Translations under genes and position numbers: made by a program
Notes under the pieces: model-generated
What the model saw: only the letters and a program-made list of their open reading frames with translations
Told to the model about the DNA's origin: nothing
Databases searched by the model: none
Shown: positions 1-39,294 of the stretch, in pieces
Layout: each line of letters begins with the position of its first letter
Numbering within the stretch: the stretch's first letter is position 1
Assembly: GCA_014728225.1 (NCBI GenBank)
Contig: WJLX01000007.1
Coordinates: forward strand, 1 to 39,294
Source of the DNA: Candidatus Coatesbacteria bacterium
Lineage (GTDB): Bacteria; RBG-13-66-14
Length of the DNA: 39,294 nucleotides
Reading direction: 5' to 3'

Positions 1-28
1 ACGATGATCTTGAGACGATGATCTTGAG
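1..28. repeat. 14-bp tandem direct repeat at window edge
   Basis: The unit ACGATGATCTTGAG occurs twice back to back at the very start of the window. The array may continue upstream, which cannot be seen. No function is suggested. Confidence 0.8.
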
Positions 29-357
29 AAGGGGTTTGAATCCAGCGGCCGCCCGGTCATCCCGGTTATTCAAACACCGGGACGCCCGGACGCCCGTCGG
101 CTATCCGTCGTATAAAAGGCAATCCCCCTCTTCCTCTTCTAATCGGTGCAGCCGGGTCGACGGATTCCGCGTCACAGCTCGGCTACGCCGAAGCGGCTAT
201 CCCGCCAACACCAGTCTGCACTAAGATCGTAGCCGATTCTCGAGCCCAGCGTCTGCACCGTAGCGACACAGGTAAACGACGTCGTACTAAGCGGTCTAAT
301 CGTACCGGCTGCGCGACCTCCGCGTCGCGGCCGTCTCCCACCATCCAGGGCGAGCAA
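29..357. other. Non-coding leader of the giant repeat-protein gene
   Basis: I see no convincing gene here. An inverted repeat GTTTGAAT (34-41) / ATTCAAAC (68-75) is present. TATAAA at 111-116 is a possible -10 element, but no good -35 lies at 17 nt. The stretch just before the gene carries AGGG at about 347-350, a plausible ribosome binding site for the GTG start at 358. Confidence 0.4.
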
Positions 358-3300
358 GTGAAACGAATCCCCACCCTGCGCTTCTGCCTGATCCTCCTGC
401 TGGCCGCCGCCGGCGTCGTCCGGGCCCAGAGCATCTCCTGGAGCTTCGACACCGCCGCCGAGGACGAGGCCAGCCGCAGTGTTCAGTCCAGCCCCTGTCT
501 GGCCGACGCCAACGGTGACGGTCAGCAGGAGATCTTCTTCGGTTCCGGCGGGGGCACCTTCTACGCCCTCTACTCCAACGGTCAGCAGTGGTGGAGTTAT
601 CCGACCGACGGGGTCATCTTCAGCTCGCCGGCGGTGGGTGACATCAACGGCGACAACCGTCCCGAGGTCGTCGTCGGCTCCGACGACGGCGGCATTTACG
701 CCTTCCGCGCCTCGGGCGGCCTGTTGTCGGGTTCCTGGCCGGTGTTCACCGGCGGACCCGTCCGCGGCTCGGCCCTCCTGGCCGACATCGACGACAACGG
801 CACCGACGATATCGTCATCACCGCGGGCGACGGCAAGCTCTATGCCCTCGACTACCAGGGCTACGACCTGCCCGGCTTCCCCTACAAGCTCGGCTCGGCC
901 AGCGAAAGCTCGCCCACGGCCGCCGACATCGACAACGACGGCATGCTGGAGATCGTCGTCGGCGACAACTCCGGCTTCGTCCACGCCGTCAACCACGACG
1001 GCACCCCCCTGGGCGGTTGGGAGATGCCCAAGAGCACGGGCTACTCGGTCAAGAGCTCGCCGGCCCTGGGCGACATCGACGGCGACGGCTTCCTCGAAAT
1101 CGTCGTCGGCAGCGAGGATTTCAAGGTCTACGCCTGGAAGCCCAACGGCCTGCTGATGTCGGGTTGGCCGGTGCCGACGGAGTACAACATCTTCCACTCC
1201 TCACCGGCCATCGCCGACGTCGACGGCGACAGCGAGGTCGAGGTGGTCATCGCCTCGGGCGACGGCCGTGTCTACGCCCTGGAAGCCAACGGCCGCAGCG
1301 TTCCCGGTTTTCCCCTGGTCCAGCCCGCCGTGGAAGGGACCACGGGCAGCGCCACCATTCACGGTTCGGTCACCCTGGCCGACATGGGGGCCGGCCTGGC
1401 CGCCGTCGTCGGTGCCGAGGACGGCAAGATCTACGCCTGGAAGGTCTCCGACGGCCAGATCCACCCCGGTTTCCCCGTGCCCATCGCCAACGGCGCCGTG
1501 CGCTCCACACCGGCCATCGGCGACCTCGAGGGCGACGGCACCACGGAGATCGTCGCCGGCAACAACGACGGCAACCTGGCCTGTATCGAGGTCGGCGGCG
1601 GTTTCGACCCCGACCGGGCGCCCTGGCCGATGTTTCTCAACAACCCCACCCACGTCACCCTGTTCGGTCACGGGGCCGTTCCCGAGGTCGCCATCGAGCC
1701 CATCGAGGGCGAGCAGACCGGCGATGTCAGCATCTCGTATCAGATATCCGACCGCCAGAACGATACCGTCAAGCTCTGGGTCCTCTACTCCGATGACTCC
1801 GGCGGAACGTATCACGAGGCCTCGGTTTCCGGCCAGACCACGGGTCTCGGTCCCTCCGACTACACGGGCAGCGTGGTTTGGCACAGTCGCGACGACATGG
1901 ACCACATCGAGGAGACCGGGGTCAAGATCAAGCTGGTCGCCGAGGACCAGACAGGGATGGGCCTGGGCATCGAAAGCGGCCTGGTCCATCTCGACAACAA
2001 CGACCCGCCCCGGGCGATCATCGAGCCCCTCGAGGGCGAGCAGACCGGCGACGTCTATATCAATTACCGGCTGGAGGACGACGAGAGCGACGAGCTGTTG
2101 GTCACCTGCGAATACTCCGTCGACGGCGGCGAGACCTGGCTGGAGGCCCTGGGCGCCGAGGGCAACCTGCACCACATCGATCCCGCCCACTACGCCGATC
2201 AACTGATCTGGGACTCCCGCGTCGATCTCGAGGAACAACACGTCGAGGGCTGCCTGTTCGCCATTACCCCCGAGGACCGCGACGTCGGCCAGCGCGTGGT
2301 TTCGGCGCCCTTCACCGTCGACAACAACCCGCCGCCGACGATGTTCGTCGAGAACGTCACCGGCGAGCAGAGCGACCGGGTCGAGATCAACTACGAGGTT
2401 ACCGACACCGGCGACGACGAGATCTCCCTGGCCTGCTACTACTCGCCCAACTTCGGCAAGGACTGGTTCGAGGCCACCGTCGAGGGGCCGACCTCCGGCA
2501 TCCGCATGCAGGAGATGGCGGCCTACGACTGGGTGGGCACGGGTCAGTTGGTCTGGCTCTCGTCCGCCGATCTGCCCAGCGTCGATCGGCCCGAAGTCCA
2601 GTTCCGCATCATCCCCAGCGACCTCGACGAGGGCGAGGAGGACGACACCGTCCCCTTCCGCGTCGACAACAACGAGCCGCCGACGGCCCGGGTCACCGAC
2701 ATCTCCACCGAGGTCAGCGGCGAGGTCCAGTTGAGTTTCGCCATCGACGATCCGGAAAACGACACCTGCGACGTATTGTTGGAGTACTCCATCGACGGCG
2801 GCGCCACCTGGAACCCGGCCTACGCCAAGGAAACCATCGAGCCCGAGGGCAAGGAGACCAACCTGGTCCGCGGTTTAGAATCGAGCCGGCCCAGCCACAG
2901 CATCACCTGGCTCTCGACCGTCGATGAAGACCAGCTCGATACCGAGCAGGCCATGCTGCGGATCACCGCCCGCGACAACGACCTGGCCGCCAGCCCGGCC
3001 TCGACGGTGGCCTTCCACCTCGACAACAACGAGACCCCGACCCTGACCGTCGACAGCATCACCGAGGAGTCCAGCGGCGACATCCCGATCGGTTACCAGC
3101 TCGACGACCGCGAGCAGGACGTACTGTCCATCGCCTGCGAGTTCTCCGCCGACGGGGGGACGACCTTCCAGCCGGCCACGGTCTCGGGCGCCACCAGCGG
3201 CATCGGCCCGGCGGCCTACGACGGCGAGATCGTCTGGAACTCCGCCGCCGATTTCGACGGCCGCGACGAGCAGAACCTGGTCTTCCGCATCACCGTCGCC

Positions 3301-6300
3301 GACAACGACACCGGTGACTTCTCGGCCACGGCGCCCTTCTGGGTCGACAACTCCGTCCCGCCCTCGGTGGCCATTACGGCGATCACCGAGGAGGTCTCCG
3401 CCGACGTTCCCATCGATTACACCCTCACCGACCGCGAGGGCGATCCGCTGTCCATCGTCTGCGAATACTCCGACGACGGCGGTTCGACCTTCCAGCCGGC
3501 CACGGTGGCGGGTCAGACCGAGGGCATCGGCTCGGCGGGCTACGACGGTACCATCACCTGGAACTCGGCCGCCGACACCACCGGCGTCGACCAGCAGGAC
3601 GTCTTCTTCCGTATCCGGCCCTTCGACAACGACGAGGGCGAGAGCGCCCAGATCGGCGCCCTGCACGTCGATAACAGCTTCGAGCCCACGGTTCAGATCA
3701 CCACGACCCTCGAGGGCGAGCAGACCGGCGACCTGGCCTTCGCCTACCAGCTCAACGACCAGGAGCAGGACACCCTGTCCCTGACGCCGGAGTTCAGCCA
3801 GGACGGCGGCGGCTTCTGGCAGCCCGCCACCGTCTCCGGTCAGACCGACAACCTGACCCCGGAGATTTACGGCGGGCAACTGGTCTGGAACTCCAAGACC
3901 GATCTGCTGGGCGCCGACCTGGAGAACGTCATGTTCCGCCTGATCCCGGCGGACAACGACACCGGCGAGCCCGCGGCCGTCGGACCCTTCCACCTCGACA
4001 ACAACGCCGTCCCGGCGGCGGAGCTGGCCCAGGTCACCGGCGAGCAGTCCGGCGACGTGGTCATCGGCTACAACCTGACCGACGACGAGGGCGATATCAC
4101 CGCCATCCTGCCCGAGTACTCCATCGACGGCGGCACGACCTGGAACGAGGCCACCACCAAGGGCCTCTCCACGGCGGCCTATTCCGGCGAGCTGATCTGG
4201 GAAAGCGTGGCCGATATCGACGGCGAGGACTCCGAGCAGGTCGTCTTCCGCATCACCCCGGAGGACAACGATGTCGGCGAGCCCGGCCTGACCCCGGCCT
4301 TCCACGTCGACAACAACCACGTGCCCGTGTGCAACGTCGCCGATTACACCGAGGAACAGACCGGTGACATCGAGGTCGTCTACAATGTCAACGACCGCGA
4401 GGGCGACTACGTCAGCCTGACCGCCGAGTACTCCCTCGACGGCGGGACGACCTTCAAGCCGGCCACGGTCACCGGCGCCCTGAGCGAGATCGGCCCCACG
4501 CCCTACGAGGGCTACTTCACCTGGAACTCCGGCGCCGACATCCAGGGCCTGGACTCCGAGTCCGTCGTCTTCCGCGTCACCCCGGCCGACAATGACACCG
4601 GTGAAAGCGGCCAGTGCGCGCCCTTCCACGTCGACAACTCCACGGCGCCCAGCGTGACCCTGACGGCGATCACCGAGGAGCAGTCCGGTGAGGTCCAGAT
4701 CCAGTACGCCCTGACCGACGTCGAGGGCGACCCGCTGTCGATCATCCCCGAGTTCAGCCCCGACGGCGGGGCGACCTGGCAGCCGGCCACGGTGCTGGGC
4801 CGGGTCGAGAACATCAGCCCCGAGCTCTACTCGGGCAGCCTGACCTGGCAGTCCGCCGTGGACATGGACATGGTCGACAACTTCGAGACCCACTTCCGCG
4901 TGCGGCCCTTCGATAACGACGAGGGCGACTCCGACCAGATCGGCCCCTTCCAGGTCGACAACTCCGATGTGCCCGGCGTCGTCGTCCAGACTCCGGAGGG
5001 CGAGCAGACCGCCGACGTGACCATCGCCTACCAGATCACGGACCGCGAGGGCGACCCGGTCAGCCTGACGCCGGAGTTCAGCCCCGACGGCGGGGCGACC
5101 TGGCAACCGGCCACGGTCAGCGGCCAGACCGAAGGCATCGGCCAGTCCGGTTACACCGGCAGCCTGACCTGGAACTCCAAGCTCGACCTCGACCAGGTGG
5201 ACAACTTCGAGGTCGCCTTCCGCCTGACCCCGGCCGACAACGACGTCGGCGAGCCCTACTCCACCGACATCTTCCAGGTCGACAACTCCGACGCCCCGAC
5301 GATTACCCTGGCCCCGATCACCGAGGAGCAGACGGGCTACGTCACCGTCGACTACCTGATCAGCGACCGCGAGGGCGATCCGGTCAAGCTGACGCCGGAG
5401 TGGTCCGCCGACGGCGGAACCACCTGGAACCGGGCCACGGTCAGCCAGCAGGTGGACATCGGCTCCACCGGCGGCATCCCGCCCGAGAACTACGACGGCT
5501 CCCTGGACTGGAACTCCAAGACCGATACCGACTTCGTCGACCTGCCCGAGGTGCTCTTCCGCCTGACCCCGGAGGACAACGACGTCGGCGAGCCGGTCAC
5601 CACCGGACCCTTCCGCCTGGACAACTCCGACGTGCCGACCATCACCCTGGTCACCCCGTCGGGCGAGCAGACCGCCGACGTGGTCATCGACTACGAGATC
5701 TCGGATCGCGAGGGCGACCCGGTCAGCCTCACCCCCGAGTTCAGCCGCGACGCCGGCACGACCTGGGAGCCGGCCACGGTCACCGGCCAGACCGCGGATA
5801 TCGACAGCGCCGGCTACCTGGGCAGCCTGACCTGGAACTCCAAGAGCGATATCGACATGCTCGACCTGTTCGAGGTCCAGTTCCGCCTGACCCCGGCCGA
5901 CAACGACACCGGTGAGCCCGCCGCCACCGGAACCTTCCAGGTCGATAACAGCGATCCGCCGGCGATCGTTCTCTCCGATATCACCGAGGAGCAGTCCGGC
6001 GATGTCACCATCGCCTACGAGATCAGCGACCGCGAGGGCGATCCGATCAGCCTCAAGCCCGAGTTCTCGACCGACGGCGGCGCCAGCTTCGCCCCGGCGA
6101 CCACTTCCGGCGTGCTGACCGAGATCGGTCCCGGCGCCTACTCCGGCACCCTGACCTGGCAGTCGGTCAGCGACATGGACGGTCTGGACTCCACCAGCGT
6201 GGTCTTCAGGCTAACCCCGGCGGACAATGACCAGGGTGCGGCCGACGAGACGGCGCCCTTCCAGGTCGATAACTCCGACGCTCCGCGCGTCAGCGTGGTC

Positions 6301-7554
6301 ACACCGGAGGGCGAGCAGACCGGCGACGTGACCATCGCCTACGAAATCAGCGACCGCGAGGGCGACCCCGTCGACCTGACCCCCGAGTTCAGCCGGGACG
6401 GCGGGGCCACCTGGGAGCCGGCGACGGTCACCGGTCAGACCGCAGGCATCTCCGAGACGGCCTACAACGGTTCCTTGATCTGGAACTCCACCAGCGACAT
6501 CGACATGCTCGACCTGTTCGAGGTCCAGTTCCGCCTGACCCCGGCCGACAACGATACCGGCGAAGCCGACACCACGAGCAGCTTCCAGGTCGATAACTCC
6601 GACATCCCCGCGGTCAGCGTGTTCACCCCCGAGGGCGAGCAAACCGTCGACGTGACCATCGCTTACGAAATCAGCGACCGCGAGGGCGACCCCGTCTCGC
6701 TCAAGCCCGAGTTCAGCCGGGACGGCGGGGCCACCTGGGAGCCGGCGACGGTCACCGGCCGGACCGCCGACATCGGTCCCGAGGGCTATAACGGCGAGCT
6801 TATCTGGAACTCCAAGACCGATACCGACAATTACGACCTCTTCGAGGTGGTCATCAAGCTCACCCCCTCGGACAACGACGAGGGCACGCCGGACCAGACG
6901 GCGCCCTTCCAGGTCGATAACAGCGATCCGCCCTCGATCAGCCTGACCGACATCACCGAGGAACAGACCGCCGACGTGACGATCCAGTACACCATCAGCG
7001 ACCGCGAGGGCGACCCGGTCAGCCTGACCCCCGAGTTCAGCCGGGACGGCGGGGCCACCTGGGAGCCGGCGACGGTCACCGGCCGGACCGCCGACATCGG
7101 TCCCGAGGGCTATAACGGCGAGCTGATCTGGAACTCCAAGAGCGATACCGACATGCTCGACCTGTTCGAGGTCCAGTTCCGCCTGACCCCGGCCGACAAC
7201 GATACCGGCGAAGCCGACGCCACGGTCAACTTCCAGGTCGATAACTCCGATCCGCCGGCCGCCGAGCTGGGCGCCGTCGAGGCCGAGGTCTCCGGCGACA
7301 TCATCATTCCCTACACCCTGTCCGACCGCGAGGGCGACCCGCTGACCATCACCTGCGAATACTCTCTCGACGGCGGAACGACCTGGCAGCCCGCCTCGGT
7401 GCGCAACCCGACCGAGGACCTGACCACGGCTCAGTACACCGGCGATATCATTTGGGATTCGGTCACCGATCTAGACGGCGTCGACGCCGCCGACGTGGTC
7501 TTCCGCGTCACCCCGGCCGACAACGACACCGGTCAGGCGGCCACCGTCCGCTAG
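358..7554 (+). CDS. Giant secreted FG-GAP/VCBS plus tandem beta-repeat protein
   Basis: This is a 2398-residue protein starting at GTG with a Sec signal peptide (KR-rich start, hydrophobic LILLLAAAGVV, likely cut after VRA). Residues about 45-430 are FG-GAP/VCBS-type beta-propeller repeats with calcium-binding-like patterns such as DINGD and DIDGDG. From residue about 440 there are 18 tandem units of about 108 residues. Each follows the pattern EEQTGDVTIxYxISDREGDP, then EFSxDGGATWxPATV, LTWNS, FRLTPADNDTGE and PFQVDNS. The last unit stops after PADNDTGQAATVR, about 10 residues short of a complete repeat. No transmembrane anchor or sorting tail is visible. Such proteins are usually extracellular or surface adhesins, but the ligand is unknown. 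Units from about 10 onward resemble each other most, so the array probably grew by internal duplication. The reading frame is certain; the function is inferred only from domain type. Confidence 0.93.
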   Translation: MKRIPTLRFCLILLLAAAGVVRAQSISWSFDTAAEDEASRSVQSSPCLADANGDGQQEIFFGSGGGTFYALYSNGQQWWSYPTDGVIFSSPAVGDINGDNRPEVVVGSDDGGIYAFRASGGLLSGSWPVFTGGPVRGSALLADIDDNGTDDIVITAGDGKLYALDYQGYDLPGFPYKLGSASESSPTAADIDNDGMLEIVVGDNSGFVHAVNHDGTPLGGWEMPKSTGYSVKSSPALGDIDGDGFLEIVVGSEDFKVYAWKPNGLLMSGWPVPTEYNIFHSSPAIADVDGDSEVEVVIASGDGRVYALEANGRSVPGFPLVQPAVEGTTGSATIHGSVTLADMGAGLAAVVGAEDGKIYAWKVSDGQIHPGFPVPIANGAVRSTPAIGDLEGDGTTEIVAGNNDGNLACIEVGGGFDPDRAPWPMFLNNPTHVTLFGHGAVPEVAIEPIEGEQTGDVSISYQISDRQNDTVKLWVLYSDDSGGTYHEASVSGQTTGLGPSDYTGSVVWHSRDDMDHIEETGVKIKLVAEDQTGMGLGIESGLVHLDNNDPPRAIIEPLEGEQTGDVYINYRLEDDESDELLVTCEYSVDGGETWLEALGAEGNLHHIDPAHYADQLIWDSRVDLEEQHVEGCLFAITPEDRDVGQRVVSAPFTVDNNPPPTMFVENVTGEQSDRVEINYEVTDTGDDEISLACYYSPNFGKDWFEATVEGPTSGIRMQEMAAYDWVGTGQLVWLSSADLPSVDRPEVQFRIIPSDLDEGEEDDTVPFRVDNNEPPTARVTDISTEVSGEVQLSFAIDDPENDTCDVLLEYSIDGGATWNPAYAKETIEPEGKETNLVRGLESSRPSHSITWLSTVDEDQLDTEQAMLRITARDNDLAASPASTVAFHLDNNETPTLTVDSITEESSGDIPIGYQLDDREQDVLSIACEFSADGGTTFQPATVSGATSGIGPAAYDGEIVWNSAADFDGRDEQNLVFRITVADNDTGDFSATAPFWVDNSVPPSVAITAITEEVSADVPIDYTLTDREGDPLSIVCEYSDDGGSTFQPATVAGQTEGIGSAGYDGTITWNSAADTTGVDQQDVFFRIRPFDNDEGESAQIGALHVDNSFEPTVQITTTLEGEQTGDLAFAYQLNDQEQDTLSLTPEFSQDGGGFWQPATVSGQTDNLTPEIYGGQLVWNSKTDLLGADLENVMFRLIPADNDTGEPAAVGPFHLDNNAVPAAELAQVTGEQSGDVVIGYNLTDDEGDITAILPEYSIDGGTTWNEATTKGLSTAAYSGELIWESVADIDGEDSEQVVFRITPEDNDVGEPGLTPAFHVDNNHVPVCNVADYTEEQTGDIEVVYNVNDREGDYVSLTAEYSLDGGTTFKPATVTGALSEIGPTPYEGYFTWNSGADIQGLDSESVVFRVTPADNDTGESGQCAPFHVDNSTAPSVTLTAITEEQSGEVQIQYALTDVEGDPLSIIPEFSPDGGATWQPATVLGRVENISPELYSGSLTWQSAVDMDMVDNFETHFRVRPFDNDEGDSDQIGPFQVDNSDVPGVVVQTPEGEQTADVTIAYQITDREGDPVSLTPEFSPDGGATWQPATVSGQTEGIGQSGYTGSLTWNSKLDLDQVDNFEVAFRLTPADNDVGEPYSTDIFQVDNSDAPTITLAPITEEQTGYVTVDYLISDREGDPVKLTPEWSADGGTTWNRATVSQQVDIGSTGGIPPENYDGSLDWNSKTDTDFVDLPEVLFRLTPEDNDVGEPVTTGPFRLDNSDVPTITLVTPSGEQTADVVIDYEISDREGDPVSLTPEFSRDAGTTWEPATVTGQTADIDSAGYLGSLTWNSKSDIDMLDLFEVQFRLTPADNDTGEPAATGTFQVDNSDPPAIVLSDITEEQSGDVTIAYEISDREGDPISLKPEFSTDGGASFAPATTSGVLTEIGPGAYSGTLTWQSVSDMDGLDSTSVVFRLTPADNDQGAADETAPFQVDNSDAPRVSVVTPEGEQTGDVTIAYEISDREGDPVDLTPEFSRDGGATWEPATVTGQTAGISETAYNGSLIWNSTSDIDMLDLFEVQFRLTPADNDTGEADTTSSFQVDNSDIPAVSVFTPEGEQTVDVTIAYEISDREGDPVSLKPEFSRDGGATWEPATVTGRTADIGPEGYNGELIWNSKTDTDNYDLFEVVIKLTPSDNDEGTPDQTAPFQVDNSDPPSISLTDITEEQTADVTIQYTISDREGDPVSLTPEFSRDGGATWEPATVTGRTADIGPEGYNGELIWNSKSDTDMLDLFEVQFRLTPADNDTGEADATVNFQVDNSDPPAAELGAVEAEVSGDIIIPYTLSDREGDPLTITCEYSLDGGTTWQPASVRNPTEDLTTAQYTGDIIWDSVTDLDGVDAADVVFRVTPADNDTGQAATVR

Positions 7555-7630
7555 TCCGACAGTCCATCTTTCCAACCGAGGCTCGCGGCCCGTGCTCCGG
7601 TCGTGGTCGGTTCGACGGTTAACGATCCGC

Positions 7631-7653
7631 GGCCCCGCTCCCCGGGGCCCTTT
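7631..7653 (+). terminator. Weak terminator-like hairpin between the two repeat proteins
   Basis: GGCCCCG (7631-7637) pairs with CGGGGCC (7643-7649) around a 5-nt loop and is followed by CTTT. The U-tract is short, so it may only attenuate transcription into the next gene. Confidence 0.4.
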
Positions 7654-7674
7654 AACGGCGCAAACGAGGTTATT

Positions 7675-9720
7675 ATGAAGCTCCGAGCCGTCTTGCTCGC
7701 TCTGTTGACGCTCCTCGCGGCGGCGTACGCCTTCCGGGTCGATAATAACGAGCCGCCCTCGATCGTCTTGACGGACATCACCGAAGAGCAGACCGCCGAC
7801 GTGACGATCCAGTACGAGATTTCGGACCGCGAGGGCGATCCGATCTCGCTCAAACCGGAGTTCAGCCGGGACGGCGGGGCGACCTGGGAACCGGCGACGG
7901 TGACGGGTCAGACCGCGGAGATCGGCCCGGCGGGCTACGTCAGCACGCTGACCTGGAACTCGAAGCAGGACGTCGACATGCTGGACCTGTTCGAAGTCCA
8001 GTTCAAGCTCACGCCGAGCGACAACGACGAGGGCACGGCGGACGCGACCAGCAACTTCCAGGTGGATAACAGCGATATCCCCAGCATTGTCTTGACGGAC
8101 ATCACCGAAGAGCAGACCGCCGACGTGACGATCCAGTACGAGATTTCGGACCGCGAGGGCGATCCGATCTCGCTCAAACCCGAGTTCAGCCGGGACGGCG
8201 GGGCGACCTGGGAGCCGGCGACGGTGACGGGCCAGACCGCGGAGATCGGCCCGGCGGGCTACGTCAGTACGCTGACCTGGAACTCGAAGCAGGACGTCGA
8301 CATGCTGGACGGCGAGTACGTCTTCCGCATCACCCCGGCGGACAACGACACCGGCGAACCAGCAGCCACCGGCCCCTTCCAGGTCGATAACAGCGACGTG
8401 CCGACGATCAGCCTGACCACGCCGACAGGCGAGCAGAGCGGCGACGTCGAGATAGCCTACGACCTGCAGGACCGGGAGAACGACCCGATTACGCTGACGC
8501 CGGAGTTCTCGGCCGACGGCGGAGCCAGTTGGCGGCCCGCCACGGTGACGGGTCAGACCGAGAGCGTCACGCCGGGTCCGGGGAGCCTGACCTGGAACTC
8601 GAAGCAGGACGTCGACATGCTGGACGGCGAGTACGTCTTCCGCATCACCCCGGCGGACAACGACACCGGCGAACCGGCAGCCACCGGCCCCTTCCAGGTC
8701 GATAACAGCGACGTGCCGACGATCAGCCTGCAGCCGATCAGCGAGGAGCAGTCCGCCGAGGTCGAGGTGGCCTATGAGCTGTCCGATCGCGAGAACGACC
8801 CGATTACGCTGAGCGTCGAGTACTCGACGGACGGAGCGATTTGGAACCCGGCCGATGTCAGCGGGCGTTTAGAAGGTGTGACCCCGGGGCCGGGCAGCTT
8901 GACCTGGAACTCGACGACCGACCTGGACGCCCGCGACCTGCCCGCCGTCTACCTGCGTGTTACCCCGGCGGACAACGACACCGGCGAACCCGCCCAGACC
9001 GGTCCCTTCCCCCTGGACAACTCCGAGGCCCCGCGGATCGAATTGCAGACCCCGTCGGGCGAGCAGTCGGGAGCCGTCGAAATCGGCTATACTATCAGCG
9101 ACCGTGAGGACGATCCCGTTTCCCTCGAGGTCTCCTACAGCCTCGACGGTGGCTCGAGCTGGGACCCGGCCACCATCGCCGGTTCGCTCGAGGGGTTGAC
9201 CCCGGATCCGGGCGCCTTTACCTGGCAGAGCGACACCGATGCACCGGGTGTCGACGAGAACGCCGTGATGATCAGCGCCCTGCCCTCCGACAACGATCAG
9301 GGCCAGGAGGGGCTGACCGGCATCTTCATGCTCGACAACAACCAGCCGCCGTCGGCTGAACTCAGCCTGCCCGCCGGTACCCTGTCCGGCATCGTCCAGG
9401 TCACCGTTACGCCGCTGGATCCGGAAGGTGATCCGGTGGATTGCGGACTCGAATACGACGCCGGAACGGGTTGGACGCCGGCCTCGATCAGCGGCGGCCT
9501 CAGCGGGCTCACCGGACCGACGACGGTCAGTTGGGACACGGTGATGGACCTGGGCGAAACCGCCGCTTCCGGCACCCTGAGGGTGATTCCGGCGGACAAC
9601 GACACCGGCGAACCCGGCACCGTTCCCTTCAGCGTCGACAATACCCCGGCGCCGCCGCCCGAGCCCGAGCCGGAGCCCGAACCCCAACCCGAGGACGAAA
9701 CGTCACCCGGAGCCCCGTAA
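7675..9720 (+). CDS. Secreted tandem beta-repeat protein, second member
   Basis: This 681-residue protein starts at the ATG at 7675, preceded by GAGG with a 5-nt gap. A longer GTG start at 7603 would place 24 unlikely residues before the signal peptide. The signal peptide (KLRAVLLALLTLLAAAYA) is followed directly by FRVDNNEPPS, which is the end of a repeat unit, so there is no separate N-terminal domain. Six repeat units of the same family as the upstream protein follow. The first two are nearly identical, and the second and third share an almost identical block. The protein ends in a Pro/Glu-rich tail (repeated PEPEP). It lies in the same frame as the upstream gene, and the only stop codon between them is one TAG. 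It is probably a surface or secreted partner, or a fission product, of that protein. Ligand and function are unknown. Confidence 0.9.
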   Translation: MKLRAVLLALLTLLAAAYAFRVDNNEPPSIVLTDITEEQTADVTIQYEISDREGDPISLKPEFSRDGGATWEPATVTGQTAEIGPAGYVSTLTWNSKQDVDMLDLFEVQFKLTPSDNDEGTADATSNFQVDNSDIPSIVLTDITEEQTADVTIQYEISDREGDPISLKPEFSRDGGATWEPATVTGQTAEIGPAGYVSTLTWNSKQDVDMLDGEYVFRITPADNDTGEPAATGPFQVDNSDVPTISLTTPTGEQSGDVEIAYDLQDRENDPITLTPEFSADGGASWRPATVTGQTESVTPGPGSLTWNSKQDVDMLDGEYVFRITPADNDTGEPAATGPFQVDNSDVPTISLQPISEEQSAEVEVAYELSDRENDPITLSVEYSTDGAIWNPADVSGRLEGVTPGPGSLTWNSTTDLDARDLPAVYLRVTPADNDTGEPAQTGPFPLDNSEAPRIELQTPSGEQSGAVEIGYTISDREDDPVSLEVSYSLDGGSSWDPATIAGSLEGLTPDPGAFTWQSDTDAPGVDENAVMISALPSDNDQGQEGLTGIFMLDNNQPPSAELSLPAGTLSGIVQVTVTPLDPEGDPVDCGLEYDAGTGWTPASISGGLSGLTGPTTVSWDTVMDLGETAASGTLRVIPADNDTGEPGTVPFSVDNTPAPPPEPEPEPEPQPEDETSPGAP

Positions 9721-9723
9721 ACG

Positions 9724-11019
9724 ATGAACCGCGTCCCGCGTTACAGCCTGGTCCTGCTGCTCCTCGTCGCGGTGACGAGCAGCCCGGCCCTGCCCCGGGT
9801 GGTCTGTCTGCCGCTCAATAACGAGGGCGCCGCCGTCGATTCCTGGTACTCCCTGGGATTGACGGAGGCCCTGGCCTATCGGCTCAACGCCGACAAGGCC
9901 GGTGTGGGCATCGGATTCCGCACCCTGCGGGAGACGCTGGCCGAGCTGTCCCTGGGGCGTCAGGACAGCTTCAACGACGCCGATTACGACAAGCTGATCG
10001 AGAAGCTGCGCCCCGATTACTATCTGACCGGCTCCTATCTGGTCGAGTGGCCCGCCGACATCGCCGAGGACCCGCGCTTCGAGGTTGAGGTCGCCCTGCT
10101 CTCTCACCCCGCCGAGGAAGAGCTGTTCAACATCCGCTTCACCGGCATCGATCTGCTGGCCATCGAGGTCGAGATCTACAAGGAGCTGCGCCTGGCCCTG
10201 GATGATCCCCTCGACGAGCTGGAACTGGATCGGGCGCGGGAAGTGGTCACCTTCAGCCATCGAGCCTACCGCTGGTTCTGCCGCGCCCTGGGCAGCGTCA
10301 ACTCGGGAACCCAGGAAGCCGCCCACCTGCGACGGGCCCTGGAGATCGCCCCCGACTTCTGGGTCGCCCGGCGCGAGCTGGCCCGGGTGCTCCTCGAGCT
10401 CGGCTCCTCCGCCGAGGCCCTCGAGGCCGTTCTCGAGGTCTTCCGCCAACAGCCCGACGATCCCTGGACGCTCAAATACTACGCCGACGTCCTCGAACGC
10501 CTGGAGGACGAAGAGAAGTCGATGCGGATGTACCGGCGGGCCTCCCTGGCCGACGAACGCCACTGGCGCATCCACCTCGAGCTGGGCCGCCACTTCGAGC
10601 GCGTCGGCTACAGCGATTTCGCCGAACGCTGCTACGAGAAGCTCCTCGACCTTGACGACGATTTCTACGTCGCCTACCGCGGCCTGGGCAAGATTCTGTT
10701 GGCCCGGGGCGAATACGACCGCGCCCTGGAGCTGCTCCAGCGGGGTGAACCCCTGGCGCCCCGTGATCCCGAGTTCCACAGTCTCCTCGGCCAGGCCTAC
10801 GTCTCCAACGGCTTGTTCGACGACGGCATCGCCGAGCTGCAGCGCGCCGTCGAGCAGAATCCCGCCGAGGGCCGCTACGCCTACCAGTTGGGTTTCGCCT
10901 ACTACCGCAGCGGCGACACCGTGGCCGCCGACGAGTGGTGGCGCACCGCCGAACTCCTCGGCTACCGCCCCGGCGAGGAGGGCGGACTCGAGGGCCCCGA
11001 GGCCGACGGAACCTTCTAA
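9724..11019 (+). CDS. Secreted tetratricopeptide repeat protein
   Basis: This 431-residue protein has a Sec signal peptide (residues 1 to about 20, hydrophobic LVLLLLVAVTSS). Residues about 21-130 form an alpha/beta domain (VVCLPLNNEGAAVDSWYSLG, then a YLTGSYLVEW strand). It resembles the TolB-N/FlgO-like domains often found before TPRs, in which a lipoprotein or periplasmic protein begins with a VxxLPF-type strand. From about residue 170 to the end there are six or seven TPR helices pairs, for example RRALEIAPDFWVARRELARV and LGKILLARGEYDRALELLQR. The ATG lies 3 nt after the stop of the preceding repeat-protein gene, so the two are probably co-transcribed and translationally coupled. It may be a periplasmic scaffold for export or assembly of the repeat proteins; that role is inference. 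Confidence 0.88.
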   Translation: MNRVPRYSLVLLLLVAVTSSPALPRVVCLPLNNEGAAVDSWYSLGLTEALAYRLNADKAGVGIGFRTLRETLAELSLGRQDSFNDADYDKLIEKLRPDYYLTGSYLVEWPADIAEDPRFEVEVALLSHPAEEELFNIRFTGIDLLAIEVEIYKELRLALDDPLDELELDRAREVVTFSHRAYRWFCRALGSVNSGTQEAAHLRRALEIAPDFWVARRELARVLLELGSSAEALEAVLEVFRQQPDDPWTLKYYADVLERLEDEEKSMRMYRRASLADERHWRIHLELGRHFERVGYSDFAERCYEKLLDLDDDFYVAYRGLGKILLARGEYDRALELLQRGEPLAPRDPEFHSLLGQAYVSNGLFDDGIAELQRAVEQNPAEGRYAYQLGFAYYRSGDTVAADEWWRTAELLGYRPGEEGGLEGPEADGTF

Positions 11020-11047
11020 CCCCGGAGGAAGCCTTATCCTGGAGAGC

Positions 11048-11914
11048 ATGACCGGTTACGCCGTGGGACGCTGCGTCACCGACGGCGACCTGCTGTCCCT
11101 GGAAGCCAAAAGCGTCAACGGCAAGCACCTCAAGGCTTCCGTCAAGCTGCCGCACGCCCTGGCGCCCTACGAACCCCTGGTGCTGGAGCTGATCCGCGAA
11201 CGCATCAGTCGGGGCAACGTCCGCCTGGGCTGCCTCGAGTTCGCCGGCTTCACCCCCGAGGAGGCCCGACCCCGCGTCGATCAAGCCCGCGCCCGGGGAT
11301 ATCTGGCGGCGCTCGAAGAACTGCCCCCCGGTGTCGCGCGTTCCCTGTCGGCCTACGAGCTGTTGCGCCTGCCCGGTGTACTGGCCGAGAGCGGTAACGG
11401 CGTCGACGCCGAGCGCCTGGAAGCCGCCGTCCGCCGCGCCGCTGAACAGGCCCTCGACGGCCTGCTGGAGCGGCGCCGCGAAGAGGGCGACCGGCTCGGC
11501 GAGGCGATGGAACGTATCCTCGCCGAGCTGCGCGATTTGCGCGGTGAGCTCCACGCCGCCGTCGCCGATGCTTCCGCCCAGTTGGCCGATAACCTGCGCC
11601 AACGGCTCAACGAGCTTCTCGACGACGACAACAAACTGGACGAGGGCCGCCTCGAGCAGGAGGTCGCCTACCTGGCCACCCGGGCCGACGTCACCGAGGA
11701 ACTCGACCGCCTCGACAGCCACCTCGAAGCCTTCGACGCGGCCCTCGCCGAGGGCGGCGCCGTCGGCCGACGCCTCGACTTCCTCTGTCAGGAGATCCAC
11801 CGCGAGCTGACCACCTGCGGCAACAAGGCCGTCGGCACCGCGATCACCCCCGTGGTCCTCGAAATGAAGGTCCTGCTCGACCAACTGCGCGAGCAGGCCG
11901 CCAACCTCGCCTGA
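11048..11914 (+). CDS. yicC: YicC family endoribonuclease
   Basis: The product (288 residues from the first ATG) matches the YicC/YloC family along its length. It has the N-terminal SMTGYA signature, SVNGKHLKASVKLP, and a C-terminal DUF1732-type end with RADVTEELDRLDSHLEAF, GRRLDFLCQEIHRELTTCGNK and EMKVLLDQLREQ. YicC proteins are endoribonucleases acting on structured RNA. The true start is probably upstream. The family begins M-[IL]-x-S-M-T-G, and here the codons before SMTG read ATC-CTG-GAG. A strong GGAGG (11024-11028) sits 7 nt before the ATC at 11036 and 10 nt before the CTG at 11039, but 19 nt before the ATG. yicC next to gmk is a widely conserved arrangement, although here about 400 nt with a palindromic element separates them. 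Confidence 0.93.
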   Translation: MTGYAVGRCVTDGDLLSLEAKSVNGKHLKASVKLPHALAPYEPLVLELIRERISRGNVRLGCLEFAGFTPEEARPRVDQARARGYLAALEELPPGVARSLSAYELLRLPGVLAESGNGVDAERLEAAVRRAAEQALDGLLERRREEGDRLGEAMERILAELRDLRGELHAAVADASAQLADNLRQRLNELLDDDNKLDEGRLEQEVAYLATRADVTEELDRLDSHLEAFDAALAEGGAVGRRLDFLCQEIHRELTTCGNKAVGTAITPVVLEMKVLLDQLREQAANLA

Positions 11915-12320
11915 AGGGCCGCTCTCAGAACCCCGCTCGCGAACCGCACGGCGGTACGATTACACAGCAACAGCAACCGTCGCTCCTCCACCGGTCAGCG
12001 TAGCAAGCGGACGCTCAACCCCGTAACGCTGCGCCCACCGGCGACGAGACCTTGGCGGACGACCCCCGCGGCTCCAAGAGCCACGCAACGATTACAGCGG
12101 CCGGAACTGGCACGGTTTTTGCGGAGGCGCACCCCGCTCGCCGCTTCGACGGCCGCCGAGCTGCAAAAACCGTGCCAGTTCCGGCCGCGGCGCCCGTCTT
12201 AGGGGCAGGCGGGGCCGACAAAGGTCTCGTCGCCACGGAGCCGGCAGTGTCGACGCTGCGTGAGGTCGCGCCCTCTCGGGCGGAAAGTGAACCGATAACC
12301 CTTCGTCACGGGACGGTCCG
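11915..12320. other. Intergenic region yicC-gmk
   Basis: The region carries no credible ORF. Its main content is nested palindromic element 1 (12040-12234), described separately. No clear promoter with both hexamers is visible ahead of gmk, and no conventional U-tract terminator follows yicC. Confidence 0.6.
12040..12234 (+). repeat. Nested palindromic element, copy 1
   Basis: Outer arms GGCGACGAGACCTT (12040-12053) and its complement (12221-12234) enclose 26-bp inner arms (12097-12122 and 12163-12188). The inner arms have the family core GGAACTGGCACGGTTTTTGC on the left and its reverse complement on the right. The 40-nt loop begins GGAGG and ends GCCGAGCT. Its third-level hairpin is degenerate compared with other copies. 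The element interrupts the otherwise conserved yicC-gmk pair. There is no ORF or transposase in it. Confidence 0.93.
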
Positions 12321-12980
12321 ATGATCGAGCCCCAGCGTCAGCGCGGTATCCCCTTCGTTATCTCCTCGCCCTCGGGCGGCGGCAAGACGACGATCTTCCG
12401 CGCCCTGCAGCACTACCATCCGGAGATGTTCTACAGCATCAGCGCCACCACCCGGCCCCCGCGTCCGGGCGAGGTGGACGGCCAGGATTACTACTTCTAC
12501 AGCTCGGAGCGTTTTGAGCGGGCCCGGGAGAGCGATGAGTTCATCGAGACCGCCGAGGTCCACGGTTTCAACTACGGCACTCCGCGGGGACCGTTGCTGG
12601 ACGCCCTCGCGGGCGGTCGTGACATCGTTCTCGATATCGACGTCCAGGGCGGCGATGCGATCCGCGGCTCTTTCCCCGACGCCGTGCTGCTGTTCATCGT
12701 CCCTCCGGACCTGGAGACCCTGCGGGAGCGGTTGGAACGCCGTCGTTCGGAGAAGGACGAGGTCATCGCCACCCGGTTGAGCAACGCCGAGCGCGAGTTG
12801 GGCCACGCCGCGGAGTACGACTACGTGGTCGTCAACGACGATCTGGAGCGCACCATCGCCGAGGTGCGGGCCATCGTCCTCGCCGAGCGTTGCCGGACCA
12901 CCCGCCGGTTGCAGTGGCTGCACAACTGTTTCCCACAGAGTCTGCCGACACCGGCGAACAGCGAAGGGGGGGAGGTGTGA
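12321..12980 (+). CDS. gmk: Guanylate kinase
   Basis: This 219-residue enzyme phosphorylates GMP to GDP with ATP in the cytoplasm. The P-loop is SSPSGGGKTT (residues about 14-23). The usual Gly before PSG is Ser, which is tolerated in this position. The GMP-binding segment SISATTRPPRPGEVDGQDYYF, EVHGFNYGTPRG, the DIDVQG motif and the lid RRRSEKDEVIATRLSNAE are all present. The C-terminal end carries about 25 extra residues beyond the usual domain. The last four bases overlap the start of the downstream lipoprotein gene (GTGA), indicating translational coupling. It makes GDP from GMP and so connects functionally to guaB3 further along. Confidence 0.96.
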   Translation: MIEPQRQRGIPFVISSPSGGGKTTIFRALQHYHPEMFYSISATTRPPRPGEVDGQDYYFYSSERFERARESDEFIETAEVHGFNYGTPRGPLLDALAGGRDIVLDIDVQGGDAIRGSFPDAVLLFIVPPDLETLRERLERRRSEKDEVIATRLSNAERELGHAAEYDYVVVNDDLERTIAEVRAIVLAERCRTTRRLQWLHNCFPQSLPTPANSEGGEV

Positions 12981-13813
12981 GACGCAGGATTGCGATTAAC
13001 GGTTCGCTGTTGATCATCGCGATGGCAGCCGCGGTGTTGGTGGGGTTGTACAGTGCTTGCGACACCACGGAGCCCCTGCCCGGCTCCGAGGCCGAGATCT
13101 CGGTCACCGGCTACGCCAGCGGCGCCGAGTACCTGGACGGCGACACCGTACCTTTCGATGATCGCGTTCTCGTCGTCGCCGGGGAGGTCACCGACACCGA
13201 CCCCTTGAACACCCCGGACGAGTGGGACGGTCACGTCCTGGTGCTGCGCAACAAGACCGAGGAGTACATCCTCTCCGATTTCGAGCTGCAGCCCGTCGAG
13301 GAGGAGGAGAGCCGCTGGAGCTTTGAGCATCTGGTGCGTATCCCCAGCGGGTTCAACACCCTGGAGATCCACGTCTCGGCCTTTCCCGGCGGCACCCTGC
13401 TGGAGGCCAGCCCGGAGTTGGAGCTCAGCGGCGCCTGGAGTTCCTCCCGGGAGAACATCGTCGCCGCGGTGGAGTGGAACACCGTTGATCGAGCCAACCT
13501 CAACCTGCACCTGCTCGACGACCTGGGCAACGATTGCTCGGAGAACGACCCCAATGTCGGCGGGATGCGCCTGGACATCGGCGACAGCTACGGCTACGGA
13601 CCCGAGTACATTACCGCCATCACGGACCGTGACGCCACCTACGCCGTCGAGGTCGCCTACGCCGACGCCAACGGCTGCGATAGTCCTGTGCCCTGCACCG
13701 TGCACCTCTACAAGAACGGTGCCGAGATAACGCAAAGCCCCTATCACCACACCTTCTACCCCGAGGATGAGGGTAAAGACGCTTGGCAGGTGACCGAGAT
13801 TAACTACCCCTGA
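12977..13813 (+). CDS. Predicted lipoprotein of unknown function
   Basis: I do not recognise this 278-residue protein. The GTG start at 12977 overlaps the gmk stop and follows a purine-rich GGGGGGAGG stretch. A basic start (RRR), a hydrophobic core and the sequence LYSAC place a lipidation-type cysteine at residue 28. The -3 position is Tyr rather than the usual Leu/Val/Ile, so lipidation is likely but not certain. The rest is acidic and beta-rich, with segments such as VAAVEWNTVDRANLNLHLLDD and YAVEVAYADANGC. The pattern of an aspartate-rich strand followed by HLYKNGAEI near the end resembles beta-sandwich domains found in secreted proteins, for example YfaP-type domains, but this is tentative. 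A terminator follows about 36 nt downstream, so the yicC-gmk-lipoprotein unit ends here. Confidence 0.8.
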   Translation: MRRRIAINGSLLIIAMAAAVLVGLYSACDTTEPLPGSEAEISVTGYASGAEYLDGDTVPFDDRVLVVAGEVTDTDPLNTPDEWDGHVLVLRNKTEEYILSDFELQPVEEEESRWSFEHLVRIPSGFNTLEIHVSAFPGGTLLEASPELELSGAWSSSRENIVAAVEWNTVDRANLNLHLLDDLGNDCSENDPNVGGMRLDIGDSYGYGPEYITAITDRDATYAVEVAYADANGCDSPVPCTVHLYKNGAEITQSPYHHTFYPEDEGKDAWQVTEINYP

Positions 13814-13849
13814 TCCTGGTTTTTTCAACGTCGTCGTCCTATAATCGTC

Positions 13850-13881
13850 CCGGATGGCTGCTCCCATCGGTCGTTTTTTTT
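13850..13881 (+). terminator. Rho-independent terminator after the lipoprotein gene
   Basis: CCG(G)ATGG (13850-13857) pairs with CCATCGG (13864-13870), with one bulged G, around a short loop. It is followed by TCG and eight T residues (13874-13881). Confidence 0.8.
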
Positions 13882-13891
13882 GCCCAACCTC

Positions 13892-13905
13892 GTGAAATAA
13901 AGCAC
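13892..13905. promoter_or_regulatory. Candidate Rex operator upstream of nifS-rex
   Basis: GTGAAATAAAGCAC matches 8 of the 10 specified positions of the inner Rex consensus GTGAA-N4-TTCAC. It lies 77 nt before the cysteine desulfurase gene, which is followed by rex itself. Autoregulation by Rex is common, so the location is suggestive. No clear -10/-35 pair was found around it. Confidence 0.35.
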
Positions 13906-13981
13906 GTTACCGGGTCTTACCCGTACGGCATTCACCGTCGACGCCTGCTGGACGCCGCCGGTTATCAGGGAAGGAAACCCG

Positions 13982-15118
13982 ATGCAGGTCTATCTCGATA
14001 ACAACGCCACCACCCGCACCGCCCCCGAGGTCGTCGAGGCGATGCGGCCCTACTACACCGACAATTACGGCAACGCCTCCAGCTTCCACCAGTTCGGCCA
14101 GTCGGCCAAGCAGGGCCTGGACGAGGCGCGAGGCACCATCGCCGGCTTCCTCGGCGTCAACTCAGACGAGCTGGTTTTCACCGGTTCGGGGACCGAGGCC
14201 GACAACTATGTCATCCGCGGCGTCGCCGCCCGCTACGGTGACGGCCATCTGGTCACCAGCGCCATCGAGCACCCCGCGGTGCTGCAGACCTGCCGCTTCC
14301 TGGCCAAGGGGGCTTTCGAGCTGACCGTGCTGCCCGTCGACGGTCAGGGCCGGGTCGATCCCGACGAGCTGCGCCGGGCGTTGCGCCCGGACACCCGCCT
14401 GGTCAGCATCATGGCCGCCAACAACGAGATCGGCACCCTGCAGGACCTCGCGGCCCTGGGTCGGGTCTGCCGCGAGGCCGAGGTGCCCTTTCACTCCGAC
14501 GTCGTCCAGGCTCTGGGCAAGATCGAGCTGAACCTCGCCGAGCTGCCGCTGGATTTCGTCGCCGCCTCGGCCCACAAGCTCCACGGCCCCAAGGGCGTCG
14601 GCCTGACCTACATCCGCCGGGGCCGGCGCCCGCCGGTCAGCCTGTTGCTGGGCGGGGGTCACGAGAAGCGCCGCCGCGCCTCGACGGAGAACGTCGCCGG
14701 CGCCGTGGGGTTCGCCCGGGCCGTGGAGCTGGCCGCCGCCGACGATCACCGACGGATCGGCGAACTACGCGACCGTCTCGAGGAGGGCCTGACCGACGCC
14801 GTTCCCGAGACCACGGTCCTGGCCGCCGAAGCGGAGCGCCTGCCTAACACCTCGAACATCATCTTCGCCGGCGTCGAGGGCGAGAGTATCGTCATGGGGC
14901 TGGACTTCGCCGGGATCGCCGTCAGCACCGGTTCGGCCTGCTCCTCGGGCTCTCTGGAGCCCAGTCACGTCATCCTGGCTCTGGGCTACGATCACGGCCT
15001 GGCCCAGGGGACCATCCGCTTCTCCCTCTCGCGCTACACCACGGCCGAGGAGATCGACTACACCATCGAGAACGTCCCCCCGGTCATCGAGCGGCTGCGC
15101 AACATTTCGGCCTTCTAG
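13982..15118 (+). CDS. nifS: Cysteine desulfurase (NifS/IscS family)
   Basis: This 378-residue PLP enzyme takes sulfur from cysteine for Fe-S clusters and other thio-cofactors. The N-terminal signature YLDNNATT, the PLP lysine in SAHKLHGPKG (Lys199) and the persulfide cysteine in STGSACSSGS (Cys320) are all in place. The length fits the NifS/IscS class I group. AAGGA lies 7 nt before the ATG. The gene is followed 25 nt later by rex, so redox-linked control of Fe-S supply is plausible. No iscU scaffold gene is adjacent, so the NifS versus IscS name is not decided by context. Confidence 0.94.
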   Translation: MQVYLDNNATTRTAPEVVEAMRPYYTDNYGNASSFHQFGQSAKQGLDEARGTIAGFLGVNSDELVFTGSGTEADNYVIRGVAARYGDGHLVTSAIEHPAVLQTCRFLAKGAFELTVLPVDGQGRVDPDELRRALRPDTRLVSIMAANNEIGTLQDLAALGRVCREAEVPFHSDVVQALGKIELNLAELPLDFVAASAHKLHGPKGVGLTYIRRGRRPPVSLLLGGGHEKRRRASTENVAGAVGFARAVELAAADDHRRIGELRDRLEEGLTDAVPETTVLAAEAERLPNTSNIIFAGVEGESIVMGLDFAGIAVSTGSACSSGSLEPSHVILALGYDHGLAQGTIRFSLSRYTTAEEIDYTIENVPPVIERLRNISAF

Positions 15119-15143
15119 CCCTCTTACACAACCTAGCGTCGCG

Positions 15144-15779
15144 ATGAATAAAACCATCCCCCAGGCCACGGTCCGCCGCCTGTCCCTCTACTGCCGCTTC
15201 CTGGAACAGAAGGAGCGCGAGGAGCAGGCCTATATCTCCAGCCAGGAGCTGGGCGCCGGCATCGGCACCAACGCCGCCCAGGTTCGCAAGGACCTCTGTT
15301 TCTTCGATCGCTTCGGCACCCCGGGGCGCGGTTACCCGGTGGGTTTCCTGCGCCGCCGCCTGGCCGCCATTCTGGGCATCAAGGGCCAGAGCTGGCGCGT
15401 GGCCGTCGTCGGCGTCGGCAAGCTCGGCGCGGCCCTCGTCGGCTACGGCGGTTTCAACCGTCAGGGCTTCGACTTCGTCGCCCTGCTGGACAACGATCCC
15501 GACAAGCTCGGCCGACGCTACGGCGGCCTGGATGTCGAGGACGCCGCCGAGCTGGAGACGATCCTGCGGCGCCGCGAGGTCGACATCGTCATCCTCACCG
15601 TCCCCGCCGCCGTGGCCCAGCGGGTGCTGGACCGCGTCGTCGACGCCGGGATCCGCGCCGTGCTCAACTTCGCCCCGACCACGGTCAACGCTCCGCCCGG
15701 CATCCAGGTCCGCAACGTCGACCTGGCCGTCGAGCTCGAGGGGCTGTCCTTCTTCCTGATCAACTACGGGCGGGACTGA
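15144..15779 (+). CDS. rex: Redox-sensing transcriptional repressor Rex
   Basis: This 211-residue protein has the two Rex domains. Residues 1 to about 80 form the winged helix (IPQATVRRLSLYCRFL, AAQVRKDLCFFDRFGTPGRGYPV). An NAD(H)-binding Rossmann fold follows, with GVGKLGAALVGYGGF at about residues 90-104, the acidic strand end LLDNDPDKLG, and VPAAVAQRVLDRVVDAGIRAVLNFAP. Rex senses the NADH/NAD+ ratio and releases DNA when NADH is high, derepressing fermentation and respiration genes. The usual FGxxG is FDRFG here, a small change. It probably forms an operon with the cysteine desulfurase gene. Confidence 0.95.
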   Translation: MNKTIPQATVRRLSLYCRFLEQKEREEQAYISSQELGAGIGTNAAQVRKDLCFFDRFGTPGRGYPVGFLRRRLAAILGIKGQSWRVAVVGVGKLGAALVGYGGFNRQGFDFVALLDNDPDKLGRRYGGLDVEDAAELETILRRREVDIVILTVPAAVAQRVLDRVVDAGIRAVLNFAPTTVNAPPGIQVRNVDLAVELEGLSFFLINYGRD

Positions 15780-15897
15780 CGGTCTCACGACCGATCAATG
15801 CGCCGGTTAGCGGTCGTCGGCTCGCGGGGTCTGAAACGCTCCGCGTCGAGCCGTTATCCCCGTCGTCGCGGCAAGCGCCTTCTCCACGGAGGAACAC

Positions 15898-17001
15898 GTG
15901 AACGAGATCCCCTTGGCCGATCTGGCCGCCGCCCACGCCGAGCGCAGTATCGAGCTCGAGGAGGCCGCCGTCCGCGTCCTGCGCTCGGGGCGCTACATCC
16001 TGGGGCCCGAGGTGGCGTCTTTAGAGGAGGAGCTGGCGGCCTACGTCGGCGTCGAGCACGTCGTCGGCGTGGCCTCGGGCACCGACGCCCTGCTGCTGGC
16101 TCTGCAAGCCCTGGACCTGCCGCCGGGCAGCCGGGTGCTGACGACGCCCTTCACCTTCTTCTCCACCCTGTCCTGCGTCGTCCGCTTGGGTTACGAGCCG
16201 GTGCTGGCCGACATCGATCCGCGGACGTACTGCCTGGATCTGGAGCAGGCCGCCGCCCTCTGCGCCGACGAGCGTATCCGGGCGGTCATCGGCGTCGACC
16301 TCTACGGCGACGTCCTCGACTATCCCCGCCTGCGCGGGCTGATCGGCCGCGACGACGTCTACCTGATCGAGGACGCCGCCCAGAGCTTCGGCGCCGAGCT
16401 GGATTGCCGGCGCGCCGGCTCCCTGGCCGACCTCGCCACCTTCAGCTTCTTCCCCGCCAAGAACCTCGGAGCCGCCGGCGACGGCGGAGCGGTGGCCACC
16501 GACGACGCCGAGCTGGCCGAGCGGGTGCGCGTGTTGCGCGTCCACGGGGCCAAGCCCAAGTACCGTCACCATCTGGTGGGGGTCAACTCGCGGTTGGATC
16601 CCCTGCAGGCCGCCCTGCTGCGCGTCAAGCTGGCCCACGTGGACCGCGATCTGGAGCGCCGCCGCGCCCTGGCCGCCGGTTACAACGCCGCCCTGGCCGA
16701 CTTCGTCGAGGTGCCCCAACCCGACGGCGGCCATCTCCACGCCTACAACTACTACGTCGTCGGCGCCGCGGACCGCGACGAGCTGCGCGGTTATCTCGCC
16801 GCCCGCGGTATCGGCTCCGCCGTCTACTACCCCGAACCTCTGCATCTCCAGCCCTGCTTCACCGAGCTGGATTACGGCGCCGGTTCCTTCCCCGCCGCCG
16901 AGGCCGCTTGCGGGCGGGTATTGGCCCTGCCGCTGTATCCGCAACTCGATCCCGCCGATCAGCACCGGGTGATCGAAGCTGTCGCCGAGTTCTACGCCTA
17001 G
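15898..17001 (+). CDS. DegT/DnrJ/EryC1/StrS aminotransferase, WbpE-like
   Basis: This 367-residue PLP-dependent sugar aminotransferase begins with GTG, preceded by GGAGGA with a 4-5 nt gap. Family marks are RSGRYILGPEVASLEEELA, GVASGTDALLLALQAL, EDAAQSFGA and the PLP lysine in FFPAKNLGAAGDGGAV (Lys188). VHGAKPKYRHHLVGVNSRLD and YYPEPLHLQPCF match the WbpE/WlbC branch. That branch converts UDP-2-acetamido-3-oxo-glucuronate to the 3-amino sugar using glutamate. WbpB- and WbpD-like genes lie on the opposite strand at 21724-23363, supporting this reading. The glycosyltransferase gene begins immediately after its stop codon. Family assignment is firm; the exact substrate is inferred. Confidence 0.92.
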   Translation: MNEIPLADLAAAHAERSIELEEAAVRVLRSGRYILGPEVASLEEELAAYVGVEHVVGVASGTDALLLALQALDLPPGSRVLTTPFTFFSTLSCVVRLGYEPVLADIDPRTYCLDLEQAAALCADERIRAVIGVDLYGDVLDYPRLRGLIGRDDVYLIEDAAQSFGAELDCRRAGSLADLATFSFFPAKNLGAAGDGGAVATDDAELAERVRVLRVHGAKPKYRHHLVGVNSRLDPLQAALLRVKLAHVDRDLERRRALAAGYNAALADFVEVPQPDGGHLHAYNYYVVGAADRDELRGYLAARGIGSAVYYPEPLHLQPCFTELDYGAGSFPAAEAACGRVLALPLYPQLDPADQHRVIEAVAEFYA

Positions 17002-17871
17002 ATGCCGCACCCCGAACTCAGCGTCGTTATCTGCAGCTACCGTTGTCGTGAGGTTCTGGGCGACTGCCTGGCCTCGATCCTCACCGCCGGCGGTCTGGAC
17101 GAGGTCGAGGTCATCGTCGTCGACAACGCCTCCGGCGACGGCACCGCCGAGGTCGCCCGCAGCTTCCCCGGCGTCCGGGTGCTGGTCAACGAGGCCAACC
17201 TGGGCTTCTCCCGGGCCAACAACCGCGGTCTGCGCCTGGCCCGGGGGCGCTTCCGGATGATCCTCAACCCGGACATGCTGGTCCTCGACGGCGCCCTGGC
17301 CGAGTTGGTGCGCTTCATGGACGACCACCCGGACTGCGGAGCCTGCGGCGGCCGGGGTTTTTCCCCAGCCGGCGAGGAGCAGCCCCAGTTCACCCGGGCC
17401 GTGCCCACCCCCCTCGTCGCCCTGTTCCACTTCCTGCGCCTGGACCGCCTGTTCCCCGGAAGCCGCCTCTTCGGCCGCTACAACTATACCTGGGCCGATC
17501 GCGAGCAGGTGCTCGAGGTCGAAGCCCTGTCGGGCTCCTGCATGCTGACCCGTCCCGCCGCCCTCGAGGAGGTCGGCCTGCTCGATGAGCGCTTCCCCCT
17601 CTACGCCGAGGACCTCGACTGGTGCCTGCGCTTCCGCCGGGCGGGCTGGAAGGTCAACTACGTGCCGACGGCCCGCTTCATCCACCACCACGGTCGGTCC
17701 AGCGGCAAGAACCTCGTCTGGGCCCGTAAACAGTTTTTCCTCACCATGCGCCAGTTCTATAACAAGCATCTCAGAGCGGAATACAACGCCCTGGTCAACC
17801 TGCTGGTCGACGCCGGGATCCTCGCCGGGCTGGGACTGGGCTTGCTGCGGGCCTACCTGCGCTGCCGTTGA
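17002..17871 (+). CDS. GT2 family glycosyltransferase (WbbL/rhamnosyltransferase-like)
   Basis: This 289-residue protein is a GT-A fold, family 2 glycosyltransferase. It has the N-terminal SVVICSY strand, VIVVDNASGDGTAEV, NLGFSRANNRGLRLARG and the metal/nucleotide motif LNPDMLVLDGAL. EALSGSCMLTRPAALEEVGLLDERFPLYAEDLDWCLRFRRAG is typical of the WbbL group that builds O-antigen or cell-wall linkers. A C-terminal hydrophobic stretch (LLVDAGILAGLGLGLL) may attach it to the membrane. The ATG directly abuts the stop of the aminotransferase gene, so the two are coupled and probably serve one surface polysaccharide. The acceptor and donor are unknown. Confidence 0.91.
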   Translation: MPHPELSVVICSYRCREVLGDCLASILTAGGLDEVEVIVVDNASGDGTAEVARSFPGVRVLVNEANLGFSRANNRGLRLARGRFRMILNPDMLVLDGALAELVRFMDDHPDCGACGGRGFSPAGEEQPQFTRAVPTPLVALFHFLRLDRLFPGSRLFGRYNYTWADREQVLEVEALSGSCMLTRPAALEEVGLLDERFPLYAEDLDWCLRFRRAGWKVNYVPTARFIHHHGRSSGKNLVWARKQFFLTMRQFYNKHLRAEYNALVNLLVDAGILAGLGLGLLRAYLRCR

Positions 17872-17927
17872 GCGTTACCTCACCGACCACGGCGCCGGCC
17901 GACGCCTCCCCGGCAAAGGATAAAGCC

Positions 17928-17953
17928 ACAGGCCTCCGCCGGCGGAGGCCTGT
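17928..17953. terminator. Perfect 26-bp palindrome between convergent genes
   Basis: ACAGGCCTCCGCC is followed at once by its exact reverse complement. It lies 57 nt after the glycosyltransferase gene and downstream of the convergent padR gene. It probably acts as a bidirectional terminator, although neither side has a strong U-tract. The flanks are AAAGCC and AAAGCG. Confidence 0.6.
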
Positions 17954-17978
17954 AAAGCGTAACGATAACTGGTAAGGG

Positions 17979-18038
17979 CCGGGTTTCGGGTATTTGCGAA
18001 TACGTCGGTTAGTATGGATTAGGGATGGTGAAACCCGG
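17979..18038. repeat. Inverted repeat with internal hairpin downstream of padR
   Basis: CCGGGTTTC (17979-17987) and GAAACCCGG (18030-18038) are perfect 9-bp arms. Inside is a smaller hairpin GTATT-TGCG-AATAC (17990-18003). The role is unclear; it may help to end padR transcription. Confidence 0.5.
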
Positions 18039-18089
18039 TCGTCAAGCGCTTAACCTCGATCACCCGGCGCGGAATTGGACCGCGCTGGG

Positions 18090-18689
18090 TCAGCGAGGCG
18101 AGTTGTAGGGCCCGTCTTCCTCGAACTTCGTGGCCTGCAGGTCCTGGTAGTCGACGCCTTCGGTGGCTTTAAACGCCCAACGCAACCACTTGCGTTCGGC
18201 CTTGAGCAGACATTTGCGGTGTTGGAAGATCATGTACTCGCCGAAGGTCAGCTCGCCGTCCTCCTGCATCTTCTTCCAGGCATCGCGAATCTGCTTCTCC
18301 TCTTCGCGCACGGCTTTAAAGCGCTTGTCGAGGAGTTCGGTCAGCTTGTCGGCGTCCAGTTCCAGGGGCTTGGCGAAGCCGATCACGGTGTCGAGGCCGA
18401 AGTACAGTCGCTGGCTGTAAACATCGAGTTCATCGAGTCCGCCCTCGAGGGCCTCACGCCCCTCCTGGGTGAGGGAGTAGACGTGACGCGGCGGACGGTT
18501 GCCCTTCTGGGCCGTCTTCTCGACAACCATCCCTTTGTTGCGGAGTTTCTTCAGGGTATAGTAGAGGTGCCCGGTGGAGACCTCGCTCCATAGATCGGCG
18601 TGTTTCTCCTCCAGCACCCGTTTTAGTTGATAGCCGTGCATCGGCTCCTCGGATAACAGGCCGAGGACCATCAGGTCGACTTTGGTCAT
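18090..18689 (-). CDS. PadR family transcriptional regulator
   Basis: This 199-residue protein has the PadR winged helix in residues 1 to about 75 (LMVLGLLSEEPMHGYQLKRVLEE, STGHLYYTLKKLRNKGMV, RHVYSLTQEGREAL). A C-terminal helical dimerisation region with coiled-coil character follows (EEEKQIRDAWKKMQEDGEL). PadR repressors usually respond to small hydrophobic molecules and often control a neighbouring efflux pump. Here an ABC-2 exporter is transcribed divergently 400 nt away. The start is supported by GAAGGAG on the minus strand about 8 nt upstream. An imperfect dyad sits just below its promoter. The inducer is unknown. Confidence 0.93.
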   Translation of the reverse strand: MTKVDLMVLGLLSEEPMHGYQLKRVLEEKHADLWSEVSTGHLYYTLKKLRNKGMVVEKTAQKGNRPPRHVYSLTQEGREALEGGLDELDVYSQRLYFGLDTVIGFAKPLELDADKLTELLDKRFKAVREEEKQIRDAWKKMQEDGELTFGEYMIFQHRKCLLKAERKWLRWAFKATEGVDYQDLQATKFEEDGPYNSPR

Positions 18690-18731
18690 GGTTTGCTCTC
18701 CTTCAGGTATGTTGCCTCGTCTTATAAACGC

Positions 18732-18769
18732 AGTTAAAACACACCCGGTCTATTGTGGTCTGTTTAACT
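18732..18769. promoter_or_regulatory. Imperfect dyad, candidate PadR operator
   Basis: GTTAAA-A-CACACC on the left mirrors GGTCTGTTTAAC on the right, with one bulged base and one mismatch over about 12 bp. It covers the expected transcription start of padR, immediately downstream of its -10 element. This is where a repressor acting on its own promoter would bind. Confidence 0.45.
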
Positions 18770-18770
18770 A

Positions 18771-18799
18771 AGGGTAGTATGATAAATATGTTTTGTCAA
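18771..18799 (-). promoter_or_regulatory. Predicted padR promoter
   Basis: On the minus strand a perfect TTGACA (18794-18799) is followed after 17 nt by TACCCT (18771-18776). The surrounding 18770-18930 is markedly more AT-rich than the rest of the window. Confidence 0.5.
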
Positions 18800-19060
18800 G
18801 TATTGGAACATCTTTTTGTGGATTATTGCGGATTGGTCCGGGGTGATATGGCGGAGATATGGCTAACTGTGACTCAGTTTGCCAAGGATATTGCCATCAT
18901 TGGATATTCTCATTTTGATAACAGCCCCGGGGCTTACCGGCGCCCTGATAGACCGCAGCGCGTGCCGCCTCACTGTGATGTCCCGGCAAGGAACAATCAG
19001 CGCTCCCGCGGCCGGAGCGTGAGGGGTGCGGGGAAAAACGCCTGTCCGGCGCCGCCGGGC

Positions 19061-19089
19061 TTGTCGCTCCGCTGAGGCTGTTTTATACT
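19061..19089 (+). promoter_or_regulatory. Predicted promoter of the ABC exporter genes
   Basis: TTGTCG (19061-19066), a 17-nt spacer and TATACT (19084-19089) form a good promoter. The ATG of the ABC gene begins 7 nt after the -10, where transcription should start, so the mRNA may be leaderless. Confidence 0.6.
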
Positions 19090-19095
19090 GGATTG

Positions 19096-20112
19096 ATGCT
19101 GACCGCCGCGCACAAAAACGACCGTGAAGGGGCGGTCCCGGCTATCGAAACCCGGGACCTGGTGCGGCGCTATGACGACCTGGTCGCCGTCGACGGCGTC
19201 AGCCTCCAGGTCGCCGAGGGCGAGATCTTCGGTTTCATCGGACCCAACGGCGCCGGCAAAACGACGACCATCTCCATCCTGGCCACCCTGATCCGGCCCA
19301 GCGGCGGTCGGGCCTGGGTGGCCGGTCGTGATGTGGTCGCCGAAGCCTCCCAGGTGCGGCGGCACATCGGCATCGTCTTCCAGGAATCGACCCTGGACAC
19401 CAAGCTGAGCGTGGCGGAGAATCTGGACTTCCACGCCCGCATCTACCGGGTCGAGGATCGCAAGCGCCGCGTCGCCCAGATGCTGTCCCTGGTCGAACTG
19501 GACGACTGGCGCGACAAGCTGGTCGACCGCCTCTCAGGCGGGATGCGGCGACGGTTGGAGGTGGCCCGGGCTCTGCTTCACCGTCCCCGGGTCCTGTTCC
19601 TCGACGAACCCACCCTGGGGCTCGACGTGCAGAACCGCCATCGCATCTGGGCGGCCATCCGCAAGCTGGTCGTCGAGGACGGCATCACCGTTTTCCTGAC
19701 CACCCACCAGCTCGAGAACGCCGAGCTCTGCCACCGCATCGGCATCATCGATCACGGGCGGCTGGTGGCCTGCGACACGCCCACGGCGCTCAAGCGCTCC
19801 CTCGGCGGCGGTCTGATCCGTCTGGAATGCAACGATCCCGCCCCGGTGGTCCGCCGGGCGCGGGCCGACGGTCACGAAGCCGCCGTCGACGGTCGCAGCG
19901 TCACCGTGGTCGTCGACAACCCGGCCGCTTACCTGCCGGACCTGCTACGCAACCTGGAGGTCCCGATCGTGAACCTCCAGGTCGAGGAACCCAGGCTGGA
20001 GGATGTTTTCCTGGCCCTGACCGGTCGCCGGCTGCGCGACGAGGAAGCGGGCAAGAGCGGCGCCTGGCGTAACGTCCATCGGGCCAGTTCCCGCCGGACC
20101 AACCGCCGCTGA
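19096..20112 (+). CDS. ABC transporter ATP-binding protein (DrrA-like)
   Basis: This 338-residue ATPase has Walker A GPNGAGKTT at about residues 49-57 and a Q-loop in IGIVFQESTLDTKLS. The signature is LSGGMRRRLEVARAL, Walker B with catalytic Glu is VLFLDEPTLGLD, and TTHQLENAELCHRI contains the switch histidine. The C-terminal extension after residue 220 resembles the DrrA/NodI type that pairs with an ABC-2 permease. Its partner begins 16 nt downstream. I use the ATG at 19096; a TTG at 19093 is also possible. No Shine-Dalgarno sequence is visible, in keeping with a leaderless start. Drug, lipid or polysaccharide export are possible; the PadR neighbour favours efflux of a toxic compound. Confidence 0.93.
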   Translation: MLTAAHKNDREGAVPAIETRDLVRRYDDLVAVDGVSLQVAEGEIFGFIGPNGAGKTTTISILATLIRPSGGRAWVAGRDVVAEASQVRRHIGIVFQESTLDTKLSVAENLDFHARIYRVEDRKRRVAQMLSLVELDDWRDKLVDRLSGGMRRRLEVARALLHRPRVLFLDEPTLGLDVQNRHRIWAAIRKLVVEDGITVFLTTHQLENAELCHRIGIIDHGRLVACDTPTALKRSLGGGLIRLECNDPAPVVRRARADGHEAAVDGRSVTVVVDNPAAYLPDLLRNLEVPIVNLQVEEPRLEDVFLALTGRRLRDEEAGKSGAWRNVHRASSRRTNRR

Positions 20113-20128
20113 AAAGGGGGGACGAGGG

Positions 20129-20899
20129 ATGATCCAGGGCTTCGCCGTCCGCGCCGTCTGGCTGCGCGAGTTCAAGCGCTACTTCCGCGACATCCCCCGG
20201 GTGGCCTCGTCGGTGGCCCGGCCCATGGTCTGGCTGTTCATCCTGGGGATCGGTATCTCGCCCAACTTCGCCCCTGTGGGCAGGCTCGGCTACATCGAGT
20301 ACATCTTCCCGGGCATGGTGGTGATGACCATCCTGTTCACCTCGACGGTGTCGGCGATCAGCATCATCTGGGACCGGGAGTTCGGCCTGCTCAAGGAGAT
20401 GCTGGCGGCGCCGATCAGCCGCAGCTCGATCGTCGTCGGCAAGATGCTCGGCGGAGCGACCATCTGCACCATTCAGGGCCTGATCGCCATCCTGCTGGTC
20501 TTCCTGACCAAGATTCAGCTTTTGTGGTACAACATCTTCTGGATCCTGCTCGCCAGCTTCATCGTCGGCTTCATGCTGGCCGCCCTGGGGATGATCATCG
20601 CCAGTTTGGTCAGGACCTACGAGGGCTTCAGCTCGGTGATGAACTTCCTGATCATGCCGATGTTCCTGGCCTCGGGAGCGGTGTTCCCCCTGGACAATCT
20701 ACCCCGCTGGGCCTACCTGCTGGCCCGCGCCAACCCGATCGCCTACGCCGTCGACCTCTTCCGCGGCCTGATGCTCCATCACTACGAGTACACCTTTTTC
20801 ATCGACATGATGGTCATCTCGGTGCTGACCCTGCTGACCACGGGCTACGCCATCTTCCGCTTCCACAAGATGGCCCACAAGTGGGGTGGCGGCGGCTGA
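20129..20899 (+). CDS. ABC-2 type transporter permease
   Basis: This 256-residue membrane protein has about six transmembrane segments, for example PMVWLFILGIGISPNF, GMVVMTILFTSTVSAISII, WILLASFIVGFMLAALGMII and MMVISVLTLLTTGYAIF. It carries the ABC-2 signature region GFSSVMNFLIMPMFLASGAVFPLDNLPRWAYLLARANPIAYAVDLFRGLM. A GGGGGGACGAGGG stretch lies before the ATG. It forms the membrane channel for the ATPase encoded just upstream, in one operon. A strong hairpin terminator follows. The substrate is not evident. Confidence 0.93.
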   Translation: MIQGFAVRAVWLREFKRYFRDIPRVASSVARPMVWLFILGIGISPNFAPVGRLGYIEYIFPGMVVMTILFTSTVSAISIIWDREFGLLKEMLAAPISRSSIVVGKMLGGATICTIQGLIAILLVFLTKIQLLWYNIFWILLASFIVGFMLAALGMIIASLVRTYEGFSSVMNFLIMPMFLASGAVFPLDNLPRWAYLLARANPIAYAVDLFRGLMLHHYEYTFFIDMMVISVLTLLTTGYAIFRFHKMAHKWGGGG

Positions 20900-20933
20900 G
20901 CGGAGCGGTCCGCCGTAACCTCGACCACGATAG

Positions 20934-20962
20934 AGAACAACGCCCACCGGGCGTTGTTCTTC
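20934..20962. terminator. Bidirectional terminator between permease and HU genes
   Basis: GAACAACGCCC (20935-20945) and GGGCGTTGTTC (20949-20959) are perfect 11-bp arms around a 3-nt loop. It stands between two convergent genes and has a modest U-rich side (GTTGTTCTTC) on the plus strand. Confidence 0.8.
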
Positions 20963-20989
20963 ATAGTGCTTGCGGTGCTCGGGATCGGG

Positions 20990-21274
20990 TCAGTCGGTCA
21001 GCCGGTGGGCCAACTCCTTCATCCGCTTGCCGGGGACGAACTTGATCCGTTTGCGGGCGGGGACGATGACGACCTCGTTGGTGCGGGGGTTGCGGGCTTT
21101 CTTCTCCTTGGCGTCGCGGACGCTGAAGACGCCGAAGTCGCGAATCTCGATCCGCTCGCCGCGGCTCAGAGCGGCCTTCATCTCCTCGATGAGGGAATCG
21201 AGCACCTGGGCGGCGATCTTCTGCGTTACGTTGAGCTTCTTGGCCACGGTGATGGCGATTTCCCGCTTGGTCAT
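20990..21274 (-). CDS. HU/IHF family DNA-binding protein
   Basis: This 94-residue histone-like protein matches the HU/IHF family over its whole length. Helices 1-2 are MTKREIAITVAKKLNVTQKIAAQVLDSLIEEMKAAL in outline, followed by GERIEIRDFGVFSV. The beta-arm with the DNA-intercalating proline region is ARNPRTNEVVIVPARKRIKFVPGKRMKE. It bends and compacts DNA in the nucleoid as a dimer. Sequence alone does not separate HU from IHF. An 18-bp perfect palindrome (21327-21344) lies about 50 nt upstream of its start and could be a regulatory site. A tandem 86-bp repeat lies further upstream. Confidence 0.95.
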   Translation of the reverse strand: MTKREIAITVAKKLNVTQKIAAQVLDSLIEEMKAALSRGERIEIRDFGVFSVRDAKEKKARNPRTNEVVIVPARKRIKFVPGKRMKELAHRLTD

Positions 21275-21326
21275 CGGGTTACCCCCCGCTTAAGAGCGAA
21301 CCTGGATGCCCCGGCGGTTGAAGCGT

Positions 21327-21344
21327 CACCGTCAGTTGACGGTG
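21327..21344. promoter_or_regulatory. 18-bp perfect palindrome upstream of the HU gene
   Basis: CACCGTCAGTTGACGGTG has 8-bp arms around GT. It is positioned as a possible operator or 5'-UTR hairpin of the HU gene on the minus strand. Confidence 0.45.
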
Positions 21345-21425
21345 GGCCGGGATCTGGCTGGGGAAGCGAAAGTAGGGTGTTCTGGTGTAGCTGGGCGGCT
21401 GGATCGGCGCCAATCGCTCGGTGGC

Positions 21426-21597
21426 GGTTTCGAGTGTAACGGCGTTTCAACACGCCACGGGCCTCGCGCTGCTGGCCGCCGGGGTCGGGTCGGGGTCAAC
21501 CGCCGGGGGCCGGTTTCGAGTGTAACGGCGTTTTTAGCGCGCCACGGGCCTCGCGCTGCTGGCCGCCGGGGTCGGGTCGAGGTCAACCCCCGGGGGC
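21426..21597. repeat. Two tandem copies of an 86-bp non-coding repeat
   Basis: Copy 1 starts at 21426 and copy 2 at 21512, each beginning GGTTTCGAGTGTAACGGCG and containing CCACGGGCCTCGCGCTGCTG. They differ at only a few positions, mostly in TTTCAACACGCC versus TTTTTAGCGCGCC. The period is not a multiple of three and there is no ORF, so this is a non-coding duplication between the HU gene and the WbpD-like gene. The rest of 21275-21723 shows no gene. A minus-strand TTGACT near 21700 could be a -35 for the HU gene, but its -10 is poor. Confidence 0.85.
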
Positions 21598-21723
21598 CGG
21601 CCGCGACCGTTGTTGCAATTCAACTCCGTCAAGGGTTCAGTTGGAGGTTGAATTGTGCAGGTCATTGTCTAACTTAAGGTTACCAAACGCCCTTTTTTCA
21701 AGTCAAGGGCTATGTGGGTTTTT

Positions 21724-22326
21724 TCAGTCGTCGCAGGTCTCCGGGCGGTTCAACAGGCCCTCATCGAGGCGGTAGCTCCGCCCACAGGTTTCGCAGACGA
21801 CGTCGTAACCGGCGGCGGTCGGCGGGACGGCGAGCCGTTCGCCGCAAACGCAGACCCAGCCGACGCGGCGGGCGGGCACCCCCTGGACGAGGGCGAAGTC
21901 TGGGACGTCGTGGGTTACCACGGCGCCTGCGGCGACCATGCAGTGGGTCCCGAGGGTGACGCCGCAGACGATGGTGGCGTTGGCGCCGATGGTCGCGCCG
22001 CGGCGGCAGAGGGTCGGCTCCCAGGCGTTACGGCCTTTGGGGAAGAGGGCCCGCGGGTTGCGGTCGTTGGTGAAGACGCAACTGGGGCCGCAGAAGACGC
22101 CCTCCTCCAGGGTCACCCGGGTGTAGATGCTGACGTTGTTCTGCAGCTTGCAGCGGTCGCCCAGCACGACGTCCGCGCCCAGGTAGCAGTTCTGGCCCAG
22201 GACGCAATCGGCGCCGACGCGGGCGCCCCGGCTGAGGTGGCAGAAATGCCAGACCCTGGTTCCCGGGCCCAGCTCGACGTCGTCGTCGAGATAGGAGCTG
22301 GGATGGACGAAGGGCTCCCTGGTCAT
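21724..22326 (-). CDS. Left-handed beta-helix N-acetyltransferase, WbpD-like
   Basis: This 200-residue protein is a hexapeptide-repeat acyltransferase (SYLDDDVELGPGTRVWHFCHL, ARVGADCVLGQNCYLGADVVLGDRCKLQNNVSIY). The segment CGPSCVFTNDRNPRALFPKGRNAWEPT is characteristic of the WbpD/WlbB group. That group acetylates the 3-amino group of UDP-2-acetamido-3-amino-glucuronate with acetyl-CoA. After the helix (QGVPARRVGW) there is a small zinc-ribbon-like tail with CVCGERL and CETCGRSY. I chose the ATG at 22326, with AAGGAG about 10 nt upstream; the frame stays open further back but reads as Arg-rich, non-coding sequence. It is second in an operon with the WbpB-like gene, 32 nt downstream of it. Confidence 0.92.
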   Translation of the reverse strand: MTREPFVHPSSYLDDDVELGPGTRVWHFCHLSRGARVGADCVLGQNCYLGADVVLGDRCKLQNNVSIYTRVTLEEGVFCGPSCVFTNDRNPRALFPKGRNAWEPTLCRRGATIGANATIVCGVTLGTHCMVAAGAVVTHDVPDFALVQGVPARRVGWVCVCGERLAVPPTAAGYDVVCETCGRSYRLDEGLLNRPETCDD

Positions 22327-22358
22327 TGAGCGGCGCTCCTTGAAGCTGTCTGCGCGCC

Positions 22359-23363
22359 TTAGGCGTCGTAGGCGATCTCGATCGGCCGTCCCCGCCGGGC
22401 GGCGCTCTCGTCGGCGGCGGCCAGTACGCGTAGAATCCTCAGTCCTTCGCGCCCGTCGCCCCTGGGCTCCGCGCTTCCCGCGCAGCAGTCGAGGAAGTGC
22501 TGGAGCTCCCGGGCCAGGGGTTCGCCGGGCTCGATTTTGAGATTGCGCACGGCGTAGTCGTGGTGCTCGGTGACGGGGCGACCGGCGGCGTCGCTGAGCG
22601 GTTCGGCCCACTTGGGATGGACGGCGACCTCGCCGGCGACATCGTCCCAGAGCAGCATGCCGCGCTCGCCGACGACGGTCACCTCGCGTCGCTTCTGCGG
22701 GTCCAGCCAGCTCAGGTGGATGTGGCCGAGGCGTTCGCCGGGGAATTGCAGGGCCAGATGGGCGTAATCGGCGATACCGGCGCGGATGTGGCTGCCGGCG
22801 GAGCAGCAGACCGTCGTCGGCCAGGCGTCGAAGATCAGGGCCAGATTGAGGATATCGTGGGGCCCCAGGCTCCAGACGGCGTTCTCGGCCGCTCGGACCC
22901 GGCCGAAGTTGGTCCGCCGGGCGTGGGCGGTGTAGAGCCGCCCCGGTTCGCCGGAGGCCAGGGCGCCCAACAGGGCCTCCAGGGCCGGATGGTAACGCAG
23001 GACGTGGCCCACCAGCAGCCGCCGGTCGACGGCGTCGGCCAGCTCGACCAGCTCCGTGCCTTCGGTCACGCGCAGAGCCAGGGGTTTCTCGACGAAGACG
23101 TGCAGCCCGGCCTCGAGGGCGCTGCGGGCCAGCTCGTAGTGGTGTTGGGCCGGGGCGCTGACGGCCACGGCGTCCACGCCGGATTCCAGCAGGGTGTTGT
23201 AATCATCGACCAGGCGGGCCGCGGGGGCCAGCTCGGCTGCCTGCCGTCGCCCGGACTCCGCCGGATCGTAGACCGCCGTTACCCAACAATCCGTCAGGGA
23301 TACCAGGTTGCGCAAAATATTGCGCCCCCAACGGCCGACACCGGCAACTCCGATTTCGATCAT
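22359..23363 (-). CDS. Gfo/Idh/MocA oxidoreductase, WbpB/WlbA-like
   Basis: This 334-residue NAD(P)-dependent sugar dehydrogenase has the Rossmann motif GVAGVGRWGRNILRN at the start, the VEKPLAL catalytic-lysine motif, and GHVLRYHPALEALL. DYNTLLESGVDAVAVSAPAQHHYEL is typical of the family. Its likely reaction is oxidation of UDP-N-acetylglucosaminuronate at C3, the step before the WbpE-type transamination. That is inferred from the WbpD-like gene beside it and the WbpE-like gene at 15898. The ATG at 23363 has GGAGG with a 5-nt gap; a GTG two codons earlier would overlap that site and is less likely. Confidence 0.9.
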   Translation of the reverse strand: MIEIGVAGVGRWGRNILRNLVSLTDCWVTAVYDPAESGRRQAAELAPAARLVDDYNTLLESGVDAVAVSAPAQHHYELARSALEAGLHVFVEKPLALRVTEGTELVELADAVDRRLLVGHVLRYHPALEALLGALASGEPGRLYTAHARRTNFGRVRAAENAVWSLGPHDILNLALIFDAWPTTVCCSAGSHIRAGIADYAHLALQFPGERLGHIHLSWLDPQKRREVTVVGERGMLLWDDVAGEVAVHPKWAEPLSDAAGRPVTEHHDYAVRNLKIEPGEPLARELQHFLDCCAGSAEPRGDGREGLRILRVLAAADESAARRGRPIEIAYDA

Positions 23364-23447
23364 CCTCACCTCCGGGGAGATGCGATGATACCAGAGGTCC
23401 CGGTGGGCGGCAAGCCCGACCCCGCGCCGCGATCGGTGATCACAGGC

Positions 23448-23476
23448 TTGCCACTACGCCGTCCCTATGCTAGTAT
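23448..23476 (+). promoter_or_regulatory. Predicted guaB3 promoter
   Basis: TTGCCA (23448-23453), a 17-nt spacer and TAGTAT (23471-23476) preceded by TGC form an extended -10 promoter. Transcription should start near 23483, about 270 nt before guaB3. Confidence 0.7.
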
Positions 23477-23482
23477 CCCTCC

Positions 23483-23614
23483 ACGGGTGGTCCACCCTCC
23501 CACCGTCGCGGGAATGCTTAGACAACACTCCGGGCCGCAACGGAAGGGTAGACCCGGGAGAACGCCGCGTTCCCCGTCACGCCTCCGCCGCAGGCTCCCG
23601 TGGGAGCCTTTCTT
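23483..23614 (+). ncRNA. Structured leader RNA ending in a terminator, ahead of guaB3
   Basis: The predicted leader folds into several stable hairpins. They include GGGTG/CACCC near 23485-23497 and a compact three-way arrangement from CTCCGGG (about 23528) to CCCGGGAG (about 23560), which encloses CCG-CAA-CGG and GGG-TAGA-CCC. GAACG-CCG-CGTTC lies at about 23559-23571. It ends with an intrinsic terminator (23592-23614). A promoter, structured RNA and terminator before a purine gene is the layout of a riboswitch or attenuator, or of a separate short ncRNA. I cannot place it in a known class. The 3' half (GGG, short loop, CCCGGGAGA) slightly recalls the ykkC group, but the ykkC 5' half is not seen. 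Confidence 0.5.
23592..23614 (+). terminator. Intrinsic terminator inside the guaB3 leader
   Basis: AGGCTCC and GGAGCCT pair around CGTG and are followed by TTCTTATT. Its position between promoter and gene suggests conditional termination. Confidence 0.75.
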
Positions 23615-23639
23615 ATTACGGGGCGGAGCTAACGGGGCA

Positions 23640-23732
23640 ATGAACGAAGAAGCAGCTAACGAAACAGCTCAGCCAGCAGTGGACGTCGGCGACCTACGGC
23701 ATGACTCCGGCCGGTATGGTCCGCGCACTTAA
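23640..23732 (+). CDS. Possible 30-residue leader peptide upstream of guaB3
   Basis: A short ORF opens with ATG at 23640 (MNEEAANETAQPAV...) and closes at TAA 22 nt before the guaB3 start. A purine-rich ACGGGGC lies just upstream. It may be translated or may be chance; there is no run of one amino acid pointing to classic attenuation. Nothing more can be said of its function. Confidence 0.25.
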   Translation: MNEEAANETAQPAVDVGDLRHDSGRYGPRT

Positions 23733-23754
23733 CCCCATTCCCAGGAGCTCCGGC

Positions 23755-24924
23755 ATGGGCATGTACATCGGTATCGGGCGCAAGGCCCGTCAATGCTTTG
23801 GTTTCGACGAAATCGCCCTCGTTCCCTTCAACCTGACCATCAACCCCGACGAGGTCGACCCGAGCTGGGAGCTCGGCGGGCGGCGCTTCGAGGTGCCCCT
23901 GATCGCCTCGGCGATGGACGGCGTCGTCGATGTCGACTTCGCCATCGCCATGGGCAAGCTGGGCGGTCTGGCCGTGTTGAACCTCGAGGGCGTCCAGACC
24001 CGCTTCGCGGACGCCGGCGAGATGCTCGACCGCATCGCCTCGGCCAGCCCCGAAGAAAGCACCCAGCTGATCCAGACCGTCTACGGCGAGCCGATCAAGA
24101 AGGAGCTGATCGGCAAGCGCGTCGAGCAGATCAAGGCCGGCGGCGCCCCCGCCGTGGTCAGCGCCATCCCCCAGCGCGCCGGCGAGTTCGGCCCCGTCGC
24201 CGCCGAGGCCGGCTGCGACATCTTTGTCGTCCAATCCACCGTCGCCACGGTCAACCACGAATCGAGCGCCTACGATACCCTGGACTTCGCCGCCTTCATT
24301 GCCGAGATGCACCGCCGCGAGGTCCCCGTCATCGTCGGCAACACCTGTACCTATCAGGTGACCTACGAGCTGATGGAGGCCGGCGCCGACGCTATCCTCG
24401 TCGGTATCGGCCCCGGCGCCGCCTGCACCACCCGCGGCGTGCTGGGCATCGGCGTGCCCCAGGTCACCACCACCGTCGACACCGCCTATGCCCGCGATCG
24501 CTTCTACAAGATGACCGGCCGCTACGTACCGATCATCACCGACGGCGGGATGCGCGCCGGCGGAGACATCGCCAAGGCCTTCGCCGCCGGAGCCGACGCC
24601 GTGATGATCGGCTCGCCCTTCGCCAAGGCCCACGAAGCACCCGGACGCGGTTTCCACTGGGGGATGGCCACACCCCACGCCAACCTGCCCCGGGGCACCC
24701 GCATCCGCGTCGGTCAAAACGCCAGTCTCAAGCAGATCCTCTTCGGCCCCGCCGAACTCGACGACGGCACCCAAAACCTGATGGGCGCCCTGACCACGGC
24801 GATGGGCAATCTCGGCGCCCACTGCATCAAGGAGATGCAGAACGTCGAGATCATCATCGCCCCCTCGATCAAAACCGAGGGCAAGGTCGAGCAGAAGGCC
24901 CAGCGGATCGGCATGGCCAAGTAA
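23755..24924 (+). CDS. guaB3: GuaB3 family IMP dehydrogenase-related protein
   Basis: This 389-residue (beta/alpha)8 barrel lacks the CBS pair of ordinary IMP dehydrogenase and matches the GuaB3 branch ([46 protein letters not shown]). The catalytic cysteine loop is [13 protein letters not shown] (Cys224). The phosphate-binding [28 protein letters not shown] is intact. Reported activities in this branch are IMP dehydrogenase or GMP reductase, so it acts in guanine nucleotide balance, upstream of Gmk. I chose the ATG at 23755, which has AGGAG with a 7-nt gap. Two earlier ATGs (23701, 23716) lack such a site and would add residues not typical of the family. A structured leader with terminator precedes it, suggesting regulated transcription. 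Confidence 0.9.
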
Positions 24925-24982
24925 CCCGGCGCTCATTGCCCGCCCACCGGGGGGTGGCCGCCTCGGCGGCGACCCCCCGGTT

Positions 24983-25181
24983 GCGCCGGCGGGGGAGCCC
25001 CCATCCGCGGGACCGGCCCGCCGCCCCGGCCGGAACTGGCACGGTTTTTGCGGAGGCGGAGCGTTAAGGTCGAGCGGAACGCTCGCCGAGATGCAAAAAC
25101 CGTGCCAGTTCCGGCCGGGGGTAGGGATCCGGGGTGCGGGACTCGGCGATGTTGGGGCGCTGGGGGCTCCCCCGCCGGCGC
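24983..25181 (+). repeat. Nested palindromic element, copy 2
   Basis: Outer arms are 21 bp (24983-25003, beginning GCGCCGGCGGGGGAGC, and 25161-25181). Inner arms are 28 bp (25024-25051 and 25093-25120) with the core GGAACTGGCACGGTTTTTGC. The 41-nt loop begins GGAGGCG, ends CGCCGAGAT and contains its own hairpin GAGCGTT/AACGCTC. It lies between guaB3 and the methyltransferase gene and fills most of that 301-nt gap. Confidence 0.95.
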
Positions 25182-25225
25182 CGTTCAGGTGAACCGTGCG
25201 GTGGTCAACTCACGAAACGGTAGTC

Positions 25226-26065
25226 ATGGACACCAGGGAAGTCGCCCGTTACTGGGAGAGCAACGCCGCGGCCTGGACCGAGCTGGCCCGTCGGGGTCGC
25301 GACGTTTACCGCGATTACATCAACACTCCGGCCTTCTTCGCCCTGCTGCCCGGCGTCGCCGGGCGTCGGGGCCTGGACCTCGGCTGTGGCGAGGGATACA
25401 ACACCCGTCTGCTGGCCCGCCGGGGGGCCGAGATGACCGCGCTCGATCTCTGTCCGTCGTTTCTCCGCGCGGCCCGCGAGGAGGAAGTCCGCGAGCCGTT
25501 GGGCATCCGCTACCTGTTAGGCGACGCCCAACGTCTGCCCCTGGCGGCGGCGGCCTTCGATTTCGCCTGTGCCTTCATGAGTCTGATGGACATGCCCGAG
25601 CCGGGGGCGGTCCTGGCCGAGCTTTGGCGGGTGATCAAGCCCGGCGGCTTCCTGCAGTTCTCGATCAGCCATCCCTGCACGGACACCGTCCTGCGCCGCT
25701 GGGTGACCGACGACGACGGCGAACGAACCGGCTTGGAGATTGACGGCTACTTCGAGTCCCCCCATGGGGATGTCGGTCGTTGGTGCTTCGGGCACGCCAC
25801 GGAGGCTGAACGGGAATCATTCGGCGACTTCGTCATCCCCCGCTTCCACCTGACGCTGTCGGAGTGGATCAACTTGTTGATCGATCACGGTTTTCGCCTG
25901 GAGCGTTTGGCCGAGCCCCGGGCCGACAGCGAGGCCCTGGCTCGCCATCCCGATCTGGCCTGGACGCGCCGGGTGCCCTTCTTCCTGATCCTGCGCTGCC
26001 GGCGCGAGGTGTTGACGGGAGCCGGAGAAACTGCCGCTTGCCCGGCCCCCGGTCGTGGATGTTAG
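25226..26065 (+). CDS. Class I SAM-dependent methyltransferase
   Basis: This 279-residue protein has a Methyltransf_11-type fold. Motif I is GLDLGCGEGYNTRLLARRG at about residues 48-66, followed by the acidic strand end TALDLCPSFL. YLLGDAQRLPLAAAAFDFACAFMSLMDMPE and a post-motif LWRVIKPGGFLQFSI also fit. The start MDTREVARYWESNAAAWTEL is typical, so I used the ATG at 25226 rather than the GTG at 25196, which sits 15 nt after the palindromic element. The substrate is not evident. The C-terminal end (TAACPAPGRGC) overlaps a possible promoter element for glgA. Confidence 0.88.
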   Translation: MDTREVARYWESNAAAWTELARRGRDVYRDYINTPAFFALLPGVAGRRGLDLGCGEGYNTRLLARRGAEMTALDLCPSFLRAAREEEVREPLGIRYLLGDAQRLPLAAAAFDFACAFMSLMDMPEPGAVLAELWRVIKPGGFLQFSISHPCTDTVLRRWVTDDDGERTGLEIDGYFESPHGDVGRWCFGHATEAERESFGDFVIPRFHLTLSEWINLLIDHGFRLERLAEPRADSEALARHPDLAWTRRVPFFLILRCRREVLTGAGETAACPAPGRGC

Positions 26066-26068
26066 AAT
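26063..26068 (+). promoter_or_regulatory. Possible -10 element for glgA
   Basis: TGTTAGAAT gives an extended -10 (TAGAAT, 26063-26068) at the end of the methyltransferase gene, about 100 nt before glgA. No convincing -35 is present at 17-18 nt. Confidence 0.3.
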
Positions 26069-26167
26069 GTAAACCACGCGAGAACGAAAAACGGCGCCCG
26101 ACGGTGGCGCGTGTACGCGAGCCTTTTTTACGATAATCGACCGACACCCCGTGGGGGAGGAGTTGCA

Positions 26168-27598
26168 ATGAGGATCCTGTTAGCCGCCAGCGAGGTCGTG
26201 CCTTACGCCAAGACCGGAGGGTTGGCCGATGTCGCCGGCTCTCTGCCCAAGGAATTCGTCGACCTCGAGGCCGACGCCCGTCTGATCATGCCGCGCTACG
26301 CCAAGGTCGAGCAAGAGCTGGACAAGGTCGCCACGGGTCTCGAAGTACCCCTGGGCGATGAGCGAGTGGCCTTCGAGGTCTACGCCGATCGCTCCCAGGG
26401 CTACCCGGCCTACTTCGTCGACTGCCCGGCCTTCTTCGACCGTCCCGGCCTCTACGGCGAGGACGGCGCCGATTACGACGACAACGCCGCCCGCTTCGCC
26501 TTCTTCGCCAAGGCCGTCCTGGAAACGGCCAAGGCCCTCGATTTCGTCCCCGACGTTATCCACTGCCATGACTGGCAGACCGGCCTGGTGCCCCTGCTGG
26601 TCAAGGAAGGCGGTTATCCGGAGTTCGCCAAGACGGCCACCCTGTTCACCATCCACAACCTGGCCTACATGGGTGCCTTCAAGCCCGGGGAAGCCCTGCC
26701 GCTGATCGGCCTCGGCTCCTCGATCTTCAAGGTCGAGGGGGGTCTGGAGTATTACGGCAAGGTCAACTATCTCAAGGCGGGTTTGGTGTTCGCCGATCTG
26801 CTGACAACGGTCAGCCGGAAGTACGCCGCCGAGATCCAGACCCCGGAGTTCGGCTACGGCCTGGAGGGCGTGCTGGCTTCGCGTTCCGCGGAGTTGTACG
26901 GAGTTCTCAACGGCATCGACTACGAGCTGTGGAACCCGGCCGACGATAAGCAGATCCCCAACAACTACTCGGCCGACGACCCCGCCGGCAAGGCCCAGTG
27001 CAAGGCCGCCCTGCAGCGGGAGTACGGCCTGCCCGAGCGCCTCGATGTGCCCCTCGTCGGCATGGTCACCCGGCTGGCCGACCAAAAGGGCCTGGATCTG
27101 TTCGCCGAGGCCGCCGAGGACTTCTTCCGGCGCGAGCTGCAGTTCGTCCTGCTGGGCACCGGGGCTCCCGAGTACCACGAGATGTTCGAGAAGCTGGCCG
27201 CCGAGCATCCCGAGCGCTGCGGTGTCAAGCTGGCCTACGACGCCGCCCTGGCCCAGCGCATCTATGCCGGCTCCGACATGTTCCTGATGCCCAGCCGCTA
27301 CGAGCCCTGCGGCCTGGGTCAACTGATCGCCCTGGCCTACGGCACCATTCCCGTGGTGCGGGCCACCGGCGGGCTGGCCGACACCATCGAGGACGGCGTC
27401 AACGGCTTCCGCTTCGACGAGTATCAAGCATCGCAGATGCTGGACTGTCTGGATCGGGCCCTGGCGGCCTACACCGACCCCGAGGCCTGGACCGAGCTGC
27501 GCCAACGGGCCTTCGACAGCGATTTCTCCTGGGAACGCTCCGCCCGGCGCTACCTCGAGTTGTTCGCCGAGGCCGTCGAGAAGCGCCGGAGTAACTAG
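26168..27598 (+). CDS. glgA: Glycogen synthase (ADP-glucose type)
   Basis: This 476-residue GT5 enzyme elongates alpha-1,4-glucan from ADP-glucose. Its length equals the usual GlgA. It shows the N-terminal ADP-glucose motif KTGGLADV (Lys15 to Val22), HCHDWQTGLVP, TIHNLAYMG, NGIDYELWNP, TRLADQKGLDL, and the catalytic C-terminal loop MPSRYEPCGLGQLIALAYGTIPVVRATGGLADT. The ATG at 26168 has GGGGGAGGAG about 5 nt upstream. No other glycogen genes are adjacent. Glycogen storage is therefore predicted, but the pathway cannot be completed within this window. Confidence 0.96.
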   Translation: MRILLAASEVVPYAKTGGLADVAGSLPKEFVDLEADARLIMPRYAKVEQELDKVATGLEVPLGDERVAFEVYADRSQGYPAYFVDCPAFFDRPGLYGEDGADYDDNAARFAFFAKAVLETAKALDFVPDVIHCHDWQTGLVPLLVKEGGYPEFAKTATLFTIHNLAYMGAFKPGEALPLIGLGSSIFKVEGGLEYYGKVNYLKAGLVFADLLTTVSRKYAAEIQTPEFGYGLEGVLASRSAELYGVLNGIDYELWNPADDKQIPNNYSADDPAGKAQCKAALQREYGLPERLDVPLVGMVTRLADQKGLDLFAEAAEDFFRRELQFVLLGTGAPEYHEMFEKLAAEHPERCGVKLAYDAALAQRIYAGSDMFLMPSRYEPCGLGQLIALAYGTIPVVRATGGLADTIEDGVNGFRFDEYQASQMLDCLDRALAAYTDPEAWTELRQRAFDSDFSWERSARRYLELFAEAVEKRRSN

Positions 27599-27604
27599 TA
27601 ACTC

Positions 27605-27633
27605 TGGACTTAAACCCCGCGTTGTGCTAGGAT
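27605..27633 (+). promoter_or_regulatory. Predicted promoter of rimP-nusA-infB
   Basis: TGGACT (27605-27610) and, 17 nt on, TAGGAT (27628-27633) preceded by TGC resemble the extended -10 promoters found elsewhere here (GTTGTGCTAGRA). Transcription would start near 27640, leaving a 5' leader of about 200 nt before rimP. Confidence 0.45.
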
Positions 27634-27769
27634 GCACTTCTGCTCGGGGGCGACCCCGCCGCGCCGTTGCAACTCACCGACGGCCCGGCCCGAGCGCCTT
27701 TTCTAAGCGCGGCCGCGGACTGGTCGTTCCGTCCTCAGCGTTTCAGCTCAGTAAAACCGAGCGATCCAT

Positions 27770-27799
27770 TCAGCGAAGCTTGACTCAGCGAAGCTTGAC
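27770..27799. repeat. 15-bp tandem duplication just upstream of rimP
   Basis: TCAGCGAAGCTTGAC occurs twice in direct succession, ending 1 nt before the first possible rimP ATG (27801). It is likely a replication-slippage duplication in the leader. Confidence 0.85.
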
Positions 27800-27845
27800 G
27801 ATGACCAGCCAGCCCAGCAAACCACCGACCACCGGAGATGCGGTA

Positions 27846-28355
27846 ATGGAACTCCCCCAGCGCCTGCGCGAGGAGATCATCGACCTCCTCCTGCCCCTGC
27901 TGGATTCCGAGGGAGTCACCCTGGTCGATTGTCAGGTAGCCGTTCACAAGAGCGGGCGCAAGATCATCCTGGCCCTCGACCGCGAGGGCGGGATGAACGT
28001 CGACGACTACGCCCGCTGGACCCGCTACCTCGAGGACGTCCTGGCCGGTGAGCTGCCCGATCTGGGCGCGTTCCGTCTCGAGGTCGGCTCGCCGGGGCTG
28101 GAGCGTATCCTGAGGAGCGAACTCGAGCTCAGTTGGGCCCGGGGACGGCGCGTGGCCGCCAAGGTCCAGCCCGCCGCAGACAGCGGGGAAACCGTCGTCG
28201 GCGAGTTGCGCGACTTCGACCCCTATACCCTCACCCTTCAACCCGCAGCGGGGCCGGAACGTAAACTCGATCGCGAGGAAGTCGTCCAGCTGCGCCTCCA
28301 CCACGAGTGGCCGAAGCAATTCCGCCGCCGTGACAAACGAAGCCGAAAGCGATGA
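27846..28355 (+). CDS. rimP: Ribosome maturation factor RimP
   Basis: This 169-residue protein helps assemble the 30S ribosomal subunit. Family marks are LVDCQVAVHKSGRKIILALDREGGMNVDDYARWTRYLEDVL and FRLEVGSPGLERIL, with the SH3-like C-terminal domain (VVGELRDFDPYTLTLQ) and a basic tail (RRRDKRSRKR). I chose the ATG at 27846 because GGAG lies 8 nt upstream. An ATG at 27801 would add 15 residues, but only weak purines precede it. The stop overlaps the nusA start in ATGA, so the two are translationally coupled, as in many bacteria. Confidence 0.93.
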   Translation: MELPQRLREEIIDLLLPLLDSEGVTLVDCQVAVHKSGRKIILALDREGGMNVDDYARWTRYLEDVLAGELPDLGAFRLEVGSPGLERILRSELELSWARGRRVAAKVQPAADSGETVVGELRDFDPYTLTLQPAAGPERKLDREEVVQLRLHHEWPKQFRRRDKRSRKR

Positions 28356-29650
28356 ATTACGATTTTCTCCAGGCCCTGGAAGCTATCGCCCGCAACAAGG
28401 GTATCGAGCAAGAGGTGCTCTACGAAGCCCTCGAGGCCGGCCTGCGCGCCGCCGCCCGTCGCCGCTTCGGTGATCAGGCTGTCATCGACGCCCAGGTCGA
28501 TCTCGAAGAGGGCCGGGTCGTCGTCTGGCTGACCAAGACCGTCACCGATGATGTCGAGAATCCGGTCAACGAGATCTCCCTCGAGGAGGCCCGCTATCTG
28601 GCCGGCGACGAGGTTGTTCTCGGTGACGAGCTGGACATCGACGTCGACCTCGACGATTTTGGTCGCTCCGCCGCCCAGACCGCCAAGCAGGTGGTCATGC
28701 AGCGCATCCGCGAGGCGGAACGCGACGCCATCTACGAGGAGTTCAAGCACCGCGAGGGCACCCTGGTCAACGGCATCGTCCAGGGCGAGTCCTCCGGCGG
28801 CGTCGTTATCGATCTGCACTCGACCGACGGCATCATGCCCTACTCGGAATCGATCGTCAACGAACGTTACCGCAAGGGCGACCGGGTGCGCTGCTTCGTG
28901 CTCGAGGTGCGCAAGACCAGCCGCAGCCCGCAGATCATCCTCTCCCGGCGTCATCCGGCCCTGGTGGCCGAGCTGTTCTACGAGGAGATCCCCGAGGTCG
29001 CCGACGGCACCGTCGAGATCGTCAACATCGCCCGCGACGCCGGCTTCCGCTCCAAGGTCGCCGTGCGCTCCACCGATCCCAACGTCGACGCCGTGGGCAC
29101 CTGCGTGGGTCTGCGCGGCTACCGCATCCAGTCCATCGTCCGCCAGCTAGATCAGGAGCGCGTAGATCTGGTGCTCTGGAGCCCCGAAATCAAGGCCTTC
29201 ACCAAGCACGCCTTCAATCCCGTCGAGGTGCTCAACGTCGAGTACGACGAGTACAACGACCGCCTGCTGGTCGTCGTTCCCGAGGACAAACTCTCCATCG
29301 CCATCGGCAAGCGCGGCCGCAACATCAAGCTGGCCTCGCGCCTGGTTAATATGCGCATCGACGTGCGCAGCCCGGAGCAGTTCGAAAAGGAAAAGACCGA
29401 GGTGATGGAGGCCGAGGAACACGACGACGCCATGGTCGAGCTGCTGGATCTCCCCGGGGTCGGCGAGGCCACCGCCGAGGAGCTATTCAAGGCCGGCTTC
29501 GACAGCCTGGAGGCCGTCGCTGTGGCCGAGATCGCGGAGCTGACCGCAGTTCCCGGTATCGGCCCCAAGACCGCCGACTCCATCAAGGCCGCCGCCGCCG
29601 AACTGTTGCGTGAGCTCGATGAGGTCGACGACGAGGATGACGTAGACTAG
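28352..29650 (+). CDS. nusA: Transcription termination/antitermination factor NusA
   Basis: This 432-residue protein binds RNA polymerase and RNA to modulate pausing, termination and antitermination. The N-terminal polymerase-binding domain covers about residues 1-130 (FLQALEAIARNKGIEQEVLYEALEAGLRAAARRRFG). An S1 domain follows at about 135-200 (REGTLVNGIVQGESSGGVVIDL). The two KH domains are at about 205-345 (KVAVRSTDPNVDAVGTCVGLRGYRIQSIVRQL, and LSIAIGKRGRNIKLASRL). The C-terminal end carries a helix-hairpin-helix pair (DLPGVGEATAEELFKAGFDSL, VPGIGPKTADSI). The product ends in an acidic tail. It is co-transcribed with rimP and infB. Confidence 0.96.
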   Translation: MNYDFLQALEAIARNKGIEQEVLYEALEAGLRAAARRRFGDQAVIDAQVDLEEGRVVVWLTKTVTDDVENPVNEISLEEARYLAGDEVVLGDELDIDVDLDDFGRSAAQTAKQVVMQRIREAERDAIYEEFKHREGTLVNGIVQGESSGGVVIDLHSTDGIMPYSESIVNERYRKGDRVRCFVLEVRKTSRSPQIILSRRHPALVAELFYEEIPEVADGTVEIVNIARDAGFRSKVAVRSTDPNVDAVGTCVGLRGYRIQSIVRQLDQERVDLVLWSPEIKAFTKHAFNPVEVLNVEYDEYNDRLLVVVPEDKLSIAIGKRGRNIKLASRLVNMRIDVRSPEQFEKEKTEVMEAEEHDDAMVELLDLPGVGEATAEELFKAGFDSLEAVAVAEIAELTAVPGIGPKTADSIKAAAAELLRELDEVDDEDDVD

Positions 29651-29736
29651 CCCGGTGGAAGCCCGGCATACACTTACCTGAACGAACCGTACGCGAAGGA
29701 TCTTTGCGCCAGACGCGAGATCAACAACGGAGCATC

Positions 29737-29752
29737 CAACGGGTATCCGTTG
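29737..29752 (+). other. Hairpin in the nusA-infB gap
   Basis: CAACGG-GTAT-CCGTTG is a perfect 6-bp hairpin with no U-tract after it. It lies about 60 nt before infB and may shape its 5' region rather than end transcription. Confidence 0.4.
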
Positions 29753-29810
29753 ACGACGAGTCTGTCGGTTTCGCCGGCGACGGCGCCGTGAAAGAGGGTT
29801 GCACTCCACG

Positions 29811-32351
29811 ATGAGGGTTTACGAATTAGCCAAAGAGTTCGGTATCCCCAGCAAGCTGCTCATCGCCCGGATGAGAGCGCTGGGTATCGAGGTCAGCGGC
29901 CACATGGCCGGTTTGACCGAAGAACAGGAACGCCGCTTGCGTTCCAAGTTCGCCCCTCGGGAGAAACCCCGCAGCACCAAGGTCAACGCCGCCAAGGTGA
30001 CCAAGGGCGGCAAGAAGCCCCGGGTCCGGGTCCGCCACCGACCCAAGGAGGAACCCGCCGAAGAGGAGCGGGAAACCACCGCAAGCGCCGAAGCCGCCGA
30101 GGACGAGAGCAAAATCCGGGGCGTCGAACCCGCCGCCGACGAAGCCGAGGACCGTCCGAAGAAGACCGCGGCTTCAGAAAAAACCGTCAAAAGCGAGGAC
30201 GCCGCCAAGGGAAGCGTCACCGATACCGTCGGCTCCGCCGCCGACGAGGTCAAGGTCGCGCCCAAGAAGGTTGAACCTCCGAGCAGGCCGACCAAGCCCG
30301 TTGGTCGACCCAAGGTCCGGCCCAAGGCCGCCGTCAAGCCCGGCAAGCCCGAGCGGGACATCAAGCGCCCCGTCTTTGACGATAAGGGCGGCAAGAAGGA
30401 CAAGAAGGAGAAAAAGGTCGGCAAGAAGGGGCCACGGATCCTCTACCGGCCCGAAAAACCGCTGACCGCCGAAGAGTTGGGGCTGGACAAGGACAAACAA
30501 CGTCGCTCCGCCGAGGAATCGCGCCGGGCCCGGCGCAAGCGCCGCCGCCGCCGTCGTAAATCCGGTTCCGCCCAGATCCACGAGCTGCGTACCGCCCGCA
30601 AGAAACGCAGCAAGGAGAAGACGGCCAAGCAGCTCACGATCGATCGTGCCCTGACCCCCGTCGAGTTGGCCGACAAGCTGTCGGTGACCAGTGACGAGAT
30701 CCTGCAGCGCCTCGAGGCCCTCGGCGAAGAGTACAGCGTCGTCGAGGAGATGGACATCGAGACCACGGCGGCCCTGGTCGAGGAATTTGACTACACCGCC
30801 GTCCTGCCCGACGACTACGACGACGAGAGCAAGCTGCAATCCCGGCCGCCGATCGTGGCCGTCCTGGGCCATGTCGATCACGGTAAGACCACCCTGCTGG
30901 ACTACATCCGCCAGACCAAGGTCGCCGCGGGCGAGGCCGGCGGGATCACCCAGCATATCGGCGCCTACCAGGTCGAAACCGCCGAGGGCAAGCTGACCTT
31001 CATCGATACACCGGGTCACGAGGCCTTCACCGCCATGCGGGCCCGCGGGGCCGAGGTGACCGATATCGTCGTCCTCGTCGTCGCCGCCGACGACGGAGTG
31101 ATGCCCCAGACCGTCGAGGCCGTCAACCACGCCCGCGCCGCCGGCGTCGAGATCGTCGTCGCCGTCACCAAGATCGACAAGGACAACGCCGATCCGGAGC
31201 GGGTCCGCCGCCAGCTCTCCAAGTACAACGTCCAACCCGAACAGTGGGGCGGCGAGAATACTTTCTGCGACGTATCCGGCATCTCGGGCGAGGGGGTCGA
31301 TCACCTGCTGGAGATCCTGGCCCTCCACGGTGAGATGCTCGAACTCCAGGCCGATCCCGACGCCAGCCCCCAGGCCGTGGTCATCGAGAGCCGTATCGAT
31401 CGCGGACGGGGCACCGTGGCCACCGTGGTGGTCACCGACGGAACCCTCAAGCCCAAAATGGCCTTTGTCTGCGGTACCGAGGCCGGCAAGGTCCGCATCT
31501 TGTCCAACGAGCAGGGCAAGCGCCTCAAGGCCGTCGGGCCCGGCTCGCCGGCCGAGGTCCAGGGCTTCGACGGCATACCGGAGGCCGGAGACACCCTGGT
31601 CGTCGTCGCCGATGAGAAAGAAGCCCGCAGCATCGCCCAACTGCGCCAGAACGCCGCCCGGGAGGAGAAGCTTCAGACCCGGCAGCGCCAAAGCCTGGCC
31701 GATTTCCTGGCCCCCGGCGGCGGCGAGGAGAAGAAGAAACTCAAACTCGTCGTCAAGGCCGATGTCGCCGGTACCGTCGAGGCCGTCGTCGATTCACTCG
31801 GGCGTTTCGAGAGCGACGAGGTCGAGCTCGAGGTCATCCACTCCGCCGTCGGCGCGATCACCGAGGCCGACGTTCAGCTGGCCGCCGCTTCCGAGGCCGT
31901 CGTCGTCGGCTTCAGCGTCCGCCCCGACTCCAAAGCCCAGAAGCTGGCCCAGGAGATCAACGTCGAGATCAAGAACTTCCGCATCATCTACGAGCTTCTC
32001 GACGAGGTCCGCGAGTTGCTTTCCGGCCTGTTGTCCCCGGAGATCCGCGAGGAGGACCACGGCAAGGCCGAGGTGCGCCAGACCTTCCGTGTGCCCAAGG
32101 TCGGCGTTATCGCCGGTTGCTACATCACCGCGGGTCGGATCAACCGCAAGGATCACGCCCGGCTGGTGCGCGACGGTCGCGTGGTTTGGGAGGGTCGCCT
32201 GGAGAGCCTGCGCCGCTTCAAGGACGACGTCCGCGAAGTCGCCGAAGGCTACGAATGCGGCATCGGACTCCAACGCTTCGACGACATCCACATCGGCGAT
32301 GTCATCGAGACCTACACCCTCGTCGAGGAGGCCCGGGAGTTCAAGGCCTGA
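29811..32351 (+). CDS. infB: Translation initiation factor IF-2
   Basis: This 846-residue GTPase places initiator tRNA on the 30S subunit. An N-terminal IF2_N domain ([20 protein letters not shown], residues 1 to about 50) is followed by a long charged linker rich in Lys/Glu/Pro with a [12 protein letters not shown] patch. A second IF2_N region ([26 protein letters not shown]) comes next. The G domain has G1 GHVDHGKTT (about residue 353) and G3 DTPGHEAF. G4 reads TKID where most IF-2 proteins have NKID. Domains II-IV follow, with the conserved [12 protein letters not shown] and the C-terminal [15 protein letters not shown]. The ATG at 29811 is used, with AGAGGG 12 nt upstream. A strong terminator follows, so rbfA and truB are not downstream here. 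Confidence 0.96.
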
Positions 32352-32369
32352 TGCTTTCGTTTCAAACCC

Positions 32370-32406
32370 GCAACAACGGAGCCCGGCGGCTCCGTTGTTG
32401 CTTTTT
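32370..32406 (+). terminator. Strong intrinsic terminator after infB
   Basis: GCAACAACGGAGCC (32370-32383) pairs perfectly with its complement (32388-32401) around CGGC and is followed by TTTTT. Confidence 0.95.
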
Positions 32407-32427
32407 CCGCGTAGAACGCCCACGCTC

Positions 32428-32621
32428 CGGCGGCCCTCGAAAACGTACCGCAGCGTTACCGCGGGTATTCATCGTTTAGCGCCGGAACCGGCACGGGTTT
32501 TTGCATCTCGGCGACCGTTCCGCTCAAGCATACCGGTCGGCCTCCGCAAAAACCGTGCCGGTTCCGGCGCGGGGCTTCGCCGGGTTGGAGAAGGCGGGGC
32601 AGGTTATTTCGAGGGCCGCCG
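32428..32621 (-). repeat. Nested palindromic element, copy 3 (loop inverted)
   Basis: Outer arms CGGCGGCCCTCGAAA (32428-32442) and complement (32607-32621) enclose inner arms at 32479-32504 and 32546-32570. The core is GGAACCGGCACGG(G)TTTTTGC; the left arm has one extra G. The 41-nt loop begins ATCTCGGCG and ends GGCCTCC, the reverse of the other four copies, so I assign it to the minus strand. It lies between the infB terminator and the convergent secreted-protein gene. Confidence 0.93.
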
Positions 32622-32658
32622 CGAGCGCGGAGTGGTCAACCGGTTACGTCGGGCGATA

Positions 32659-32692
32659 TCAAACGAGGAATCCCGCGGGATTCCTCGTTTGA
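32659..32692. terminator. Perfect 34-bp palindrome downstream of the secreted-protein gene
   Basis: TCAAACGAGGAATCCCG (32659-32675) is followed directly by its exact reverse complement (32676-32692). It begins 18 nt beyond the stop codon of the minus-strand gene and probably ends its transcription, although no U-tract follows. Confidence 0.65.
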
Positions 32693-32709
32693 GGTCGGAT
32701 AGTCGGGGG

Positions 32710-33492
32710 CTAGTCGATCAGGGTCTTGAGTTCTCCCCAGCTGACCGGTTCGACGGCGTTGGTTTCTACGTAATCCATCATGTAGTCCAGGCAGTTGTGG
32801 ATCATGTTCCAGGTGGCCGGGGTGTAGACCTGGTCCCACCACTCCCGGGAATCGGCGTTGCCGTTCCAGTAGACGATGATGCCGTTGCCGGCGCCGACGT
32901 TTTCGGTGACGATGAGCTTGTCGGGGCCGATCAGGGTGCCGCGGCGCAGTTTGCCCAGGCTGATGGTTTCCGGGGATTGGGCGCGGACGTTGTCGCAATC
33001 GCGACAGGTCTCGACCAGATCGTAACTCGCGTTGTAGAAGTCACCGTTGGGTCCGCTGGTGATCCAGTGCTCCTTGCTGATCCGGAAGGCGTCGGCGTCG
33101 AGATAATCGCCGTTGGTGGTGGAGTTGACCAGATCGGCCATGTAGGGATCGTTGGGCAGGCCGATGCTGTCGCGGCCGGTGACCACCAGGCAGTTGCCCT
33201 CGTCGACCCAGCTCTGCAGCGTGTCGCGCTCGCTGCTGCTGATGGCGCGGCTGGCGTTGTACCAGAGGATGATATTGTAGGGTTCCAGTGCGGTGGGGTC
33301 CTCGCTGTAGAGGTTCAAGGCGTTGTCGAAGAAGTGATCGAACTCGATACCCCAGTCGCCGAGATCGTCCTCGAAGGTTAGCATGTTCTCGTTGCCCCCG
33401 GCATCGTTTTCGTCGTCGAGGAGCAGCAGGTTGTATTCGGCGGCGTAGGCGACGGTTAACAAACCGAGTAGCACTAACAACGCTTTACGCAT
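32710..33492 (-). CDS. Secreted protein of unknown function, GATase-like fold suspected
   Basis: This 260-residue protein has a clear signal peptide (MRKALLVLLGLLTVAYA, cut before AEY). The mature start NLLLLDDENDAGGNENMLTF looks like the first strand and loop of class I glutamine-amidotransferase-like domains seen in extracellular proteins of uncultured bacteria. The pattern YNIILWYNASRAISSSERDTLQSWVDEGNCLVVTGRDS continues this: a strand, then a helix bearing the DTLQSWVDEGN motif. No catalytic Cys-His-Glu set is obvious, so it may be a non-enzymatic module. GGGAGGG lies about 4 nt before the ATG. A strong extended -10 promoter at 33739-33767 gives it a leader of about 240 nt. I do not know the function. 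Confidence 0.88.
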   Translation of the reverse strand: MRKALLVLLGLLTVAYAAEYNLLLLDDENDAGGNENMLTFEDDLGDWGIEFDHFFDNALNLYSEDPTALEPYNIILWYNASRAISSSERDTLQSWVDEGNCLVVTGRDSIGLPNDPYMADLVNSTTNGDYLDADAFRISKEHWITSGPNGDFYNASYDLVETCRDCDNVRAQSPETISLGKLRRGTLIGPDKLIVTENVGAGNGIIVYWNGNADSREWWDQVYTPATWNMIHNCLDYMMDYVETNAVEPVSWGELKTLID

Positions 33493-33732
33493 TTATCCCT
33501 CCCGGTTCGGCGGTTGAAGGCGGCGGATAGCTGGGGGATTGTCGGAATCACCCGGGCTGAGAGCGGCGTCGATGTCCAGCGGTGAGTTCAACGTGTTGCC
33601 GTCCGGTGGACGCCGAGCTTTGATTGTTGGCGGGGTGGAAGCGGACTGCTGTCTCGCTCGGGAGCCCCTGTTGGAGCGGCCGTATCGGGTGATGCTTCCG
33701 TTTTCGCCCCATTTGGCGACACATGACAGCTC
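33493..33732 (-). other. Long 5' leader of the secreted-protein gene
   Basis: Transcription on the minus strand from about 33732 would leave about 240 nt before the start codon. I see no ORF or recognisable riboswitch in it, and no obvious terminator hairpin. Its purpose is not evident. Confidence 0.4.
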
Positions 33733-33738
33733 GTGAGT

Positions 33739-33767
33739 AATATAGCATCGCATTTGGCGGTCGTCAA
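33739..33767 (-). promoter_or_regulatory. Strong predicted promoter of the secreted-protein gene
   Basis: On the minus strand TTGACG (33762-33767), a 17-nt spacer and TATATT (33739-33744) preceded by TGC make a near-consensus extended -10 promoter. Confidence 0.75.
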
Positions 33768-33821
33768 TCATAGCGCCGGGTTTTTGCCGCCTTAGATGGA
33801 CCGTCGACTTGCAGCGTCGAC

Positions 33822-33850
33822 TTGCCTGGACGAGCCCCTGTTGCTATGAT
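33822..33850 (+). promoter_or_regulatory. Strong predicted promoter of a possible small RNA
   Basis: TTGCCT (33822-33827), a 17-nt spacer and TATGAT (33845-33850) preceded by TGC form an extended -10 promoter. It is divergent from the minus-strand promoter 55 nt away. CGTCGACTTGC is directly repeated just upstream (33802 and 33814). Confidence 0.7.
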
Positions 33851-33854
33851 AGAA

Positions 33855-33943
33855 GCTGGCAACTCGCGGACGGCGGTTGGCTTTTCGAACCTCGGCGACC
33901 ATTCCCCGGCATTTTGCGCGCCGGTCGCCAGCGTCGTTTTTTT
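33855..33943 (+). ncRNA. Candidate small RNA of about 90 nt
   Basis: Downstream of a strong promoter, GCTGGC (33855-33860) can pair with GCCAGC (33927-33932), closing the whole segment. Inside, CCGGC/GCCGG and GGCGA/TCGCC form a further stem. The closing stem is followed by GTCG and seven T residues (33937-33943), an intrinsic terminator. I do not recognise it as SRP, 6S or a known riboswitch. It lies about 130 nt before ispE, which has its own promoter. Confidence 0.45.
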
Positions 33944-34039
33944 CGCCTGAACGTCCGTCGAATACGACGCCGGGCCGATCCAGCGGGCCTGTTCCGCACG
34001 ACGAGCCACCGTTGATGCTCGAGTTCCGGCTTTATCTCG

Positions 34040-34069
34040 TTGACTAAACCCACCCCGTTGTGCTAGAAA
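34040..34069 (+). promoter_or_regulatory. Predicted ispE promoter
   Basis: TTGACT (34040-34045), an 18-nt spacer and TAGAAA (34064-34069) preceded by TGC. Transcription is expected at about 34076-34077, that is, on the ispE start codon. Confidence 0.6.
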
Positions 34070-34076
34070 GTATGAT

Positions 34077-34943
34077 ATGCAAGGACTCAGTCTTTTCTGT
34101 CCAGCCAAGATCAACCTGGGCCTGGCCGTTCTCGGCCGCCGGGAAGACGGCTTCCACGATATCGAAACCTACCTGGCCTGCATCGCGCTGGGCGATACCC
34201 TTTTCATGGCCCCGGCGCCGGAGTTCAGCCTGCGCCTGAGCGGCGCTCCCGGGGTTCCGGCGGACCGTCGCAACCTGGTCTGTCGGGCGGCCGATCTCTT
34301 CGCCACCCGGACCGGCCTGAAAATCGAACTGCAGCTGCAACTGGCCAAGCGTATTCCACCGGGTTCCGGTCTGGGTGGGGGATCGTCCGACGCCGCGGCC
34401 ACCCTGTTGGGTTTGAACACCTTTTTCGATGAACCCCTCGAACAGTGTGAATTGTACGAACTGGCCGCCCGCCTGGGTTCCGATGTGCCTTTCTTTCTCC
34501 AAGGCGGTGTGGCTCTGGCCACCGGGCGTGGTGAATTACTGGAAGCGCGACCGGCTCCGCCGGACCAGTATCTGGTCTTAGCGCTACCGCAAGCCGCCGT
34601 CTCGACGGCCTGGGCCTACATGCAGATCACCGCTGAGGATTTACGGCCCCTGGAGCGTGAAGCAATCGAGGGCTGGCTGACCGGCGGTCCGCGCCCCCGG
34701 AAGCTGCCCAACGCCTTTGCCCGGCCCGTCGGCGCCACCTTCCCTGTCATCGAGCGGAGCTTACAGCTGCTGCAACAAGCGGGGCTCGACGCCGTTTCCC
34801 TGACCGGATCCGGAGCCGCCTGTTTCGGTCTGGCCGCGGATGGGGACAGCGCCGCCCGCATCGCCCGTGAAATCGAAAGCCGTGGTATTGCCGCCGTTCC
34901 CACCAGGATTCGCGACGGCGGCGTGACACTGAAAAAAGCCTAG
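34077..34943 (+). CDS. ispE: 4-diphosphocytidyl-2-C-methyl-D-erythritol kinase
   Basis: This 288-residue GHMP kinase phosphorylates CDP-methylerythritol with ATP, the fourth step of the MEP isoprenoid pathway. All three GHMP motifs are present: PAKINLGLAVLGRREDGFHDI at the start, the ATP loop PPGSGLGGGSSDAAATL, and the C-terminal LTGSGAACFGL. SDVPFFLQGGVALATGRGE is the usual IspE signature. Length fits the family. The ATG at 34077 has no clear Shine-Dalgarno sequence and lies at the predicted transcription start, so it may be read from a leaderless mRNA. spoVG follows 59 nt downstream, an association also seen in Bacillus-type genomes. Confidence 0.96.
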   Translation: MQGLSLFCPAKINLGLAVLGRREDGFHDIETYLACIALGDTLFMAPAPEFSLRLSGAPGVPADRRNLVCRAADLFATRTGLKIELQLQLAKRIPPGSGLGGGSSDAAATLLGLNTFFDEPLEQCELYELAARLGSDVPFFLQGGVALATGRGELLEARPAPPDQYLVLALPQAAVSTAWAYMQITAEDLRPLEREAIEGWLTGGPRPRKLPNAFARPVGATFPVIERSLQLLQQAGLDAVSLTGSGAACFGLAADGDSAARIAREIESRGIAAVPTRIRDGGVTLKKA

Positions 34944-35002
34944 TCACAACACTCGATCATGCACCCAAGCCCAAGGCTTGTCTGCACCGCTGAGGGGGCA
35001 CT

Positions 35003-35296
35003 ATGGAGATCACCGAGGTCAGGGTTACCCTGCGCGACGAAGAAAAACTCAAGGCCTACGCCTCCGTCGTCTTCGACAACTGCTTCATCGTCAAGGATAT
35101 GCGCGTCATCGACGGCAACGATCGCCTCTGGGTCGCCATGCCGAACAAAAAGCGCCGCGACGGAACCCGACGCGATGTCTGCCATCCTCTCAACCAGGAA
35201 ACCCGGGACATGATCGAGAGCATGATCCTGGCCAAATACGATGAGGAGATGCGGGGACAACTCTATCAGGAAGAACCGAGCGAATCCGAGGCTTAG
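35003..35296 (+). CDS. spoVG: SpoVG family RNA/DNA-binding regulator
   Basis: This 97-residue protein matches SpoVG, a small nucleic-acid-binding regulator found well outside sporulating bacteria. It shows the family core EITEVRVTLRDEEKLKAYASVVFDNCFIVKDMRVIDGNDRLWVAMPNKK in outline, followed by DVCHPLNQETRDMIESMIL. The tail is acidic and variable. GAGGGGG lies about 6 nt before the ATG. It is probably co-transcribed with ispE. The regulatory targets are unknown. Confidence 0.95.
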   Translation: MEITEVRVTLRDEEKLKAYASVVFDNCFIVKDMRVIDGNDRLWVAMPNKKRRDGTRRDVCHPLNQETRDMIESMILAKYDEEMRGQLYQEEPSESEA

Positions 35297-35323
35297 AACA
35301 GCACCCTGCGCACTTAAACGAGC

Positions 35324-35334
35324 TGTGCTATAAT
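35324..35334 (+). promoter_or_regulatory. Extended -10 promoter of the tRNA-Gln gene
   Basis: TGTGCTATAAT contains a perfect TATAAT (35329-35334) and the TGN extension; the -35 region is weak. Transcription should start near 35341, at the foot of a strong hairpin. Confidence 0.65.
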
Positions 35335-35340
35335 CAGCGC

Positions 35341-35378
35341 TCCCCGTTCGACAGGGCCGCCGGCCTCTCGAACGGGGA
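35341..35378 (+). other. Strong hairpin in the 5' leader of tRNA-Gln
   Basis: TCCCCGTTCGA (35341-35351) pairs perfectly with its complement (35368-35378), and the loop has a further GGCC-G-CCGGCC-type pairing. It has no U-tract, so it is not an ordinary terminator. It ends 12 nt before the tRNA. Confidence 0.6.
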
Positions 35379-35390
35379 GAACGCATCCCC

Positions 35391-35465
35391 TGGGGCGTCG
35401 ACAAGCGGTAAGTCAACGGCCTTTGGAGCCGTCATTCGTAGGTTCGAATCCTACCGCCCCAGCCA
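35391..35465 (+). tRNA. trnQ: tRNA-Gln (anticodon UUG)
   Basis: A full cloverleaf is present. The acceptor TGGGGCG pairs with CGCCCCA (35455-35461), with discriminator G and an encoded CCA (35463-35465). The D arm is GAC/GTC with a GG-containing loop. The anticodon stem ACGGC/GCCGT holds loop CTTTGGA, giving anticodon UUG, which reads CAA glutamine codons. The T arm GTAGG-TTCGAAT-CCTAC is canonical. Confidence 0.97.
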
Positions 35466-35698
35466 ACGGGGCTTAGCTGGGGGCAGAGCACGCGGAGCGA
35501 TACGGATCAGGTCGGCGGCGGCTTCCTGGTACATTTCGGGGAACGGCTCCGTCGGTCACTGGGCGACGGACCGCCGAACAGATGTCGGATCATCAAGTAT
35601 CGAGAGAGTCTCGCTACGTCGTCGGTTATCCAGTCAGGCCGATCAACCGGGTTATCATCCCCCGGTTTCAGTTTCCATCGAACAACAGTGCTTGGACG
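35466..35698. other. Intergenic region after tRNA-Gln
   Basis: No gene is visible. Just after the tRNA, GGGGCTTAGCTGGGGGCAGA (35468-35487) reads like the 5' end and D arm of a tRNA, but no anticodon or T arm follows. AACCGGG (35645-35651) and CCCGGTT (35661-35667) form a further hairpin with a weak U side. Confidence 0.35.
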
Positions 35699-35723
35699 GT
35701 CCGCCCGGCTCGGCGGGCTTTTT
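35699..35723 (+). terminator. Intrinsic terminator downstream of tRNA-Gln
   Basis: GTCCGCC (35699-35705) pairs with GGCGGGC (35712-35718) with one G-U pair, around a 6-nt loop, followed by TTTTT. Confidence 0.85.
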
Positions 35724-35783
35724 CATTACGGTAACACGTTTCGTTTTTACCGTTGACCGTGGTCAGTCCGACCAAGCGCGATG

Positions 35784-35953
35784 CGGCAAGCCGACGCCGG
35801 TGAACGGGACGGATCGAAACCGCCCGCCGCCGGAACCGGCACGGTTTTTGCGGAGGTCGACCGTTGACGACGCTCCCAACGGTCGCCGAGATGCAAAAAC
35901 CGTGCCGGTTCCGGCGGCGCGGCTTATCCGGAGTTGCCCGGGTCGGCTTGCCG
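35784..35953 (+). repeat. Nested palindromic element, copy 4
   Basis: Outer arms CGGCAAGCCGAC (35784-35795) and complement (35942-35953) enclose 26-bp inner arms (35826-35851, 35893-35918) with core GGAACCGGCACGGTTTTTGC. The 41-nt loop begins GGAGG, ends CGCCGAGAT and holds the hairpin CGACCGTT/AACGGTCG. It lies between the tRNA-Gln terminator and pilM. Confidence 0.95.
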
Positions 35954-35979
35954 AGATACCGGACGCGGGCAGGTTCCGC

Positions 35980-36008
35980 TTGCCCCGCAACCGCCCCTGT
36001 GGTAAGCT
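35980..36008 (+). promoter_or_regulatory. Possible pilM promoter
   Basis: TTGCCC (35980-35985), 17 nt and TAAGCT (36003-36008) give a modest promoter about 80 nt ahead of pilM. Confidence 0.35.
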
Positions 36009-36087
36009 CTTAGCGTTAATAAACCCTTGAATAGCATCCGTCACCGGTAGCCTAGAGACGCTGCCGGAGAACCAGCGGAGTCCCCGG

Positions 36088-37137
36088 ATGGGAGAGCAGT
36101 ACAGCCGCCTGTCGGTGGGTTTGGATATCGGCTCCAGCCTGATCAAGCTGGTGGCCCTCTCCCGCACCGACGAGGGCTGGGCCCTGGCCAACATCGCCCT
36201 GGCCTCCCTGCCCGCCGGGGCGATCGTTGATGGCGACGTGATGGATTCCGGCGCCGTGGCCGATTCCATTGAGGACCTGTTCCGCCAGCTGGGTCTCGAA
36301 GAGAACCGTGTCATCTCCGCCATTTCGGGGCGCGCCGTCATCGTCAAGCCCATCCGCATCCCCACCGTCGAGGACGACGAGCTGGCCCAGAACGTCAGTT
36401 GGGAGGCCGAGCAGTATCTGCCCAGCCTCGCCGACGTCAACCTCGACTACCACGTCATCGGTCGCGAGGACGATTACACCCGGGTCTTATTGGTGGCCGC
36501 CAAGAAGGAACGCCTGGAGAACCACCTGATGATCCTGCGGTTGGCTGGTCTGGAACCCCTGATCGTCGATGTCGATTCCTTCGCCCTGGGTAACTGCTAC
36601 GAGCTGGCCGAACCGGCCGGAGCCGCCGACACCGTCGCTCTGGTAAACATCGGCGCCGCCCTGACCAACATCAACGTCCTCGCCGCCGGCTCGCCCCGTT
36701 TCACCCGTGACGTCTCCATCGCCGGCAACGACTTCACCGAGGCCGTCGCCCGGGACTTAGCCCTCTCCGTGGCCGACGCCGAGCGCGCCAAGCGCGGCGA
36801 GAACCACGAGATCGATCCCGCAGAGCTGAACGCCGTCCTCGAACGCGTCGCCGGCGAGTTGGTCGGTGAGATCGGCCGCACCCTCAGCCACTTCTTCGAG
36901 ACCAACCCCGACCTTGAGCTCCAGCGGGCCGTACTGACCGGCGGCTCCAGCGGATTGCCCCAGATCACCGCGGCTCTCCAAGTCCGTCTCGCCGTACCCG
37001 TCACCAATCTCGATCCCCTGGCCAACCTGGATACAGCCGCCTCGGGCCTGGATCCCGACGAGCTGGCGTCGCTGGCCCCCCATCTCGCCGTCGGCGTCGG
37101 GCTGGCCATCCGCGGCGACGATCCCGAGCTGCCCTGA
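36088..37137 (+). CDS. pilM: Type IV pilus assembly protein PilM
   Basis: This 349-residue cytoplasmic actin-like ATPase is part of the type IV pilus inner-membrane platform. It has the phosphate-1 motif VGLDIGSSLIKLVAL and AISGRAVIVKPIRIPTVEDDELAQNVSWEAEQYLP. Also present are DVDSFALGNCYE, the second motif ALVNIGAALTNINVL, and LTGGSSGLPQI near the C-terminus. It binds the N-terminal INLL peptide of PilN, encoded next. GGAG lies about 9 nt upstream of the ATG. It begins a three-gene operon pilM-pilN-pilOP. Confidence 0.94.
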   Translation: MGEQYSRLSVGLDIGSSLIKLVALSRTDEGWALANIALASLPAGAIVDGDVMDSGAVADSIEDLFRQLGLEENRVISAISGRAVIVKPIRIPTVEDDELAQNVSWEAEQYLPSLADVNLDYHVIGREDDYTRVLLVAAKKERLENHLMILRLAGLEPLIVDVDSFALGNCYELAEPAGAADTVALVNIGAALTNINVLAAGSPRFTRDVSIAGNDFTEAVARDLALSVADAERAKRGENHEIDPAELNAVLERVAGELVGEIGRTLSHFFETNPDLELQRAVLTGGSSGLPQITAALQVRLAVPVTNLDPLANLDTAASGLDPDELASLAPHLAVGVGLAIRGDDPELP

Positions 37138-37151
37138 CCCCGAGGTCGATC

Positions 37152-37820
37152 GTGATCCGCATCAATCTGCTCCAGGACCGTCGCGTCAAGCTGGCCGAAC
37201 CCCAGCCAGAACCGACGCCGCCCACGGAGGACTTTGGCCTGACCGAGCCCGAAACTCCGTCGATGGGCGTCGGTTTCGAGGATTACGAGGGCGCCGACGA
37301 GGTCTACTTCACCTCCACCAAGCGTTTCAACGCCTTCACCACCGCCCTGATCGTCGGCGGCGCCGTCGTCGTCGGCCTGGCCGTCTGGACCTTCATCGCC
37401 GGCAACGCCGTCGACGAGGCCCGCGAGGAGCGTCAGACCCTCGAACTGGCCCTCGAACAGGCCCGAGCCGACTCCGCCGAACTCGAGGCCCTCGAACAGG
37501 AGCACGACAGCCTGGCCCGCCGCGTCGAGGCCCTCAAGACCATGGCGCGACCCGGCGGCACCGGCGAGCGCTACGTCTCCCTGCTCCAGGCCGTCAACGA
37601 GGCTACTCCCCAACGCGACGTCTGGCTCTCCGAGCTGCGCGAGCGCGAGGGTTCCGTCCAGCTCAAGGGCAACACCTACAACCACTTCGCCCTGGCCGAC
37701 ATCCTCGAGGGTTTGATCGATGATCCGCAACTGGCCGCCGTCAAGCAGGGCGGGGCCCAGAGCATCGACCTCGAGGGCTCACGGGTGCTGCAGTTCGACT
37801 TCACCGCCCGGCTGGAGTGA
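37152..37820 (+). CDS. pilN: Type IV pilus assembly protein PilN
   Basis: This 222-residue inner-membrane protein starts at GTG, 15 nt after pilM. The PilM-binding motif MIRINLLQDR lies at the extreme N-terminus. A single transmembrane helix (TTALIVGGAVVVGLAVWTFIAG) is at about residues 62-83, followed by a coiled coil (ARADSAELEALEQEHDSL) and the periplasmic ferredoxin-like domain (DVWLSELREREGSVQLKGNT). The cytoplasmic segment between INLL and the helix is about 50 residues, Pro/Glu-rich and longer than in typical PilN proteins. It links PilM to PilO in the alignment complex. Confidence 0.92.
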   Translation: MIRINLLQDRRVKLAEPQPEPTPPTEDFGLTEPETPSMGVGFEDYEGADEVYFTSTKRFNAFTTALIVGGAVVVGLAVWTFIAGNAVDEAREERQTLELALEQARADSAELEALEQEHDSLARRVEALKTMARPGGTGERYVSLLQAVNEATPQRDVWLSELREREGSVQLKGNTYNHFALADILEGLIDDPQLAAVKQGGAQSIDLEGSRVLQFDFTARLE

Positions 37821-37829
37821 TAGCTGACC

Positions 37830-38762
37830 ATGGCCAAACGGCGCTTCAAAGACCCGGTGACCCAGAAGGCGGTACTGGTCTACCTGCTGGCCGTCCTCGC
37901 CGGCTATCTGCTGCTGCACTACGGTGTGCTCAAGCAGTACGGCCGGGCCGACGAGATCGCCGCCGCCACGGCGCAGAAACGCCTCGAACTCGCGGAGCAG
38001 CTCGAGGCCGGCCAACGCGCCGGCGAGCTGCAGCAGCAGATCAGCGACCTGAACAACGTCATCGAGAACCTGCGCTCCAGCCTGCCTGCGCCGCTCTCCG
38101 AGGACGAACTCGTCCGTTCCCTGGGCCGGGCCGCCTCGGCCGCCGGCATCCAGGGCAACATCGAGTCCATCCAACGTAAGGGTACGACCACGGAGAACGA
38201 GGTCACCATCACCGAGCGCGAGATCGGCTTCGTCACCGGCTACCACGAGTTCGCCCGCTTCGTCGCCAATCTGTCGAGCTACCTGCCCCAGGTCGAGATT
38301 CGCGAGCTGACCCTGACCGGTCTGGCCGGGGCGACGCCGGGACGGACCCTGACCGGCAGCCTGCTGCTGGCCGTTTACTCCAGCAGTCTGGCCCGACCCG
38401 AAGCCGCGGAGTTGACCCCCGGCGACGTCGAAGAACTCACCGAGACCGAGACGCCGAGCTACCGCGACCTGGGTCGGCGGGACCCCTTCCTGCCGCCGGG
38501 ACCCCAGCCCGGTGAGATGCCCACCGCCGCCCAGGCCAACCTGGCCAACCTCTACTACCGCGGGATGTTCAGCGTCGACGGCGTACCCACCGCTCTGGTC
38601 GAGGACGCCGCCGGTGTCGGCTACTCCATCAAGGTCGGCGAACGGATCGCCGGGGGCCAGGTGGTCGAGATTACACCGCAGGAGCTGGTCATCAGCGCCC
38701 CGGGTTGGGGACGGCGCGTACTGCGTGTCCAGAGCGGACCTGCGGCGGGCACTGTCGAGTAA
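37830..38762 (+). CDS. pilO: PilO-PilP fusion protein of the type IV pilus
   Basis: This 310-residue protein begins 9 nt after pilN. Residues 1 to about 185 are PilO: a transmembrane helix (AVLVYLLAVLAGYLLLHYGVL), a coiled coil (LELAEQLEAGQRAGELQQQI) and the ferredoxin-like domain with VTGYHEFARFVANLSSYLPQVEIRELTL. After a short acidic linker, residues about 210-310 match PilP (RDPFLPP, YYRGMFSVDGVPTALVEDAAGVGYSIKVGERIAGGQVVEI). PilP normally is a separate lipoprotein that connects to the PilQ secretin. Here it is tethered to the inner membrane through PilO. No pilQ follows within the window; a terminator ends the operon. Confidence 0.9.
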   Translation: MAKRRFKDPVTQKAVLVYLLAVLAGYLLLHYGVLKQYGRADEIAAATAQKRLELAEQLEAGQRAGELQQQISDLNNVIENLRSSLPAPLSEDELVRSLGRAASAAGIQGNIESIQRKGTTTENEVTITEREIGFVTGYHEFARFVANLSSYLPQVEIRELTLTGLAGATPGRTLTGSLLLAVYSSSLARPEAAELTPGDVEELTETETPSYRDLGRRDPFLPPGPQPGEMPTAAQANLANLYYRGMFSVDGVPTALVEDAAGVGYSIKVGERIAGGQVVEITPQELVISAPGWGRRVLRVQSGPAAGTVE

Positions 38763-38809
38763 CACCGCAGAGGCCTCCGGGGCACCATAACCGCTTTAAC
38801 GAGAGGGTA

Positions 38810-38836
38810 AACGCGCCGATAATCCGGGGCGTTTTT
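38810..38836 (+). terminator. Terminator after the pilMNOP operon
   Basis: AACGCGCC (38810-38817) pairs with GGGGCGTT (38826-38833) with one mismatch, and the stem runs into TTTTT (38832-38836). Confidence 0.75.
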
Positions 38837-38846
38837 GTGTGCCGAA

Positions 38847-39037
38847 GGCCGTTGAAAAACAGCCCGCCGGCGGACCCTGAGCGTCAGGCTACGACGCCGG
38901 AACTGGTACGGTTTTTGCGGAGACGAACCGTTATCATCGCTCTAACGGTTGTCGAGATGCAAAAACCGTACCAGTTCCGGCGTTAGCAGTAGGTGGCGCG
39001 GTTAGACGGCCTGCCGGCGGGCTGTTTTTCAACGGCC
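38847..39037 (+). repeat. Nested palindromic element, copy 5
   Basis: Outer arms are 25 bp (38847-38871, beginning GGCCGTTGAAAAACAGCC, and 39013-39037). Inner arms are 25 bp (38894-38918, 38959-38983) with core GGAACTGGTACGGTTTTTGC. The C-to-T change in the left arm is matched by G-to-A in the right, keeping the pairing. The 40-nt loop begins GGAGACG, ends GTCGAGAT and holds AACCGTT/AACGGTT. Confidence 0.95.
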
Positions 39038-39106
39038 GCCGATTGCGCTGTTTGAGCGTGAGCGGGCGGATTAACGCGGCTTCACCGGCCTTGGCAAGGT
39101 AACTAC

Positions 39107-39294
39107 AGAAGCCACCCTTGCGGGTGGTTGGCGGGTTGGAGCGCAGGGGCGATGGCGCGGAGTATCACCGGTGTTCGAAACGTAACCGAAAAGAAGCCAC
39201 CCTTCGGGGTGGTTGGCTGGTTGGAGCGCAGGGGCGATGGCGCGGAGTATCACCGGTGTTCGAAACGTAACCGAAAAGAAGTCACCCTTCGGTG
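39107..39294. repeat. 85-bp tandem repeats running off the window end
   Basis: Copies begin at 39107, 39192 and 39277, the last truncated by the window. The first two differ at only about three positions. Each carries a hairpin CCACCC-4 nt-GGGTGG (39112-39127 and 39197-39212). Read on the minus strand, the hairpin has a GNRA-like loop (GCAA or CGAA) and is followed by CTTCT or CTTCTTTTC, like an intrinsic terminator. No credible gene is present. Confidence 0.85.

Follow-up and report, generated by a model that had tools for sequence, protein, structure and literature searches.

Two secreted repeat proteins are encoded side by side on a 39,294-nt contig of a Candidatus Coatesbacteria genome (GenBank assembly GCA_014728225.1, contig WJLX01000007.1, referred to here as the window). 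The upstream gene, A, stops before the end of its last repeat, and the mature product of the downstream gene, B, is predicted to begin with a piece that looks like the missing end. Does this arrangement capture a gene in the course of splitting or fusing, as a first-pass annotation proposed, or are A and B established genes, and if so, how did B arise?

Organization of the locus

The window corresponds to contig C7 in a genome of 2.96 Mb assembled into 181 contigs (G000). Its extremities are repetitive. At the start, the 14-mer acgatgatcttgag is repeated twice (positions 1 to 29), probably as a contig-end effect. At the other end, an 85-bp unit is present 2.2 times (39107 to 39292). A second copy of the latter, 94% identical, lies on contig C170 (17292 to 17446), and a dispersed repeat therefore probably broke the assembly at this end. 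Elsewhere in the window, two adjoining 87-bp copies of a GC-rich unit, 93% alike, occupy positions 21425 to 21600.

The features of the A-B locus are given in Table 1, together with those of G003, a separately assembled genome from another genus of the same family. The product of gene A consists of a signal peptide, an FG-GAP-type beta-propeller (residues 25 to 430, approximately), and 18 Ig-like repeats of about 108 aa each, with an Asp-box (SxDGGxTW). Curated Pfam cut-offs were exceeded by the propeller (PF13517, 78.5 bits; PF01839, 67.9 bits) and by the Asp-box (PF02012). Gene B encodes a signal peptide, a linker, six Ig-like repeats (five in G003), and a Pro/Glu-rich tail. Both products are probably exported and surface-exposed. 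With its propeller and Asp-box repeats, A resembles the known secreted proteins that combine FG-GAP propellers and Ig-like repeats. It differs from them in its roughly 108-aa repeat, which was matched by no whole-length Pfam or NCBIfam model and for which a sequence search returned no relative of solved structure. A Foldseek search with a two-repeat model matched tandem Ig-domain structures, such as fragments of titin, at a whole-chain TM of about 0.3. Given this low score, the matches point only to the general Ig-like fold of the model.

Table 1. Features of genes A and B and of the interval between them (window coordinates)
Feature	Position	Strand	Remarks
Gene A, secreted protein, 2398 aa	358..7554	+	ORF, Pfam matches, repeat profile, structure model
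18th and last repeat of A	7246..7551	+	102 residues, ends GQAATVR, without the FxVDN linker strand
Stop codon of A, TAG	7552..7554	+	TAA in G003
Intergenic spacer, 120 nt	7555..7674	+	unalignable with the 115-nt spacer of G003
Candidate signal peptide of B, MKLRAVLLALLTLLAAAYA	7675..7731	+	by eye, -3/-1 rule; G003 counterpart MKARLLLIVILLLLSGASA
FRVDN, FxVDN linker strand	7732..7746	+	opens the predicted mature part of B; remainder of its domain absent
Gene B, secreted protein, 681 aa	7675..9720	+	found in the window's family only
TPR protein	9724..11019	+	directly 3' of B; neighbor of B also in G001, G002, G003, G004, and G005

Upstream of gene A, the window's family carries secA, which points in the opposite direction in G001 and G003. 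It spans positions 360 to 3686 of L074 in G003 and, judging by its ends, which resemble those of the G003 copy, 351 to 3725 of L044 in G001.

The complementary ends of A and B in the window

A repeat profile of 108 positions identified 18 repeats in A and 6 in B. The reading frame of A ends with TPADNDTGQAATVR, immediately followed by the stop codon at 7552, and its 18th repeat matches profile positions 1 to 100 only, so that the end of the unit is indeed lacking, as first described. Directly after the signal peptide, which is plausible for B by sequence, the predicted mature part of B starts with FRVDNNEPPSIVLTD. Its first residues, FRVDNNEPPS, are the piece absent from the 18th repeat of A, and in G003, too, the mature start of B supplies the strand that the last repeat of A lacks. 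The repeat-coding parts of the two genes are separated by 180 nt (7552 to 7731), comprising the TAG, 120 nt of spacer, and the 57 nt of the signal peptide, and the frame is kept across them. The joined unit would contain 107 residues, not the usual 108, within an array in which units range from 101 to 119.

The contents of the interval listed in the first-pass annotation, a TAG followed by 40 codons without an in-frame stop and then by a signal peptide, are present. Shuffling the window spacer would leave 40 codons free of stops in 39% of cases, and its openness therefore carries no meaning. The hairpin was no better than those of shuffled sequences either in the window (z = +1.03) or in G003 (z = +0.40). 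A purine-rich stretch precedes the ATG of B in both genomes (GAGG ahead of the ATG at 7675 in the window and AAGGGGA in G003), and a search for promoter-like and terminator-like patterns between 7300 and 7900 found none. These signals suggest that B is probably translated from the message of A by its own start.

The same division in a second genus

In G003, A and B follow one another in the same order as in the window. Gene A of G003 ends with FRVTPSDNDVGEAATVR (DVGEAATVR, then the stop; GEAATVR versus GQAATVR in the window), its last repeat being the ortholog of the last repeat of A in the window. Gene B starts with a signal peptide ending in SGASA, followed by FRVDNNEPPK. The two genes are thus divided at the identical residue in both genera, and the stub FRVDNNEPP is the same in both, although the spacer and the signal peptide have diverged. 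The spacers scored 37 when aligned with each other as opposed to 35.9 +/- 6.6 for shuffled sequences, and 144 of the 300 shuffles aligned at least as well. The last repeat of A and the first 330 nt of B are each 75% identical between the two genomes at the nucleotide level, with third codon positions accounting for 41 of 75 and 42 of 81 changes, respectively. Since third-position changes dominate both flanks, both genes are, by their substitution patterns, maintained as coding sequences in both genera.

The length of the G003 spacer, 115 nt, is not a multiple of 3, which puts B out of frame with A; 25 codons further on, the frame of A meets a second stop. Because the frame is not kept in G003, the match of 180 nt to the reading frame in the window is a matter of chance, 1 in 3. 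The same cut, the unalignable out-of-frame spacer, and the preserved coding flanks indicate that the separation of A and B predates the split of the two genera and that it is old and fixed. The 180-nt interval of the window consists of an ordinary intergenic spacer followed by the first part of gene B.

This comparison bears directly on the proposal that a fission or fusion is still in progress, with occasional read-through of the TAG producing a protein of over 3,100 residues. The 180 nt of the window genome, in frame and free of a second stop, would fit such a proposal. The TAA, the shifted frame, and the further stop of G003 speak against it, as do the frequency of open frames among shuffles, the absence of RNA structure beyond that of shuffles, and the fact that read-through would leave a signal-peptide sequence inside the protein. 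We therefore regard an ongoing event in the window as extremely improbable, and the G003 junction rules out both read-through and an event in progress as conserved features.

The junction is spanned in two genomes, those of the window and of G003. In G001, G002, G004, G005, and G006, either the contigs break within the repeats or B is absent. Breakage of this kind, seen in several relatives, would also be in line with an assembly artefact in a repeat-rich region. The same junction was recovered in the separate assembly of another genus, and a collapse of repeats cannot generate a spacer with a ribosome-binding-like site and a signal peptide. The probability of an artefact is accordingly very low.

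The C-terminus of gene A in other families

Gene A is carried by four other families of the phylum, with 16 repeats where it is complete (G007, G009, G010, and G011), and B was not detected in the genomes of these families. The last repeat of A in G007, G009, G010, G011, and G012 matches profile positions 1 to 99-101 only, and the protein ends without the FxVDN motif. In G009, A ends with DEGTSSELEL, within one alignment column of the DTGQAATVR of the window. The other genomes of this set extend beyond that column by an unrelated tail of a few to about 18 residues.

AlphaFold predicted the last repeat of the window's A, without the linker strand, as a block with pLDDT of 88 to 97, in which the last residues, ATV, form a strand. 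FxVDN constitutes a strand and a linker into the next domain, so the last domain can do without it. Because families without a detected B have the same open C-terminus, A does not appear to be truncated, contrary to the initial reading. On both the alignments and the structure prediction, A is a complete protein, with a natural C-terminus that stops short of the FxVDN linker. The alternative outcome envisaged at the outset, relatives whose 18th repeat is complete and whose second gene is unrelated, was not found. The relatives display a third state: their A has 16 repeats and the same open C-terminus, and a second gene was not detected.

Origin of gene B

The sequences support A and B being homologous repeat proteins. 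Of the six further genomes of the window's family, five yielded gene B with the TPR gene next to it, whereas in the sixth, G006, only a piece of that TPR gene was present. No clear ortholog of the TPR gene was present in other families. In a quick mixture-model tree of the repeats, repeats 1 and 2 of B nested within the group formed by repeats 11 to 17 of A (support, 83 to 91), and the last two repeats of B were too divergent to be placed. Most middle and late repeats in the window's family resemble one another, as would be seen after homogenization or re-expansion. Among the A proteins of G007, G009, and G010, many of the 16 repeat positions remain individually recognizable from one family to the next.

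We infer that B most likely arose by duplication, and we consider it probable that A and B are two long-established separate genes, B having been copied from the late repeats of A beside A itself. A block of these repeats, cut at a linker, would have been copied next to A and would have come to stand behind a new signal peptide, yielding gene B. Arrays of this type readily gain and lose whole units, as the repeat counts of A, 16 in G003 against 18 in the window, illustrate. The reason for favoring duplication is that A alone equals the A of other families in both the number of repeats and the position of its end. The residue-exact fit between the end of A and the start of B is a mild coincidence under duplication, estimated at about 1 in 5.

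With fission, that fit comes free. In this scenario, the ancestor of the family possessed a single A-B gene of about 21 repeats, which was cut at a domain linker when it acquired a stop and, after it, a new start plus signal peptide. The exactly complementary cut in two genera is explained better by such an event than by duplication, and the shared order and orientation of A and B, as well as the resemblance of the first repeats of B to the late repeats of A, agree with it. Yet a fused A-B gene was not found in any of 14 genomes of the phylum. In addition, A stands alone in every other family that was read; its complete copies have 16 repeats, the number found in A of G003, and it has the same open C-terminus. 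Fission would make the last repeat of B the counterpart of the last repeat of the outgroup. The outgroup last repeat was not the best match of the last repeat of B, and the tree uniting the two was the worst of three compared. AU tests rejected neither the last repeat of A (p = 0.37) nor that of B (p = 0.28) as this counterpart, the latter value being compatible with fission; the last repeats of A in the window and of A in other families are not demonstrably orthologous, which weakens the case for duplication. A short constrained-tree search gave a higher likelihood to the grouping of the last repeat of B with those of the outgroup; the gain was absent from longer LG+G4 searches, run on a different set of rows. 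Profile scoring by repeat position and profile-profile scores likewise left the last repeats unplaced, 108 columns being too few to place them. Families differ in the order of genes around A. In G007 and G009, A is followed not by B, the TPR gene, and YicC but by a protein with a GYF-like domain and then a TonB C-terminal-like domain (L077, 9670 to 10842, and L075, 170 to 1327, respectively). Since the neighbors of A differ in this way, they cannot date B. Ancient fission appears less likely than duplication, though worth retaining next to it. The relative weights of the two are a matter of judgement and were not computed.

A different significance of the matching ends is suggested by pili. 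In donor-strand exchange, an Ig-like domain of a pilus subunit has an open edge that is filled by the free N-terminal strand of its neighbor. The last Ig-like domain of A has an open edge and B has a free N-terminal strand, so FRVDN of B might complete the last domain of A in trans. By this analogy, the two exported proteins would dock end to end into a longer noncovalent fiber. We judge both the strand complementation and the fiber very unlikely. The two genera share the stub FRVDNNEPP without a single difference, and FRVD forms a strand among blocks with pLDDT of about 80 to 93 in a model of the read-through product, a plausibility check whose alignment included intact paired repeats, which would by themselves favor a strand, and from which the partner of the strand cannot be read. 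On the other hand, the other linkers of the array show good conservation as well, making the identity of the stub nothing special, and A ends similarly in families where B was not detected. Unlike a pilus subunit, moreover, the last domain of A is predicted to be well folded alone, although the pLDDT cited above is not a test of stability, and the strand of B is a piece of a linker.

Relation to known systems and meaning

A search of the literature on surface proteins of this phylum returned nothing relevant. Arrays of domain repeats usually grow through internal duplications that copy several units together, often in the central part of the array (PMC1553488). The proteins described here conform to this pattern in that the number of repeats differs between close relatives and the late repeats resemble one another as a block. 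They depart from it in that part of the array resides in an adjoining gene with its own signal peptide. Pairs of genes related by fission or fusion in prokaryotes have been surveyed for Archaea (PMC11237513). A and B resemble such pairs in being adjacent on the same strand, with ends that complement one domain; they differ in that no fused homologue was found and that the single-gene relatives consist of A alone.

Seen in one genome, the perfect in-frame complement suggested an ongoing event; a single relative sufficed to reveal that the split is old and the frame a coincidence, which calls for caution with similar cases. If true, strand complementation would be a simple means of docking surface proteins to one another. 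The locus carries two repeat-protein genes in a fixed tandem arrangement whose ends match, a product of ordinary repeat-protein evolution and a small, clean case of how a repeat array can give rise to two exported proteins.
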